From Pseudooceanicola nanhaiensis (lineage in GTDB: Bacteria > Pseudomonadota > Alphaproteobacteria > Rhodobacterales > Rhodobacteraceae), in the NCBI RefSeq assembly GCF_020171315.1, contig NZ_JAIUZP010000004.1, positions 1-64,000 of the forward strand: a stretch of DNA of 64,000 nucleotides, in the 5' to 3' direction. Positions 1 to 64,000 of this stretch are shown piece after piece (within the stretch, counting starts at the first letter, position 1; each line of letters starts with the position of its first letter). The translations under genes and the position numbers were made by a program. The notes below the pieces were generated by a model. It was not told where the DNA came from and did no database searches. It saw only the letters and a list, made by a program, of their open reading frames with translations.

Positions 1-738
1 TCGATCATGGGGGACGCCAACCCGGCGGCGATGAAGCGCAAAGACGTGATCCGCATGCGTGACAGCAACGCCCACAAGGTCTACTTCGCCAACTACTCGC
101 TGCGCGTGCTCCGTGTCCTGATGGAGCACTGCGTCGATCTGGGCTGGCGCGAGACCAATCCGGCGCGGGGTGTGGCGGAGCTCAAGTCCGAGACGGTGAA
201 ACAGCGCGAGCCGTGGCCGCGCGAACTCCTCGACGCCTTCCGTGAGACCTGCCCGCTGGCGACGCGGGAACGGCTCGTGATGGAGCTTTGCGTCTGCACC
301 GGCCAGCGGATCGGGGATGTTCTCGAAATGCGTTGGTCCGACATTCAGGAGGGGGCAATCGTCCTCCAGCAGAACAAGACCAAGAAAGTTCTCTGGGTGC
401 CGATCCTGCCGGAGCTACAGGCGGCGCTCGATGCCGCCCAACGCAACTCGATCTTCATGGTGACGAATGAGCAGGGGACCAACCGCTGGTCCTATCGCGG
501 GGCGTCACATGCCGTGCGCGAGGTCCGCAAGAAGATCGGGGCGCTCGACTACGACATTCACTCATGGCGTTACAACGCGGCCTGCGAGCTGCTGGAAGCG
601 GGCTGCGAGGATGATCTGATCGCCGCCGTGACGGGCCAGAGCCCGGCCATGGTGCTGCACTACACCAAAAAGGTTCGGCAGCGTCTGAGAGACATCCAAG
701 CGCAGCGGATGAGAACAGAACAAAAACAGAATGTTTAG
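1..738 (+). CDS. Tyrosine recombinase/integrase, C-terminal part (5' end off window)
   Basis: The reading frame is open to the window edge, so this is the C-terminal part of a larger integrase. Numbering from the ATG at position 7, the catalytic set of a tyrosine recombinase is visible: Arg101 in CTGQRIGD, a basic beta-hairpin with Lys126, the H-x-x-R pair at His185/Arg188 (HSWR), and the nucleophile Tyr219 in VLHYT. The first 60 or so residues look like the end of the SAM-like core-binding domain. The protein should cut and rejoin DNA at att sites through a 3'-phosphotyrosine. The gene ends 60 bp from a tRNA-Cys 3' fragment, the usual neighbour of such integrases. It probably belongs to an element that extends leftwards out of the window. 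Family assignment is firm. Whether it is active is unknown. Confidence 0.9.
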   Translation, partial: SIMGDANPAAMKRKDVIRMRDSNAHKVYFANYSLRVLRVLMEHCVDLGWRETNPARGVAELKSETVKQREPWPRELLDAFRETCPLATRERLVMELCVCTGQRIGDVLEMRWSDIQEGAIVLQQNKTKKVLWVPILPELQAALDAAQRNSIFMVTNEQGTNRWSYRGASHAVREVRKKIGALDYDIHSWRYNAACELLEAGCEDDLIAAVTGQSPAMVLHYTKKVRQRLRDIQAQRMRTEQKQNV

Positions 739-798
739 ACTTTTGCTTAGACATTTTCAGGGGCTTTCGCGCGCTTCGCGTTAAGTCATTGAAAACGT

Positions 799-846
799 TG
801 GAGGCGAGTACCGGAATCGAACCGGTGTGCACGGATTTGCAATCCG
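799..846 (-). other. 3' fragment of a tRNA-Cys gene (integrase attachment core)
   Basis: Read on the minus strand, the segment holds the anticodon loop with anticodon GCA, the 3' side of the anticodon stem, the variable loop, an intact T-arm (ACCGG/CCGGT around TTCGATT), the 3' acceptor strand and an encoded CCA. The match to tRNA-Cys breaks at position 847: base 27 no longer fits and no D-arm or 5' acceptor strand follows. It therefore cannot make a tRNA. Tyrosine integrases often use the anticodon loop and 3' half of tRNA genes as att sites, so this is best read as an att core. The integrase lies on its 3' side. Confidence 0.8.
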
Positions 847-856
847 GCGACGGAGC

Positions 857-929
857 GAGGGGGCTGTCTGCCCCCTCTTGCGCGTGACCGCGCAATTCAC
901 CCCCGAGGATATTTGGGAACAGTGGATGA
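857..929 (+). repeat. REP-like intergenic repeat, subtype 1, copy A
   Basis: Two hairpins stand in series: GAGGGGG/CCCCCTC (857-877) and TTGCGCG/CGCGCAA (878-895). They are followed by a conserved tail, ACCCCCGAGGATATTTG, and a run ending AGTGGATGA. The same modules recur inverted at 11881-11953 and in part at 25989-26056. Here the repeat sits directly against the truncated end of the tRNA-Cys fragment and downstream of the glutamate-type dehydrogenase gene. Confidence 0.75.
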
Positions 930-981
930 GGGCGGAGGGCGCGTGGTGCGGCGGTCCGCCCTCATCGGGGTGTCGGACGCG

Positions 982-2412
982 TCAGAGCCCCTTGGCGCGG
1001 TAGCTGGCGGAGACCCGGTCGATCGAGACGAGGTAGCCGGCGGTGCGCAGGTCGGGGACGTCGGCGCGGGCGTGCCAGACCTCGCGCATGGACTGGTAGG
1101 CCGTGCGCATCGTGTCATCGAGGCCGGAGCGGACCAGCTCCAGTTCCCCTGCCCCGCGCAGGTACTTGTCCTTGAAGCCGGGGCTCAGGGTCCAGCCGAT
1201 GCCGCTGTCGCGGGACAGGCGCTCCAGCTCGTCGATGAGGAGCTGGTGGCGCGCCTCTTCCTGCCGCCGCTGCATCCGGCCGAAGCGGATGTGGCTGAGG
1301 TTCTTGACCCATTCGAAGTAGGAGACCGTGACGCCCCCCGCGTTGGCATAAAGATCGGGGATGATCACCGTGCCGCGGCTGCGCAGGATGTCGTCGGCCC
1401 CGGCGGTGATCGGGCCGTTGGCGGCCTCGATGATCAGCGGGGCCTTGATCCGGGGCGCGTTCTCCATGGTGATGACCCCTTCGAGGGCCGCGGGGATCAA
1501 GATGTCGCAGTCTTCCTCCAGCACCGTGGCACCTTCGGCGGTGTGTGTCGCATCGGGGAAGCCCGCGACGCCGCCATGGCGCACCAGCCAGTCGCGCAGC
1601 GCCGCGATATCGAGGCCCGCCGGGTTGTAGAGCGCGCCGTCACGCTCGATCACGCCGATGATCTTGGCGCCGTCCTCCTCAGAGAGGAACTTGGCCGCAT
1701 GGAAGCCCACGTTGCCGAGCCCCTGCACAATCACGCGCTTGCCGTCGAGCGTGCCGGAGAGGCCGGCCTTGGCCACGTCCTCGGGGTGGCGGAAGAACTC
1801 CTGCAGGGCGTATTGCACGCCTCGTCCCGTGGCCTCGACCCGGCCCGCGATGCCGCCGGCGTTCAGTGGCTTGCCGGTGACACAGGCGCGGGCGTTGATG
1901 TCGGTGGTGTTCATCCGGGCATATTGATCCGCGATCCAGGCCATCTCGCGTTCGCCGGTGCCCATGTCGGGGGCGGGCACGTTCTGGGCCGGGTTGATCA
2001 TGTCGCGCTTGATCAGCTCGTAGGCGAAGCGGCGGGTGATCCGCTCCAGCTCGTGCTCCTCCCAGTCGCGGGGATTGAGGCAGAGCCCGCCCTTGGAGCC
2101 GCCGAAGGGGGCCTCCACGAGGGCGCATTTGAAGGTCATCAGGGCCGCCAGCGCCTCGACCTCGTTCTGGTTCACCTCGGGCGCGTAGCGGATGCCGCCC
2201 TTCACCGGCTCCATATGTTCGGAATGGACCGAGCGGTAGCCGGTGAACGTGTGCATCTGCCCGCGCAGCCGCACGCCGAAGCGCACGGTATAGGTCGCAT
2301 TGCAGACGCGGATTTTCTCCTCGAGGCCGGGTTCGAGGTCCATCAGCGCCACGGCGCGGTTGAACATCAGGTCTACGGAGTCGCGGAATGAGGGTTCCTG
2401 GAATCTGTGCAT
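982..2412 (-). CDS. Glu/Leu/Phe/Val family dehydrogenase (probable glutamate dehydrogenase)
   Basis: This is a 476-residue amino-acid dehydrogenase that reversibly deaminates L-glutamate (or a related amino acid) to the 2-oxo acid with NAD(P). The N-terminal dimerisation/substrate domain has KGGIRYAP and the catalytic-lysine motif APFGGSKGG, then PAPDMGTGEREM. The C-terminal Rossmann domain has the dinucleotide loop VQGLGNVG and a conserved EAANGP segment. The ATG at 2412 is preceded by GGGGAGGAC at good spacing. A longer frame upstream lacks an RBS and family similarity. The enzyme links carbon and nitrogen metabolism in the cytoplasm. The gene is monocistronic, and a REP-like repeat lies beyond its 3' end. 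The exact substrate cannot be proved by eye, but the overall length and motifs favour glutamate. Confidence 0.9.
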   Translation of the reverse strand: MHRFQEPSFRDSVDLMFNRAVALMDLEPGLEEKIRVCNATYTVRFGVRLRGQMHTFTGYRSVHSEHMEPVKGGIRYAPEVNQNEVEALAALMTFKCALVEAPFGGSKGGLCLNPRDWEEHELERITRRFAYELIKRDMINPAQNVPAPDMGTGEREMAWIADQYARMNTTDINARACVTGKPLNAGGIAGRVEATGRGVQYALQEFFRHPEDVAKAGLSGTLDGKRVIVQGLGNVGFHAAKFLSEEDGAKIIGVIERDGALYNPAGLDIAALRDWLVRHGGVAGFPDATHTAEGATVLEEDCDILIPAALEGVITMENAPRIKAPLIIEAANGPITAGADDILRSRGTVIIPDLYANAGGVTVSYFEWVKNLSHIRFGRMQRRQEEARHQLLIDELERLSRDSGIGWTLSPGFKDKYLRGAGELELVRSGLDDTMRTAYQSMREVWHARADVPDLRTAGYLVSIDRVSASYRAKGL

Positions 2413-2816
2413 CGTCCTCCCCTTTGCACAATCTGTGAAACGGAGCCACCGGGAGCCGGGGGGGCTCCGACGGGGCAAAGCCACCCCTGCGGAGGGGGCG
2501 ACTCACAACGCGGCATGATCGGGGCGGATTTGTGAAGATCCGGTGGAATCCGCGCCTCCTCGCGGTTCTGGCCCTGAAAATCACGCGTTCTGGGAGAGTT
2601 AGATCACAAGGCATTGTTGCCCGGAAGGCGTGTTTTCCGCCGCAGGGCAGCATTGTCCGCGCTGCCCAGACAATGCCGCCGGTTTACCGCAGGGCGGTCC
2701 CGGGTCGGGTCCAACTTTCGCCACGATCCCGGTCTACTCATTGTTTCCGAATGAAAAGCCGCAAGGCATCGGTCGAAACCACGGCCAAGGGTAGTCATAA
2801 CGAGGGAACCGGCAGG
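2413..2816 (+). other. 404-bp intergenic leader with mutually exclusive hairpins
   Basis: This is the gap between the divergent dehydrogenase and the Tad-like operon. The notable content is a nested pair of stems at 2645-2675. GGGCAGC (2645-2651) can pair with GCTGCCC (2661-2667). Alternatively CATTGTC (2651-2657) can pair with GACAATG (2669-2675). A further copy of GGCATTGT near 2608-2615 could also compete for ACAATGCC. The frame of the downstream gene stays open back to 2532, but that stretch lacks protein-like composition or an RBS. No known riboswitch was recognised. Confidence 0.4.
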
Positions 2817-4196
2817 ATGAGCCCCAGCGCACGTCTGCAACAATACCTGTCCCGCTTTGCCCGGGACGAGAGTGGCGTGATGATCGCGATCGCCATCTTC
2901 TTCCTTCTGATCATGATCGCTGTCGGCGGCATGGGGGTCGACTTCATGCGGCAGGAGCTGCAGCGCTCGCGGATGCAGTCCGTTCTCGACCGGGCCGTGC
3001 TTGCGGCGGCGGACAAGGACCAGCTGCTCGATCCGAAGGACGTGGTGGACGACTACTTCCGCAAATACGACATGCTGTCCTACATCGACACTGTCACCGT
3101 GACGGGCGATGCGGGCGCGCGCACCGTGAACGTGACGGCGCATCAGGACATGCCGACGCAGTTCCTGCGCACCCTCGGCTTCCCCACTCTGCCGATCCCG
3201 ATCTCGGGCGAGGCGCAGGAAGCGGTGGGCGACGCGGAAATCTCGCTCGTCGTCGACATCTCCGGCTCCATGAGCCAGAGCAGCAAGATGTCGCAGCTCC
3301 GCTCGGCGGCCTCGGAATTCGTGGATACGGTTCTGGGCTCCGATGACTATGACAAGGTCTCGCTGTCGGTGGTGCCCTACACGTCGAACGTGAACGCCGG
3401 GCCCGAAATCATGTCGCGCATGAACGTGACGCAGGTGCATGGCTATTCCCACTGCATCGAGTTCGACGACGACGATTTCTCGAACACCACGATCACGACG
3501 ACCCAGAAATACATCCAGGGCCAGCATTTCGAGGAAACCTCCTCGACCCGCAGCGGGATCGTCAACCCCGCCTGCCCGATGCGCAGCTACGAGCGGATCC
3601 AGCCCTTCAGCCACAGCACGACGACGCTCAAGTCGAACATCAACCAGCTGACCTCACGCGCGAACACCGCCATCCACCTCGGGATGAAATGGGGCGTGGG
3701 CCTGCTCGATCCGGCCTTCCGCCCGGTCGTGACCGACATGGTCAGCGACGGGCTGATCGACGCCAACTTCCTCGGCCGTCCGATGGAATACGGCGAAAGC
3801 TCCAAGAACGTCATCCTGATGACGGACGGTGAGAACGTGAACACGATCCGCCTGCGGCCCGAGGTCTATGCCACCCCCGACATGGTCTATCACTGGGGCT
3901 ACCGCAGCTTCTACGAGACGATCTACGACGCCTATTCCAACCTGCGCAGCCAGTTCTACTACACCCGCTACACCTCGACCCAGGCCGACAACCTGCTGGA
4001 GGACATCTGCGATGCGGCCAAGGACAATGGCATCGTGGTCTGGACCATCGGCTTCGAGGTCGGCAACCACGGGGCCGAGGTGATGCGCAACTGTGCCTCC
4101 TCCGACAGCCACTTCTTCCGGGTCGACGGGATCGAGATTTCGACCGCCTTCCGGACGATCGCCACGCAACTTGTCACACTGAAGCTGACCCAATGA
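2817..4196 (+). CDS. TadG-like pilus-assembly protein with von Willebrand factor A domain
   Basis: A 459-residue protein. A short cytoplasmic N-terminus (ARDESG) is followed by one membrane segment at about residues 21-40, typical of TadE/TadG-type pseudopilin-like proteins. A vWA domain follows, with a metal-ion-dependent adhesion (MIDAS) motif DISGS at residues 147-151 and a later ILMTDGEN strand. Such proteins are anchored by the N-terminal helix with the vWA domain in the periplasm, and function in Tad (Flp) pilus assembly or adhesion. The ATG at 2817 places the membrane helix close to the N-terminus as in the family. The stop codon overlaps the next start (ATGATG). It is first in a three-gene operon. 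No tadABC secretion genes lie nearby, so the partner machinery must be elsewhere. Confidence 0.85.
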   Translation: MSPSARLQQYLSRFARDESGVMIAIAIFFLLIMIAVGGMGVDFMRQELQRSRMQSVLDRAVLAAADKDQLLDPKDVVDDYFRKYDMLSYIDTVTVTGDAGARTVNVTAHQDMPTQFLRTLGFPTLPIPISGEAQEAVGDAEISLVVDISGSMSQSSKMSQLRSAASEFVDTVLGSDDYDKVSLSVVPYTSNVNAGPEIMSRMNVTQVHGYSHCIEFDDDDFSNTTITTTQKYIQGQHFEETSSTRSGIVNPACPMRSYERIQPFSHSTTTLKSNINQLTSRANTAIHLGMKWGVGLLDPAFRPVVTDMVSDGLIDANFLGRPMEYGESSKNVILMTDGENVNTIRLRPEVYATPDMVYHWGYRSFYETIYDAYSNLRSQFYYTRYTSTQADNLLEDICDAAKDNGIVVWTIGFEVGNHGAEVMRNCASSDSHFFRVDGIEISTAFRTIATQLVTLKLTQ

Positions 4197-4729
4197 TGCG
4201 TTTCCTGCTTTCCCCCCTGCGCCGCTTCTGGCGCAATGAAACCGGCGCCGCCGTCGCGGAGTTCGCCGTGATGCTGCCGCTTTACCTGACGGTGATGCTG
4301 TCGGGTGTCGAACTGGGCATCTGGACCCTGCGCCAGACCATGCTGGAACGCGGGCTGGACCTTGCCGTGCGCGACCTGCGGCTGGCCACCGGACAGGCAA
4401 CCAGCCACGACGACCTGAAGGACCTGATCTGCAAATACGCCGGCATCATCGAGGATTGTTCGACCTCGCTGAAGCTGGAGATGAAGCCGGTCAGCATGTG
4501 GGGCTTCGACAGCCTGCCAGCGAGCGTCGACTGCGTCGACCGCGCCGAAGAGGTGAACCCCGTGCGTTCCTTCGTGGCGGGCGAAGGCAACCAGATGATG
4601 CTGCTGCGCGCCTGCGTGAAGTTCGATCCGATCTTCCCGACCATCGGCCTGGGCAAGAGCATGGCGGTGGACGGCAACGGCGATGCCGCGATGGTCGCCC
4701 TCTCTGCCTTCGTGCAGGAACCGATTTAA
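4193..4729 (+). CDS. TadE-like pseudopilin/pilus-assembly protein
   Basis: A 178-residue protein with the TadE pattern: a basic N-terminus, then NETGAAVAEFAVMLPLYL leading into one hydrophobic segment (about residues 22-44), then a periplasmic domain with several cysteines (CKYAGIIEDCS, VDCVD, RACVKF). The glutamate within the N-terminal hydrophobic stretch resembles the processing-site region of Flp-type pilins, and TadE/TadF proteins are matured by the TadV prepilin peptidase. The gene overlaps the end of the TadG-like gene by 4 bp, implying translational coupling, and is followed 11 bp later by a third family member. It is probably a minor component of a Tad pilus. The family is clear, but the specific role in this strain is not. 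Confidence 0.8.
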   Translation: MMRFLLSPLRRFWRNETGAAVAEFAVMLPLYLTVMLSGVELGIWTLRQTMLERGLDLAVRDLRLATGQATSHDDLKDLICKYAGIIEDCSTSLKLEMKPVSMWGFDSLPASVDCVDRAEEVNPVRSFVAGEGNQMMLLRACVKFDPIFPTIGLGKSMAVDGNGDAAMVALSAFVQEPI

Positions 4730-4740
4730 GGAGCGCCGCG

Positions 4741-5307
4741 ATGACCCTGATCCAGACCCTCGGCGCCCGCCTGCGTCAGCCCCTCGCCCGCTTTGCCCGC
4801 GACACCCGCGGCACCGTGGCCATCGAGGCCGTGGTGATGTTCCCGATCCTGATCTGGGGCTACCTCGGCATGTTCACCTTCTACGACATGGTGCGGCAGT
4901 ACGACATCAACGAGAAGGCCGCCTTCACCGTCGCGGACATGCTCTCGCGCGAGACGACGGCCATCGACGACACCTATATCAACGGCGCGCAGACCCTCTA
5001 CGAATACCTCGCCCGCGTGAACGACGGCACGGCGATCCGCATCAGCGAGCTGCGCTGGACCGAGGATCCCGACTACTTCAAGGTCGACTGGTCCGAAGCG
5101 CGCGGGTCCAAGACCGCCCTGACGGACGACGACGTCAAGAACTGGACCAATATCCTGCCGATCATGCCTGAGGACGAGCGGATCATCCTTGTCGAGACAT
5201 GGACGACCTACGAACTGCCGTTCCGGATCGGGATGGAGGATTTCCCGATCAAGACCTTCGTCTTTGTCCGGCCCCGTTTCGCGCCCAAGGTGACCTTCTC
5301 CAGTTGA
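4741..5307 (+). CDS. TadE/TadF-like pilus-assembly protein
   Basis: A 188-residue protein starting at the ATG at 4741, 8 bases after an AAGGAG site. Residues 20-45 hold DTRGTVAIEAVVMFPILIWG followed by more hydrophobic residues, the single N-terminal helix and E-containing motif of TadE/TadF proteins. The remainder is a soluble, probably periplasmic domain without recognisable enzyme motifs. It is third in the operon with the vWA-containing TadG-like protein and the TadE-like protein. Three such genes together, without the secretion ATPase, are a common satellite arrangement in this bacterial family. It ends 82 bp before a strong bidirectional terminator, which probably closes the operon. Confidence 0.75.
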   Translation: MTLIQTLGARLRQPLARFARDTRGTVAIEAVVMFPILIWGYLGMFTFYDMVRQYDINEKAAFTVADMLSRETTAIDDTYINGAQTLYEYLARVNDGTAIRISELRWTEDPDYFKVDWSEARGSKTALTDDDVKNWTNILPIMPEDERIILVETWTTYELPFRIGMEDFPIKTFVFVRPRFAPKVTFSS

Positions 5308-5389
5308 GGCGACACCGGGCCCGCGGGGCCGACCGGGGCACCGGCCCGGTCACGGAAAGACACCCACACCGACACCGACACACGAAAAA

Positions 5390-5412
5390 GGGGGACGCCA
5401 GCGGCGTCCCCC
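5390..5412. terminator. Bidirectional intrinsic terminator
   Basis: A perfect 10-bp stem GGGGGACGCC/GGCGTCCCCC with loop AGC lies between the convergent Tad-like operon and the minus-strand membrane-protein gene. On the minus strand it is followed by TTTTTCG, a good intrinsic terminator for the 5436-5942 gene. On the plus strand the tail (ATTCATTT) is weaker. Confidence 0.8.
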
Positions 5413-5435
5413 CATTCATTTGTGCTGCGCGGGCC

Positions 5436-5942
5436 TCAGGCTTCGGCTGCGGCGCGATCTGCCAGTTTCACCGCGATGATGTCGGCCATCTGCTTGGTCT
5501 CGGCCGCCTTGGCGACACCGCCAACCCCGACCCGGCCACCGAAACGCCAGTAAAGCCCGGGCCGCCACAGGGCGCCGCCCGCGCCCTTCTCCAGCCGCAG
5601 CAGGAACCCGTTGGAGGGCTTGAAGGCGAAGGTTCCCCGGTCCACGCGGACGATCTGGGCCATCGGCGCGATGACCACGCCGGTGCTGTCCCGCAGGCCC
5701 GCATCGGTCAGCTGCAACTCGTGCCGGGTGGCGGTGTAGAGCGCGCTGGCCACCCAGAGCGCGCCAAGCGCGAGGGCGATGAGGCCAAGCTTCAGGACCA
5801 TGCCTTGCACCGGCGTGCCAAGCGCAAGGTAGAGCAGCAGCGCCCCCAGCCCCAGCAGCACGGCCATCCCGAACAGGCGCCGTGGCATCGAGGGCGCGAT
5901 CCGCGCCAATACGATGTCGTCCCGATCGCCAGTATCCTGCAT
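5436..5942 (-). CDS. Small membrane protein of unknown function, two predicted spans
   Basis: A 168-residue protein starting at the ATG at 5942, preceded by AAGGGAGC. The N-terminus (about 20 residues) is polar. Two hydrophobic segments follow (MAVLLGLGALLLYLAL and MVLKLGLIALALGALWVASALY), then a soluble C-terminal half. That half, with RHELQLTDAGLRDSTGVVIAPMAQIVRVDRG and a following beta-rich stretch, resembles the bacterial PH-like domains of small membrane proteins, where a membrane-adjacent beta domain follows a two-helix anchor. This resemblance is weak and only suggestive. The gene stands alone and reads into the strong terminator at 5390-5412. No function is assigned. Confidence 0.75.
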   Translation of the reverse strand: MQDTGDRDDIVLARIAPSMPRRLFGMAVLLGLGALLLYLALGTPVQGMVLKLGLIALALGALWVASALYTATRHELQLTDAGLRDSTGVVIAPMAQIVRVDRGTFAFKPSNGFLLRLEKGAGGALWRPGLYWRFGGRVGVGGVAKAAETKQMADIIAVKLADRAAAEA

Positions 5943-6163
5943 GTCCCGCTCCCTTCGCAGTTGTCCCAGCGGCCTTAGCCGATCCGGCCCGCCTTGACCA
6001 TGCCCCGCCGACAGCGCCCGCCCGCGCCCCACGCGGCGGCGTGCAGCGGCGCACAGGACTTCGACAGGGCGCGAACCCTTCGCCGTCTTGGCGCAGGGGC
6101 CCAGGCTGCCTACTCTAGGGGCAACAGGGCCGCTCCGGCCCGCAGCAGCACAGGAGAAGGGTC

Positions 6164-7075
6164 ATGTCCCTCAGGCCAACGCTCGAAACCCGCCTCGCCC
6201 AGCCGACCATGGAAGGCGCCGGGGTGAAACTCCACCGCGCCTTCGGGTTCCAGGATCCGAGCGAGCTGGACCCTTTCCTCATGTTCGACGATTTCCGCAA
6301 TGAACGCCCCGAGGACTTCCAGCGCGGCTTCCCCTGGCACCCTCACCGCGGGATCGAGACCATCACCTATGTCCTCTCGGGCACGGTCGAACATGGCGAC
6401 AGCCTCGGCAATCACGGGGTTCTGGGCGCGGGTGACGTGCAGTGGATGACGGCGGGCTCCGGCATCCTCCATCAGGAGATGCCGCAGGGCAACACGGCCG
6501 GCCAGATGCACGGCTTCCAGCTTTGGGGCAACCTGCCCTCGTCGCTCAAGATGACCGCGCCGCGCTACCAGGACGTGAAGGGAACCGAGATCCCGGTGAT
6601 CCAGGATGACGACGGCACCGTGGTGCGGATCATCGTGGGCAGCTTCTGGGGCAAGACCGGCCCGGTGGATGGCATCGCCGCCGATCCGCAATACCTCGAC
6701 ATCTCGATCCCCGCAGGGGTGAAGAAGACCTTCAAGATCGACACCTATCGCCGGGCCTTCGCCTATGTCTTCGAGGGCGCGGGCGCCTTCGCCGATGCCT
6801 CCAAGCCCTCGGGCGTCCTGCTGGAGAAGGAAGTGGCCGGTGAGGAGGTCAACATTCGCGATCTGTCGGGCAACCGGACGCTGATCCGCTTCGGCACCGG
6901 TGACGAGGTCACCGTGCAGGCCGGCCCCGAGGGCATGCGCTTCCTGCTGATCTCCGGCGCGCCGATCAACGAGCCGGTGGCCTGGCACGGGCCCATCGTA
7001 ATGAACACGCAGGAAGAGCTGATGCAGGCCATGCGCGAGTTGCGCAACGGCACCTTCATCAAGCCCGCCCACTAG
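6164..7075 (+). CDS. Pirin family protein
   Basis: A 303-residue bicupin of the pirin family. The metal-binding set is intact: His59 and His61 in FPWHPHRG, His103 and Glu105 in ILHQEMPQ, and the cupin-1 signature GIETITYVLSG between them. A pirin C-terminal domain follows (LDISIPAGVKKTF... to the end). Bacterial pirins bind iron, and some have quercetin 2,3-dioxygenase activity or act as redox-sensing regulators. Which applies here cannot be told from sequence. The start is supported by AGGAGAAGG 7 bases upstream. The gene is monocistronic, with a terminator hairpin 25 bp after the stop. Confidence 0.92.
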   Translation: MSLRPTLETRLAQPTMEGAGVKLHRAFGFQDPSELDPFLMFDDFRNERPEDFQRGFPWHPHRGIETITYVLSGTVEHGDSLGNHGVLGAGDVQWMTAGSGILHQEMPQGNTAGQMHGFQLWGNLPSSLKMTAPRYQDVKGTEIPVIQDDDGTVVRIIVGSFWGKTGPVDGIAADPQYLDISIPAGVKKTFKIDTYRRAFAYVFEGAGAFADASKPSGVLLEKEVAGEEVNIRDLSGNRTLIRFGTGDEVTVQAGPEGMRFLLISGAPINEPVAWHGPIVMNTQEELMQAMRELRNGTFIKPAH

Positions 7076-7100
7076 GGCGAGCCGCGCGCCCCCAAAACGC

Positions 7101-7131
7101 AAACGGGCGGGACCGATGGCCCCGCCCGTTT
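7101..7131. terminator. Intrinsic terminator after pirin
   Basis: An 11-bp stem AAACGGGCGGG/CCCGCCCGTTT with a 9-base loop lies 25 bp beyond the pirin stop codon. The plus-strand tail runs into TTTTC. It may also stop transcription coming from the DEAD-box gene on the minus strand. Confidence 0.75.
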
Positions 7132-7210
7132 TCATGTGCGTTTACATGTGCCCTGCGCCGTCACCGGCCCGGGGCCGCCGACGCCCCCCCCATGGGAGAG
7201 GCGCTGCGGA

Positions 7211-9253
7211 TCAGCCCTTGGACCGCTTCGGCGGCTCGCCGCCACCGGGGCGCGGCTTGGCGAACTTGCCGCCCTTGGCCGGGGCCTTGCCCTTGGCCGC
7301 GGGCTTGCCGCCCGGCTTGGCGAACTTGCCGGCCGGCTTACCGCCCTTGGGCTTGTCATCGCGCGGCTTGCCACGGGACTTGGCCGGACCATGTGCGCCC
7401 TCGTGCGACGGCTTCTCGGTCTTCCAGACGCCCTTGCGCTTGGGCGCCGGACGGCTGTCCGAGGCCTCTGCCGGACCATCGGGATGATAGGCGCTTTCCT
7501 CGCGGCGCGGACGCGGCGCGGGCTTGGGCCCACGGGGGGCATCGCCACCCTCGTACGGGCGGCGCGGGCCACGGTCTTCGCGCGGGCCACGGGGGCCGCG
7601 ATCCTCGCGCGGGCCGCGGGGGCCACGGTCATCGCGGGGCGGACGCGTGCTGCGGGTGGGCAGCACGGGCGCGCCCTCCATCAGCGTCGCGGTGATCCCC
7701 TGCTCCAGCGTGCCATCGCCAAGCGCCGTCATGAAGCCGTCGATCGCCGGTTCGGCCAGCTCGACATAGGTCTCGCTGTCCTGCACGCGGATCGCGCCGA
7801 TGGCGGTCTTCTCGATGTTACCGGCGCGGCAGAGCAGCGGCAGCAGCCAGCGGGGCTCGGCCCGGTCATTGCGCCCGACCGAGAGCGAGACCCAGCGGCT
7901 CGGCCCGAACTCGCGCGGCTCGCGCTTGGGCCCGCGCTCGTCCGGCGACATCAGGTCTTCGGGCGCGGCGTGGCGCAGGCGGTGCAGACGCAGGAAGGCC
8001 CCGGCGATCTCCTGCGGGGAATGGGCCGCCAGCAGACGCTCGGCAAAGGCCGCTTCGTCCTCGTTCAGCGGATCGGACCACGAGGGATCGGCCAGCAGCC
8101 GGGCCTCGTCACGCTCCAGCACGTCCTCGACCGAGGGCGGCAGGGTCCATTCCGCGGTGATCTTGGCCCATTTCAGCAGACGCTCGGCCTTCTTCACCAC
8201 CTTGGGCGTCACGATAAGCGCCGAGACACCTTTGCGCCCGGCGCGGCCCGTCCGGCCCGACCGGTGCAGCAGGCTTTCGGTGTTGGTCGGCAGCTCGGCG
8301 TGGATCACCAGCGAGAGGTTTGGCAGGTCGATGCCGCGGGCGGCCACGTCGGTTGCCACGCAGACACGGGCCCGGCCATCGCGCATGGCCTGCAGGGCAT
8401 GGGTCCGCTCGGTCTGGCTCAGCTCGCCCGAGAGGCTCACCGTGGGCAGGCCGCGGTTGGTCAGCCGCGCGGTCAGGTGGTTCACCGCGGCGCGGGTGTT
8501 GGCAAAGACGATCGCGCTCTCACCCTCGTGGAAGCGCAGCAGGTTGAAAACGGCGTTGTCGCCATCCGACTGGGCCACGCGCAGCACCTGATAGGAGATG
8601 TCGGCGTGCTGGTCGGTCTTGCTGATGGTCGAGATCCGCTCAGCATTGCGCTGGAACTGTTCCGCCAGCTTGGCGATCATCGGCGGCACGGTGGCCGAGA
8701 AGAGCAGCGTGCGCCGGTCCTCGGGCGCCTGCCCCAGCATGAATTCGAGGTCTTCGCGGAAGCCGAGGTCGAGCATCTCGTCCGCCTCGTCCAGCACGAT
8801 GGCGCGCAGGCCCGACATGTCGAGCGAGCCGCGTTCGATGTGGTCGCGCAGACGACCGGGCGTGCCCACGACGATATGGGCGCCGCGCTCCAGCGTGCGG
8901 CGTTCCTGCCGCATGTCCATGCCGCCCACGCAGGAGGCGACCTGCGCCCCGGTGCGGGCATAGAGCCACTGAAGTTCGCGCATCACTTGGAAGGCCAGTT
9001 CGCGGGTCGGTGCGATCACGAGGGCCAGCGGCGCCTCGGCCGGGCCGAAGTGTTCGGCCTCACCCAACAGCGTGGGGGCAATCGCGATGCCGAAGCCGAC
9101 GGTCTTGCCCGAGCCGGTCTGGGCCGAGACCAGAAGGTCCTTCTCGGCCAGTTCGGGCGCGCTGACGGCCTCTTGAACGGGGGTAAGGGTTTCGTAACCA
9201 CGCGCTTCAAGCGCCTGGGAAAGCGGGGAAAGTATCACGGAGCAAAGTTCCAA
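7211..9253 (-). CDS. DEAD-box RNA helicase with DbpA-type RNA-binding domain and basic low-complexity tail
   Basis: A 680-residue ATP-dependent RNA helicase. Visible motifs are the Q motif (TLTPVQ), motif I AQTGSGKT (44-51), Ia PTRELAFQ, II DEAD (VLDEADEML), III SAT, and VI HRSGRTGRAGRKG. After the two RecA domains comes a region resembling the DbpA RNA-binding fold (RWVSLSVGRNDRAEPRWLLPL). The tail of about 130 residues is rich in R, G, P and K with a repeated GPREDR unit, typical of RNA-chaperone-like extensions. It probably acts in ribosome assembly or RNA remodelling. The start is uncertain: the frame opens with TTG at 9253, has a GTG at 9238, and neither has a convincing RBS. Confidence 0.9.
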   Translation of the reverse strand: MELCSVILSPLSQALEARGYETLTPVQEAVSAPELAEKDLLVSAQTGSGKTVGFGIAIAPTLLGEAEHFGPAEAPLALVIAPTRELAFQVMRELQWLYARTGAQVASCVGGMDMRQERRTLERGAHIVVGTPGRLRDHIERGSLDMSGLRAIVLDEADEMLDLGFREDLEFMLGQAPEDRRTLLFSATVPPMIAKLAEQFQRNAERISTISKTDQHADISYQVLRVAQSDGDNAVFNLLRFHEGESAIVFANTRAAVNHLTARLTNRGLPTVSLSGELSQTERTHALQAMRDGRARVCVATDVAARGIDLPNLSLVIHAELPTNTESLLHRSGRTGRAGRKGVSALIVTPKVVKKAERLLKWAKITAEWTLPPSVEDVLERDEARLLADPSWSDPLNEDEAAFAERLLAAHSPQEIAGAFLRLHRLRHAAPEDLMSPDERGPKREPREFGPSRWVSLSVGRNDRAEPRWLLPLLCRAGNIEKTAIGAIRVQDSETYVELAEPAIDGFMTALGDGTLEQGITATLMEGAPVLPTRSTRPPRDDRGPRGPREDRGPRGPREDRGPRRPYEGGDAPRGPKPAPRPRREESAYHPDGPAEASDSRPAPKRKGVWKTEKPSHEGAHGPAKSRGKPRDDKPKGGKPAGKFAKPGGKPAAKGKAPAKGGKFAKPRPGGGEPPKRSKG

Positions 9254-9375
9254 GTCTGAAGGTTAGTCGGCCATGCCGCTCGCAGGCGGCCCAATGCCGA
9301 GGGCCCGAAAAGGGAAAACGTGTCAGGGCCATCCAAACATGGAACAGGCTGCCCCGGGGACCTGCTCCCAAGCGA

Positions 9376-9402
9376 AAAGGCCGCCCCACTCGGGCGGCCT
9401 TT
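9376..9402 (-). terminator. Terminator of the rplM-rpsI operon
   Basis: An 11-bp stem AAAGGCCGCCC/GGGCGGCCTTT with loop CACTC lies 24 bp past the rpsI stop codon. On the minus strand the right side ends in CCTTTTCG, a short U-tract. Confidence 0.8.
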
Positions 9403-9425
9403 CCTCTGTGCGATGCGAAAGCGTA

Positions 9426-9914
9426 TCAGCGCTTCGAGAACTGGAAGGAGCGGCGGGCCTTGGCCTTACCGTATTTCTTCCGCTCGACGACGCGGCTGTC
9501 GCGGGTCAGGAAGCCTGCGGCTTTCAGAGCGCCACGCAGCGACGGATCGTAGAGTTGCAGCGCTTTCGAGATGCCGTGCTTGACTGCACCGGCCTGGCCC
9601 GAGAGGCCACCGCCGACGACGGTCGCGTAGACGTCGAATTCGCCTTCCACGCCGGCCACGGTGAAGGGCTGGCGCAGGATCATCTGCAGAACGGGGCGCG
9701 CGAAGTAGGCGTCCATGTCCTTGCCGTTGACCGAGACCTTGCCGGAGCCGGGCTTGATCCAGACGCGTGCGACAGCGTCTTTCCGCTTGCCGGTGGCGTA
9801 GGAGCGGCCGAGTTCGTCACGGACGGGTTCGCGGGGCGCGTCGAGCTCGACAGCCGCTGCGGTTTCCGACACGGCGCCTTTCAGCTCATCGAGCGAGTTG
9901 ATCTGTTCGGCCAT
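9426..9914 (-). CDS. rpsI: 30S ribosomal protein S9
   Basis: A 162-residue S9/uS9. The core ([29 protein letters not shown], written in sections) and the C-terminal tail ending in RRSFQFSKR are diagnostic. The basic tail reaches the P-site tRNA in the 30S head. An N-terminal extension of about 30 acidic/alanine-rich residues is usual in alphaproteobacteria. It is the second gene of the rplM-rpsI operon, separated from rplM by 2 bp, and is closed by the terminator at 9376-9402. Confidence 0.98.
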
Positions 9915-9916
9915 TT

Positions 9917-10378
9917 TCAGCTCCGCGTGTTCTTGGAGTTCATGGATTTGACATCCAGCACTTCCGGCGCCTGCGCCTCGTGGGGATGCTCGGCGCCTGC
10001 GTAGACGCGCAGGTTGGTCATTTGCGTGCGGCTCAGGCGGTTGCCCGGCAGCATGCGCTTGACGGCAGCGGTCACGACGCGCTCGGGGTGTGCACCCTCG
10101 AGGATCTGTTCCGCGGTGCGGTGCTTGATGCCGCCCGGGTGGCCGGTGTGCCAGTAGTATTTCTTCTCGGCGCGCTTCTTGCCGGTCATCTGCACCTTGT
10201 CGGCGTTGATGACGATGACGTTGTCACCCATGTCCATGTGGGGGGTGAACGACGGCTTGTGCTTGCCGCGCAGACGCATGGCGACGATCGAGGCGAGACG
10301 GCCCAGAACAACGCCTTCGGCGTCGATCACGATCCATTTCTTCTCGATGTCTGCCGGGGTAGCAGAAAAGGTTTTCAT
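9917..10378 (-). CDS. rplM: 50S ribosomal protein L13
   Basis: A 153-residue L13/uL13, an early-assembling 50S protein. [16 protein letters not shown] near the N-terminus and the block [18 protein letters not shown] followed by [10 protein letters not shown] are the family signatures. The C-terminus is about 10 residues longer than in E. coli, with a basic end. It is first gene of the rplM-rpsI operon. A strong sigma-70-like promoter lies about 65 bp upstream. Confidence 0.98.
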
Positions 10379-10443
10379 CTCGGGTGCCCTTGTTGGTGGC
10401 TCCCCCGGGCAGAGCGTCTCCCCCGGGGCAATTCGATGGGCGG

Positions 10444-10471
10444 GTTATAAACACTTCGCGCACCCAGTCAA
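10444..10471 (-). promoter_or_regulatory. Sigma-70-type promoter of rplM-rpsI
   Basis: On the minus strand TTGACT (10471-10466) and TATAAC (10449-10444) are separated by 16 bp. This places transcription initiation about 60 bases before the rplM ATG. Both hexamers are close to consensus, as expected for a ribosomal-protein operon. Confidence 0.75.
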
Positions 10472-10586
10472 CAGCAACCATCAGCACAAAAACGTTGCAA
10501 AACAATGCGTTACAAAAACGGTATTATTTTACCCCACACTTTTTGCCCCGTTCGGGCCTTCTCAGGCCCGTCCGCCCCCCCGCGCC

Positions 10587-11009
10587 TCACCGCTCCGGAG
10601 GAATCGAATAGGTCATCGAGGCCCGCGCCACGGGCTGCGCCACGCCCTCAGAATAAAGCAGCACGTCGCCCACCGCCAGCACCCGGCCCAGCTTCAGCAG
10701 GCGGCATTGGGCGATCAGGTCGGCCCCCGCCGCGGGCTTGCGCATGAAGTCGAGGGAACAGCCCGTGGTCACGGTCAGTGCCTTGGGCCCGATCATCGCG
10801 AGGATCGCGAGATAGACCGAGACATCGGCCAGGGCGAACATCGAGGGCCCCGAGACAGTGCCCCCGGGCCGCAGGTGCTTCTCGCCTATGGTCATGCGCA
10901 CCGTGACGGCCATCTCCTCCACCGCCTCCACGGTGAACTCGCCCGCCACCTGCGCGAATTCCGCCTCCAGAAAGCGGTTCAGCGCCGCCGCGTCCATTTG
11001 CAGTGCCAT
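10587..11009 (-). CDS. PaaI-type hotdog thioesterase
   Basis: A 140-residue hotdog-fold protein of the PaaI/YdiI type, expected to hydrolyse acyl-CoA thioesters. Family features include GEKHLRPGGTVSGPSMFALADVSVYLAILAMIG, where the helix after the HLRPGG motif carries the acidic catalytic residue (Asp in ALADV). The later strand SLDFMRKPAAGADLIAQCRLLKLGR is typical of the second half of the fold. The ATG is preceded by GGGAGGATGA. The gene is divergent from the enoyl-CoA hydratase gene 78 bp away, a pairing consistent with shared acyl-CoA metabolism. The substrate is unknown. Confidence 0.85.
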   Translation of the reverse strand: MALQMDAAALNRFLEAEFAQVAGEFTVEAVEEMAVTVRMTIGEKHLRPGGTVSGPSMFALADVSVYLAILAMIGPKALTVTTGCSLDFMRKPAAGADLIAQCRLLKLGRVLAVGDVLLYSEGVAQPVARASMTYSIPPER

Positions 11010-11087
11010 TCATCCTCCCATTGGCCACATCTCTGGCCATCATCCTCTCCGGCCCCTACAGTTTCGCCAAAGAGGAGGAGGAACAAG

Positions 11088-11873
11088 ATGTCCCTGCTGG
11101 AACGTCACGACACGGGCGCCATTGCCCATCTGCAACTGAATGCACCGGGGGCGCTGAACGCGCTCTCCGACGGGATGCTGGCGGCGCTGAAGGCAGAGCT
11201 CGAAACCCTCGCGCAGGACCGCACCATCCGCGTCGTGATCCTCTCTGGCGCGGGCAAGGCCTTTTGCGCCGGCCACGACCTGAAGGAGATGCAGGCGGGC
11301 CGTCAGGCCGAGGACGGGGGCGCTGCCTATTTCGCCGATCTCTTCGCCCGCTGCACCGAGGTGATGACGGCGATCCGAACCCTGCCCCAGCCGGTCATCG
11401 CCCGGCCCCATGGCATCGCCACCGCCGCGGGCTGCCAGCTCGTCGCCTCCTGCGACCTCGCCGTAGCGGCCGAGGGCACCCGGTTCGGCGTCAACGGGGT
11501 GAACATCGGCCTCTTCTGCTCCACCCCCATGGTCGCGCTCTCCCGCAACATCCCGCGCAAACAGGCCTTCGAGATGCTTACCACGGGTGAATTCCTCGAC
11601 ACTGACCGCGCCATGGCCCTGGGCCTGATCAACCGCGCCGTTCCCCTTGCCGCGCTCGAGGCCGAAACCCTCGCCCTGGCCGAGACCATCGCCGCCAAGC
11701 TCGGCTCCGCCGTCCGCATCGGCAAGCGCGCCTTCTACGATCAGCTCGAACTCCCGGTCGAGGCCGCCTATGCCCACACCGCGCAGGTCATGGTCGAGAA
11801 CATGCTGAACCGCGACACCGCCGAAGGCATGCAGGCCTTCATCGAGAAGCGCCCCCCCGACTGGACCCAGTGA
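11088..11873 (+). CDS. Enoyl-CoA hydratase/isomerase family protein (ECHDC3-like)
   Basis: A 261-residue crotonase-fold protein. The oxyanion-hole segment GAGKAFCAGHDLKEMQ and the second conserved block RPHGIATAAGCQLVASCDLAVAAEGTRFGVNGVNIGLF are clear. The wording AGHDLKEM, and the absence of the usual pair of catalytic glutamates at the standard places, is characteristic of the ECHDC3-like branch, whose true reaction is unsettled. The start at 11088 follows AGAGGAGGAGG. Its divergent neighbour is a thioesterase, so a role in acyl-CoA turnover is likely. The gene is followed by a 620-bp intergenic region carrying two kinds of repeat. Confidence 0.85.
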   Translation: MSLLERHDTGAIAHLQLNAPGALNALSDGMLAALKAELETLAQDRTIRVVILSGAGKAFCAGHDLKEMQAGRQAEDGGAAYFADLFARCTEVMTAIRTLPQPVIARPHGIATAAGCQLVASCDLAVAAEGTRFGVNGVNIGLFCSTPMVALSRNIPRKQAFEMLTTGEFLDTDRAMALGLINRAVPLAALEAETLALAETIAAKLGSAVRIGKRAFYDQLELPVEAAYAHTAQVMVENMLNRDTAEGMQAFIEKRPPDWTQ

Positions 11874-11880
11874 TCGCCTC

Positions 11881-11953
11881 CATCCACTGTTTCAAAATAT
11901 CCTCGGGGGTGAATTGCGGGCAACGCCCGCAAGAGGGGGCAGACAGCCCCCTC
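11881..11953 (-). repeat. REP-like intergenic repeat, subtype 1, copy B (inverted)
   Basis: Reverse complement of copy A at 857-929 almost base for base: GAGGGGGCTGTCTGCCCCCTC, then a TTGCGGGC/GCCCGCAA hairpin, AATTCACCCCCGAGGATATT and an end CAGTGGATG. The inner hairpin differs in sequence from copy A but keeps its pairing (compensatory change). It begins 8 bp after the enoyl-CoA hydratase stop codon. Confidence 0.75.
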
Positions 11954-12012
11954 CCACACCGCTTGCCCCGGGTGCCACGCTCACGGACCAAACCGCCGCC
12001 CTCGCCCCACGC

Positions 12013-12058
12013 CAAAATTCTTCGAAGAATTTTGCCAAGAATTTTCGAAAATTCTTGG
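12013..12058. repeat. Paired AT-rich perfect palindromes (four 9-bp half-sites), copy 1
   Basis: Two adjacent perfect palindromes, 22 bp (12013-12034) and 24 bp (12035-12058), are built from one 9-mer and its complement. The order is AAAATTCTT-CG-AAGAATTTT, spacer GCC, AAGAATTTT-CG-AAAATTCTT. The same array in inverted order is at 57849-57894. The rest of the 620-bp gap (11874-12493) holds the REP-like repeat at 11881-11953, low-complexity C-rich sequence and no convincing gene. Confidence 0.85.
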
Positions 12059-12493
12059 GCGCCCCGCCGCGACTGTCCCACACCACGACAAGACAGCACC
12101 GGGCAGCATCAGGGCGCACCGCCCCGCCCCCTCCGCAGTGTTTCCACATTTTCGCCGTATTTTTTCCAGATTGCCACTTTCTGAACACATTTCACTCTGC
12201 TATCCCTCAAGAACACCTTAACGTATCAGGTGTTGAACGATGCGAGTGTGGGTCACCGCCGCGATCCAGTCCCTCCAGGCCGCTCTCTCTCAGGCTCAGG
12301 ACGTGCAACGCGGTGACCCCCTCGGATGCCCCGGGAACGGGTCTTCCCCGAATTTGATCAGCCAGCGTTTCGCCGCAGCCCGCGCTCTGCCCTCTGCTCC
12401 GGCCCCTACTCCCGTCCCAGCTTCGCCCGCGCCGCACCGCCGCCCCTGCGCGGGCCCTTCCCAAATCGCCCCCGATCCCCTATCTGCCCGACC

Positions 12494-13846
12494 ATGACAG
12501 AGACATTGCATATCGTCGGCGGCGGCATGGCCGGTTCGGAAGCGGCCTGGCAGGCCGCCAAGCAGGGCGTCAACGTGGTGATCCACGAGATGCGCCCCAA
12601 GGTCGGCACCTTCGCCCACCAGACCGGCAACCTCGCCGAAATGGTCTGTTCCAACTCCTTCCGCTCGGACGACAGCGAGCAGAACGCCGTGGGCCTCCTG
12701 CACTGGGAGATGCGCGCGGCGGACGGGCTGATCATGCAGACCGCGGACAAGCACCGCCTGCCCGCGGGTGGCGCCCTCGCCGTGGACCGCGATCCCTTCG
12801 CCGAAAGCGTGACCGCCGCCCTGACCGCGCTGCCCAATGTCAGCGTCTCGGGCGAGGAAATCACCGAGCTGCCCACCGAGGGCCATTGGATCATCGCCAC
12901 CGGCCCGCTGACGTCTTCCGCACTCGGTGCCGCGATCCAGGCCGAAACCGGGGCCGAACGGCTCGCCTTCTTCGATGCCATCGCCCCCATCGTCTATGCC
13001 GAGAGCATCGACATGGACGTGGCCTGGATGCAGTCGCGCTACGACAAGGGTGAGACCGAGGCAGAGCAGAAGGCCTATCTCAACTGCCCGATGACGAAGG
13101 ACCAGTACGAGGCCTTCATCGACGCGCTGCTGGCCGCCGAGAAGACCGAGTTCCACGAGGGCGAGACGGCGGGCTACTTCGACGGCTGCCTGCCGATCGA
13201 GGTCATGGCCGAACGGGGCCGCGAGACCCTGCGCCATGGCCCGATGAAGCCCGTGGGCCTGACCAATGCGCATAAGCCCGAGGAGAAGGCCTATGCGGTG
13301 GTGCAGCTGCGCCGCGACAATGCGCTCGGCACGCTCTACAATATCGTCGGCTTCCAGACCAAGATGAAGTACGGCGCGCAAACCGCTGTTTTCAAAATGA
13401 TTCCCGGCCTTCAGGATGCCAGCTTCGCGCGGCTTGGCGGCATCCACCGGAACACGTTCATCAACTCGCCCACGCTGCTGGACGACCGGATGCGGCTGAA
13501 ATCCCGGCCCAATATCCGCTTCGCCGGTCAGGTCACCGGGGTCGAGGGCTACGTGGAAAGCGCCGCCATGGGGCTGCTCGCAGGCCGGATGGCCGCGGCG
13601 GAGATCCTCGGGCGCGACCTGCCCCCGCCGCCTGCCGAGACCGCCATGGGCGCGCTGATCACCCACATCACCGGCGGGGCCGAGGCCAAGACCTTCCAGC
13701 CGATGAACGTGAACTTCGGGCTCTTCCCGCCGCTCGAGAGTGTGCGCGGCGGACGGCGCGGCCGCAAGGACCGCTACAAGGGCTATACCGACCGCGCCAA
13801 GGAGCTCTTTGCCGGCTGGCTTTCGGACCAGCCCGCGCAGGGCTGA
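12494..13846 (+). CDS. trmFO: Methylenetetrahydrofolate-tRNA-(uracil-5-)-methyltransferase TrmFO
   Basis: A 450-residue FAD/folate-dependent enzyme that makes 5-methyluridine at tRNA position 54. The N-terminal dinucleotide motif [14 protein letters not shown] binds FAD. The stretch [23 protein letters not shown] is a strong TrmFO signature, and [27 protein letters not shown] carries the conserved catalytic-region cysteine. The ATG at 12494 gives the standard N-terminus. A longer frame upstream is not conserved in style. The gene is followed 10 bp later by gluQ, so the two tRNA-modification genes are probably co-transcribed. Confidence 0.96.
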
Positions 13847-13856
13847 GCGGGCCGCC

Positions 13857-14726
13857 GTGCCCTCCGGTCCCGTCACGCGCTTTGCCCCGTCGCCGACGGG
13901 GCCGCTGCACCTTGGCCATGCCTACGCGGCCCTCATCGCGCAGCAGCTGGCCCAGGCCGCGGGCGGGACCTTCCTGCTCCGGATCGAGGACATCGACCAG
14001 AGCCGCGCCCGCCCGGAGTGGGAGGCGCAGATCTACGACGACCTGCAGTGGCTCGGCCTCACATGGCCCGCACCGGTGATGCGCCAGTCCGACCGGATGC
14101 CGGCCTATACGGCCGCGCTCCACGCCCTCTGGGACCGCGGGCTGCTCTATCCCTGTCACTGCAACCGGCGCGACATCCTCGCCGCCGCGAGCGCCCCGCA
14201 GGAAGGCGCGCCGCTGATGGGCCCGGACGGCATCGTCTACCCCGGCACCTGCCGCCCCGCGCAGGCCCCGGACGGCCCGATGCCCGAGGCAACCGCCCTC
14301 AGGCTCAACATGCACCGCGCCCTGCAAGAAATTGATCTTGAACTATTTTTCGAAGAACAAGGCACCGGTCCGGAGGGCGAGACCGGGCGTATCTCCATCG
14401 ACCGCAGCTACCTTATCGAGGGCGTGGGCGACATCGTCCTGGCCCGCCGGGACATGGGCACCTCCTACCACCTGTCGGTCGTGGTGGACGATGCCGCGCA
14501 GGGAATCACGCTGGTGACCCGCGGGGCCGATCTCTTCGAGGCGACGCCGATCCACGTGGTGCTGCAACATCTCCTCGGCCTGCCCCGGCCCGCTTATCAC
14601 CACCACCGACTGATCCGCGACGCCGCCGGCAAGCGGCTGGCGAAACGGGACGACGCGCGAGCAATCTCGCTCTACCGCGCCGAGGGCCATACGCCCGCGC
14701 AGGTCCGCGCCATGGTGGGCCTTTAG
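13857..14726 (+). CDS. gluQ: Glutamyl-Q tRNA(Asp) synthetase
   Basis: A 289-residue truncated paralogue of glutamyl-tRNA synthetase that attaches glutamate to queuosine at position 34 of tRNA-Asp. It has FAPSPTGPLHLGHAYAAL (the HIGH-type signature), LRIEDIDQSR, zinc-ligand-like CHC plus a later Y-x-x-x-C, and a degenerate KMSKS at KRLAKRD. It lacks an anticodon-binding domain, as expected for GluQRS. The likely start is GTG at 13857, giving VPSGPVTRFAPSPTG. No ATG fits. It is second in an apparent operon with trmFO. Its last 4 bp overlap the end of the convergent minus-strand gene. Confidence 0.93.
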   Translation: MPSGPVTRFAPSPTGPLHLGHAYAALIAQQLAQAAGGTFLLRIEDIDQSRARPEWEAQIYDDLQWLGLTWPAPVMRQSDRMPAYTAALHALWDRGLLYPCHCNRRDILAAASAPQEGAPLMGPDGIVYPGTCRPAQAPDGPMPEATALRLNMHRALQEIDLELFFEEQGTGPEGETGRISIDRSYLIEGVGDIVLARRDMGTSYHLSVVVDDAAQGITLVTRGADLFEATPIHVVLQHLLGLPRPAYHHHRLIRDAAGKRLAKRDDARAISLYRAEGHTPAQVRAMVGL

Positions 14727-15454
14727 GACTCCAGCCCGCGCCAGGCCTTGGGCATCAGCACCCAGCGGCCATGGACGAAGTAGAGCCCCTCGAAGGCCAG
14801 CCCCCAGCGATCACCCGGCCGCACGAAGCGGAACCGGACCAGCGGTATCCCTTCGGCGAGGTACGGAAGCAGCAGCCCATAGCTGCCGGGAAACTCCTGC
14901 TGCAGGCCGATGTCCGATTTCAGCTCGGAGGTGGTGGTGTGCAGGATGGTCAGCGCGGTCTGATCGGGCTTGGGCACCAGGGCGATGCCGGGCCGGAACA
15001 GCTCTGCATAGATCGGGACCAGCCGCGCGCCCAGCACCGGGCCGAAGACGGCGATCACATCCTCGGGCTGCGGGGCCAGTTCCTGCGTCAGGGCGGCGCG
15101 GTCGGCCTGCGAGGACAGGAACCGCGACAGCAACCCGCGCACCGCATCCTCCGACGCAGGCCCCGCGTCCGGGGGCTGGACCAGATCGGCCACCGCCCGG
15201 CCCGGCGCCCCTTCGCAGAGCCGCGTCAGGTCATCGAGCGCCTCGCCCGGGTCCATTGCTCCGCGGGGCAGCCCCCCGGCCTCGCGCATGCCCGCCATCC
15301 AGCCCGCCGCCAGCAGCTGATCGGAGAGCGGCGCCTGAAGCAGGGTGCCACAGCTTTTCTCGGGATCGAAGGCGCGGGCTGCCTGCGGCAGAGCCGCGCC
15401 CCCAAGAAGAAGAACAGAAAAAACGATACTCAGCCGCACCGGGACGCCTCGCAA
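14723..15454 (-). CDS. Putative secreted protein of unknown function
   Basis: A protein of up to 243 residues with a clear N-terminal signal peptide (LSIVFSVLLLGGAALPQAARA, cleavage probably after ARA) and two cysteines in the mature part. No enzymatic motif was recognised. The C-terminal half is beta-rich with many aromatic residues (RFRFVRPGDRWGLAFEGLYFVHGRWV). The first in-frame start is TTG at 15454. A GTG at 15439 has GAGG at better spacing and still leaves the whole signal peptide, so it may be the real start. It is convergent with gluQ and overlaps it by 4 bp. It is probably periplasmic. Confidence 0.75.
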   Translation of the reverse strand: MRGVPVRLSIVFSVLLLGGAALPQAARAFDPEKSCGTLLQAPLSDQLLAAGWMAGMREAGGLPRGAMDPGEALDDLTRLCEGAPGRAVADLVQPPDAGPASEDAVRGLLSRFLSSQADRAALTQELAPQPEDVIAVFGPVLGARLVPIYAELFRPGIALVPKPDQTALTILHTTTSELKSDIGLQQEFPGSYGLLLPYLAEGIPLVRFRFVRPGDRWGLAFEGLYFVHGRWVLMPKAWRGLES

Positions 15455-15511
15455 ACCAACACACTTAAATGGTGTAAAGGTAGCAGAGGATTCCCGTTAG
15501 GCAAGCAGAGC

Positions 15512-15871
15512 TTACGCCATCGGCTTCATCAGCTCTGCCTCGCCCTCCGCGGTGACGGCGGTGTAGAAACAGCTGCGGCGGTTGGTGTGGCAGGCCGGCC
15601 CGGTCTGGTCCACGATCAGCAGCAGGCAATCCCGGTCGCAGTCGATCCGCATCTCCACCAGCTTCTGCATGTGGCCCGAGCTTTCGCCCTTCGCCCAGAA
15701 GCTCTGCCGCGAGCGCGACCAGTAGGTCACATGGCCGGTCTCCAGCGTGCGCGCGATCGAGGCGGCATTCATCCAGGCCATCATGAGGACCTCCCCGGTC
15801 CCCTCCTGCTGCGCAATGGCGGGGATCAGGCCCTTGTCGTCGTATTTGAGCGTGTCGGGATCGAAAGTCAT
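15512..15871 (-). CDS. hisI: Phosphoribosyl-AMP cyclohydrolase
   Basis: A 119-residue enzyme of histidine synthesis that opens the adenine ring of phosphoribosyl-AMP. The signature blocks are GEVLMMAWMN, VTYWSRSRQSFWAKGESSGH, and the metal-binding set DCDRD plus CHTNRRSCFY. The start at the second ATG (15871, MTFDPDTLKYD) matches the family and has AAAGG upstream. The first ATG at 15889 has no RBS. The protein is the stand-alone HisI without a HisE domain. It is divergent from the Fe-S scaffold gene 101 bp away, a neighbourhood common in Rhodobacteraceae. Confidence 0.96.
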   Translation of the reverse strand: MTFDPDTLKYDDKGLIPAIAQQEGTGEVLMMAWMNAASIARTLETGHVTYWSRSRQSFWAKGESSGHMQKLVEMRIDCDRDCLLLIVDQTGPACHTNRRSCFYTAVTAEGEAELMKPMA

Positions 15872-15972
15872 CGGCAAAACCTTTTGCATCCGGGCGTGAG
15901 AGGACTATCTAGGGGAATGACCCGCCCGGCGCCAGCCACTGCCTGCCACAGGCCCGCGGGGAAAGGACAGCC

Positions 15973-16422
15973 ATGAGCGACAGCGACCTGATCAAACTCT
16001 ATTCCCAGCGGATTCTGGGGCTTGCCTCGGACATTCCGCGGCAGGACCGGCTTGAGGCGCCCGATGCCACGGTGAAACGCCGCGCGCCGCTCTGTGGCTC
16101 CACCGTGACGGTGGACGTGAAGGTGACCGACGGGAAGATCAGCGACTACGGTCAGGATGTGCGGGCCTGCGCCCTCGGCCAGGCCGCCGCTGCCGTGGTC
16201 GGCGCCAATGTTGTCGGCTGCGACCGCGCCCAGATCCACGCGGCCCGCGATGCGCTCAAGGCCATGCTGAAGGAAGACGGCCCCACGCCGGAGGCCCCTT
16301 TCGACGGGCTGGAGGTGCTGCGGCCCGCGCGCGACTACAAGAACCGCCACGCCTCGATCCTGCTGACGCTCGAGGCAACCGCCGAGGCGATGGACAAGAT
16401 CGCGCAGCGCGACTGCGCCTGA
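15973..16422 (+). CDS. Iron-sulfur cluster assembly scaffold protein (SufU/IscU-like)
   Basis: A 149-residue NifU N-terminal-type protein. Conserved features include PLCGS (first ligand cysteine), RACALGQAAAAV (second ligand cysteine) and NRHASILLTLEA. In the last motif the classical third cysteine ligand next to His is replaced by Ala, a change also seen in a group of alphaproteobacterial homologues. It should receive or carry Fe-S clusters in the cytoplasm, but the missing cysteine makes classical scaffold function uncertain. The start follows GGGGAAAGGACAGCC. It is divergent from hisI and followed by the chemotaxis receptor, which appears to have its own promoter region. Confidence 0.85.
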   Translation: MSDSDLIKLYSQRILGLASDIPRQDRLEAPDATVKRRAPLCGSTVTVDVKVTDGKISDYGQDVRACALGQAAAAVVGANVVGCDRAQIHAARDALKAMLKEDGPTPEAPFDGLEVLRPARDYKNRHASILLTLEATAEAMDKIAQRDCA

Positions 16423-16566
16423 GGGCAGGCTCCGGTCTGCGCCCCGGTCCGAGGCGAGGGTCTGATCAATGCCGCCTGCCCTCCTTTGCCCCGTCTGGGC
16501 CCCACTTAACCGGTTGTTCGCATATCTGACGCTAGTCTGCCTGCACCTGCAGGAGCGAGCGCACCG

Positions 16567-18045
16567 ATGACCCTTGTGACAGACCTTCCCCCTCCCGGCT
16601 CTCGCGGCGCGCCTCCGGTGCTGCCACCGGATGCGCCGGGCCTGCCGGGCGCGGGCGGTCCCGGTGCCGCGCAGGATCTGGAACATCTCAACCGCCTCGC
16701 CCGCGCCGCCACCAAGATGGGCCGCGCCATCGTCGAGATTGCGGGCCACCTCAACGCGCTCGAGGAACAGTCGAAGGATCAGGCCACGGCCCTCGCGCAG
16801 CTGCGCGATGGTGCGGGCCGCGTGGTGCAGTCGAATGCAAGCGCGATGGACACACTCGGCAAGGTCTCCGGCGCGATCAGCCAGATGCTGGAGACGCTCA
16901 CCGCCACCGGGCAGCAGATGCGCGAGGCGACCGAGACCGCCGAGGAGGTCATCACATGGGTGCTGACCCTCGACGAACGGTCGCGCGGGGTGCAGGTGAC
17001 CCTCGACGCGGTGGAGAAGGACAACGAGCAGATCGCCGCCATCGCGGCACAGGTGAACATGCTGGCGATCAACGCCAAGATCGAGGCCGCCCGTGCCGGG
17101 GAGGCTGGCAAGGGCTTTGCCGTCGTAGCCGATGCGATCAACGAATTGTCCCGGCACACCGGCAATGCGGCCAAGGACATTGCCGGCAATGTCAGCACGC
17201 TGACCGGCTGGATCGGCCAGCTGCAGGAGGAATCCGGGGCCTTCGCGCTCAAGGCAACAGAGATGCGCAGTGCCGGCAAGGACACCTCGCGGCAGCTCGA
17301 TGAAACGGTCGAGACCGCCCGCGCGGTGAACGAGCGGACCCGGCTCATCGCCGGCGACGCCACCACCGCGGGTGAGGCGCTGCAGGGCTTTGCCCCGCGC
17401 ATCGCCCGGATCACCGAGTCGATTGCCACCGGTGCGCAGGGCGTGGCCGCCGCCCATCAGCACGTCGAAAGCCTGATCGAGACGTCGGAACAATTGGTGC
17501 AGGACAGCGTGGCCATCGGCGGCATCACCGATGACAGGCTCTTCATCGAGGATGTTCAGGCCCGCGCCGCCCGCGTGGCCGAGGCTTTTGAGGCCGCGCT
17601 CGCCCATGGCCGCATCACGCTGGATCAGCTCTTCGACCGGTCCTATGCCGAGGTGCGCGGCAGCAACCCGCCGCAGTTCACCACCCGGTTCACAACCCTG
17701 ACCGACGCGCTTTTGCCGGAAATCCAGGAGCCTGCACTGAAGCTCGACAGCCGCGTCGTCTTCTGTGCGGCCGTGGACCGGAACGGCTACCTCCCGACGC
17801 ACAACCGGCAGTTCTCGCAGATGCAGGGGGCAGATCCGGTCTGGAACACGGCGAACTGCCGTAACCGGCGCATCTTCGACGATCGCGTCGGCCTCAAGGC
17901 GGGCCGCAACACCGAGCCGTTCCTGCTACAGGTCTACCGCCGCGACATGGGCGGCGGGCGCTATATAACGATGAAGGATCTCTCGGCCCCGATCGTGGTG
18001 CAAGGCCGCCACTGGGGCGGGCTGCGGCTGGCCTACCGCTTCTGA
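16567..18045 (+). CDS. Soluble methyl-accepting chemotaxis-type receptor with C-terminal sensory domain
   Basis: A 492-residue protein with no membrane span or signal peptide. The first 40 residues are proline/glycine-rich. A long helical region follows, holding the MCP signalling hairpin tip ([32 protein letters not shown], given in part, about residues 160-200). The hairpin tip glutamate/arginine set that contacts CheA and CheW is intact. The C-terminal 150 residues (from about [16 protein letters not shown]) look like a cache/PilJ-type ligand domain, with [20 protein letters not shown] and a final [10 protein letters not shown]. The domain order is therefore signalling first, sensor last. 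It is preceded by GGAGCGAGCG. No che or flagellar genes are nearby. Ligand unknown. Confidence 0.88.
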
Positions 18046-18323
18046 CGGGCAGCGGCCGTCTGCTGCTGACGCACACCGGCCGCCTGATTTCGACGGGACC
18101 CGGGCGACCACATCTGCCGGGATAGGGTGACCGCGCCGGAGGCCTTCAGCACAGGCGCGATGACCCGGACCTTGGGACTTCGGCCGCTGGCCGCGTATAG
18201 GCGCGCTGCCCCGCTGCCTTCGCCGTCGACTCTTTCTGCCCCCTGCATGGCCGCGCATCCCGATCCGCGCTGCACCGTACCGTACCGCATCACATCGCCT
18301 CGCGATCCACCTGCACCGCACCG

Positions 18324-18358
18324 AAAAAACCGCCGCACTTCCTTTCGGAAGGCGGCGG
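18324..18358 (-). terminator. Intrinsic terminator downstream of the 40-residue membrane protein
   Basis: On the minus strand the stem CCGCCG...CGGCGG with inner CTTCC/GGAAG and loop GAAA is followed directly by GGTTTTTTCGG. It lies 165 bp after the small gene at 18523-18645 and is the first good terminator on that strand. The 477-bp gap 18046-18522 otherwise holds GC-rich sequence with no convincing gene. Confidence 0.7.
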
Positions 18359-18522
18359 TGAGTGAACATTTCCGTCGGGGACAGAAGAGAGCGGAACCGG
18401 GGGATGAGGCAACCCCGGCGCATCCAAGACAGGCATCTCGGTGCGGGTCACATGTGGGGGACGTGACGGGCAGGCCCTCGGATTGACGGAAATGCGGACA
18501 GAAACAGACGTAAGGCGTGTCC

Positions 18523-18645
18523 TCAGACGAGGCCGGGCAGATGCAGGCTGCCCACGAGAATGACGATCAGCGCCACCGCACCGACGAGGTCCTGCACCAG
18601 TTCCATGCCGGACCGGCTGACGACCGTTTTGACTTGCTGAACCAT
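18523..18645 (-). CDS. 40-residue single-span membrane protein, candidate SOS-induced small protein
   Basis: The encoded protein begins MVQQVKTVVSRSGMELVQ, then has one hydrophobic segment (about residues 20-38: LVGAVALIVILVGSLHL) and ends PGLV. The amphipathic basic N-terminus suggests an inner-membrane protein with its N-terminus in the cytoplasm. A textbook RBS, GGAGG, stands 5 bases before the ATG. A LexA-type direct repeat GTTC-N7-GTTC lies 64 bp upstream, and a rho-independent terminator lies downstream. It follows recG, but a 117-bp gap with its own control elements separates them. Short SOS-induced single-span proteins that block division are established (SidA in Caulobacter). There is no claim of homology here. 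Function is inferred only from regulation and topology. Confidence 0.65.
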   Translation of the reverse strand: MVQQVKTVVSRSGMELVQDLVGAVALIVILVGSLHLPGLV

Positions 18646-18708
18646 GTTGACCTCCGCTGCGTTGCGTTGTGTTGCCACTTTGTTCTCATATCCATTCCGC
18701 TGAGTAAA

Positions 18709-18723
18709 GAACTTTTTGAGAAC
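18709..18723 (-). promoter_or_regulatory. LexA/SOS box, GTTC-N7-GTTC
   Basis: On the minus strand GTTCTCAAAAAGTTC is an exact match to the alphaproteobacterial LexA operator GTTC-N7-GTTC. A third GTTC lies just upstream at 6-bp spacing (18730-18733). The box ends 64 bp before the start codon of the 40-residue membrane protein. A TATGAG hexamer lies 16 bp past a possible -35 that overlaps the right half-site, where LexA binding would block RNA polymerase. Confidence 0.65.
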
Positions 18724-18762
18724 ATTTGTGAACAAAACGCGATGCGCGCGGGAACAACCGCG

Positions 18763-23306
<4,544 letters not shown>

Positions 23307-23474
23307 TCAGGCCAGTGATAGGCGCGCCCGCGATCCGGGTCCAGACCTGCCGACCGCCTGCCGTTCCGTGAGTGGCGTCCCGCTGCATGTATCCCCATGC
23401 GGGAAAGCTAGACGGCAGTTCGATCTTCCGTGCCTCCGCGGCCTGTCCCCTGATCTGCCCCGGATCGGCAGCCC

Positions 23475-24191
23475 TCAGGCGCGGATGGCCAGGCGTTCCT
23501 CGTCGATCTCGCTCGGCTCCGGATCGCGCAGGACATAGCCCCGGCCCCAGACCGTCTCGATGTAGTTCTCGCCCCCGGTGGCGGTGGAGAGCTTCTTGCG
23601 CAGCTTGCAGATGAAGACGTCGATGATCTTCAGTTCCGGCTCATCCATGCCGCCATAGAGGTGGTTGAGGAACATTTCCTTGGTGAGCGTCGTGCCCTTA
23701 CGCAGGCTCAGCAGCTCCAGCATCTGGTATTCCTTGCCGGTCAGATGGACCGACTTGCCGCCCACCTCCACCGTCTTGGCATCGAGGTTGACCGAGATCT
23801 TGCCAGTGCGGATGACCGATTGGGAATGCCCCTTGGAGCGGCGGATGATCGCGTGAATGCGCGCCACCAGTTCCTCGCGGTGGAAGGGCTTGGTCAGATA
23901 ATCATCTGCCCCGAAACCGAAACCGCGGATCTTGTTTTCCGTGTCGTCGGCGCCGGAGAGGATCAGGATCGGCGTTTCGACCCGCGCAAGGCGCATCTGG
24001 CGCAGCACGTCATGCCCGTTCATGTCCGGCAGCCCGAGATCCAGCAGGATCAGGTCGTAGTCATAGAGTTTCGCGAGGTCGATCCCCTCCTCCCCCAAAT
24101 CGGTCGTGTAGACGTTCAGGTTCGCATGGGTCAGCATGAGCTCAATGCTTTTGGAGGTTGTCGGATCGTCTTCGACAAGAAGAACGCGCAT
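23475..24191 (-). CDS. ctrA: Cell-cycle response regulator CtrA
   Basis: A 238-residue OmpR-type response regulator, the alphaproteobacterial master regulator of the cell cycle, motility and, in Rhodobacteraceae, gene-transfer-agent and phenotypic control. It starts [20 protein letters not shown]. The receiver domain has the acidic pair, the phospho-acceptor Asp in [13 protein letters not shown] and the conserved Lys in LTKPF. The winged-helix DNA-binding domain holds [30 protein letters not shown] and [12 protein letters not shown]. The ATG at 24191 (second of two) is chosen because GGAG sits 7 bases upstream and it gives the conserved N-terminus. A CtrA-box-like site lies upstream, suggesting autoregulation. 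The upstream neighbour is sciP, whose product inhibits CtrA. Confidence 0.96.
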
Positions 24192-24260
24192 GGTCATACT
24201 CCGATCTGTCTATTTAACAATGTATATCCGCTCACCTCAATTAACTTTGGAGCGAATTAG

Positions 24261-24275
24261 TTAACGACACGTTAC
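24261..24275 (+). promoter_or_regulatory. Candidate CtrA box, TTAA-N7-TTAC
   Basis: TTAA (24261-24264), seven bases, then TTAC (24272-24275) matches the CtrA consensus TTAA-N7-TTAA(C) at all but one position. It lies 70 bp upstream of the ctrA start and overlaps the sciP stop codon. Additional TTAAC half-sites occur nearby (24241-24245). Autoregulation of ctrA is established in Caulobacter; here it is inference. Confidence 0.5.
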
Positions 24276-24580
24276 TCCGTATTCCATTTTCCCTCAACAT
24301 TTTCGCAATGTCGATACTTTTGGAGGCTCGTCGTCTTTAACGCTTCCTCGCCGAACTCGCTGACTGCTGCGACCCAGGACAGGAATTCCTCGGGGCTCAA
24401 TCCGTAGCGTTCCAAAGCTTCTTCCTGGGTGATCAGCCCGTGGACGACGCCCCGCACCACGGCCGCCTTGCGCGAGGCGACCCAGCGACGGGTGTCCTTC
24501 GCGGGCAGATCCGCGCGGCTCATCACGCTGCCGTCTGGAAGGGTCACGGCCCTTGGCCCCGGCACTTTCTTCAGATACAT
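24272..24580 (-). CDS. sciP: CtrA inhibitor SciP (DUF1153)
   Basis: A 102-residue helix-turn-helix protein. The wording MYLKKVPGPRAVTLPDGSVM, then WVASRKAAVVRGVVHGLITQEEALERYGLSPEEFLSW, is the DUF1153/SciP signature. In Caulobacter SciP binds CtrA and prevents transcription activation at CtrA-dependent promoters. It lies immediately upstream of ctrA in the same direction, with 80 bp between its stop and the ctrA start. Regulator and anti-regulator can therefore share a transcript, as is usual in Rhodobacteraceae. AAGGGACAGG precedes the ATG. Confidence 0.92.
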   Translation of the reverse strand: MYLKKVPGPRAVTLPDGSVMSRADLPAKDTRRWVASRKAAVVRGVVHGLITQEEALERYGLSPEEFLSWVAAVSEFGEEALKTTSLQKYRHCENVEGKWNTE

Positions 24581-24746
24581 GGCACCTGTCCCTTATCGAT
24601 GCGCCGGTATCCTGTGCCGCGCGCCTTAACGCGGGATGAAACGCGACCTTGAGAGTATGTCGCATTTTCCTATATTCTCCGGGTTCTCCTGCGGTCCGAC
24701 CGGGCCGCACCCCGCCGTTTTCCCGCGCCCTTTCAGGAGCAAAGCC

Positions 24747-25889
24747 ATGGCACTGGACCGCACCAATGAGTTGAATTCGCTGGGTTTTGCGAAGAGCCCG
24801 GCCGAGACGCGCGTCGTCGTTGCCATGTCCGGCGGCGTCGACTCCTCCGTCGTGGCCGCGATGCTGGCCGAGGAAGGGTACGACGTGGTGGGCGTAACGC
24901 TGCAGCTTTACGACCACGGTGCGGCGCTCGCCAAGAAGGGGGCCTGCTGTGCCGGGCTCGACATCCACGATGCCCGCCGGGTGGCCGAGGAAATGGGCTT
25001 CCCGCATTACGTGCTGGACTACGAGAACATCTTCAAGGACGCGGTGATCGACGAATTCGCCGACAGCTATCTCGCCGGTGCAACCCCGGTGCCCTGCATT
25101 CGCTGCAACGAGCGGGTGAAATTCAAGGATCTCCTTCAAACGGCGAAGGAATTGGACGCAGATTGCATGGCCACCGGCCATTATATACAACGCAAAATCG
25201 GCGCGAATGGCGCGGAATTGCATTGTGCCGCCGACAGCAATCGCGACCAGAGCTATTTCCTCTTCTCCACCACGCAGGAGCAGCTTGATTTCCTTCGCTT
25301 TCCCCTGGGTCACCTGCCCTCCAAGGCCGAGACACGGGCGCTTGCGGCGAAATACGGGCTGCCGGTGGCGGACAAGCCGGACAGCCAGGATATCTGCTTC
25401 GTTCCAAACGGAAATTACGCCAGCGTGATCGAGAAGCTGCGCCCCGGCGCGGCGGAACCGGGCGAGATCGTCGATCCGGACGGCCGCGTGCTGGGAACCC
25501 ATGACGGGGTCATCCACTACACCATCGGTCAGCGCCGCGGTCTCGGAATCGGGGGGCTCTCGGAGCCGCTCTACGTGGTGAAACTGGACGTGGACACGCG
25601 CCGCGTCGTGGTGGGGCCGAAGGAGATGCTGGCGACCCGCATCGTGCCCGTGCGCGAGATCAACTGGCTGGGCGACGGCGGCTTCGACGACATGGCCGAG
25701 CGCCATGTCTCGGTGAAGGTCCGCTCCACCCGGCCGCCGCGCGAGGCGATCCTGCGCCCGCTGAGCCCCACCACCGCAGAGGTGGAACTGCTGACCGCCG
25801 AGGAAGGCATCTCGCCCGGGCAGGCCTGCGTCTTCTACGAGACCGAGGGCAGCCGGATCCTGGGGGGCGGCTGGATTCACAAGGGCTGA
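24747..25889 (+). CDS. mnmA: tRNA-specific 2-thiouridylase MnmA
   Basis: A 380-residue enzyme that activates U34 of certain tRNAs with ATP and inserts sulfur. The PP-loop [18 protein letters not shown] is near the N-terminus. The catalytic cysteine pair is in [13 protein letters not shown] and in [13 protein letters not shown], the usual positions. The ATG at 24747 follows TCAGGAGCAAAGCC. A frame open further upstream is not used. The gene is divergent from sciP, monocistronic, and followed by a REP-like repeat in the convergent gap before lpxB. Confidence 0.96.
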
Positions 25890-25988
25890 GGGCTGCGGCG
25901 ACAGCCCGGGGGATCACGGGGCGTGGCCTTGGGTGATCACGGGCTGTTGGCGTGGCCGACATCGGAGGGGGCGCCTGTGGAGGGCGTC

Positions 25989-26056
25989 GAGGGGGGCTGT
26001 CTGCCCCCCCCGGCCCTGCGGGCCTCCCCCCGAGGATATTTGAGCAACGAAAATGG
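25989..26056 (+). repeat. REP-like intergenic repeat, subtype 1, copy C
   Basis: GAGGGGGGCTGTCTGCCCCCC hairpin, a GGCCCTGCGGGCC hairpin, then CCCCCGAGGATATTTGAGCA and GAAAATGGA. The first two modules resemble copies A and B. The GAAAATGG end is shared with the subtype-2 copies D and E. It lies between the convergent mnmA and lpxB genes. Confidence 0.7.
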
Positions 26057-26123
26057 ACGGGGCCGGGTGCCCGGGGGCCGCGGGGCGCGTCGCCGGATCA
26101 GTTGGACTGGCCGGGGCTTCGGG

Positions 26124-27275
26124 TCAGAGGCGGGCGAGCACGGCGCGGGCGGCACGCAGGCCGGGGGCTTCGCCGCCGCGGCCGAGGCGGTCCATGGTCA
26201 GGGTCATGGCCTGCTGCTGGGGCCCCGGGTTCTTGAGCGTGGCGGCCACCGCGGGGGCGATCAGGTCGGCGCGGCAGTTTTCGCCGAGGAATTCGGGCAC
26301 GGCGCGGGTGTCGGAGACGAGGTTCACCAGCGTGACCGTGTCCACCAGCATCATGCGTTTCAGGATGAACCGGGTCAGCGGCGCCATGTCATAGGCGATC
26401 ACCATGGGGGTGCCGGCGGCGGCGAGTTCCAGCGAGACGGTGCCCGAGGCGGCCACAGCCACGTCGGCGGCGCGGAAGGCCGCGCGCTTGGTGGCCTCGA
26501 AGGCCGCGCTGTCCTGTCCGGTGGGATCGAGGATCAGCGGCTTGACCGGCCAGCTTTCGACGAGGTCGCGCACGAGGCCCGCGACAGGGGCGGCGGCGGG
26601 CAGCACGGCGCGCAGATCGGGATAGCGGGCGCGGAGTTCGTCGAGGACGACGCCCAGAACCGGCGCGAGGCGGGTGACCTCGCCCCGGCGCGAGCCCGGC
26701 AGCAGCAGCACCACGGGCGCCTCGCCAAGCCCCTGCTGCAGGCGGAAGGCGGCGGCCTCGGCCTCACTCGCCTGGGGCCGCGTGGTGACCGGGTGGCCGA
26801 CGAAATCGCAGGCCATGCCGGCGGCTTCCATGTAGGGCGGCTCGAAGGGGAAGAGCGCCAGCACGTGGTCGATCATCTTGGCCATCTTCCCGGCGCGCTT
26901 CGGACGCCAGGCCCAGACCGTGGGGGCCACGTAATGCACCGTGCGGATGTCGGAGGCGGCCTTGACCAGCTTGGCCACGCGGAGCGAGAAATCCGGGCTG
27001 TCGATGGTGATCATCAGGTCAGGCTTCTGGGCCAGCACGGCCTCGGCGCATTCGCGGATGCGGCGCTTGAGATGGAAGTACTTCGGCAGCACCTCTGCCA
27101 GCCCCATGACCGAGAGTTCGTCCATGGGGAACTGGCTCTCCATCCCTTCGGCGCACATGGCGGGGCCGCCGACACCGGTGAAGGTGACGCCCGGGACCAG
27201 CTCCTTCAGGCCCCGCATCAGCGCCGCGCCGAGGAGGTCGCCCGAGGGTTCGCCCGCGATCAGGTAGATGCGCAT
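26124..27275 (-). CDS. lpxB: Lipid-A-disaccharide synthase
   Basis: A 383-residue GT19 glycosyltransferase that condenses UDP-2,3-diacylglucosamine with lipid X to form the lipid A disaccharide at the inner membrane. The N-terminal IYLIAGEPSGDLLGA and the central HYVAPTVWAWRPKRAGKM are family signatures. LLLPGSRRGEVTRL and the C-terminal GTVSLELAAAGTPMVIAY block form the UDP-sugar site. Its ATG overlaps the final base of lpxI. It is the last gene of the long envelope cluster read from the right. Confidence 0.96.
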   Translation of the reverse strand: MRIYLIAGEPSGDLLGAALMRGLKELVPGVTFTGVGGPAMCAEGMESQFPMDELSVMGLAEVLPKYFHLKRRIRECAEAVLAQKPDLMITIDSPDFSLRVAKLVKAASDIRTVHYVAPTVWAWRPKRAGKMAKMIDHVLALFPFEPPYMEAAGMACDFVGHPVTTRPQASEAEAAAFRLQQGLGEAPVVLLLPGSRRGEVTRLAPVLGVVLDELRARYPDLRAVLPAAAPVAGLVRDLVESWPVKPLILDPTGQDSAAFEATKRAAFRAADVAVAASGTVSLELAAAGTPMVIAYDMAPLTRFILKRMMLVDTVTLVNLVSDTRAVPEFLGENCRADLIAPAVAATLKNPGPQQQAMTLTMDRLGRGGEAPGLRAARAVLARL

Positions 27276-28081
27276 CAGATATCCGCCCCGTAGATGGTGA
27301 TCCCCGCCGCCTTTGCCGCCGCCAGCGTCGCCTCACGCTCCAGGAGCAGGACGCGGCCCGCGGCCACGGCGATGGTCGAGAGCCCGGCCGCCTGGGCCGA
27401 GGCGATGGTCTTCGGCCCGATGGCCGGCATGTCGATGCGCAGGTCCTGCCCCGCCTTGGGCGCCTTCACCAGCGTGGCGGGCGCGCGGCGCAGACGCTCG
27501 GGCGTGCGGGCGACGAAGTCGATCAGCGCGTCGGTGCCCTGCAGGGTCTCGATCCCGAGGCAGAGACCGCCTGCCACGACACAGCCCTGCCCGAGATCGA
27601 GCGGCGAAAGCGTGGCGAGGATCTGGGCCCCCCGCGCGATGTCCGCGAGGGCCTTCTTGTCCGGGGCGGGCCCGGCGATCAGCCCGGCAGGCGCGGTGAG
27701 ATCGGGGCGCACCTGGTGGGCGCCCAGAACCTCGAAGCCCTTCTTCTCGAAGAACTCAACGATCACCCGCAGCAGCCCGTCGTCGCCCGCGTTCAACGCG
27801 GACATGACCTTGGGTGCCAGCATCATCGTGGTGGTGTCGAGCGCCTTGGGATCGAGACGCGGGCGGGTCAGCGCCCCCGCCAGCACGAGGCGGGTGACCC
27901 CCTCGGCCTTCAGCGCCTTGACGAGGCCGCCCATCTTTTCGAGCCGAAAGAGCGTGATCCGGTCGGGGGCGAAGCGGGTCTCGATCCCCTCGAAGCCCGC
28001 GACGAAGGCCGCGGGATCGGCCTCGGCCAGTGCGGGCGGCAACGCGCCCGCACAGGCGATGATGCCGAGCCGCCCGGCCAA
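27275..28081 (-). CDS. lpxI: UDP-2,3-diacylglucosamine diphosphatase LpxI
   Basis: A 268-residue LpxI (DUF1009) enzyme that cleaves UDP-2,3-diacylglucosamine to lipid X, the step done by LpxH in enterobacteria. GRLGIIACAGALP at the N-terminus, the GGLVKALKAEGVTRLVLAGALTRP block, and LKADMPAIG-like wording (DLRIDMPAIGPKTI) near the C-terminus are typical. It sits between lpxA and lpxB, the order seen in many alphaproteobacteria. It starts 4 bp after the lpxA stop codon and overlaps lpxB by one base. Confidence 0.94.
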   Translation of the reverse strand: MAGRLGIIACAGALPPALAEADPAAFVAGFEGIETRFAPDRITLFRLEKMGGLVKALKAEGVTRLVLAGALTRPRLDPKALDTTTMMLAPKVMSALNAGDDGLLRVIVEFFEKKGFEVLGAHQVRPDLTAPAGLIAGPAPDKKALADIARGAQILATLSPLDLGQGCVVAGGLCLGIETLQGTDALIDFVARTPERLRRAPATLVKAPKAGQDLRIDMPAIGPKTIASAQAAGLSTIAVAAGRVLLLEREATLAAAKAAGITIYGADI

Positions 28082-28085
28082 GCGC

Positions 28086-28889
28086 TTACGCCTTGCCCGG
28101 GGTCAGGAAGGAGCGGTCCGTCTCGCCGGTGACGAAGGCCACGATCTCGCGCACGTAGTCGGAGGTGGTCTCGTCGCCCAGACGGCGGGCGCGGTCCTGG
28201 AAGGCGCCCTCGCCCTGCGCCAGCATCTGGAAGGCGGCACGCAGCGCGGTGATGTCGGAGCGGTCCACGCCGCGGCGCTTGAGGCCGACGAGGTTCAACC
28301 CGTCGAGCTTGCCGCGGGGCGCCTGCACGAGGCCATGGGGGATCACGTCGGCCGTCACCATGGTGACCGCGCCGATGATCGCGCCGCGCCCGATGCGCAC
28401 CCACTGGTGCACGCCAGAAAGCCCGCCGACGATCACCTCGTCCCCGATGTGACAATGCCCGGCCAGCGCCGAGTTGTTCACGAGGATGACGTTGTTGCCG
28501 ACGATGCAGTCGTGCGCCACGTGGCAGCCCGCCATGAAGAGCCCGTCATCGCCGACCTGCGTCAGCCCGCCGCCGCCACCGGTGCCGGTGGACATGGTCA
28601 CATGTTCCCGGATGCGGTTGCGCTTGCCGATGACCAGCCGCGTCTTCTCGCCCTTGAACTTGAGGTCCTGCGGGATGCCGCCGAGCACGGCGAAGGGATG
28701 CACCAGCGTGTCCTCGCCCACCTCGGTGATCCCCTGCACGACCACGTGGCTCATCAGCTCCACGCCCGCGTGCAGCACCACCTCGGGACCGATGTGGCAG
28801 AAGGGACCGACCGTCACGCGGTCGGCGATCTGGGCCCCCTCCTCGACGATGGCGGAGGGATGGATCCGGGCAAGCGGGCTGATGGCCAT
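28086..28889 (-). CDS. lpxA: UDP-N-acetylglucosamine acyltransferase LpxA
   Basis: A 267-residue left-handed beta-helix acyltransferase that catalyses the first step of lipid A synthesis, transferring an R-3-hydroxyacyl chain from ACP to UDP-GlcNAc. Hexapeptide repeats run from about residue 8 (IHPSAIVEEGAQIADRVTVG) to about 190. The catalytic His lies in the TGGGGGLTQVGDDGLFMAGCHVAHDC region. NNSALAGHCHIGDEVIVGG is also characteristic. A C-terminal helical domain ends in PGKA. It is 5 bp downstream of fabZ. Confidence 0.96.
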   Translation of the reverse strand: MAISPLARIHPSAIVEEGAQIADRVTVGPFCHIGPEVVLHAGVELMSHVVVQGITEVGEDTLVHPFAVLGGIPQDLKFKGEKTRLVIGKRNRIREHVTMSTGTGGGGGLTQVGDDGLFMAGCHVAHDCIVGNNVILVNNSALAGHCHIGDEVIVGGLSGVHQWVRIGRGAIIGAVTMVTADVIPHGLVQAPRGKLDGLNLVGLKRRGVDRSDITALRAAFQMLAQGEGAFQDRARRLGDETTSDYVREIVAFVTGETDRSFLTPGKA

Positions 28890-28894
28890 GGGGC

Positions 28895-29356
28895 TTACTC
28901 CTTGGGCACGTCGATCATGGCCATGAAGACGGCCTCGCAGGCCAGTTCCCCATCGACCGTGGCGGTGCCCTGAAGCTTCCAGACCTTGCCGCCGGGCTTG
29001 CCGCGCAGGGTTTCGATCTTCATCTTCAGCACATCGCCGGGCACCACCATACGGCGGAACTTGCAGCTTTCGATGGACATGAAATAGACCAGCGCATTCT
29101 TGCCTTCGAGGCCGAGCGCGAGGCCGATCATCACTGCCGAGGTCTGCGCCATCGCCTCGACGATGGTGACGCCGGGCATGATCGGCTTGCCGGGGAAGTG
29201 GCCCTGGAAATGGGGCTCGTTCATGGTGACGTTCTTGATGCCGACACAGCTGTTGTGGCTGTCGATCTCTTCCACCTTGTCCACGAGGAGGAAGGGATAG
29301 CGGTGCGGAATGATCCTCTGGATCAGGCCGATATCGGCGCTTTGAAGGTCGGACAT
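28895..29356 (-). CDS. fabZ: 3-hydroxyacyl-ACP dehydratase FabZ
   Basis: A 153-residue hotdog enzyme that dehydrates 3-hydroxyacyl-ACP in fatty-acid synthesis. Active-site elements are the His in [17 protein letters not shown] and the Glu in [24 protein letters not shown] is the typical N-terminus. The ATG at 29356 follows AAAGGAGCC, so a longer upstream frame is rejected. FabZ competes with LpxA for 3-hydroxyacyl-ACP, and the close linkage balances phospholipid and lipid A synthesis. Confidence 0.96.
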
Positions 29357-29433
29357 GTCAGGGCTCCTTTCCCGGTCGCCCGCGTCAGTAGCAACAAGCC
29401 CCCGAGGGGGCAAGCGCGCCTGTGAGCGATGTT

Positions 29434-30144
29434 TCAGGGCTGTTGCACGGTCCCGTCCGCCGCGGGCGCGGTTTCGCCCGTCGCCGGGGCGGCGTCCGGT
29501 GTCGTGGCGGGGGCGTCTGTCGGGGTCTCGGGCGTGGTTTCAGCGGCCATCCCCGGCGCGGTCTCCGGCGCCGCGGGCATCTGCCGGTCGAGCAGCGAGA
29601 TCGCCTCGTCCGTGATGTCGATGACACCGGCCGAGAGCAGGACACTGCGCTGCTCCAGGATCACGGCCGCGCCGATTTCCTGCATCAGTTGCTCCAGCGC
29701 GGGGCGGGCCCGGCCCAGAAACTCGCGCCGCGAGGCGTCGTTGGTCTGGTTCAGGGCGCGGGCCTTGGTGTCCTGCTCGCTGCGGATGCGGCGCACCTTC
29801 TCGTCGAAGGCATCGGCAAGATCGCGGAAGGCCTTGGGCTCCATCGTCGCGCGTTTGTCGGTGAGGTCCTGTTCCTCCGCGATCAGCTCCGCCTCGATCC
29901 GGCGGTTCTCGGCGGTCAGGGCGGCAGTCTCTTCCTCGACCCGGGCCGCGATCTGCTGGCCCAGCTTGCTGTCCGCGAAGAGACGCTGGCTGTCGATCGT
30001 CAGGATCGGGCTGCGCAGGTGCAGGCCGTCCTGCGCCGCCACGGGCGTGGCCAGCGGGGCACCGCAGAGCGCGAGGGCAAAGGCCACGGCCCGGACGAAA
30101 GATCGCCCGGGCCGCAGGGTCCGAAATGTCGGAAGGACTGGCAT
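29434..30144 (-). CDS. OmpH/Skp family periplasmic chaperone with Pro/Thr/Ala-rich tail
   Basis: A 236-residue protein with an N-terminal signal peptide (cleavage near PVAAQD), then [30 protein letters not shown] leading into a long coiled-coil helix, the Skp arrangement. Skp trimers hold unfolded outer-membrane proteins in the periplasm. From about residue 190 the protein continues into a low-complexity tail of Ala, Pro, Thr and acidic residues not present in E. coli Skp. The start codon overlaps the last base of bamA, and fabZ follows. This matches the classic bamA-skp-fabZ order. The assignment rests mainly on context and coiled-coil pattern. Confidence 0.88.
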
Positions 30145-32495
30145 CAGAAGTCGGTCTGGATGGTCAGATCGAAGGTCTGTTCCTTGTCGTAATCCTCTTT
30201 GACCAGCGCCTTGGACCAGTTCAGGCGCAGCGGGCCGATCGGCGTGGTCCAGAACAGCGAGACCCCGATCACGTGGCGCAGGCTGGCGTCTTCATAGAGC
30301 ACGTTGGCGTTGCTCTTGTTGAGACCCCAGAGCGTGCCGACGTCATAGAAGACGCCGCCGGACATGCCGTATTCCTCGGGCAGGCCGAGGGGGAATTCCG
30401 CCTCGAAGGAGCCCACGGCGTAGAAGTTCCCGCCAAGCGCATCGTCGATGTCGTTCGCGGTATCCACTTCGCGCGGGCCGATGCCCTTGGGCTCGAAGCC
30501 GCGCATGATCGAGTTGCCGACCGAGAACCGGTCCGTGGTGATGCCCTCATCCCCGCTGAAGAAGGACAGCGCGCCCGCGCGGAAGGTCGCCCGCAGGGTC
30601 ACCTCCTCGTTGAACACCTTGGTCTGGGCAATCGCCCGCGCCGTGGTGCGCACGTAGTTGCTATCCCCGCCGAGGCCGGCCACGTCCTGACCGAATTCCA
30701 GCAGCACGCCGGCGTTCGGGTTCAGGCCGGTCAGACGGCTGTCGTAGGTATAGGTATAGCCGAGCGCCGAGGTGAAGCGGTCGTCTTCGGCGATATCGGC
30801 CGAGATGATCTGCCCCGGGTTGCCGTCCTCGGTGGTCGACATGTCGTTGCGGTCGAACTTGTAGGCCAGGTTCAGCCGGGTCCGATCGGTCATCGGGAAG
30901 GTCAGGCCGGTCGAGAAGCTCAGGTTCGAGGTGTCGTACTCGGTATAGCTCGCCTCGGTCTCCTGATAGGCGAGACGGAAGTCGAAGCGCACGTCGCGGC
31001 CGAGGAAGGCCGGTTCACTGAAGGTCAGCCCGTAGTTGCGCAGGTCCGTCGCGCCCGAGAAGGTCACCCCGACACGCTGGCCACGGCCGAGGAAGTTGTT
31101 CTCGGAGAGGCTCATGGCGAGGCCGACGCCGTTGGCCGTCGAATAGGTGCCGCCGAAGGAGAGCGAGCCGGTGGTCGTCTCTTCCACGTTCACGTCAACG
31201 ATGACCTTATCGGAGGAAGAGCCCTCGCGCGCGTTCACCGTGGCGTTGGCGAAGAAGCCAAGCGCCCGGATACGCTCTGCGCTCTCGCGGATTTCGCGCG
31301 GGTTGAAGGGATCGCCCTCCACCACCTTGAACTGGCGCCGGATGACCCGGTCGAGCGTCGTGGTGTTGCCCTCGATGTCGATCCGCTCGACGAAGATGCG
31401 CGGCCCGCGGGTGATCTTGTAGTTGATGTCCAGCGTCTGGTCGCGGTCGTTCCGGGTGATCACCGGCTCGACCCGCATGAAGTTCACGCCGTCCTTGATC
31501 GCCTGCCGCTCCATCCGGGCGACATCGGTCTCGATCAGCGAGGGCGAGAAGACCACGCCCGGCTTGATCCGCTTGACGGCGGTATAGACCGCTGCGTCCA
31601 CGCCTTCCATCTCGCTGGTGACAGAGACGTTGCCGATGCGGAACTGCTGCCCCTCTTCCACCGTGAAGGTGACGAAGTAGCCATCGCGTTCGCGCGCCAG
31701 TTCGGCGTTCAGGCCGGTGACGCGGAAGTCCACGTAGCCGCGCGAGTTGTAGAAATCGGTCAGGACCTGCTTGTCGAAGTTCAGGCGATCCTCGACGAAG
31801 GTGTCGCGCTGGAAGATGACCCGCAGCAGGCCCGCCTGCTTGGATTGCAGCACCCGGCGCAGACGGCCGTCCGAATAGGCCTCATTGCCGACGATGCTGA
31901 TCCGCTCAACCTCGACGTTGCCGCCTTCGAAGACTTCATAGACCAGATCGACGGTGCCGTTGGAGCGCTTGATGACCTTGGGCGTCACCCGCGCGGCCAC
32001 GCGGCCGGACTGGGAATAGGCTTCCGCGATGGCATTGGCATCGGCCTCGGCCTGCGAGGGCGAGAAGACGCGGCGCGACTGGGATTTCACCAGCGGTGCC
32101 AGTTCGTCATCCTTCTTGCGGTTGTTCCCCTCGAAGGCGATCCGGTTGATGATCGGATATTCGACGACGTTGATCACCAGCGTGTTGCCACGGGGCTCCA
32201 GATCGACGCTCTCGAACAGGCCGGAGGCAAGAATTCGCTGATAGGCGTCGTTCAGCTGCCCCCCGCTCACGCTCTCGCCACGGGCGATTCCTGCATAGGA
32301 CAGGATCGTCCCGGCGCCGATGCGGTCGTTGCCGCTGATCGTCACGTTCGAGAATGTGTAGGTCTGGGCCACGACGGCCTGCGGCAGAACACTGTAAGTC
32401 CCCGTAAAACCGAGCAGAAGCGCGGTAAGCAGCGGCTTGGTAGCCCCCGCCCGGCGCTTGGAGGTGGCAGCCCCCGAACCGGTGGTGTGCGTCAT
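30144..32495 (-). CDS. bamA: Outer-membrane protein assembly factor BamA
   Basis: A 783-residue Omp85 protein. The N-terminal signal region is unusually basic (about 45 residues, ending near VVAQTYTF). Five POTRA domains follow (about residues 50-430), recognisable by repeats such as VTISGNDRIGAGTILSYAGI and RISIVGNEAYSDGRLRRVL. The rest is a C-terminal 16-strand barrel with a conserved lid-loop-like motif VGNSIMRGFEPKGIGPRE. The last residues LTIQTDF end in Phe, the usual outer-membrane C-terminal signal. BamA inserts beta-barrel proteins into the outer membrane. The partner bamE lies 20 kb away in this window. Confidence 0.97.
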   Translation of the reverse strand: MTHTTGSGAATSKRRAGATKPLLTALLLGFTGTYSVLPQAVVAQTYTFSNVTISGNDRIGAGTILSYAGIARGESVSGGQLNDAYQRILASGLFESVDLEPRGNTLVINVVEYPIINRIAFEGNNRKKDDELAPLVKSQSRRVFSPSQAEADANAIAEAYSQSGRVAARVTPKVIKRSNGTVDLVYEVFEGGNVEVERISIVGNEAYSDGRLRRVLQSKQAGLLRVIFQRDTFVEDRLNFDKQVLTDFYNSRGYVDFRVTGLNAELARERDGYFVTFTVEEGQQFRIGNVSVTSEMEGVDAAVYTAVKRIKPGVVFSPSLIETDVARMERQAIKDGVNFMRVEPVITRNDRDQTLDINYKITRGPRIFVERIDIEGNTTTLDRVIRRQFKVVEGDPFNPREIRESAERIRALGFFANATVNAREGSSSDKVIVDVNVEETTTGSLSFGGTYSTANGVGLAMSLSENNFLGRGQRVGVTFSGATDLRNYGLTFSEPAFLGRDVRFDFRLAYQETEASYTEYDTSNLSFSTGLTFPMTDRTRLNLAYKFDRNDMSTTEDGNPGQIISADIAEDDRFTSALGYTYTYDSRLTGLNPNAGVLLEFGQDVAGLGGDSNYVRTTARAIAQTKVFNEEVTLRATFRAGALSFFSGDEGITTDRFSVGNSIMRGFEPKGIGPREVDTANDIDDALGGNFYAVGSFEAEFPLGLPEEYGMSGGVFYDVGTLWGLNKSNANVLYEDASLRHVIGVSLFWTTPIGPLRLNWSKALVKEDYDKEQTFDLTIQTDF

Positions 32496-32758
32496 GTGGC
32501 AGACCCTGTCCCAAGTATCATTTCAGACGGTGGTATCGGGATTGGGGGGTCTTGTCAAAACCAAGGGCACCCCTCGGCGGGGCCATCGCAGCCCCGAAAT
32601 GCGAGAGGCCGCAGAAGCTTGCACTTCGCGGCCTTCGCGGCCTCGGGGGGCCGTCTGTCTGTGGTCGGTCTGTAGCTGTGGGCCTTGCCCGCAGCCCTGC
32701 CCGCGCAAACGTGATCGCGTCGCGGGCGGGGCCCGGTCGCAGGATCACATGCGTCGGA

Positions 32759-32899
32759 TCAGGGCAGAGAGATCAGCACGGTGCCGAGGAACGTTCCGAA
32801 GAGCAGCGCCATGACGATCGCGGCGACATAGAGCAGCCGGTCCCAGTTCAGGTCGAACATGAGGCGGAAGAACGGATAGACATTCTCGATGGTGTGCAT
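32759..32899 (-). CDS. 46-residue single-span membrane protein between rseP and bamA
   Basis: A short frame starting MHTIENVYPFFRLMFDLNWD, followed by LLYVAAIVMALLFGTFLGTVL and ISLP. The hydrophobic stretch (about residues 23-43) should form one membrane helix with the N-terminus probably cytoplasmic. GGAAGGG stands 7-13 bases before the ATG. The codon choice matches the neighbours (strong third-position G/C). It lies on the same strand as rseP and bamA in a 553-bp gap that otherwise has only short hairpins. A stem CCCCCG/CGGGGG lies about 25 bp before its start. Its existence is supported only by RBS, composition and hydrophobicity, and no family was recognised. Confidence 0.55.
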   Translation of the reverse strand: MHTIENVYPFFRLMFDLNWDRLLYVAAIVMALLFGTFLGTVLISLP

Positions 32900-33048
32900 T
32901 TCGGAACCCTTCCAAGAGTGCTCCCCCGTCTCTGCGGGGGTCTTGAACGGAAAGTCGCATCCGAATGCGGCGGAATTCCGGTCTCGATTGTGTCGAGAAT
33001 GGGGCGCGCGCCTACCCCGTCAGGGACAGGTGCGCACCCCCGGCCCGG

Positions 33049-34401
33049 TTACGGGCAGAAGAGATCGTTGCCGAGGGCGAAGACCATGAGCGACAGCACC
33101 AGCGCCAGCCCGGCGGTCATCGCCACGCGCAGCGCCTTGTCCGAGGGCGGGCGGCCGGTCACCGCCTCGAAGGCGTGGAAGACGAGGTGGCCGCCATCCA
33201 GCACCGGGATCGGGAAGAGGTTCAGCAGGCCCACGGCGGTCGAGAGCGCGGCGATGAACCAGATGAAGCTCTGCGCGCCTTGGCTGGCCATGGCGCCCGA
33301 GGTCTCGGCGATGCCGATGGGGCCGGACATGTTGCAGGTGCTGATGGCCCCGGTGATCATGTGGTAGAGGCCCGAGATCGAGCTGACCATGATGCCCCAG
33401 GTCTGGGACACGCCGCCCGACAGCGAGGCCAGGAGCCCTGCCCGTTCGGTCGCCGGCTCAAACGCCATGCCGCCCGCGATGCCGATGCGCCACTCGGTGC
33501 GGAAGCCGCCGCCGGGCGCGGGTTCATCCACGCGGCGCGGTGCAAGGGCGAATTCCAGCGCCTCGTTGCTGCCCGGCCGCCAGACTGACAGCAGCAGCGG
33601 CGCGCCCTCCGAGGCCTCGACCCGGTCCTTCAGCTGCCCGAAGGCAAAAATCGGCGCACCGTCGATGGCGGTGATCACGTCGCCCTGCTCCAGCCCGACG
33701 CTGTAGGCGGCGGAATTGGGGGCCAGCTGGCTGACCAGCGGCGGATAGGGATAGGGCCCCTGCACCGTGGTCACCTGCCCGTCGCGGCGCACCTCGTAGG
33801 GCAGCAGCGGCTCCATCGGCAGATCGTCCGAGAAGGTGGCATAGCCATCCGCATCGTCGAAGGCGGGCACCTTGGCGCCGCCAATGGCGATCAACTCGTC
33901 GCCCGGCTGCAGCGTGATGCCCTGTGCCGGCAGAGGCGTCAGGGCGCCCACGGTCAAGGGCTCTGCCACCCGGCCCTGGAACATCAGCATCGAGGCAAAG
34001 ACGAGGATCGACAGGATGAAGTTGAAGACCGGCCCGGCGGCCACTGTGGCCGAGCGCGCCCACAGCGGCGCGCCATGCATGGTGTGGCGGCGGTCGGCCT
34101 CGCTCAGCCCCTCGATCGCAGCACCGTCCTTGCCGGAGGCCGCGTCGCTGTCGCCCAGGAACTTCACGTAGCCCCCCAGCGGCAGCGCGGCGAGTTGCCA
34201 GACCGTGCCGCGCTTGTCGGTGCGGCTGTAGATCACAGGCCCAAAGCCCAGCGAGAAGACCTCGGCATGGATGCCGGACCAGCGACCGACGATGTAGTGG
34301 CCGTATTCATGGATGGCGACGATCACCGAAAGCGCGACGACAAAGGCCAGCAAAGTCCAGAGAAGCCCGCCGAATTCGGGAAGTAGTGCCATAACATCCA
34401 T
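33049..34401 (-). CDS. rseP: RIP metalloprotease RseP (site-2 protease)
   Basis: A 450-residue intramembrane zinc protease. HEYGH (residues 31-35) in the first membrane helix provides the zinc ligands and catalytic Glu. VLDGGHLVFHAFEAVTGRPPSD near the C-terminus supplies the third ligand. Two PDZ domains lie between (around GALTPLPAQGITLQPGDELIAIGG and APNSAAYSVGLEQGDVITAIDG). Four membrane spans are expected. In E. coli it cleaves the anti-sigma factor RseA and signal-peptide remnants. It is adjacent to bamA, as in many proteobacteria, coupling envelope-stress signalling with outer-membrane assembly. CAGGT stands before the first ATG. Confidence 0.96.
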   Translation of the reverse strand: MDVMALLPEFGGLLWTLLAFVVALSVIVAIHEYGHYIVGRWSGIHAEVFSLGFGPVIYSRTDKRGTVWQLAALPLGGYVKFLGDSDAASGKDGAAIEGLSEADRRHTMHGAPLWARSATVAAGPVFNFILSILVFASMLMFQGRVAEPLTVGALTPLPAQGITLQPGDELIAIGGAKVPAFDDADGYATFSDDLPMEPLLPYEVRRDGQVTTVQGPYPYPPLVSQLAPNSAAYSVGLEQGDVITAIDGAPIFAFGQLKDRVEASEGAPLLLSVWRPGSNEALEFALAPRRVDEPAPGGGFRTEWRIGIAGGMAFEPATERAGLLASLSGGVSQTWGIMVSSISGLYHMITGAISTCNMSGPIGIAETSGAMASQGAQSFIWFIAALSTAVGLLNLFPIPVLDGGHLVFHAFEAVTGRPPSDKALRVAMTAGLALVLSLMVFALGNDLFCP

Positions 34402-34430
34402 ATCTCTTACCTGCTGTGCCCCGCCGCGCG

Positions 34431-35600
34431 TCAGCCGCGCGATGCAATGATTTCGTCAGTGCGTATTCTGGCCAAATGGTCGGCGTTTAAAACGTTATCA
34501 AGGGTAAATTCCGCGTCAACAACGCCCGCCGTCGCGTCGGTGCGGTCCAGAACGGCAGAGACGATCCGCGCCATGTCGGTGAAGCCGATGCGCCGCGCGA
34601 TGAAATGATCCAGCGCACGTTCCTTGGCGGCGTTGAAAATAGCGCCCGAGAGCCCGCCGCGCCGCATCACGCGCTGCGCAAGGTCGAGCGCCGGGTAGCG
34701 CGCCGGGTCCGGGTCCGAGAAGGTCAATTTCCCGAGAGCGGCAAGGTCGAGCCGCGCCACCGGCAGCGGCGCACGCGCGGGCCAGTGCAGCGCATAGCCG
34801 ATGGCATGGCGCATGTCCGGCGCGCCGAGGTGCGCCATCAGCCCGCCATCCACGTGGCCGACAAGGGCGTGGACCATGGACTCCGGGTGGATCAGCACTT
34901 CGATCTGCTCAGGCTCGAACCCGAAAAACTCCCGCGCCTCAATAACTTCCAGCGCCTTGTTAAACATGGATGCGCTGTCGATCGTGATCCGCTGGCCCAT
35001 GTCCCAGTTGGGATGGGTCGCAGCCTCTTCCGGGGTTGCCGTTTCCAGCTTTGCCAGAGGCCAGTCGCGGAAGGCCCCGCCGGAGGCGGTCAGGATCACC
35101 CGCTCGACCGAGGCCGGGGCCTCGCCCGCAAGGGCCTGGAAGATGGCGGAATGTTCGCTGTCCACCGGCAGGATCGTCGCCTCGTGGCGGGCGGCCTCGG
35201 ACATCACAAGCGGCCCGGCGGCCACCAGTGTCTCCTTGTTGGCGAGCGCCAGCGTGGCGCCTTGCGCGAGGGCGGCAAGGCCGGGGCGCAGCCCGGCGGC
35301 CCCGATGATCGCGGACATGACCCAGTCAGCCGGGCGGCTGGCGGCCTCCTGCAGGGCGGTGGCGCCCGCGGCACATTCGACAGTGGTGCCTTCGAGGGCA
35401 GCCCGCAGGTCCGGCAGGCGGGCGGGATCGGCGATCACCGCCACCTCGGCGTTCAGCGCGCGGGCATCTGCCGCCAGCTGGCGGACGTTGCCGCCGCCGG
35501 TGAGGGCGACGACCTGATACTCGGACGGGGCGCGCTTGATCAGGTCGATGGTGTTCTGCCCGATCGAGCCCGTGGCCCCGAAAATGGATACGCGTTTCAT
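34431..35600 (-). CDS. dxr: 1-deoxy-D-xylulose-5-phosphate reductoisomerase
   Basis: A 389-residue NADPH-dependent enzyme that converts DXP to 2-C-methyl-D-erythritol 4-phosphate, the committed step of the MEP isoprenoid pathway. The NADPH-binding N-terminus is SIFGATGSIGQNTIDLI. LANKETLVAAG and LPVDSEHSAIFQAL contain the metal/substrate residues. MFNKALEVIEAREFFG and HPESMVHALV are further signatures. Its ATG overlaps the cdsA stop by one base. The isoprenoid product feeds undecaprenyl synthesis by UppS, encoded two genes upstream. Confidence 0.97.
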   Translation of the reverse strand: MKRVSIFGATGSIGQNTIDLIKRAPSEYQVVALTGGGNVRQLAADARALNAEVAVIADPARLPDLRAALEGTTVECAAGATALQEAASRPADWVMSAIIGAAGLRPGLAALAQGATLALANKETLVAAGPLVMSEAARHEATILPVDSEHSAIFQALAGEAPASVERVILTASGGAFRDWPLAKLETATPEEAATHPNWDMGQRITIDSASMFNKALEVIEAREFFGFEPEQIEVLIHPESMVHALVGHVDGGLMAHLGAPDMRHAIGYALHWPARAPLPVARLDLAALGKLTFSDPDPARYPALDLAQRVMRRGGLSGAIFNAAKERALDHFIARRIGFTDMARIVSAVLDRTDATAGVVDAEFTLDNVLNADHLARIRTDEIIASRG

Positions 35601-36409
35601 TACAACCCCGGTGGGAACCCTGCGACGGACCCGGCCAGCAGCAGGAAGAGAGAGGCGCCCAGCATCCCGTCGAAACGATCCATCAGCCCGCCATGGCCCG
35701 GGATCAGCGAGGAGCTATCCTTGACCCCGACCTTCCGCTTGATCGCGCTTTCCGCCATGTCGCCCATCTGCGAGGCCATGGAGGCCGCGATGGAGAAGCC
35801 GATCAGCTCCATCCCTGCCCCGGTCCAGAGACCGAAGATCAGGCCGACGACGCCGGCCCCCAGCCAGCCCGCGATGGTGCCGGCCCATGTCTTCTTGGGG
35901 CTGACGCGGGGCCAGAACTTGGGCCCGCCGATCAGGCGGCCCGCGAAATAGCCCAGCACGTCGGTGACCACCACGGTGACCACCAGCCAGAGCAGCCAGA
36001 TCATCCCGTAGCCGTCGCGCAGCTGCACCATGCCATAGGCCGACAGCAGGATCAGCGCGGTGAAGGTGATCGTGATCGTGCGCCGGTGCGGCACGATGGA
36101 GAGCGCCACCATGCCCGGCGCCAGCAGCAGCGGCAGCGCGGCAGAGACCGGCAGGTAGACCGCCAGCAGCATGGCGAGACAGGCAATGCCCGCCATCTGC
36201 CACTTCGCGCCCGAGACGTTGGGCACGGCCATGTGGACCAGTTCCCAGACCATGCCGCCCGCGATCAGCGCTGCGAAGACGTGGAACCAATGCCCGCCGA
36301 GCCAGATCATCACGAGGCCCAGAGCCACCATCGTCAGCCCGGAGGCCAGCCGCGGGCCGAGGTCGTCCCAGCTGCGCTTGGCGCGCGGTTGTGTCGGCTC
36401 CCCGGTCAA
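35600..36409 (-). CDS. cdsA: Phosphatidate cytidylyltransferase
   Basis: A 269-residue integral membrane enzyme that makes CDP-diacylglycerol for phospholipid synthesis. Seven or eight hydrophobic segments are present. The C-terminal signature S-x8-K-R-x4-D-x2-P-G-H-G-G-x2-D-R-x-D is seen as SAIKRKVGVKDSSSLIPGHG followed by GLMDRFDG. It overlaps uppS by 4 bp and dxr by 1 bp, so the three are a coupled unit. Confidence 0.95.
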   Translation of the reverse strand: MTGEPTQPRAKRSWDDLGPRLASGLTMVALGLVMIWLGGHWFHVFAALIAGGMVWELVHMAVPNVSGAKWQMAGIACLAMLLAVYLPVSAALPLLLAPGMVALSIVPHRRTITITFTALILLSAYGMVQLRDGYGMIWLLWLVVTVVVTDVLGYFAGRLIGGPKFWPRVSPKKTWAGTIAGWLGAGVVGLIFGLWTGAGMELIGFSIAASMASQMGDMAESAIKRKVGVKDSSSLIPGHGGLMDRFDGMLGASLFLLLAGSVAGFPPGL

Positions 36410-37131
36410 GTCTTCGCCCCGCCGTAGCGCCGGTCGCGGCCCCCGTAGTTGCCCACCAGCTCGCCAAAGATGTCGCGGGTGAAGTCGGGCCAGAGCGTGT
36501 CGATGAACTCGTATTCCGCATAGGCCGACTGCCAGAGCAGGAAGTTCGAGATCCGCGCCTCGCCGCTGGTCCGGATCACGAGGTCCGGGTCCGGCAGGAC
36601 GCAGGTGTCGAGGTAGCGCGGCAGCGTTTCCTCGTCGATGCTTTCCGGGTCCAGCTTGCCGTTCGCCACGTCACAGGCCAGCCGCTTGGTGGCGCGGGCC
36701 ACCTCGTCGCGACCGCCGTAGTTCAGCGCGATGGTCAGGTTGGTGCCGGTGCAGCCCTCGGTCATTTCCTCGAGCTCATCCATCAGACCGCGCAGCTTGG
36801 CGTCGAGCTTGACCCGGTCGCCGATGAAGCGGACGCGGACGTTCTCGGCCTTCAGGGCGCGGGCCTCTTTCTGGATGTAGCGGCGGAACAGGCTCATCAG
36901 CCCCGCCACCTCGATCTGGGTGCGCTTCCAGTTCTCGGTCGAGAAGCCGAAGATCGTCAGGTATTCGACCCCGAAATCCGGGCAGGCCTCGACGATCTCG
37001 CGCACCCGGCGGGCCCCGGCGTGGTGCCCGAAGAGACGCGGCCGGCCGCGGGCCTGCGCCCATCGGCCGTTGCCGTCCATGATGACGGCAACGTGGCGCG
37101 GACCCCGCGCATTGGGCTTGTCGGCGGCCAT
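36406..37131 (-). CDS. uppS: Undecaprenyl (isoprenyl) diphosphate synthase
   Basis: A 241-residue cis-prenyltransferase that builds the undecaprenyl carrier lipid for peptidoglycan and O-antigen. HVAVIMDGNGRWAQARG at the N-terminus contains the catalytic Asp. ALNYGGRDEVARA and the C-terminal LPDPDLVIRTSGEARISNFLLWQSAYAE-type block (seen in sections) are diagnostic. It lies 22 bp downstream of frr and overlaps cdsA by 4 bp. Confidence 0.97.
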   Translation of the reverse strand: MAADKPNARGPRHVAVIMDGNGRWAQARGRPRLFGHHAGARRVREIVEACPDFGVEYLTIFGFSTENWKRTQIEVAGLMSLFRRYIQKEARALKAENVRVRFIGDRVKLDAKLRGLMDELEEMTEGCTGTNLTIALNYGGRDEVARATKRLACDVANGKLDPESIDEETLPRYLDTCVLPDPDLVIRTSGEARISNFLLWQSAYAEYEFIDTLWPDFTRDIFGELVGNYGGRDRRYGGAKT

Positions 37132-37153
37132 GGGCCTCTCCTCCCGCAGTGCC

Positions 37154-37720
37154 TCAGACCTGCATGATCTCGGCTTGCTTGGTCTCCAGTGCCTTGTCGA
37201 CCTTGGCGATAAACTCGTTGGTCAGGTCTTGCACCTCGGTTTCCCAGAACTTCTGGTCATCCTCGGGCATGCCGTCGGACTTGGCCTTCTTGACCTGATC
37301 CATGCCGTCGCGGCGCACGTTGCGCACGGCGACGCGGGCGTGTTCGGCATATTGGGCGGCCACGCGGGTCAGCTCCTTGCGGCGTTCCTCGTTCAGCTCG
37401 GGGATCGGCAGCATGATGATCGTGCCGTTGAGCTGCGGGTTGATGCCGAGGCCGGATTCGCGGATCGCCTTCTCGACCTTGCCGACAAGCGCCTTGTCCC
37501 AGACGTTGATCGTGACCATCCGCGGCTCGGGCACGTTCACGGTGCCGACCTGGTTGATGGGCGTCATCTGGCCATAGGCATCGACCTGCACCGGCTCCAG
37601 CATGGAGGCCGAGGCCCGCCCGGTGCGCAGCGAGGCGAACTCGGTCCGCAGGTTGCCCATTGCGCCATCCATCCGGCGCCGCAGGTCGTCGGTGTCGATC
37701 TCGAAATCCTCGTCGGCCAT
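37154..37720 (-). CDS. frr: Ribosome recycling factor
   Basis: A 188-residue RRF that, with EF-G, splits the post-termination ribosome. [20 protein letters not shown] and [24 protein letters not shown] are the family hallmarks. The helical-bundle half ends in AEIMQV. The ATG at 37720 is preceded by GAGGAACGG. A longer frame upstream runs through a repetitive leader and is rejected. It is followed closely by uppS. Confidence 0.97.
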
Positions 37721-37744
37721 GTGGTCCGTTCCTCTTCGTTCTCG

Positions 37745-37810
37745 CCGGCTTGGCCGGTCCTTGTTCCTCGCCGGCCGTGCCGGTCCTTGATCGCCGCCGG
37801 CCCCAGCCGG
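37745..37810 (-). repeat. Three tandem mini-hairpins in the frr leader
   Basis: Three consecutive inverted repeats of the form CCGGC-N3/4-GCCGG lie at 37745-37757, 37771-37783 and 37797-37810, with an exact 26-bp spacing. The first two units share CCGGTCCTTG after the hairpin. They sit 25-90 bp upstream of the frr start and would be transcribed in the pyrH-frr intergenic mRNA. Function unknown. Confidence 0.6.
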
Positions 37811-37948
37811 CACCGTGTCGATGCCGTGCCAGTGCCGTATCGGTCCTCACCGCCCCCTTCCGGGGCCGGCGGTCCGGTCTCTTGTCCCGGCGTCTGTCCC
37901 TATCGGGGCCGGGGGAGGCGCGGCGTTTTCGCTGCGCCTCTCATATCG

Positions 37949-38677
37949 TCAACTGTGCACTCTTGTATAGGTGCCTTGCCCGGCAAGGATGCCGCGGAAG
38001 CCGCCCGGCTCGTCCAGCGAGAAGACCACGATCGGCATGTCGTTGTCCCGCGCAAGCGCGATCGCCGAGGCATCCATGACCTTGAGGTTCTTGCTGAACA
38101 CGTCGTCGTAGGTGATGCTGTCGTAGCGCACCGCGTCGTCGTGCTTCTTGGGGTCCTTGTCATAGACCCCGTCCACCTGCTTGCCCATGAAGATCGCCTC
38201 GCAGGCCATCTCGGAGGCGCGCAGGGTCGCGGCAGTGTCGGTGGTGAAATAGGGGTTGCCGGTGCCGGCGGCAAAGATCACCACGCGCTTCTTCTCGAGG
38301 TGACGCACGGCACGGCGGCGGATGTAGGGCTCGCAGACCTGATCCATCGGGATCGCGCTGATCACCCGGGTGAAGATGCCGAGGCCCTCCAGCGCGGATT
38401 GCATGGCAAGCGCGTTCATCACGGTGGCCAGCATCCCCATGTAGTCGGCGGTGGTGCGTTCCATACCCTGCGCGCTGCCCTGCAGCCCGCGGAAGATGTT
38501 GCCGCCGCCGATCACCATGCAGACCTCGACGCCCATGTCGTGGACCGATTTCACCTCGCGGGCGATCCGCTCGACGGTGGGCGGATGCAGGCCAAAGCCC
38601 GTATTCCCCATCAGGGCCTCGCCCGAAATCTTCAGCAGCACCCGTTTGTAGGTCGGGTTCGGGGGCGTGTCGGCCAT
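37949..38677 (-). CDS. pyrH: Uridylate kinase
   Basis: A 242-residue hexameric UMP kinase of the amino-acid-kinase fold that phosphorylates UMP to [16 protein letters not shown] at the N-terminus, [13 protein letters not shown], and [20 protein letters not shown] are diagnostic. The C-terminal [13 protein letters not shown] closes the nucleotide site. It stands upstream of frr in the same direction, separated by a 228-bp gap with tandem hairpins. Most bacteria share the pyrH-frr order. It is divergent from miaA. Confidence 0.97.
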
Positions 38678-38854
38678 GTTGCGCTCCGCATGTCAGGGGG
38701 TCTAGGATCGGCGGCAAAATGTCGGAAAACGACGCCCGGTTCAATCCGGTATTGCCCGCCCTGCCCGAATAGCCAAATACCGCCGAAAATGAGCCCTAGA
38801 AATCAAGACCTTCCCGCAGGGGCCCCGGCCTCCGCCACGCCCCTGCCTGCCCCG

Positions 38855-39766
38855 ATGATCGCCCCGATGATATCCCGCGCGGGCTGGTCGGCGCATCTGG
38901 CCGGCATTCCGCGCGACGCCCACGTGCTGATCGCGGGCCCCACGGCCAGCGGCAAGACGGCGCTGGCGATCGAACTGGCGCAGCGTCAGGGCGGCGTGAT
39001 CGTGAATGCCGATGCGATCCAGGTTTATGCCAACTGGCGCGTCCTCACCGCCCGCCCCTCGGCGCAGGAAGAGGCCGCAGCAGAGCACCGGCTCTTCGGC
39101 CACATCGCGGGCGATCAGCCCTATTCCACCGGCGAATGGCTGCGCGAGGTGGCGCCCATGCTCACCGGGCCCGAGCGGCTGATCATCACCGGCGGCACCG
39201 GGCTCTACTTCACCGCGCTGACCGAGGGGCTGGCCGATATCCCGCCCGTGCCAGAGGCGATCCGCGAGGAGGCCAATGCCCGCATCGCGGCCGAGGGCCT
39301 CGCCCCCCTGCTGGCAGAGCTTGACGCCGAGAGCCGGTCGCGCATCGACCCCGCCAACCCGGCGCGGGTCACGCGGGCGTGGTCCGTGTTGCAGGCCACC
39401 GGGCGCGGCATCGCCGCCTGGCAGGACGAGACGCCGCCGCCCCTGCTGCCGCTGGAGCAGACCGCGCCGATGGTCGTCTCCGCGCCCAAGGACTGGCTCA
39501 CGCCCCGGATCGAGCGCCGCTTCGACCTGATGCTGGAGGGCGGCGCACTGGAGGAAGCCCGGGACAACCTGCCGCTCTGGTCGCCTGACCTGCCCTCGGC
39601 CAAGGCCATTGGCGCGCCGGAGCTGATCGCCCATCTGCGCGGCGAGATGACCCTTGATGAAGCCCGCGAGGCCGCCACCGTGGCCACCCGCCGCTTCGCC
39701 AAGCGGCAGCGGACGTGGTTCCGCGCAAGGATGCGACACTGGCAGCACCTCAGCGCGGACAGCTAA
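38855..39766 (+). CDS. miaA: tRNA dimethylallyltransferase
   Basis: An enzyme of about 300 residues that transfers a dimethylallyl group from DMAPP to A37 of tRNAs reading UNN codons. The P-loop LIAGPTASGKTALA, the catalytic Asp in VNADAIQVYANW (the usual DSxQ motif is here DAIQ), and the later ITGGTGLYFTALTEGL are family motifs. The C-terminal RRFAKRQRTWFR is typical. The start is uncertain: ATGs at 38789, 38855 and 38867 are in frame and none has a clear RBS. It is divergent from pyrH. Confidence 0.93.
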   Translation: MIAPMISRAGWSAHLAGIPRDAHVLIAGPTASGKTALAIELAQRQGGVIVNADAIQVYANWRVLTARPSAQEEAAAEHRLFGHIAGDQPYSTGEWLREVAPMLTGPERLIITGGTGLYFTALTEGLADIPPVPEAIREEANARIAAEGLAPLLAELDAESRSRIDPANPARVTRAWSVLQATGRGIAAWQDETPPPLLPLEQTAPMVVSAPKDWLTPRIERRFDLMLEGGALEEARDNLPLWSPDLPSAKAIGAPELIAHLRGEMTLDEAREAATVATRRFAKRQRTWFRARMRHWQHLSADS

Positions 39767-39900
39767 GCTATTTTCTTTACATAAGCGGACATTTTTCGCA
39801 GCATTCCCCAAGAAATACAGGGGAATACAGCCCAAACACAACATCTTGGGGTTCCTCGCGCCGTCACCGCAATGCCACCACCTCCACCGAGGGGACGCCG

Positions 39901-40725
39901 ATGACCGATCCCGCCGCGCCCAGCCTGATCTCCCTCGCCCAGCTCAGCCGCGGGGGGCCGTGGCGCACGGAATTGCAGCATTCGCGGGAGGATCACCTCT
40001 TCCTCTGGATCACCCGCGGACAGGGCCGCGTGCTGGTCATGGGCCGCCGCCGGGGGCTGGGGCCGCACAATGCGCTGCTGCTGCCTGCGCGGACGCTGAT
40101 GTCGCTCGATCTCGGCAAGCAGGTCTATGGCCTCGCCGTGCGCATCCCCGGCGGCTCCGTCCCCTTCCTGCCGACGCAGGAGGCGCTCCACCTCCGGGTG
40201 CGCGACGTGCTGGTGCAGGGCGAGGCGACCGCGATCCTCGACGCCATGCAGCGCGAACAATCGACCCACCGCCCCTTCGGCGCCGAGGCCGCCCGCGCCC
40301 ATGCCGGTCTGCTCTCGGTCTGGATCCGCCGGGTGCAGGCGCAGGAGCCCCCGGCCCCGCAGCCCAACGCCGCGCAGCGCTTGGCGGAGGCCTTCTGCTC
40401 GCTCGTCGCACGGGATTACCGCAGCGGCGCGCCCATGGCGGCCTATGCCACGGCCCTTGGCGTGACGCCGACCCACCTGACGCGCACCCTGCGCCAGACC
40501 TCCGGGATGACCGCCGCCGACATCCTGACCGAACGGGTGCTGCATGGCGCCCGCGAGATGCTGCAGGACGGCGACCTGCCGATCCGCATGGTGGCCGAAA
40601 GCCTCGGCTTCTCCAGCGCTGCCTATTTCACGCGCTTCATCCAGCACCACACGAAGCAGACGCCCTCGGCCCTGCGCAAACAGGCCCATGCGGCCCCACT
40701 CTCGGCACAGCCGGTCCGGGCCTAG
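39901..40725 (+). CDS. AraC family transcriptional regulator
   Basis: A 274-residue regulator with an N-terminal AraC-binding-like domain (about residues 1-170, weakly conserved; it begins with LISLAQLSRGGPWRTELQHS) and a C-terminal double helix-turn-helix. The second HTH holds the diagnostic sequence PIRMVAESLGFSSAAYFTRFIQHHTKQTPSALR. It starts at the ATG at 39901 behind GAGGGGAC. It is encoded upstream of, and in the same direction as, a complete peptide-type ABC importer, with a perfect palindrome between them, so local control of that importer is plausible. The effector is unknown. Confidence 0.87.
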   Translation: MTDPAAPSLISLAQLSRGGPWRTELQHSREDHLFLWITRGQGRVLVMGRRRGLGPHNALLLPARTLMSLDLGKQVYGLAVRIPGGSVPFLPTQEALHLRVRDVLVQGEATAILDAMQREQSTHRPFGAEAARAHAGLLSVWIRRVQAQEPPAPQPNAAQRLAEAFCSLVARDYRSGAPMAAYATALGVTPTHLTRTLRQTSGMTAADILTERVLHGAREMLQDGDLPIRMVAESLGFSSAAYFTRFIQHHTKQTPSALRKQAHAAPLSAQPVRA

Positions 40726-40800
40726 CCGCGCGGCGCGGCCCCGTTTCGGAAAAAGCCGGGGCCCGAGGGCCCGAACTACCGAAAAGCGGTGGCAGTCCAT

Positions 40801-40823
40801 TTGCGACATGATACATGTCGCAA
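40801..40823. promoter_or_regulatory. Perfect palindrome upstream of the ABC importer (candidate operator)
   Basis: TTGCGACATG, spacer ATA, CATGTCGCAA: 10-bp arms with no mismatch. It lies 75 bp after the AraC-family gene and 186 bp before the substrate-binding-protein gene. The perfect dyad suits a dimeric repressor better than an AraC protein, which usually uses direct repeats. The rest of the 283-bp gap shows nothing else distinctive. Confidence 0.5.
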
Positions 40824-41008
40824 TCAAGCAAGTCAGGACGCAGCCGCCCCTGCCCGCCGCCATGGCCGCCCCCGCGGGCGGGCACGGGCATTGACGCAGG
40901 GGGCAATCGCGCTCCTATCCTGTCGATCAAGGCGTCCTCGCGCCACTTCACGAAACCGCCACTCTAATGCGGCAAGACAGACAGATCATCTGTCACAGGG
41001 AGAAAACC

Positions 41009-42658
41009 ATGACCAAGCCAGAGACCGACCGGACCGGCGCCACCGCCGTCCACCCCGGCGCCCGCATGTATGCCGAGGAATTCAAGGCCGGGAAGCTCAG
41101 CCGTCGGGAATTCATCACGCGCGCCTCGTCGCTGGGGGTTGCCACCCCGCTGGTCTATGCGCTCGGCGGGCTGGAACAGCCGGTCATGGCGCAGGAGGCC
41201 CCCACCCCGGGCGGCACGCTGCGGGTGCAGATGCAGACCAAGGCGCTGAAGGACCCGCGCAATTTCGACTGGTCGGAAATGGCGAACTTCGCCCGCGGCT
41301 GGCTGGAATACCTCGTGCAGTACAACGCCGACGGCTCCTTCGAGGGCCGCCTGCTGGAGAGCTGGGAGGTCAACGACGACGCCACCGAATACGTGCTGCA
41401 CGTCCGTCAGGGCGTAAGCTGGAACAACGGCGATCCCTTCACCGCCGATGACGTGATCTTCAACCTCTCCCGCTGGTGCGAGGCCGGGGTCGAGGGCAAC
41501 TCGATGGCGTCGCGCCTCGGCGCGCTGATCGACAGCGAGACGCAGGCCCTGCGCGAAGGCGCGGTGGAGAAGGTCGATGACCACACGGTCAAGCTGATGC
41601 TGCAAAGCCCCGACATCACCCTGCCCGCGGGCTTCTCGGATTACCCGGCGGCGGTGGTGCACCCCTCCTACGCGGGCGGCGATCCGTCGGAAAACCCCAT
41701 CGGCACCGGCCCCTTCCTGCCCGAGACCAACGAGGTCGGCGTGCGCCAGGTGCTGGTCAAGAACGCCGATCACCAGTGGTGGGGCGAAGGCGCCTACCTC
41801 GACCGGATCGAGTTCATCGACTTCGGCACCGACATGGCCTCCTGGGTCGCGGCGGCGGACGCGGACGAGATCGACATGACCTACCAGTCCACCGGCGAAT
41901 TCGTCGATGTGCTGACGGCCATGGGCTGGAAGGTCTCGGAGGCGGTGACGGCGGCCACGATCTGCGTGCGCTTCAATCAGACCAACGCGCCCTATGACGA
42001 CGTTAACGTGCGCCGCGCGCTGATGACGGCGGTGGACAACGAGGTGGTGCTGGAACTGGGCTATTCCGGCCTCGGCACCGTGGCGAAGGATTTCCACGTC
42101 TGCCCGATCCACCCGGAATACGCCGACATCCCCGGCATCAGCCCGGACCCGGACGCGGCGCTGCAGATGCTGACCGACGCGGGTCATGCCGAAACCGAGT
42201 TCGAGCTGATCTCGATCGACGACGAATGGCAGTCGGCGACCTGTGACGCCGTGGCGGCGCAGTGCCGCGACGCGGGCATCAACGTGAAACGCACGATCCT
42301 GCCCGGCTCGACCTTCTGGAACGACTGGCTCACCTTCCCGTGGTCCGCGACCGAATGGAACATGCGCCCGCTCGGCGTGCAGGTGATGTCGCTGGCCTAC
42401 AAGTCCGGCGTGGCCTGGAACGAAACCGGCTTTGCCAATGCCGAGTTCGACAGCCTGATGGACGAGGCGCTCGCCATTGCCGATGCCGACAAGCGGCGCG
42501 AGGTCATGGCCAAGCTGGAGCAGATCATGCTCGACGAGGGTGTGACGATCCAGCCTTACTGGCGCTCGCTCTTCCGCCACATGAAGGAAAACGTCATGGG
42601 CACCGAGATGCATCCGACCTTCGAGATGCATATGGACAAGTGGTGGGTCCGGGCCTGA
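41009..42658 (+). CDS. Tat-exported family-5 ABC substrate-binding protein (peptide/nickel type)
   Basis: A 549-residue periplasmic binding protein. A twin-arginine motif ([16 protein letters not shown], about residues 34-49) follows a 33-residue polar leader, so export is by the Tat route. Cleavage is probably after PVMAQ. The mature part is SBP_bac_5: [28 protein letters not shown] (in sections), then [14 protein letters not shown], and [26 protein letters not shown] precedes the ATG. It is first of four genes for a complete importer. The substrate (peptide, opine or similar) cannot be told by eye. Confidence 0.9.
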
Positions 42659-42700
42659 GCGCCCTGAGACAGCCCGTGCCTACCCGCCCGCGCAGTGCCC

Positions 42701-42723
42701 GGGGCCGCCCTGAGGGTGGCCCC
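42701..42723 (+). other. Strong hairpin between binding-protein and permease genes
   Basis: GGGGCCGCCC / GGGTGGCCCC forms a 10-bp stem (one G-T) with loop TGA, 42 bp after the binding-protein stop. No U-tract follows. Such a hairpin can protect the upstream mRNA from 3' decay and so raise the amount of binding protein over permease, as known for several ABC operons. Confidence 0.5.
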
Positions 42724-42902
42724 GTGATCGGCCCGATCCGTTCCGGCAGCGCTCCGGCCCCCGCGGCCCGCTGCCCGAACGGCCTGAGGCACGGGGGCCA
42801 CCACAACCGCCCCGCTTCCCCGGCGCGGCGCGCCTCCCTCCACGGCTCCCATCCCGGCCCGGTCCCGCCCCTCGCGGGGCCTGCCACAGACAGGACGGCC
42901 CC

Positions 42903-43946
42903 ATGATCCTCTTCCTGCTCCGCCGCCTCGGCGTGATGCTCCTGACAGCGCTCTGCCTGTCGCTCATCGTCTTTGCCCTGACGAACTTGCCCGCAAACCT
43001 CGAGAAGATCGCCAAGTTCGAGGGCAATGCCCGGATGAGCGACGCGCAGGTCGAAAGCTGGCTGGAGAAGAACGGTTATGCCCAGCCGATGCTGGTGCGC
43101 TACGGCGAATGGCTGGGCGCGCTACCCGGCTGGACCCGCACGGACGAGAGCGGCGAATATGGCCGCTGCGTCCCCGTGGGCGGCACAATTGCGGAGAGCC
43201 CCGCACGCTGCGGCATCCTGCAGGGCGAATGGGGCGAAAGCCGAGTCTTCCGCGAAGACGTGGGCCCCTTCATCGCCACCCGCCTCGCCCTGACCGGCAA
43301 GATGATGTTCTGGGTCATGGTGCTGATGGTGCCCATGGCGCTGGTGATCGGTGTGCTGGCGGGCATGCGCGAGGGATCGAAGCTCGACCGCGGCCTCTCG
43401 ACCCTCTCGATCCTGACCACGGCAACGCCGGAATACGTTTCGGGCGTGATCCTGATCGCGGTCTTCGCCTCCTCCGCCTTCGGGCTGAAATGGTTCAAGG
43501 GCACCGCCACCTCCGCCATGGAAAACGCCACCTTCGAGAACTTCTTCCTGCCGGTGCTGACCATCGCGCTCTTCGGCATGGGCTACATCGCCCGGATGAC
43601 ACGCGCCTCCATGGCCGAGGTGATGACCTCGCAGTACATCCGCACCGCGCGGCTCAAGGGGCTGCACTTCCGCGAGATCGTGCTGAAACACGCGCTGCGC
43701 AACGCGCTGATCGCGCCCTTCACGGTGATCATGCTGCAATTTCCGTGGCTGCTGAACGGCGTGGTGATCGTCGAGACGCTCTTCAACTACAAGGGCCTCG
43801 GCTGGGCGCTCGTTCAGGCGGCGGGCAACAACGACGTGGACCTGCTCTTGGGGATCTCGCTGGTCTCCGTCGTGGTCGTGCTGCTGACGCAGCTGATCTC
43901 GGACATCGGTTATGTCTACCTGAACCCCCGGATCCGGATCGCATGA
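42903..43946 (+). CDS. ABC transporter permease, DppB type
   Basis: A 347-residue inner-membrane permease. An N-terminal helix (LLRRLGVMLLTALCLSLIVFALTNLP) is followed by a periplasmic segment of about 100 residues that contains two cysteines (GRCVPVGG and ARCGILQG), and then five more membrane spans. The cytoplasmic EAA-type loop is TSQYIRTARLKGLHFREIVLKHALRNALI, which docks on the ATPase. The large periplasmic insert after the first helix is typical of DppB/OppB proteins, and the cysteine pair may form a disulfide. It works with the following permease and the double ATPase. Confidence 0.93.
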   Translation: MILFLLRRLGVMLLTALCLSLIVFALTNLPANLEKIAKFEGNARMSDAQVESWLEKNGYAQPMLVRYGEWLGALPGWTRTDESGEYGRCVPVGGTIAESPARCGILQGEWGESRVFREDVGPFIATRLALTGKMMFWVMVLMVPMALVIGVLAGMREGSKLDRGLSTLSILTTATPEYVSGVILIAVFASSAFGLKWFKGTATSAMENATFENFFLPVLTIALFGMGYIARMTRASMAEVMTSQYIRTARLKGLHFREIVLKHALRNALIAPFTVIMLQFPWLLNGVVIVETLFNYKGLGWALVQAAGNNDVDLLLGISLVSVVVVLLTQLISDIGYVYLNPRIRIA

Positions 43947-44001
43947 GGGCGCCGAGAATGACGACACCCGCCCCCTACGCCGCAAAACCGGAGGCCACCG
44001 C

Positions 44002-45198
44002 ATGGAACCGCTGAGCTGGGGCGCCATCGCTGCCCGCATCCTGTTGCAGTTCCTGCCGGTCTGGATCGCCCTTGCCGCAACCTTTGGCCTGTCGTGGGTT
44101 TATCGTGCGAAACTGGGCCTTTACGGCAAACTCTTCGACAATCGCATTGGCCTGATCGGGCTCTTCCTGACGCTCTTCTGGGTCTATACCGCGCTTGCCG
44201 CCGGGCTCTTCGACTGGATCGCCACCCATGACCCGCTGACCGCCGTCTCGGGCATGAAGAACAAGGTCCCCGGCACGCCCCTGCGCGGGGCCGAGGACGG
44301 GGATTTTCCCTACTACCTGCTGGGCGGCGACGGGCTGGCCCGCGATGTCTTCTCGCGCATGGTGGCGGGGTCGTGGATCGTGGTGCAGATCGCGCCGCTG
44401 GCCACGCTCTTCGCCTTCATGGCCGGGATCACGCTGGGGCTTCCGGCGGGCTACTTCGGCGGGCGGCTCGACAGCGTCCTGACCTTCGCGGCGAACCTGA
44501 TCCTCGCCTTCCCGGTGATCCTGCTCTTCTACCTCCTCGTCACGCCCGAGATCGTGGCCAGCGGCCTGCCTGCCTATCTCTCCGCCGGGCTCTTCCTGCT
44601 GCCGCTCGTCTTCCTCGGCCTGCTGATCAACGCCCGCGCCCGGACCAATCCGCGCCGCCGCTGGATGCTGCTGGCCGTGATGCTGCTGCCGCTCGGCTGG
44701 GCCTATCTCTCGCTGATCTCGGCGCAGGGCTCGGCGCTCGACCTGCTGCCCGCGGCGCTCGACCTCTTCGACGTGCCGGGCGGCATCCTCGTGGTCTTCG
44801 TCTCGGTCATCTTCGTGAACGCGCCCACGGTTTTCCGCCTGACCCGCGGGCTGACGCTGGACCTCAAGACCCGCGACTACGTCGCCGCCGCCCAGACCCG
44901 GGGCGAAGGCCCGTGGTACATCATGCTGTGGGAAATCCTGCCCAATGCGCGCGGGCCGCTGATCGTCGATTTCTGTCTGCGCATCGGCTACACCACGATC
45001 CTGCTGGGCACGCTGGGGTTCTTCGGCCTCGGCCTGCCGCCGGACAGCCCCGACTGGGGCACCACGATCAACGCGGGCCGCAAGCTGCTGTCGATCTTCC
45101 CCCATCCCGCCATCGCGCCCGCCGTGGCGCTGCTCTCGCTCGTCCTCGGCCTGAACCTGCTGGCCGACGGGTTGCGCGAAGAAAGCCTGAAGGACTGA
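44002..45198 (+). CDS. ABC transporter permease, DppC type
   Basis: A 398-residue permease. After an N-terminal pair of membrane segments and a periplasmic stretch come the transport spans, with the EAA loop at [31 protein letters not shown] (in sections). The C-terminal span follows [18 protein letters not shown], a DppC/OppC signature. The protein is about 100 residues longer than DppC of E. coli because of an extra hydrophobic region in the middle (about residues 180-230, [20 protein letters not shown] and [19 protein letters not shown]), which suggests two additional spans. It starts 55 bp after the first permease gene and ends 4 bp before the ATPase gene. Confidence 0.92.
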
Positions 45199-45202
45199 GG
45201 CC

Positions 45203-47263
45203 ATGACACAAGAGCCCATCCTCGCCATCGACAGCCTCTCGATCTCCTTCGACACCCGCCGGGCCGAGATCCCGGCCGTGATGGACTTCTCCGTCTCGGT
45301 CCAGCCGGGCGAGGCCATGGGCCTCGTCGGCGAAAGCGGCTGCGGCAAATCCACCGTGGCGCTTGGCATCATGCGCGATCTGGGCCGCAACGGGCGCATC
45401 GCGGGCGGCACGATCCGCTTCAAGGGCCGCGACATGGCCGAGATGTCGGAGGCCGAGCTGCGCCGCATCCGCGGCAACGAGATCGCGATGATCTACCAGG
45501 AGCCGATGGCCTCGCTGAACCCCGCCATGAAGGTGGGCCGACAGCTGATGGAAGTGCCGATGATCCACGAGGGCGTGACGGCCGAAGAGGCCCGCGCCCG
45601 CGCGCTCAAGATGCTGGACGACGTGAAGCTGCCCGATCCGGCGCGCATCCTCGACAGCTATCCGCACCAGCTCTCCGGCGGGCAGCAGCAGCGCATCGTC
45701 ATCGCCATGGCGCTGATGTCGAAACCCGCGCTGCTGATCCTCGATGAGCCGACCACCGCGCTCGACGTCACCGTGGAGGCCGCGATTGTCGAGCTGATCC
45801 GCGATCTGGGGCGCAAGTACGGCACGGCGATGCTCTTCATCTCGCATAACCTCGGGCTGGTGCTGGAGACCTGCGACCGCATCTGCGTGATGTATTCCGG
45901 CGAGGCGGTCGAGACCGGCACCGTGGCCGAGGTCTTCGACACCATGCGCCATCCCTATACGCAGGCGCTCTTCCGCGCGATCCCGCTGCCCGGGGCCGAC
46001 AAGACGGCCCGCCCGCTGCAGGCGATCCCCGGCAACTTCCCCCTGCCCCATCAGCGCCCGCCGGGCTGCAACTTCGGCCCGCGGTGCAGCTACTTCGAGG
46101 CCGGGCGCTGCGATGCGCAGGCGATCCCGATGCAGGATGTCCGCCCCGGCCATGCCACCCGCTGCCTGCGGGCCGAGGAGATCGACTGGACCGCCGAGCC
46201 CGAGGCGGAGGCCGAGACGGAGGCCCGCACCCCCGGCAAGGTCGTGCTCAGCGTCGAGAAGCTGAAGAAGTATTACGAGGCCGGGGCCAATGCGCTCTTC
46301 GGGGGCGAGACACAGGTGGTGAAGGCCAACGAGGCCCTTACTTTTGAGGCCCGCGAGAGCGAAACGCTGGCAATCGTGGGGGAATCCGGCTGCGGGAAAT
46401 CCACGCTGGCCAAGATGCTCATGGGGCTGGAGACCGCGACCGAGGGGCGCATCCTGCTCGACGGGCGGGAAATTCAGGACCTGCCCGTGGCTGACCGGGA
46501 TGGCGGATTGCTGGGCGATCTGCAGATGGTGTTCCAGAACCCCTTCGACACGCTCAACCCCTCGATCCCCGTGGGCCGCCAGATCATCCGCGCGCTGGAG
46601 CTTTTCGGCTACGGCGCCTCGGACGCAGAGCGGCGCGAGCGGATGCTGACGCTGCTCGACCTCGTGAAGCTGCCGCGTGACTTCGCCGAGCGGATGCCGC
46701 GCCAGCTCTCCGGCGGGCAGAAGCAGCGGGTGGGCATCGCGCGGGCCTTCGCGGGCGGCGCGCGCATCGTGGTGGCGGATGAGCCGGTCTCGGCGCTGGA
46801 TGTCTCGGTGCAGGCGGCGGTGACCGACCTGCTGATGGAGATCCAGAAGCGCGAGAAGACGACGCTGATCTTCATCTCCCATGACCTGTCGCTGGTGCGC
46901 TACCTCGCGGACCGGGTGCTGGTCATGTACCTCGGCCATGTGGTCGAACTGGGCACGGTGGAGGAGGTCTTTGCCCCGCCCTACCACCCCTATACCGAGG
47001 CGCTGCTTTCGGCGGTGCCCATTGCCGATACCTCGGTCGAGAAGGAGCGGATCGTGCTGGAGGGCGAGCTGCCCTCGGCCACCAATCCGCCGCCGGGCTG
47101 CCCGTTCCAGACCCGCTGCCGCTGGAAGGCGCAGGTCGCGGGCGACCGCTGCGCGACCGAGCTGCCCGAGATGCGTCGATTCGGGGCACATCAGATCCGC
47201 TGTCACCTCGCCCCGGAGGTGCTGACCGATATGCCCCCGGTGCTGCGGCACGCGGCCGACTGA
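45203..47263 (+). CDS. Fused double ATPase of the peptide/nickel ABC importer
   Basis: A 686-residue protein joining two DppD/DppF-type ATPases. First half: Walker [10 protein letters not shown], signature LSGGQQQR, Walker [13 protein letters not shown]. Second half: Walker [10 protein letters not shown], signature LSGGQKQR, Walker [13 protein letters not shown]. Each half ends with an oligopeptide C-terminal domain bearing clustered cysteines ([17 protein letters not shown] and [20 protein letters not shown]), which in this family can bind a 4Fe-4S cluster. The halves are joined near residue 340 by an acidic linker ([14 protein letters not shown]). It powers the import of the substrate. Last gene of the operon, followed by a terminator hairpin. 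Confidence 0.95.
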
Positions 47264-47292
47264 CCCCGCACGGCCGATCCCGGACAGCAGAA

Positions 47293-47317
47293 ACCCCGGC
47301 GCTTGGGGCACCGGGGT
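47293..47317 (+). terminator. Terminator-like hairpin after the ABC operon
   Basis: ACCCCGG/CCGGGGT stem with an 11-base loop, 29 bp after the ATPase stop codon. The tail GACTGCG is not U-rich, so termination is uncertain, but it is the only strong stem here on the plus strand. Confidence 0.45.
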
Positions 47318-47340
47318 GACTGCGTCTCGGGGGAGAGACG

Positions 47341-47366
47341 GGGACGGTCCGGGGGAGAACCGTCCC
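47341..47366 (-). terminator. Terminator-like hairpin after the 47382-47897 gene
   Basis: GGGACGGT/ACCGTCCC, 8-bp perfect stem with a 10-base loop, 15 bp beyond the stop codon of the minus-strand periplasmic-protein gene. No clear U-tract. Confidence 0.45.
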
Positions 47367-47381
47367 GGGGACGTCGTCGGA

Positions 47382-47897
47382 TCAGCGGTCGTTCGTGTCG
47401 GAGTTGGTCTCCGACAGCGTGTCCATGCCGTTCTCGGTCGCCTCGGCGAAGCCGACCAGCATGGCGGTGTAAAGCTCTTCATCCGAGGGGGCCACGGTCA
47501 GCGTGCCGGGGGCCGGCAGGATCGACTGGGCGTTCACCTCGATCGGGAAGGCACCGATGGCGCCATTGCCTTCGGGGTCCATCACGGTGACGGTACCCGA
47601 GAGTTTGTTGAAGCCCTTCACGAAGGATTCCGTCGGGTTCGGGCTGATGTCCAGCTCGGTCAGCTCGACCTGCACCTTGTAGCCCGGCTCCACGCCGACG
47701 GGCTGATCGTTCAGCGCCGCGGTGATGGTTTTCGACAGGTCGTCGTTGAGGGTCGGGAACTTGCTCAGCGAGCTGTTGCCGTCGAGTTCAGCGCCAGCTG
47801 CCACGTCAACCGCGCTCACCTGCGGGTTGTCGAGGGCATAGACAGGGGCAGCCACAGCGGTGGCCATACCAAGGGCGATCAGGGTCCGTTTCAGCAT
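47382..47897 (-). CDS. Putative periplasmic protein of unknown function
   Basis: A 171-residue protein starting at the ATG at 47897 after AAAGGACG. A signal peptide ([21 protein letters not shown]) ends at ALDNPQ. The mature protein is acidic and rich in Asn, Asp, Thr and Ser, with a beta-rich middle ([15 protein letters not shown]) and an Asn/Asp-rich end. No cysteine, lipobox or catalytic motif was seen. A longer upstream frame has an atypical composition and is rejected. It stands alone between two hairpins and an unremarkable 227-bp gap. No function assigned. Confidence 0.75.
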
Positions 47898-48124
47898 TGT
47901 TACGTCCTTTCCAGGCACGCGCCCGTCCCCTCTTCCGGGGTCGGTGGCAGCGCGGTGCCGCATCTGTTTCGCTTGTGGGGAGAGAACGTTAGCCAGCCGG
48001 ATCGGTTCCATCGCATCGCAACGAGGGCACAGGGGCATCAGCGGCATCGGAAAAAATCCGCCGATAGCGGTCAGCCCCGCCGCGCAACCTGCGGGCGAGA
48101 CCTGCGGTGGCGAGGGATCGGGGC

Positions 48125-48709
48125 TCAGTGGCCCCAGATCACCTTCACGTAGTTCTGGGTTTCCTTGTAGGGCGGGATGTCGCCGTACTTGCGCACCGCT
48201 TCCGGTCCGGCGTTATAGGCCGCCAGCGCCAGCCGCCAGTTACCGAAATCGCGGTACTGCCGGGCGAGGTAGCGCGCGCCGCCCTCGAGGTTCTGCTCCG
48301 GGTCCATCGGATCGACGGCAAGGTGCCGCGCCGTCTCGGGCATCAGCTGCGCAAGGCCGAGGGCGCCCTTGTGGCTCTTGGCGTGGATGTTCCAGCCGCT
48401 CTCCTGCTGCACGAGGCGCAGGAAGAGATCCTCGGGGATGCCATGCCGCTTGGCGGCGGAGCGGGCCACGTCGAGGTAGGGGCCGGTGTACTTGCCCCGG
48501 AAGGGCGCGACCGGAAACTTGGAGGGCACGATCACCGCCTGCGGCTGCAGCCGGACCGAGTTGTTGTATTGCTGCGAGGCGCGCCCGTCGAGGATCGAGG
48601 TCTGGGACTTGAAGAGCTTCACGCGCGACTTGGACGACAGCACATCCGCACTCGCCGGCTGGGCAAGCGCCAGCACGGCGCCAAGGGCTACCCCGAGGTA
48701 TCTCTGCAT
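48125..48709 (-). CDS. Periplasmic lytic transglycosylase (SLT domain)
   Basis: A 194-residue protein with a signal peptide (first 21 residues, ending ASA). An SLT/lysozyme-like domain occupies about residues 80-190. The catalytic Glu103 is in [12 protein letters not shown], followed by the [13 protein letters not shown] motif, and [10 protein letters not shown] near the C-terminus. It should cleave peptidoglycan between MurNAc and GlcNAc with anhydro-ring formation. It is a short single-domain form, without LysM repeats. It is 38 bp downstream of the LuxR-type gene and may be in the same transcript. Confidence 0.92.
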
Positions 48710-48747
48710 TGTCCCGTCCGTTCCGATGTCTCTTGTTGGGCGGCATT

Positions 48748-49308
48748 CTAGCCAGCGGAGCGTGAATTGCCACCCCCCGTCCGCAGGGCCTCCGCCGCCG
48801 GTTCAGGCACCAGCGGCGCGCCCATCAGGTCCTCGATCAGCAAGGACATCAAGCCGTTACGCCCCTGCACCCCGGCCTTGCGGTAGATCGCGTTCAGATG
48901 CGCCTTCACCGTGCCCTCGGCCGACCCGCGGATTTCCGCCACTTCCGCGATGGAGAGCCCCTTCAGCGTCAGCCCGGCGACATCCGCCTCGGAGGGGGTC
49001 AGCCCCCAGTCGACGAAATAGGCCTGGATCACCTCGTGCAGCGCCCCCTGCGCCACGGTGCGCGTGCGCTCGAGGTCCTTCTGACGCCGCAGCAGGACCA
49101 TCAGCACCCGGATCTCGATCGCGAGCGCAAGCAGCAGCGACAGCGCCGCCAGCCCCTCGACGATCTGGCCCGGGTCCGAGAAGATGCCCCGCCCCTCGTC
49201 GATCGTATCGGCCACGGCATCCGCGATGAAGAACGTGGTGCACAGGGCCTGAACGAGGATCAGCCCGGCAAGCGCCAGGCTGTTCCGCGTCGGTTTGAGA
49301 TCGCTCAT
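48748..49308 (-). CDS. Membrane-anchored LuxR-type transcriptional regulator
   Basis: A 186-residue protein with two hydrophobic segments (about residues 11-33, [23 protein letters not shown], and 52-74, [21 protein letters not shown]). A short coiled linker follows, then a LuxR/GerE helix-turn-helix ([46 protein letters not shown] in sections, about residues 101-150). The DNA-binding domain would be tethered to the inner membrane. There is no receiver domain. It overlaps the cytochrome b gene by 4 bp and is third after PepSY and cytochrome b, so it may read a redox or membrane signal from them. Confidence 0.87.
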
Positions 49309-49907
49309 CCGGGGGTGTGCCCTGACTGCGGCATGTCATTCGGCTCGATCATCTTTACCCCCGTCACCATGGCTCGCGGAAGGTTAACACCCGTCCGGCG
49401 GCTTTCCCAGATCACCGCGGCGATATGTGCCACGATGCTGACCTCGGCCCATGTGACGAAGAATTCGTGCAGTTCCTCGACCCACTTCATGCCCCAGTAG
49501 GCATTCGTCGTCATCATCCAGCCGGTCAGCCCGATGAGCAGCATCGTGGCCAGCAGGTTGTAGATCATCAGAGCGCCGAGGGGCGTATGCCCGACGTGTA
49601 CCTTGCGCCGGCCCCGCGCGATGTCCGCCAACTGTCCGAAGGCCGCCGAGATCGAGGGCGGGAAATCCCGGAACCGGGCGTGGCGGGTGCCGATCAGCCC
49701 CCAGACCAGCCGCACCGCCACAAGCCCGACGACGACATAGCCGATGAGGTGGTGCAGGTCCTTCTCCGGGTCCGTGATCAGCGCGTTCGCCGCGAAGAGC
49801 ACGACCAGCGACCAGTGGAACATGCGCACCAGCGGATCCCAGACCCGCAGCGCCGTGCGGGCGCTCCGGGTCTTGCGGTCGCCGAAGGCTGCATCAGTCA
49901 TTGCCAT
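49305..49907 (-). CDS. Cytochrome b561/Ni-Fe-hydrogenase-type cytochrome b
   Basis: A 200-residue four-helix membrane protein. WDPLVRMFHWSLVVLFAANALITD at the first helix is the signature of hydrogenase-type diheme cytochrome b. Histidines suited to b-heme ligation are in MFHWS, DLHHLIGYVVVGLV and the helices near ELHEFFVTWAEVSIVAHIAAVIW. It should carry electrons across or within the inner membrane, but no hydrogenase or dehydrogenase gene is nearby. The start overlaps the PepSY gene by 14 bp, and its end overlaps the LuxR-type gene by 4 bp, so all three are translationally linked. Confidence 0.9.
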   Translation of the reverse strand: MAMTDAAFGDRKTRSARTALRVWDPLVRMFHWSLVVLFAANALITDPEKDLHHLIGYVVVGLVAVRLVWGLIGTRHARFRDFPPSISAAFGQLADIARGRRKVHVGHTPLGALMIYNLLATMLLIGLTGWMMTTNAYWGMKWVEELHEFFVTWAEVSIVAHIAAVIWESRRTGVNLPRAMVTGVKMIEPNDMPQSGHTPG

Positions 49908-50175
49908 GGACCCGGGCGATGTTCAGGGCGTCGTCGAGGTAGAGCTCCAGCTTCTTGCCATCCTTCAGGGCATAGACCTCGATCATGCCGTCCTCCATGC
50001 CGATGCGGCGCACCTCGTAGCCCTCGGCGGAGAGCTTCTCGGTGATCTGCGCCTTGGTGGCGTCGTCCGGGCGGCCCGAGGCAAGCGCCGCGGTGGTCGT
50101 GACGAAGCAGACGGCCAGCGTGCCGGTGACGGTGACGATGCCGAGGGCGGTCGCGTTCCAGAGGGATTTCAGCAT
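49894..50175 (-). CDS. Small PepSY-domain periplasmic protein
   Basis: A 93-residue protein with a signal peptide (about residues 1-29, ending ALASG) and a PepSY-type domain: [38 protein letters not shown] (in sections). It starts at the ATG at 50175 because GGAG lies 7 bases upstream; an ATG 6 bases earlier sits too close to the RBS. PepSY domains often bind or inhibit peptidases or associate with cytochromes. Small PepSY proteins next to cytochrome b genes are common. First gene in the PepSY-cytochrome b-regulator operon. Confidence 0.87.
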
Positions 50176-50549
50176 GTGCATTCTCCGATGGGGGGACCGG
50201 CCTGTCCGGCGCCCTGCCCCTCCCATCTGTCGCGGATCGGCAGGCCGCGCGATCCGCCGGGAGTGCCGATCGGGCGGCCTATAACCGGAGTTTAGGCCGC
50301 TTTTCCGGGCGTCTGGCAGGCGCCACCCTCCGGGCGGCCCCTTGGCACGCCCCTCCAGTCCACCGGGCCAGTCCACCGGGCCAGCCCCGTCCCTCTGCCC
50401 TCTCTGGCGCATTGCCGAGGCGCCCCGGCCCCGCTAACGTTGGATTAACCGTGTTGCGCTTCCATTGCCGCACGGCGGCGGTTGCGGCGGGCGGCGGTGC
50501 CTGCTTTAACGCCGGGATCATTGAATTCGGATTCGACACAGGGGGTCTC
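50176..50549. other. 374-bp intergenic region between the PepSY gene and ssb
   Basis: Divergent promoter region. The only notable sequence is a perfect 13-bp tandem duplication CCAGTCCACCGGG at 50355-50380, which runs on into CCAG. A candidate ssb promoter or SOS box was looked for; no GTTC-N7-GTTC was found. No small gene was seen. Confidence 0.5.
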
Positions 50550-51092
50550 ATGGCGGGATCGGTGAACAAGGTCATTCTGATCGGCAATCTGGGCCGCGAC
50601 CCGGAGGTCCGGTCGTTCCAGAACGGGGGCAAGGTCTGCAACCTGCGGATCGCCACCTCGGAAAACTGGAAGGACCGCAACACCGGCGAGCGGCGCGAGC
50701 GGACCGAGTGGCACTCGGTCGCGATCTTCCAGGAAGGTCTCGTGCGCGTGGCCGAGCAGTACCTGCGCAAGGGCTCCAAGGTCTACATCGAGGGCCAGCT
50801 TCAGACCCGCAAGTGGCAGGACCAGTCCGGCCAGGACCGCTATTCGACCGAGATCGTCCTGCAGGGCTTCGGCGGCACGCTGGTGATGCTCGACGGCCGC
50901 GGTGAAGGCGGCGGCGGTGGCGGCTACGGCGGTGGCTCGGGCGGCGGCTACGGTGGCGGCGGCGGCGGTGACTACGGCGGCGGCTACGACGAAGGCCCCT
51001 CGGGTGGCGGCTACGGCGGTGGCAGCGGTGGCGGCGGCCGGTCCGGCGGCGGGTCGCCCTCGCGCGATCTGGACGACGAGATTCCGTTCTGA
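50550..51092 (+). CDS. ssb: Single-stranded DNA-binding protein
   Basis: A 180-residue SSB. The OB fold ([17 protein letters not shown], then [10 protein letters not shown] and [14 protein letters not shown]) takes up the first 115 residues. A linker of about 55 residues is very rich in Gly with Tyr repeats (GGGYGGG type). The conserved acidic C-terminal tip DLDDEIPF is present and binds replication and repair partners. The ATG at 50550 follows GGGGG. The Gly-Tyr linker is suited to liquid-droplet formation, known for E. coli SSB. Confidence 0.97.
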
Positions 51093-51120
51093 GGCAAAGC
51101 GCCTGACAGAGACATACAAA

Positions 51121-51146
51121 ACGCCGCCCCTGTCCGGGGGCGGCGT
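51121..51146 (+). terminator. Intrinsic terminator of ssb
   Basis: Perfect 10-bp stem ACGCCGCCCC/GGGGCGGCGT with loop TGTCCG, followed by TTTTTC, 28 bp after the ssb stop. Confidence 0.88.
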
Positions 51147-51240
51147 TTTTCTATGGAACGAAGCGCGAGACCCTCGACCGGCTAGGCCCTGTCACCACCA
51201 ATGATCCGCAGTGGATCGCCGGGGCCCGCGCCGGGCGGCG

Positions 51241-51981
51241 TCAGCCCGCGGTGGCCCTCAACAGGCGTTTGCGCGCGGGCGGGATCGCCTTGATCTCCAG
51301 CCCGGTGAAGACATGGAGCGTGTTCATGTGGCTGTCCACCACCGCGTGATCCGAAACCCAGCCCCCCATCAGCAGATAGGTCCGCAAAAGCGGCGGCATC
51401 CGCAGCATGGCCTGTTTCGCGTCGGGCTTGCGCCGCAGCTTCTGGGCGAAGCGGAAGACATTGGGCGCCTTGACCCGCGGCAGCCAGCGTTTCGGCGCGA
51501 GGTGGCGTTCCTTCAGCATGGCGAAGGCGTCGAGGTAATCGGCGGTGTCGGTGCCGTGGAAGGAGGAACAGCCGAAGAGCATCTCGACCCCGTTCTCGTC
51601 CACGTAGCGCGTCATCGCGGACCAGGCCACGCGCAGGATGTCGGCGTCGCGGGCCTCGGGATGGATGCAGAAGCGGCCCATCTCGACCATCGGCCCCTCG
51701 AAGTCTTTCAGGGCGGAGAGTTCGTAGTACTGCGCGGAATAGCTGCGCGCGATCTCGCCCCCGCCGGTCAGCGGCAGGATGCGGAAGCAGCAGACGAGCG
51801 TGCCGTCGCGCTGATCCTCGACCAGCACATGGGCGCAGACCGCGTCGAAGGCATCGGCATCGAGGGGATGGCTGTCCGGGTCACCGTGGAAACACAGGGT
51901 CCGCAGCCGCTGTGCGGCGAGGATGTCTTCCGGGGTCTCGGCGAAGCGGGCGCGGTAACGTCCCTTCATCAGCGACAGCAT
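51241..51981 (-). CDS. olsB: L-ornithine N-alpha-acyltransferase OlsB (GNAT fold)
   Basis: A 246-residue acyltransferase of the OlsB group. It transfers a 3-hydroxyacyl chain from ACP to ornithine, giving the lyso-lipid for phosphorus-free ornithine lipids used in alphaproteobacterial membranes. Hallmarks are RYRARFAETPEDILAAQRLR and FHGDPDSHPLDADAFDA, then MVEMGRFCIHPEARDADILRVAW, and FGCSSFHGTD. The ATG at 51981 has GGAGG six bases upstream; the frame continues upstream but without an RBS. OlsA, often the next gene, is not here. The assignment is to the family, and the acyl donor is inferred. Confidence 0.88.
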   Translation of the reverse strand: MLSLMKGRYRARFAETPEDILAAQRLRTLCFHGDPDSHPLDADAFDAVCAHVLVEDQRDGTLVCCFRILPLTGGGEIARSYSAQYYELSALKDFEGPMVEMGRFCIHPEARDADILRVAWSAMTRYVDENGVEMLFGCSSFHGTDTADYLDAFAMLKERHLAPKRWLPRVKAPNVFRFAQKLRRKPDAKQAMLRMPPLLRTYLLMGGWVSDHAVVDSHMNTLHVFTGLEIKAIPPARKRLLRATAG

Positions 51982-52123
51982 GGCAGGCCTCCAGGGCGAT
52001 GCGGTCAAGATAGGCAGGCCCGCCCTAGCACACAAGGGATGACAAAGGCGTGACGTTCGGGATGCGGGTGGAGGGGCGGCTTGTGACGGGGAGGTCGCGG
52101 GCACGGCCGGCCTGGGCGCCGTC

Positions 52124-52171
52124 CCGGGGCGCTGCCCCGGACCCCGGGATATTTGGGGCAAGAAAATGGAG
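52124..52171 (+). repeat. REP-like intergenic repeat, subtype 2, copy D
   Basis: Hairpin CCGGGGC-GCT-GCCCCGG (52124-52140), then ACCCCGGGATATTTGG and GGCAAGAAAATGGAG. Copy E at 59918-59965 is nearly identical. The GATATTTG core and AAAATGGA end are shared with copy C, linking the two subtypes. It lies between the start of olsB and the end of bamE. Confidence 0.75.
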
Positions 52172-52208
52172 AGTCGGAGTGCGGCCTTGAGGGAGGGCGG
52201 ACATGCGA

Positions 52209-52240
52209 AGGGCGCGGACCGGTCTGCCGGTCTGCGCCCT
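52209..52240 (-). terminator. Hairpin downstream of bamE
   Basis: A 14-bp stem AGGGCGCGGACCGG/CCGGTCTGCGCCCT with one mismatch and loop TCTG, 30 bp after the bamE stop. It has no U-tract on the minus strand, so it may be a terminator or an mRNA stabiliser. Confidence 0.5.
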
Positions 52241-52269
52241 GACATTTGGATCAGCCGGGGTTGCCCGGA

Positions 52270-52725
52270 TCAGTTCGCGAAATCGCTCGCGCTGAACTGG
52301 CCGAGGTTGCCCAGAAGCTGTGCGATGATGCCGGTGCTGGTGGAGCCGTCGTCGGTCACGCGGCGCGACAGGGTGACGACCTTGCCGTCCTCCAGCCCGT
52401 AGCGCGAGACGTTGGAGACCACGCCGCGCTGATCGAAGGCGATCTGGACCACCTCGCGCTCGACCACCTGCGGTTCGGTGTAGGCGAAGTGGCGCACGCG
52501 GCTGTGCACGTAATAATAATTGCCACCGTCCAGCATGCCCGAGGTCGACGGCGCGCCGACCTTCTCGCTGACGGTGTCGCGGGTGTCCTTGCCGACGGCG
52601 ATCTGGGAAAGGTCACTGTCGAGAGGCACATAGCCGTGGTCGCGGTAGCGAGCCGTGCAGGAAGCCGCCGCCATAACCAGAAGTACGGCCACGGCCCGTT
52701 TCGCCCAATTCGTCATGCCACGCAT
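52270..52725 (-). CDS. bamE: Outer-membrane protein assembly lipoprotein BamE (SmpA/OmlA)
   Basis: A 151-residue lipoprotein. A signal peptide ends in LVMAAAS-Cys23, a slightly relaxed lipobox. The SmpA/OmlA domain follows with the conserved wording DLSQIAVGKDTRDTVSEKVGAPS, where the helix after the GKDT turn fits BamE, then YYYVHSRVRHFAYTEPQVVEREVVQIAFD. BamE stabilises the BAM complex, whose BamA gene is at 30144-32495. It is divergent from the yceD gene, sharing an 86-bp promoter region. The first ATG follows AGAGGGCAGG and is preferred to one 9 bp further in. Confidence 0.92.
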   Translation of the reverse strand: MRGMTNWAKRAVAVLLVMAAASCTARYRDHGYVPLDSDLSQIAVGKDTRDTVSEKVGAPSTSGMLDGGNYYYVHSRVRHFAYTEPQVVEREVVQIAFDQRGVVSNVSRYGLEDGKVVTLSRRVTDDGSTSTGIIAQLLGNLGQFSASDFAN

Positions 52726-52811
52726 TCCTGCCCTCTTGCTCCGGCGTCTTCCGCCTTCTATCTGCCATTACAGAAGGAAAGCCCCCCGTTCAAGGAAGGA
52801 ACCGCCGCCCC

Positions 52812-53375
52812 ATGGCCGACGCCGACCCCGCCCGCCCCCTGTTCACGCCGCTGCGCGTGGCCGATCTGCCGACCTCCCGGCCGACGCCCGTGGAGATCCG
52901 CCCGGACGCCGCACAGATGGCCCGCCTGGCCGAAGAGCTGGGGCTGAGCGACCTGCGCAAGGTCAGCTTTACCGGCGAGGTGAAAGCCGAGGGCAAGCGC
53001 CGCTGGCGTCTGAAGGGCAAGCTGGGCGCCACCGTCGTGCAGCCCTGCATCGTGACGCTGGCCCCGGTGACCACGCGGATCGAGGAAGAGGTGGTGCGGC
53101 GCTATGACCCGTCGGTCGAGGCCCTGCCGGAGATCGACGATATGGAAATGCCGGAAGATGATTCCGTGGAACCTCTCGGAGAGGTGATCGACCCGGGCGT
53201 CGTGCTGGCGGAGGCACTTGCGCTTGCGCTGCCGCTCTACCCCCGCGCCGAGGGCGCCGAGATGGAAGAGGCGCAGTTCACCGAGCCCGGCAAGCAGGCC
53301 ATGACCGACGAGGAGACGAAGCCCTTTGCCGGGCTGGCGGCCCTCAAGGCGAAGATGGAGAAACCCGAGGAGTGA
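52812..53375 (+). CDS. YceD family (DUF177) protein
   Basis: A 187-residue protein of the YceD/DUF177 family, whose bacterial members are found next to rpmF and are associated with 23S rRNA metabolism. The core KVSFTGEVKAEGKRRWRLKGKLGATVVQPCIVTLAPV and the acidic D-x-S/D-rich part DIDDMEMPEDDSVEPLGEVIDPGVVLAEALALALPLYPR (both in sections) match the family. AAGGAAGGAA precedes the ATG. As in E. coli it is followed by rpmF, but here 310 bp separate them. Confidence 0.88.
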   Translation: MADADPARPLFTPLRVADLPTSRPTPVEIRPDAAQMARLAEELGLSDLRKVSFTGEVKAEGKRRWRLKGKLGATVVQPCIVTLAPVTTRIEEEVVRRYDPSVEALPEIDDMEMPEDDSVEPLGEVIDPGVVLAEALALALPLYPRAEGAEMEEAQFTEPGKQAMTDEETKPFAGLAALKAKMEKPEE

Positions 53376-53685
53376 GGCCTGCGTGCACCGGGCCCGCGCC
53401 GCCGCGCGCCGCGCCCTGTGTTGCAAGCCTGTGCTACACGCTGTGCTGCAAGGCCCCGCTCCCCCCGCGGGAGAGGCCTCCGACCCCGGGGAAGCGGCGA
53501 CGAATCGCTTGCGGTTTTCGGAAATAGACGTATTTTCGCGCCCTCATCCGAATTTTGGGTTGAAGCCGGGGCCTTGGGCAGACTAAGAGCCCCTCACCCA
53601 TTCTGCGGATCCGATCCGGGCCCTGCCCGGCGGCTCCGCACCGAAATCGAAACCGGGCCGCGGCCCATCAAACAGAGGTTGTGAC
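53376..53685 (+). promoter_or_regulatory. 310-bp gap before rpmF with candidate promoter
   Basis: This gap holds a possible sigma-70 promoter: TTGCGG (53509-53514), 16 bp, TATTTT (53531-53536), 150 bp before rpmF. No gene was seen in it. The long gap implies that rpmF-plsX-fabH can be transcribed apart from yceD. Confidence 0.4.
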
Positions 53686-53892
53686 ATGGCTGTCCAACAG
53701 AACAAAGTTTCCAAGTCGCGCCGCAACAACCGCCGCGCCCATGACGCGCTTGTCGCAGGCAACCCCAACGAATGCCCCAACTGTGGTGAGCTGAAACGTC
53801 CGCACCACGTCTGCGGCGCCTGCGGCCACTATGCCGATCGTGAAGTCGTGGCCCAGGCCGACGAAATCGATCTGGAAGACGACGCCGCCTGA
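53686..53892 (+). CDS. rpmF: 50S ribosomal protein L32
   Basis: A 68-residue bL32. [20 protein letters not shown] at the start and a four-cysteine zinc ribbon ([18 protein letters not shown]) are characteristic. Because it keeps the zinc-binding cysteines, this is the zinc-dependent form. The acidic C-terminus (EIDLEDDAA) is an extension. It is followed 23 bp later by plsX. Confidence 0.97.
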
Positions 53893-53915
53893 AATAAGTC
53901 CCGGGCGGCAATCGC

Positions 53916-55031
53916 ATGAGCGCAGCGCCAGACACGACGGGTTCCGCGGTGGGTGCCGCCGGCAAGAAAGCCGGCGCATCCTACGTGCTATCCATCGATG
54001 CCATGGGCGGCGACCGTGGGCCGGCAGCTGTTGTTGCCGGCATCGCGCGTTCTGCCAAGAAGAACCCGGATATCCGCTTTCTGCTGCACGGCCCCCAGGA
54101 CGAGCTCGAGAAGCTCATCGGGCGCCGCAAGTGGCTGCGGGACCGGATCGAGATCCGCGACGCCGGCGGCGTCGTGACGATGGATGACAAGCCCAGCCAC
54201 GTGATGCGTCACGGCAAGGGCACCTCCATGTGGTCGACGCTGGACGCCGTGCGCAACGGCGAGGCCACCGTCGCCGTTTCCTGCGGAAACACCGGGGCGC
54301 TGATGGCGCTCTCGATGGTGCGGCTGCGCAAGCTGCCGGGCGTGAACCGCCCTGCCATCGCCGTGCTCTGGCCGTCGCGCAACCCGCAGGGGTTCAACGT
54401 GATGCTGGACGTGGGCGCCGACATCCGCGCCGACGAGCAGGACCTGCTGCAATATGCGCTCATGGGCGCCTCCTATGCCCGCAACGGCATGCACCTCGAC
54501 CGTCCGCGGATCGGGCTGCTGAACGTGGGCACCGAGGAGCACAAGGGCCGGGCCGAGCTGAAACTCGCCCATGACCTGATCGCCTCGCAGGCCGAGGAAG
54601 CGAACTTCGATTTCGTGGGCTTCGTCGAAGGCGGCGACATTCCGGGCGATGTCTGTGACGTGATCGTCACCGACGGCTTCACCGGGAACGTGGCGCTGAA
54701 GACCGGCGAAGGCACTGCGAAACTCATCGGGGACCTGCTGCGGGAAGCCTTCCAGTACTCTCCCCTGTCCAAGGTCGCGGCCCTGCTGGCCATGACCTCG
54801 CTGCGGCGCCTGCAAAAGCGGATCGATCCGCGGCGGGTGAACGGGGGCGTGTTCCTCGGGCTCAACGGGACGGTCGTGAAGTCCCACGGGTCGGCCGACG
54901 CCATGGGTGTCTCGGCCGCCATCAAGCTGGCCTTCCTGCTGGCTCAGCAAGGTTTTACCGACAAGCTCGCCGCCCGGGTTGCAAGTGCCGTGCAGGCACC
55001 GCAGGATACCGGGCGAGCTGAGGGAGAATAA
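53916..55031 (+). CDS. plsX: Phosphate acyltransferase PlsX
   Basis: A 371-residue peripheral membrane enzyme that converts acyl-ACP to acyl phosphate, the donor for glycerol-3-phosphate acylation by PlsY. LSIDAMGGDRGPAAVV near residue 25, VVTMDDKPSHVMRHGKGTSMWSTL, and VSCGNTGALMALS are family signatures. A 20-residue N-terminal extension precedes the core. It lies between rpmF and fabH, the order conserved in most proteobacteria, and ends 4 bp before fabH. Confidence 0.97.
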   Translation: MSAAPDTTGSAVGAAGKKAGASYVLSIDAMGGDRGPAAVVAGIARSAKKNPDIRFLLHGPQDELEKLIGRRKWLRDRIEIRDAGGVVTMDDKPSHVMRHGKGTSMWSTLDAVRNGEATVAVSCGNTGALMALSMVRLRKLPGVNRPAIAVLWPSRNPQGFNVMLDVGADIRADEQDLLQYALMGASYARNGMHLDRPRIGLLNVGTEEHKGRAELKLAHDLIASQAEEANFDFVGFVEGGDIPGDVCDVIVTDGFTGNVALKTGEGTAKLIGDLLREAFQYSPLSKVAALLAMTSLRRLQKRIDPRRVNGGVFLGLNGTVVKSHGSADAMGVSAAIKLAFLLAQQGFTDKLAARVASAVQAPQDTGRAEGE

Positions 55032-55035
55032 GACT

Positions 55036-56010
55036 ATGACGATGCGCGCCGTGGCCCTTGGTGTGGGCCATTACCTGCCTGAGCGGATCGTTCCCAATGC
55101 CGAATTCGAGAAGACGCTGGATACGTCGGACGAATGGATTCAGGCCCGGACCGGGATCGAGAGACGCCACTTCGCCGCCGATGGCGAGACCACCTCGGAC
55201 ATGGCCATCAAGGCCGCGACGGCAGCGCTTGCGCAGGCCGGTCTTGCCGCCAGCGACATCGACGCGGTGATCGTGGCCACCTCCACGCCCGACCTGACCT
55301 TCCCCTCCGTTGCCACCATGGTGCAGCAGGGGCTCGGCATGACGCGGGGCTTCGGCTTCGACGTGCAGGCGGTCTGCGCGGGCTTCGTCTATGCGCTCTC
55401 CACCGCCAACGCGATGATCGTTTCCGGTCAGGCGAACCGAATCCTCGTGATCGGCGCCGAGACCTTCAGCCGGATCATGGACTGGACCGACCGCGCGACC
55501 TGCGTGCTCTTCGGCGATGGCGCAGGCGCGCTCGTCCTCGAAGGCCGCGATGGCGGCGGCACCAATGACGATCGCGGGATTCTCGCCGCCGACCTGAACT
55601 CGGACGGGCAGTATCGCGAGATGCTCTACGTCGATGGTGGCGTCTCCACCACGGGTGAGTCGGGCAAACTGCGCATGCAGGGCAACCCGCTCTTCCGTCA
55701 GGCGGTTGGAAAACTTGCAGCCACGGCAGAGGCTTCGCTGGCCAAGATCAACATGCCGTCCGAGGAGCTGGACTGGATCGTGCCGCATCAGGCGAACATC
55801 CGGATCATCCAGGGCACGGCCAAGAAACTGGGCCTGCCAATGGAACAGGTTGTGGTTACGGTACAGGACCACGGCAATACCTCGGCGGCCTCTATCCCGC
55901 TGGCCCTTTCGGTCGCGGTCGAAGACGGCCGGATCAAGCCCGGTCAGGTTCTCCTGATGGAGGCGATCGGCGGCGGTCTGGCCTGGGGCTCGGTCATCCT
56001 GCGCTGGTAA
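55036..56010 (+). CDS. fabH: 3-oxoacyl-ACP synthase III
   Basis: A 324-residue thiolase-fold enzyme that starts fatty-acid synthesis by condensing an acyl-CoA with malonyl-ACP. The Cys-His-Asn triad is in VQAVCAGFVYAL, IVPHQANIRII and DHGNTSAAS. DEWIQARTGIERRH and GDGAGALVLE are further signatures. GGGAG is 10 bases before the ATG at 55036. An alternative ATG 6 bp inside also fits. It forms a tight pair with plsX. Confidence 0.97.
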   Translation: MTMRAVALGVGHYLPERIVPNAEFEKTLDTSDEWIQARTGIERRHFAADGETTSDMAIKAATAALAQAGLAASDIDAVIVATSTPDLTFPSVATMVQQGLGMTRGFGFDVQAVCAGFVYALSTANAMIVSGQANRILVIGAETFSRIMDWTDRATCVLFGDGAGALVLEGRDGGGTNDDRGILAADLNSDGQYREMLYVDGGVSTTGESGKLRMQGNPLFRQAVGKLAATAEASLAKINMPSEELDWIVPHQANIRIIQGTAKKLGLPMEQVVVTVQDHGNTSAASIPLALSVAVEDGRIKPGQVLLMEAIGGGLAWGSVILRW

Positions 56011-56113
56011 GGCGGTGCTCTGCCGGGTCGCTTTCAACCGCTCATGCAAGTGGTTGATATTGACTCGGAAAAATCGCACCCCCTATGCTTAACGCAGCCA
56101 AGAGGGGACAGGG

Positions 56114-56416
56114 ATGAGTGACAAGACGCTGACGCGTATGGATTTGAGTGAGGCCGTCTTCCGCGAGGTGGGCCTTTCCCGCAACGAATCTGCACAGCTC
56201 GTTGAATCGGTGCTGCAGCACATGTCGGATGCGCTTGTGGACGGGGAGCAGGTGAAAATCTCCTCCTTCGGGACCTTCTCGGTCCGGTCCAAGGCGGCCC
56301 GCGTGGGGCGCAACCCGAAGACGGGCGAGGAAGTGCCGATCAACCCGCGCCGGGTGCTGAGCTTCCGGCCCTCCCACCTGATGAAAGAGCGCGTCGCCGC
56401 CGGCAACAAGGCCTGA
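56114..56416 (+). CDS. ihfA: Integration host factor subunit alpha
   Basis: A 100-residue HU/IHF-family DNA-bending protein. [47 protein letters not shown] and the beta-arm end [14 protein letters not shown] give the IHF-alpha wording. It acts as a heterodimer with IhfB and shapes promoters, replication origins and integrase att complexes. GAGGGGACAGGG precedes the ATG. The merR gene follows 4 bp after the stop. Confidence 0.96.
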
Positions 56417-56420
56417 GGCA

Positions 56421-57509
56421 ATGAGCAAGTCCGCAGACGCGTTCCGTACCATCAGCGAGGTGGCCGACTGGCTCGACACGCCGGCACATGTTCTGCGGTT
56501 CTGGGAGAGCAAGTTCACCCAGGTGAAACCCGTGAAACGGGCCGGGGGGCGGCGCTATTACCGCCCCGCGGACATGCTGCTGCTTGGCGGGATCAAGCGG
56601 CTGCTGCACGAGGATGGCATGACCATCAAGGGCGTGCAGAAACTCCTGCGGGAGAAGGGCGTGGGCCATGTGGCCGCGCTCGCCCCGCCGCTGGACGGCG
56701 AGGCAGAGGTCGAAGAGGCCACCGCCATCGCCCCGCCCATGGAAGCCGAAGTCGTCACCTTCCCGGTCACCGCAGCGCCGCGGCCTGCGCCCGTCGAAGC
56801 GACTGTGGAGGCTCCCGTCGAGGCCGCGACCGAAGCGCCCGCGCCTGCGGCGGATGCCGATCTGCACGCCAGCGAAGAGCCGGCCGAGACGGCACCGGAG
56901 AGCGAGGCGCCCCGCGTGGCCCCGCCCGTCGCCGAGGAGGCGCCCAGCGACGAGATCGCGGCGCAAGCCGCCCAGCCTGTCGAGGCGCCCGAGGACACCA
57001 CCACCGAACTCCCGGAAGAGGCGGCAGAGGCCCCCGCCCTGCCCTTCGGCGATCCGGTCGAGGCGCTCTCGCCCGCGGCCCCGGACCAGACCTATGCGCC
57101 CGCCCCCTCCGAGGAGGAGGATGCGCTGGAGGCCGCCCCCTTCATCGAGGCGGTCTACGAGGAGCCCGAGGCCGCCGAGGCCGACCTCTCTGAAGAGGCC
57201 CCCTTCATCGAGGCCGAGCCCGAGGACGAGGAACCGCGCGCGCCCACCGACATCTTTGCGCACCGCGCCCCGCCTGCCCCGCGCCCCTCTCTCTTCGAGA
57301 TGACGCGGGAGCCGGTGACGCCCACGCCCGGCCCACGCGCCGCCTCTGTCGCCACCCCGCCGGACCCCGGCGATTCCGAGCTGATCGCGGCCCCCGGCCT
57401 TCTCAGCCGGATCAGCGAACGGCGTGCCGGCTTCTCGGCGCAGGACCTCGCCCATATCCGCCCGCTGGCGGCACGGCTGGCACAATTCGCTGAAAGCCCA
57501 GCACAATAA
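56421..57509 (+). CDS. MerR-type regulator with long acidic Ala/Pro-rich tail
   Basis: A 362-residue protein. A MerR helix-turn-helix with wing occupies about residues 8-80 ([25 protein letters not shown], then [21 protein letters not shown]). No metal-binding cysteines follow. The remaining 280 residues are a low-complexity, acidic, Ala/Pro/Glu-rich tail likely to be disordered, with a short ordered-looking C-terminus. ihfA-merR is a conserved alphaproteobacterial pair, which places it as a likely nucleoid-linked or growth-linked regulator. Target genes unknown. Confidence 0.88.
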
Positions 57510-57530
57510 GGCCCTCTGCAGGGTCGTCGG

Positions 57531-57553
57531 AACGGGGCGCAGCGCGCCCCGTT
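57531..57553 (+). terminator. Intrinsic terminator after the merR gene
   Basis: Perfect 10-bp stem AACGGGGCGC/GCGCCCCGTT with loop AGC, ending in GTTTTGCG, 22 bp after the merR stop. Confidence 0.8.
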
Positions 57554-57656
57554 TTGCGTTGTGCGGATGACCTTGGGACAGCCTGGGACGCCGCGTGAAA
57601 AAAGTCGCGATCCCCTCTTGCTCCCACCGTCAGATCGGATATTAAGCGCGCACCGT

Positions 57657-57733
57657 CGGGCTATAGCGCAGCCTGGTAGCGCGTCCGTCTGGGGGACGGA
57701 AGGTCGCAGGTTCGAGTCCTGCTAGCCCGACCA
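57657..57733 (+). tRNA. tRNA-Pro (GGG)
   Basis: A 77-nt tRNA with encoded CCA. Acceptor stem CGGGCTA/TAGCCCG, D-arm region GCGCAGCCTGGTAGCGC, anticodon stem TCCGT/ACGGA with loop CTGGGGG (anticodon GGG), and T-arm GCAGG-TTCGAGT-CCTGC. The C at position 1 of the acceptor stem is a normal tRNA-Pro feature. It reads in the same direction as merR but lies after that gene's terminator. Confidence 0.97.
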
Positions 57734-57848
57734 TTTCACGAATATCGAGAAATGACCGACGGTACATCCCGCAAGGGATGCCCCCCAAGGGGTGGCGTCC
57801 TTCACCGGGACAGCCCTCTCCTCCTCCGCATATCTCTCCGTCCGGCAG

Positions 57849-57894
57849 CCAAGAATTTTCGAAAATTCTTGGGAAAATTCTTCGAAGAATTTTC
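57849..57894. repeat. Paired AT-rich perfect palindromes (four 9-bp half-sites), copy 2
   Basis: Palindromes of 24 bp (57849-57872) and 22 bp (57873-57894) in the order AAGAATTTT-CG-AAAATTCTT, spacer GGG, AAAATTCTT-CG-AAGAATTTT. It is the inverse arrangement of copy 1 at 12013-12058. It lies 115 bp after tRNA-Pro and 80 bp before the dCTP deaminase start. The 240-bp gap is otherwise unremarkable. Confidence 0.85.
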
Positions 57895-57973
57895 CGTCTC
57901 TGTGGCGGGCGGCGCGATCTTTTCTTTCCCGCGCCTGCGCTCTAGTCTCGCCCTCCAGAACAAGGGGACAGCG

Positions 57974-59050
57974 ATGACAGGGATCTGCGCCAGCCAGCGT
58001 ATCCGCGCCATGATCGAGACCGGCCAGATCAGCGCCGAACCCGCAGTGCTGCCCGAACAGGTGCAGCCGGCGAGCCTCGATCTGCGCCTCGGCACGCGGG
58101 CCTGGCGGGTGCGCGCCTCCTTCCTCACCGGGGCGGACCGCACGGTGGCCGAGAGGCTGTCAGAGTTCGAGATGCACCAGGTCGACCTGACCCAGGGCGC
58201 GGTGCTGGAGAAGGGCTGCGTCTACGTGGTGCCGCTGCTCGAATCCCTCGACCTGCCCGACGACATGCAGGCCGTCGCCAACGCCAAGAGCTCCACCGGG
58301 CGGCTCGACCTGTTGACCCGCACGATCACCGATGGCGGGACCGAGTTCGACCGCATCCCCGCAGGCTACACCGGGCCGCTCTATGCCGAGATCTGCCCGC
58401 GCAGCTTCTCGGTCCTCGTGCGTCCGGGCATGCGGCTGAACCAGATCCGCTTCCGGCAGGGCCAGTCGATCCTCACGGACACCGAACTGCGCGCGCTGCA
58501 CGCCGAGACGCCGCTGGTGGACACGCCCCCCGTCATCGGCGAGGGCCTCGGCTTCTCGGTCGACCTGAAGCCCGCCGAGGGCACGCTGGTGGGCTACCGC
58601 GCCAAGCCGCACACCGGGATCATCGACCTCGACCGCATCGGCCATTACGACCCGTCCGAGTACTGGGAGGAGCTGCACAGCCGCGACGGCCAGATCATCC
58701 TCGACCCCGGCGCGTTCTACATCCTCGTGAGCCGCGAGGCGGTCTGCATCCCGCCCGATTACGCCGCCGAGATGGCGCCCTTCCTCGCCATGGTCGGCGA
58801 GTTCCGGGTGCATTACGCGGGCTTCTTCGATCCCGGCTTCGGCTTTGACGGTGCCGGGGGCACCGGCTCGCGCGGGGTGCTGGAGGTGCGCTGCCACGAG
58901 GCGCCCTTCGTCCTCGAACACGGGCAGACCGTGGGCCGCCTTGTCTACGAGCGCATGGGTGAACGCCCCGAGACGCTCTATGGCCGCGAGATCGCCTCGA
59001 ACTACCAGGGTCAGGGGCTGAAACTGGCAAAGCATTTCCGCAGTGCCTGA
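57974..59050 (+). CDS. dcd: Long-form dCTP deaminase (alphaproteobacterial two-domain type)
   Basis: A 358-residue protein, almost twice the length of E. coli Dcd. It contains two dUTPase-like folds. The first has VQPASLDLRLGTRAW and ANAKSSTGRLDLLTRTITD with the conserved Arg/Ser set, and AEICPRSFSVLVRPGMRLNQIRF. The second runs to DPGFGFDGAGGTGSRGVLEVR. This long type is a known branch in alphaproteobacteria annotated as 2'-deoxycytidine 5'-triphosphate deaminase. It deaminates dCTP to dUTP, feeding dTMP synthesis. The start at 57974 follows AAGGGGACAGCG. A longer frame upstream covers the palindromes and is rejected. Confidence 0.92.
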   Translation: MTGICASQRIRAMIETGQISAEPAVLPEQVQPASLDLRLGTRAWRVRASFLTGADRTVAERLSEFEMHQVDLTQGAVLEKGCVYVVPLLESLDLPDDMQAVANAKSSTGRLDLLTRTITDGGTEFDRIPAGYTGPLYAEICPRSFSVLVRPGMRLNQIRFRQGQSILTDTELRALHAETPLVDTPPVIGEGLGFSVDLKPAEGTLVGYRAKPHTGIIDLDRIGHYDPSEYWEELHSRDGQIILDPGAFYILVSREAVCIPPDYAAEMAPFLAMVGEFRVHYAGFFDPGFGFDGAGGTGSRGVLEVRCHEAPFVLEHGQTVGRLVYERMGERPETLYGREIASNYQGQGLKLAKHFRSA

Positions 59051-59167
59051 GGGCGGCCAGCCGCCGCCCCGGCCTGTTCGGCTGGGCTGCGTTTCGGGCG
59101 CCACGTCAACAGGGCGGCCCAGTGCTTTGATATCGAAGAGAAAGAGCCCTGCGTCCTACGCGCAGTT

Positions 59168-59719
59168 CTAACGCGGCTCCAGCCAGATCTGCCCGTCCCG
59201 GACCCCGCCCCGGATCAGGAACCCCGGCTCTGCCACCTCCGGGTAGCTCTCTGCCCAGTCCCGGAACCGGTCGTTTGTGACGACCGCCGCACCCATGTCC
59301 CGGGCGGCATGCAGCAGCGTGGGATCGGCAGGTTCGCCCCGGGGCACCACGAGGACGCGGTTCACCGGTAGCCCCAGCTCCCGCGCCATGTCGCGGTCGG
59401 TCATGTAGCGATCGGAGAGCTTGTAGCCCGCGTTGGCGTCGAAAACGATGCCGGGCCGATAGCCCTGCTTGCGCAGCAGCACCAGCACCTCGCGCAGCGT
59501 GTCGAAGCTGGGCGTTCCCTTGCGCCAATGCATGACGTTGGAGCCGTCCACCAGCACCGGGCGCCGCCGCAGCCGGTCGCGCAGCGCCGCAAGCAGCAGG
59601 ACAAGAGCCGCAAGCGCAGCCGCCATGGCCGGGATCATCAGATCGGCCAGAGCGGGCACGTAACGGGCGGCAAGGGCGGCCGCAACGGCGGCGCAGAACA
59701 GAACAAGAGGCAATCGCAT
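59168..59719 (-). CDS. Membrane-anchored NYN/Zc3h12a-like ribonuclease
   Basis: A 183-residue protein. Two N-terminal hydrophobic segments (about residues 3-19 and 27-46) are followed by an NYN/PIN-like nuclease domain. Acidic residues that would hold Mg2+ are Asp58 (VLVDGSNVMHW), Asp94 (IVFDANAGYK), Asp132 (PADPTLL) and Asp150 (VVTNDRFRDW), the pattern of the Zc3h12a-like RNases. It may degrade RNA at the inner membrane. The start is the ATG at 59719. The gene is preceded by a 427-bp gap shared with the MFS gene. Confidence 0.87.
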   Translation of the reverse strand: MRLPLVLFCAAVAAALAARYVPALADLMIPAMAAALAALVLLLAALRDRLRRRPVLVDGSNVMHWRKGTPSFDTLREVLVLLRKQGYRPGIVFDANAGYKLSDRYMTDRDMARELGLPVNRVLVVPRGEPADPTLLHAARDMGAAVVTNDRFRDWAESYPEVAEPGFLIRGGVRDGQIWLEPR

Positions 59720-59917
59720 CCCCTGTGAGTAGCCGCCGGGTCGCGAAAGGCCAAGACGGTTTTCCGGGGGGAGTTGCGCGACGCAGCACCCGTGTCGGAA
59801 CGGAGCGCGTGGCGGGGTGCGAAACGGGGCTGACGTTGGGAGCGACAGGCGGCCGGCGACGGGAGACGGCTGCGGCCGATGAGACCCTCCCGCGCGCGCG
59901 GGGCCTGTTGCGCAGAC

Positions 59918-59965
59918 CCGGGGCGCTGCCCCGGACCCCAGGATATTTGGGGCAAGAAAATGGGG
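59918..59965 (+). repeat. REP-like intergenic repeat, subtype 2, copy E
   Basis: CCGGGGC-GCT-GCCCCGG hairpin (59918-59934), ACCCCAGGATATTTGG, GGCAAGAAAATGGGG. It matches copy D at 52124-52171 at nearly every position. It sits in the 427-bp gap (59720-60146) between the divergent NYN RNase and MFS genes. Nothing else was recognised in the gap. Confidence 0.75.
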
Positions 59966-60146
59966 GACGCTGGCGATTTCGATGGACGAGACGGGTCTTG
60001 GGTGCAGGCGAGCGTGCGCTGAACTTACGGGATCATCGGCGGTCGCAGGCGTCCTGCAGCCCCGCCCTTGTACCCCATACCTGTGCGGCTCCTCTTGCCT
60101 CCGCGCGCCTCGGCTGTAGTGTCGCGCGGCAACAGGAGTTCCCCGC

Positions 60147-61301
60147 ATGATCCCCCGCAAGCTTGCCCTGCTCACCGGTGCCATCGGCGTCGTGGGCGGC
60201 AGTTCCATGGTTCTCGCCCCGATCACCGCCGCGGTCGCAGCCGACCTCGGCGGCGCGCCGGCGGACATCACCCGCGCGGTGGCGGCCTTCGGGCTGTCTA
60301 CAGCAGGCTCTGCCCTGCTGCTGGCGCCGCGTGCGGATATGATCGGGCCGGACAAGGCCCTGAAACAGGCGGTCGTGCTGCTGCTGGTGGCGCTGGTCAC
60401 CTCGATGCTGGCGCCCAGCCTGCTGGTGCTGGCCGTGGCGCAGGCCATCGGCGGGATCGGCGCGGGCATGGCCCTGCCGGCGATCTACTCGCTGGCGCCG
60501 CAGGTCGGCCCGCCGGGCGAAGAGAAACGCTCTACCGGCCTCGTGCTGACGGGCTGGACGCTGGCGCTGGTGGCGGGCGTGGCGGGTTCGGGCTTCCTTG
60601 CGGGCGCGGCGGGCTGGCGGACGGTCTACGCAGTGCTGGCGGCCTGCATGGCGGTGCTGCTGGTGGCGATGCTGCGCAGCGATCTTTCGGTGCCGCGCGT
60701 GGCCGTCTCGCGCACCTCGCCGCTGACCGCGCTGCGGGTCGAGGGCGTGCCGCGCGGGCTGCTCTCCGCCGGGCTGCTGATGTTCGGCTTCTACGGCGCC
60801 TTCGGCTTCCTCGGCGCCCATGTGGCCGACCACCTCGGGCTGGGGGCCACGGGCACCGGCTGGGTCGTGCTGGGCTATGGCGTGGGGTTCGGCCTGTCGG
60901 TCTTCGCGGACCCGTGGATCGACCGCCTGTCGATGCGGGTGGCGGGGATCTGGGTCTTCGGCCTGCTGGCGCTGACCTACCTCGGACTTGGGCTGCTGTC
61001 GGGCGGGCTCTGGCAGCTGGCGCTTTTCGCGGTGGTCTGGGGCGTGATCCAGCACCTTGGTCTGAACTACGTCGTCTCGCGGCTGGCCGCGCTGGAGCCG
61101 CGCCAGAGGGGCGCGATCATGGGGTTGAACTCCGCCGTGACCTACCTCGCGGTGAGCGTGGCCATCGCGCTCTACCGCCCGGTCTACGACGCCTTCGGGA
61201 TGATGGGCTGCGCCGCGGTCTCGGCGCTTGCGCTCGGGCTCTGCCTCGCGGAGGTGCTGGTGCCCGCGCGGGGGCTCAGAACTTACCCAGACGCCGGGTG
61301 A
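60147..61301 (+). CDS. MFS transporter
   Basis: A 384-residue major-facilitator protein with 12 probable membrane segments. The loop between spans 2 and 3 holds PRADMIGPDKALKQAV, a degenerate form of the G-x3-D-R-x-G-R-R motif. The central loop (about residues 175-205) is basic (LRSDLSVPRVAVSRTSPLTALRVEGVPRG). The fold resembles Bcr/CmlA-type drug and sugar-efflux pumps. The substrate cannot be told. Its last 26 bp overlap the convergent minus-strand gene. AACAGGAG precedes the ATG. Confidence 0.9.
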   Translation: MIPRKLALLTGAIGVVGGSSMVLAPITAAVAADLGGAPADITRAVAAFGLSTAGSALLLAPRADMIGPDKALKQAVVLLLVALVTSMLAPSLLVLAVAQAIGGIGAGMALPAIYSLAPQVGPPGEEKRSTGLVLTGWTLALVAGVAGSGFLAGAAGWRTVYAVLAACMAVLLVAMLRSDLSVPRVAVSRTSPLTALRVEGVPRGLLSAGLLMFGFYGAFGFLGAHVADHLGLGATGTGWVVLGYGVGFGLSVFADPWIDRLSMRVAGIWVFGLLALTYLGLGLLSGGLWQLALFAVVWGVIQHLGLNYVVSRLAALEPRQRGAIMGLNSAVTYLAVSVAIALYRPVYDAFGMMGCAAVSALALGLCLAEVLVPARGLRTYPDAG

Positions 61302-61500
61302 GCCGCGCCGCCTGACGGGCGCGTTTCGCGGCCTGACGGGCCTGCTGCTTCTGCTTGCGCTGCGCAGGCGTCATCGGCTCGCCCTGCCCGCCTTTGCCGC
61401 CGCTCTGGCCACCACTCTGGCCCAGAGTGCGGATGCTCTTGTTGACGGCGCGCATGCCAAAGCGGCGCAGCAACATGCGGATCAGTCCTTCGGTGTTCAT
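61276..61500 (-). CDS. Small basic conserved protein, unknown function
   Basis: A 74-residue protein, MNTEGLIRMLLRRFGMRAVN..., with a Gly/Ser/Gln-rich middle and a strongly basic, Ala/Arg/Lys-rich C-terminal helix ending RRLGKF. Small proteins of this layout (hydrophobic basic helix, flexible linker, MTPAQRKQKQQARQAAKRARQ-like basic helix) recur across Rhodobacteraceae. No function is known to me. It overlaps the end of the MFS gene by 26 bp on the opposite strand. GAGGCACCCCCG precedes the ATG. Confidence 0.7.
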   Translation of the reverse strand: MNTEGLIRMLLRRFGMRAVNKSIRTLGQSGGQSGGKGGQGEPMTPAQRKQKQQARQAAKRARQAARLTRRLGKF

Positions 61501-61597
61501 CGGGGGTGCCTCTTCTGCTCTGCCGTCAGAATAGCAGATCCGGCGGGCCGATGCACCGGGGCACTCTGGGGCCTCTTTTCGGCCCGGGCGCAGCCGG

Positions 61598-62281
61598 TCA
61601 CTCCTCGAACATCTCGCCCTGTTCGCCGTCGTCGTCCTCGGGATCGTCCTCCACGAGGTGCAGACCCGGCGGCGGGCGGTTGTCGAGCAGACCGGCGGCG
61701 CGCAACTCCTTGAGCCCCGGCAGGTCGCGGGCGTTTTCCAGCCCGAAATGGTCGAGGAAATGCGGCGTCACCACGAAGGTCACGGGCCGCCCCGGGGTCA
61801 TCTTGCGCCGCCCGAAGCGAATCCATTCCATGTCGAGCAACTGGTCCACCGTCCCGCGCGAGACAGAGACGCCGCGGATCTCCTCGATCTCGGCCCGGGT
61901 CACCGGCTGGTGGTAGGCGATGATCGCCAGCGTCTCGATCGCCGCACGGGAGAGCTTGCGCATCTCCACGGTCTCTTTCTGCATCAGGAAGGCGAGGTCA
62001 CCCGCCGTGCGCATGGCCCAGGCCTCGCCCACGCGAACGACATGCACGCCCCGGCCCTCGTAGCGGCGGCGCACCAGTTCCACGGCGGTGGCCCCGTCGC
62101 AGCCATGCGGCAGGCGGGCGTTCAGGTCGGCCACGGTCACCGGCTCGGCCGAGGCGAAGAGGATCGCCTCCACCATGCGCTCCTGCTCCGCCATGGGCGG
62201 GGCCTCGAAGAGCGTGTCCTGCGCGGCCTCGGGGGGCAGGACGGCGTCCTCCCCGGCGAGGTTCTCTGTCTCGTCACTCAT
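61598..62281 (-). CDS. scpB: Segregation and condensation protein B
   Basis: A 227-residue winged-helix protein. EQERMVEAILFASAEPVTVADL and LSRAAIETLAIIAYHQPVTRAEIEEIRGVSVSRGTVDQLLD (in sections) are the ScpB hallmarks. The C-terminal tail is acidic (EDDPEDDDGEQGEMFEE). It dimerises and binds ScpA and the SMC heads in the bacterial condensin complex. It overlaps scpA by 8 bp. Confidence 0.96.
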   Translation of the reverse strand: MSDETENLAGEDAVLPPEAAQDTLFEAPPMAEQERMVEAILFASAEPVTVADLNARLPHGCDGATAVELVRRRYEGRGVHVVRVGEAWAMRTAGDLAFLMQKETVEMRKLSRAAIETLAIIAYHQPVTRAEIEEIRGVSVSRGTVDQLLDMEWIRFGRRKMTPGRPVTFVVTPHFLDHFGLENARDLPGLKELRAAGLLDNRPPPGLHLVEDDPEDDDGEQGEMFEE

Positions 62282-63074
62282 TGTCTTTGTCCCTGCGGCG
62301 CAGCTGGATGGGCGCGAAGGTCTCGGACTGGCGAATGAAGGCCTTGCCCTCCTTCACCAGTTCCAGCGAGGCGGCGAACGTGGCGGCGGTGGCCGAACGG
62401 CGGCGCATCGGGTCCTTGTCCCAACCCATGGGCATGTAGGAGGAAATATCGGTCCAGGCCCCGGCAAAGCCGATCATGCCGCGCATCCGGTCGAGCGCCT
62501 GTTCCATGGTAAAGACGTTGTCGCGATCCATCACGAAGGGGCGGAAATCGTCCTTGGTGCGGATGCGCGCATAGGCCTGCATCAGGTCCAGCAGCGTGGC
62601 GGTGTATTTCACGCGGCGCACGCGCTCGACCTGCTCGGTCTGGCCACGTGCAAAGAAGTCCCGGCCTAGCTGATCCCGCGCCATCAACTGTGCCGCCGCC
62701 TCGCGCATGGCCGAGAGCCGTTCCAGCTGGAAGGCCAGGTGCGCGGCCAGTTCCTCGCCTGAGGGCCCCTCTTCCTCGGGATCGGGCGGCAGCAGCAGAC
62801 GCGATTTCAGGAAGGCCAGCCAGGCCGCCATGACGAGGTAATCCGCCGCCAGTTCGATCCGCAGGCGCTTGGCCTCTTCCACGAAGGCGAGGTACTGGCG
62901 CGCCAGTTGCAGGACCGAGATCTTCATCAGGTCCACCTTCTGCGTCCGGGCAAGCGTCAGCAGCAGGTCGAGCGGCCCCTCGAACCCGTCCACATCGACG
63001 ATCAGCGCCTCCGCTGCCAGACGTTCGGCAACAGAGCGGCTCTCGTCCTCCTCGAAGAGATCCCGTTCGGTCAT
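62274..63074 (-). CDS. scpA: Segregation and condensation protein A
   Basis: A 266-residue kleisin. VDGFEGPLDLLLTLARTQKVDLMKISVLQLARQYLAFVEE (in sections) near residue 30 is the signature. YLVMAAWLAFLKSRLLLPPD precedes the acidic linker. The C-terminal winged helix ends at AFIRQSETFAPIQLRRRD. ScpA bridges the two SMC heads. nagZ lies 20 bp upstream in the same direction, so nagZ-scpA-scpB is one likely transcript, as is common in alphaproteobacteria. Confidence 0.96.
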   Translation of the reverse strand: MTERDLFEEDESRSVAERLAAEALIVDVDGFEGPLDLLLTLARTQKVDLMKISVLQLARQYLAFVEEAKRLRIELAADYLVMAAWLAFLKSRLLLPPDPEEEGPSGEELAAHLAFQLERLSAMREAAAQLMARDQLGRDFFARGQTEQVERVRRVKYTATLLDLMQAYARIRTKDDFRPFVMDRDNVFTMEQALDRMRGMIGFAGAWTDISSYMPMGWDKDPMRRRSATAATFAASLELVKEGKAFIRQSETFAPIQLRRRDKDNE

Positions 63075-63094
63075 TCAGGTGTCATCAGGCGAAG

Positions 63095-64000
63095 TCAGGC
63101 CCCGGACGTGGCAAAAAGCTCTTCCAGCTTCGCGTCCAGCGCCGCAATGTCAACCTCGGCCGGTGTCTTGCGCGCGGCAAGCGCCCGCTCGGCCCTGAGC
63201 TGCGCCATCGGCGTCATCTCTCCGGCGGCCCCAGCCACCCGGGCGCGGTCGGCCAGCGTGGCATTGCACAGCAGCACCACGTCGCAGCCCGCGTTGAGGC
63301 TGTCGCGGGTGATATCCGACAGCGTGCCCGAAAGCGCCTTCATCGAGATGTCGTCAGTCATCAGCAGGTTGTCGAAGCCGATCTGGCCCCGGATCACCCC
63401 GATCACGTCGGGTGACAGCGTCGCCGGGCGGTCGTCGATGGCGTCATAGACGATGTGGGCGGTCATCCCCATGGGCAGGTCGCGCAGCTCCCGGAAGGGG
63501 GCGAAATCGACGCTGTCGAGGGCGTCGAGCGGTGCGGTCACATGAGGCAGGTCGAAATGGCTGTCGGCCACCGCGCGGCCATGGCCGGGGATGTGTTTCA
63601 CCACCGGCAGCACCCCGCCCTGCAACAGCCCCTCGGCCGCGGCGCGGCCCAGATCGGCCACCCGGTCGGGCGTGTCGCCATAGCAGCGGTTGCGTAGGAA
63701 GGCATGGGTATCGGCCTGTGCCACGTCCACCATGGGGGCACAGTTGGCGTCGATGCCAAGGGCGCGCAGTTCGGCGGCGATGATCCGGTAGCGCAGCAGC
63801 ATGGCGCTGTCGGCGTTCTCGCCCGCGCGCTCCACGAAATCGAGCGGCGGCAGCCATTCGCGCCACTGGGGCGCACGCAGGCGCTGCACGCGCCCGCCCT
63901 CCTGGTCGATCATGATCGGCGCATCGTGGCCCACCGCCTGCCGGATCTCATCCGTCAGGGCGCGGACCTGATCCGGCGTGTCGATGTTGCGGGCAAAGAG
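63095..64000 (-). CDS. nagZ: Beta-N-acetylhexosaminidase NagZ (5' end off window)
   Basis: The frame is open to the window edge, so the N-terminus is missing. The 302 visible residues are GH3: IMIDQEGGRVQRLRAP, then VVKHIPGHGRAVADSHFDLP with the catalytic His/Asp dyad loop, and NLLMTDDISMKALSG with the nucleophile Asp. It removes GlcNAc from anhydro-muropeptides during cell-wall recycling in the cytoplasm. Its neighbours are scpA and scpB. In a longer window the start should lie about 30-40 residues further right. Confidence 0.95.
   Translation of the reverse strand, partial: LFARNIDTPDQVRALTDEIRQAVGHDAPIMIDQEGGRVQRLRAPQWREWLPPLDFVERAGENADSAMLLRYRIIAAELRALGIDANCAPMVDVAQADTHAFLRNRCYGDTPDRVADLGRAAAEGLLQGGVLPVVKHIPGHGRAVADSHFDLPHVTAPLDALDSVDFAPFRELRDLPMGMTAHIVYDAIDDRPATLSPDVIGVIRGQIGFDNLLMTDDISMKALSGTLSDITRDSLNAGCDVVLLCNATLADRARVAGAAGEMTPMAQLRAERALAARKTPAEVDIAALDAKLEELFATSGA

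Follow-up and report, generated by a model that had tools for sequence, protein, structure and literature searches.

A conserved small-protein gene behind recG in Rhodobacteraceae: a candidate SOS membrane effector with a structured 3' RNA

One of the questions raised by the recG-ligA region of Pseudooceanicola nanhaiensis is why a gene of only 40 codons should stand directly behind it, preceded by a box that resembles an operator of the SOS repressor LexA. Is it a real gene, is it under LexA control, and what would so small a product do after DNA damage? The window, the whole stretch of 64,000 nucleotides that was analysed, had been described in preliminary form as carrying here an open reading frame (ORF) with a ribosome-binding site, one hydrophobic span, a GTTC-N7-GTTC box with a third GTTC and a terminator, and all of these are present in the sequence (Table 1). 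The ORF runs on the minus strand from an ATG starting at 18645 to a TGA at 18525-18523, the ATG standing five bases past the end of the GGAGG and separated from the box by 63 bases. Upstream lie recG and ligA, which overlap by 4 bases, with 29 bases between the end of recG and the third GTTC; downstream, the convergent neighbour on the opposite strand is a gene with an MCP signalling domain. The view taken in the preliminary description, that the small gene forms a transcription unit of its own behind recG, is supported. A leader peptide of a downstream gene was ruled out for the window, since the terminator is followed by the MCP-type gene on the other strand.

Table 1. Coordinates of the small gene and the elements around it in the window.
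Feature	Position	Strand	Basis
40-aa single-span membrane protein gene	18523-18645, including stop	minus	sequence, profile, dN/dS, structure prediction
GGAGG ribosome-binding site	18651-18655 (plus-strand cctcc)	minus	sequence
LexA-type operator GTTCTCAAAAAGTTC (candidate)	18709-18723	minus	sequence and conservation
Third GTTC half-site	18730-18733	minus	six bases upstream of the GTTCTCAAAAAGTTC box
Conserved promoter/leader block TTTAC-N-TATGAGAACAAAG-GGCAACA	18670-18708	minus	alignment of 131 loci
Structured 3' RNA, a closing helix around hairpins whose loops are C-rich	18366-18495	minus	MFE fold
Intrinsic terminator CCGCCGCC..GTGCGGCGG-TTTTTT	18324-18359	minus	stem-loop and T-run
recG, upstream neighbour	18763-20853	minus	Pfam DEAD, Helicase_C, RecG_wedge, RecG_dom3_C

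How widely is the gene found? A search with the single protein gave matches in 29 of 60 sampled genomes, namely 20 of 22 from its own genus, 9 of 14 from the rest of the Rhodobacteraceae and 0 of 24 from other families. A profile built from 27 relatives matched 277 of 292 Rhodobacteraceae genomes, representing 108 of 112 genera, with a single match in most genomes. Thirteen of the 15 profile misses (nine, then four more) still show a box and, downstream of recG, a small membrane ORF that has diverged; these were called by eye from position, length and hydrophobicity and are unscored, so the total of 290 of the 292 sampled family genomes joins 277 found by profile to 13 found by eye. Six of the rescued ORFs, all from genus g45, have 31-37 codons and may be compared with a 31-codon form in a Paracoccus (L145). 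In these short forms (L231, L233-L237 and L145) most of the charged N-terminal stretch is absent and mainly the membrane helix is left. In a class-wide draw of 385 genomes the profile matched 5, all of them Rhodobacteraceae, and none of the other 380, of which the 20 listed by family all lie outside Rhodobacteraceae.

The ORF also behaves as a coding sequence. Its length is 36-42 codons in 133 of 135 loci, and among 99 distinct 40-codon ORFs variation is highest at the third codon position; for pairs of these with 8-30 differences, 119 in all and not independent of one another, dN/dS has a median of 0.15 and is below 0.5 in 118. A spurious ORF is therefore rejected by the constancy of length together with the dN/dS, and the earlier claim of a real gene is borne out both by this ratio and by the 277 profile matches. 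By the measure of sequence comparison the 40-codon ORF is a real, conserved gene under purifying selection. It has no convincing match to a known family: Pfam and PADLOC profiles matched 0 of 27 members, and NCBIfam gave no convincing match, the one member hit being aligned to TatE at E 0.065. A large protein collection holds 350 related clusters at E <= 0.001, and of the 120 listed, all that are named bear the label hypothetical or uncharacterized protein.

The encoded protein has one hydrophobic span, with a 19-residue Kyte-Doolittle maximum of 2.3 from residue 16, and a maximum of at least 1.6 on this type of scale recurs in 120 of 121 distinct relatives of 38-42 residues. All 121 relatives have D-x-x-G, followed in 118 by a proline 15-18 residues after the glycine; D19, G22, L34 and P37 are invariant in a 27-row alignment, and mean column identity across genera is 61%. 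AlphaFold predicts one continuous helix over residues 2-39 (mean pLDDT 81.9, lower at the N-terminus), a model that in itself says nothing about interaction partners and that, with the hydrophobicity, supports the single-span reading of the preliminary description. The first 18 residues are net positive in 98 of the 121 relatives and the last 20 are practically uncharged, a pattern that points to a single-span inner-membrane protein whose N-terminus is, with good probability, in the cytoplasm. The product is likely to be a membrane effector rather than a housekeeping protein.

What of the box? For the window alone one GTTC-N7-GTTC was seen against 1.35 expected, with at least one in 71 of 100 shuffles, and from this count a chance box was considered. 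It was dropped once all 57 of the distinct loci fetched by protein similarity only proved to have an exact GTTC-N7-GTTC ahead of the ORF, with the first base of the box 76-107 nt before the ATG. Of 787 control pieces of recG, 200 nt each, 2 hold the box when both orientations are counted, and it is because of this difference that the box stands above chance; the LexA-type box that had been noticed upstream of the gene is thereby confirmed, and frame, start and box are all clearly conserved among relatives. The genome as a whole holds 92 copies of GTTC-N7-GTTC against 40 of the reversed pattern. The spacer is TTAAAAA or TCAAAAA in 38 of the 57 loci and different in 19, and in diverged boxes the GTTC halves are retained and the spacer altered. 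Such an A-rich conserved spacer is unlike the other boxes read in the genome, and it may serve a promoter element or some second regulator as well.

The conservation extends on either side of the box. In 118 of 131 aligned loci (138 less duplicates, edge loci and two chance hits) a GAGAACAA-like element lies at a fixed spacing from it, and the four bases of the third GTTC are conserved in 120-128 of the 131, a figure to be read with the fact that 80 of the 138 underlying loci had been picked via the downstream box. The promoter/leader block contains GAAC at 18685-18682, an inverted half-site. No sigma-70 consensus promoter was found on either strand of 18250-18850, where a terminator scan also failed to report the obvious terminator at 18324-18359; the block may hold the -35 and -10 elements, the assignments being candidates that lack a sigma-70 consensus match. 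In two loci of genus g84 (L274 and L275) a further GTTC lies 11 bp downstream of the box, so that the half-site repeats can be extended on either side, and the lexA genes of two genomes (L256 and L257) have two overlapping boxes 11 bp apart. The extra half-sites around the box suggest that repression is tight, as would suit a product that does harm if mistimed.

A search of named genomes with the box plus its next bases found at least 118 stretches. Among the 80 listed, 78 are non-chance loci, drawn from Rhodobacteraceae, among them Ruegeria, Sulfitobacter, Roseovarius, Celeribacter, Rhodobacter, Paracoccus, Tabrizicola and Planktomarina, or from bins whose names stop at a higher rank, and two (L124 and L146) are chance hits in Bacteroidota records. 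The ORF is present in 77 of the 80, the exceptions being the two chance hits and a locus that ends before the ORF (L177). Of the 78 non-chance loci listed, 75 have recG ahead of the box, which makes 75 of all 80; recG is absent from the two chance hits, from two loci at a locus edge (L135 and L167) and from L159. The last, which comes from a bin of Gemmobacter, has both the box and the ORF (L159:5125-5144) and no recognisable recG in the 8 kb examined.

The link between this box and LexA comes from the literature and from lexA itself. The LexA motif published for Caulobacter is GTTC-N7-GTTC (PMC12700426), and an account of Dinoroseobacter shibae places its predicted LexA sites in two consensus groups, GTTC and GAAC (PMC6473078). 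The operator assignment made in the preliminary description agrees with the Caulobacter motif and also with the family's own lexA genes, which carry GTTC-N7-GTTC upstream, within 110 nt of the coding match, in 22 of 22 genomes (14 chosen as profile misses and 8 others). In the P. nanhaiensis genome the same type of box precedes recA, lexA, a UvrD-like helicase gene and an MmcB-like gene. A lexA match was found in 291 of the 292 family genomes, and the sole exception (G288) is also without box and ORF, its recG running directly into another gene; SOS control seems to have been lost there. By eye the start of the gene after recG in this 2.6-Mb genome (L262) reads like a histidyl-tRNA synthetase type protein. 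Another genome (G140), with a weak best lexA match (E 7e-16), keeps both ORF and box, and a third (G328, L229) keeps lexA, the box and the promoter block behind recG and is without the membrane ORF; what remains is a short stretch that ends much like a terminator. From motif and conservation, binding of LexA to the box and SOS induction of the small gene are very probable.

Boxes of this type were also met elsewhere in the P. nanhaiensis genome. One on a small contig (L064:1481-1910; G000:C21:17180) consists of GTTCTATCTTTGTTC with a downstream TAAGAACAAAACGACAA block, like the present promoter, and precedes a 111-residue protein that has no Pfam match and is perhaps encoded by a plasmid SOS gene. 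Others lie directly before an MT-A70-like methyltransferase gene (L063; G000:C12:97703) and a radical SAM gene (L067; C4:207654), both possible SOS genes. Four GTTCTCYTCGGGTTC matches within 560 bp (G000:C6:190915-191472) are probably an intragenic repeat and not LexA boxes.

Behind the stop codon a further conserved part of the transcript precedes the terminator, which follows after roughly 120-160 nt in most loci. Folding was examined in 109 of the 135 ORF loci, near-duplicates from an organism that had been fetched twice being kept, with 14 left out for an unrecognised terminator or a cut end and 12 for length limits or N. The mean fold z is -2.66, with 78 loci below -2 and 2 above 0, as compared with +0.05 for recG pieces (n=108, 3 below -2) and -0.35 for downstream pieces (n=109, 9 below -2); a trimmed piece of 115 nt from the window gives -2.68. 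A closing helix 10 or more pairs long forms in 93 of 109 loci against 1126 of 3270 shuffles. Two short motifs recur. UGCCU was seen 239 times against 41 in shuffles, occurs in 106 of 109 loci and is 82% unpaired against 45% overall; UGUCCC was seen 127 times against 16 in shuffles, occurs in 91 of the 109 and is 70% unpaired.

A cross-genus alignment of the 3' RNA from 24 loci has 49% mean column identity and many gaps, and covariation was for that reason run on two sub-clades. In a Ruegeria-like set (n=16) GCCTCGGCCC is invariant, CCTGCCTGTCCC is one base off in 3, and two-sided changes occur in 6 of 45 pairs; among 9 sequences that are closer to the window they occur in 9 of 30 pairs, with some pairs broken in up to 3 of the 9. 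The covariation support is modest. Rfam returned 0 matches at gathering score in 12 loci, the best small-RNA family in the window being ar7 at 12.7 bits against a cut-off of 60, and by this lack of a match a known RNA family was ruled out. An anti-Shine-Dalgarno small RNA of the CCUCC type was likewise rejected because CCTCC is depleted, with 12 seen against 65 in shuffles. To judge from computed folds, the transcript has a conserved, folded 3' part, whose role is probably to stabilise its mRNA, to control translation or, once released, to act as a regulatory RNA. The preliminary description stood as to gene, span, box and independent unit, and missed the near-universality of the gene in the family and the conserved 3' RNA.

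With which known systems, then, can the unit be compared? The mRNAs of TisB and DinQ in E. coli are structured, and the SOS operator of E. coli is of a different type from GTTC-N7-GTTC. DicB and DicF of the same organism are cryptic-prophage genes with promoter control of their own, and differ in this from an ORF that carries a 3' RNA itself. The closest functional parallel within the class is SidA of Caulobacter crescentus, an SOS-induced division inhibitor described as a LexA-controlled inner-membrane protein of 29 residues that acts on FtsW (PMC4211646). The present protein shares with SidA its predicted nature as a tiny inner-membrane protein, its alphaproteobacterial host and the GTTC-N7-GTTC LexA box (PMC4211646, PMC12700426); it differs in its 40 residues, in its place behind recG and in the structured 3' RNA, and the likeness drawn here is one of features. 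TisB (29 residues, from the chromosomal tisB/istR-1 locus; PMC11449926) and DinQ (SOS-regulated, single-span and toxic, with two antisense RNAs; PMC3567139) are, as the present product is predicted to be, tiny membrane proteins under SOS control. DicB/DicF offers a precedent for a small protein and a small RNA in one operon, both of which are reported to affect division (PMC10448788). Pos19 of Rhodobacter sphaeroides is a stress-induced short RNA with a small ORF and, unlike the gene described here, is assigned to the RpoE regulon and oxidative stress instead of SOS (PMC5036791). Finally, YneA of Bacillus and SosA of Staphylococcus are given as SOS-induced division inhibitors (PMC13396833, PMC6851548); they belong to other phyla, and the likeness proposed is one of function.

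These comparisons allow a mechanism to be outlined. LexA, bound to GTTC-N7-GTTC and possibly also to the extra GTTC half-sites, would silence an independent promoter behind recG until RecA-stimulated cleavage of LexA after DNA damage released an RNA of roughly 350 nt, the start of which is expected near the TATGAGAACAAA block. This RNA would be translated into the 40-residue protein, its mostly positive N-terminal stretch staying in the cytoplasm and its single helix, with the conserved D-x-x-G...P pattern, spanning the inner membrane, where it would contact an integral membrane partner. The late divisome (FtsW/FtsI/FtsN) would be the likeliest partner, and division would be delayed during repair. 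The folded 3' part with its UGCCU/UGUCCC loops would end in the terminator and serve mRNA stability, translation control or as a regulatory RNA. The chain as a whole, short of the exact partner and overlapping with some of the alternatives below, has roughly an even chance of being right, and it is as part of this chain that the small gene is proposed as a core SOS gene of the Rhodobacteraceae. Division as the target is somewhat less than an even bet; it is favoured because SidA is the closest functional parallel in the class, and the sequence itself contains no pointer to the divisome. In a rather doubtful extension the unit would be a two-armed SOS checkpoint, with the 5' half encoding a membrane inhibitor and the 3' half yielding a free regulatory RNA whose UGCCU/UGUCCC loops silence mRNAs; if true, one promoter would stop the cell at both the protein and the mRNA level.

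What else could the unit be? Many tiny membrane proteins modulate larger ones, and the product could be an SOS accessory protein acting not on division but on some other membrane protein, such as a protease, a transporter or a respiratory or DNA-uptake component. The D, G and P residues conserved along the helix hint at a helix-helix contact with a partner and would suit such a role, which has an appreciable but minor likelihood, given that no linked partner gene was seen and that the constant neighbour checked was recG upstream. Type I toxins are usually patchy in distribution and come with an RNA antitoxin. The small gene is near family-wide, mostly present as one match per genome and under strong purifying selection, all of which tells against its being a depolariser that lowers the proton-motive force while the 3' RNA keeps its mRNA poorly translated in the manner of a type I toxin; no antisense antitoxin of the kind known for TisB and DinQ is apparent in a sigma-70 consensus scan of both strands of 18250-18850, which is a promoter scan and not a real antisense search. 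Its size, single span, LexA-type box and structured transcript do fit a toxin of that sort, with TisB (PMC11449926) and DinQ (PMC3567139) as precedents, and the reading is unlikely without being far-fetched.

The remaining alternatives concern the box and the RNA. Were the box read by some other factor for 11-bp direct repeats, for instance an OmpR-type activator, the gene would be stress-regulated and not part of the SOS response. The conserved A-rich spacer, the third GTTC 10 bp upstream with the further GTTC 11 bp downstream in two loci, and the genome that keeps its box despite a weak lexA match could all be cited for this, and it is nonetheless improbable when the GTTC halves outlast changes in the spacer, lexA carries the same box in every one of the 22 genomes, and the genome that has no lexA match lacks the unit. 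Still less probable, and only faintly so, is that the unit is primarily a regulatory RNA to which the ORF is secondary. The strong 3' structure, the recurrent loops and the genome that has the box without the membrane ORF speak for the RNA, whereas the constant ORF length and low dN/dS indicate selection on the protein, whose cross-genus identity is also the higher of the two (61% against 49% with many gaps). The reading preferred here is a putative LexA-repressed unit that makes an inner-membrane SOS effector together with a structured and possibly regulatory RNA.

Searches of the freely accessible literature found no description of the gene or of the RNA, and neither these searches nor the available part of the Dinoroseobacter SOS paper (PMC6473078) yielded an SOS-induced division inhibitor of Rhodobacteraceae; nor did the searches bring up expression data for the gene. 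SOS-induced tiny membrane proteins are already known, and the present one looks like a separate, family-wide case with a structured RNA attached. Rhodobacteraceae are abundant marine bacteria. A gene that is present in 290 of 292 of their sampled genomes, stands behind a box of the DNA-damage type and has no family model is a testable candidate for an SOS effector, and the folded RNA attached to it could give the alphaproteobacterial SOS response an RNA arm.
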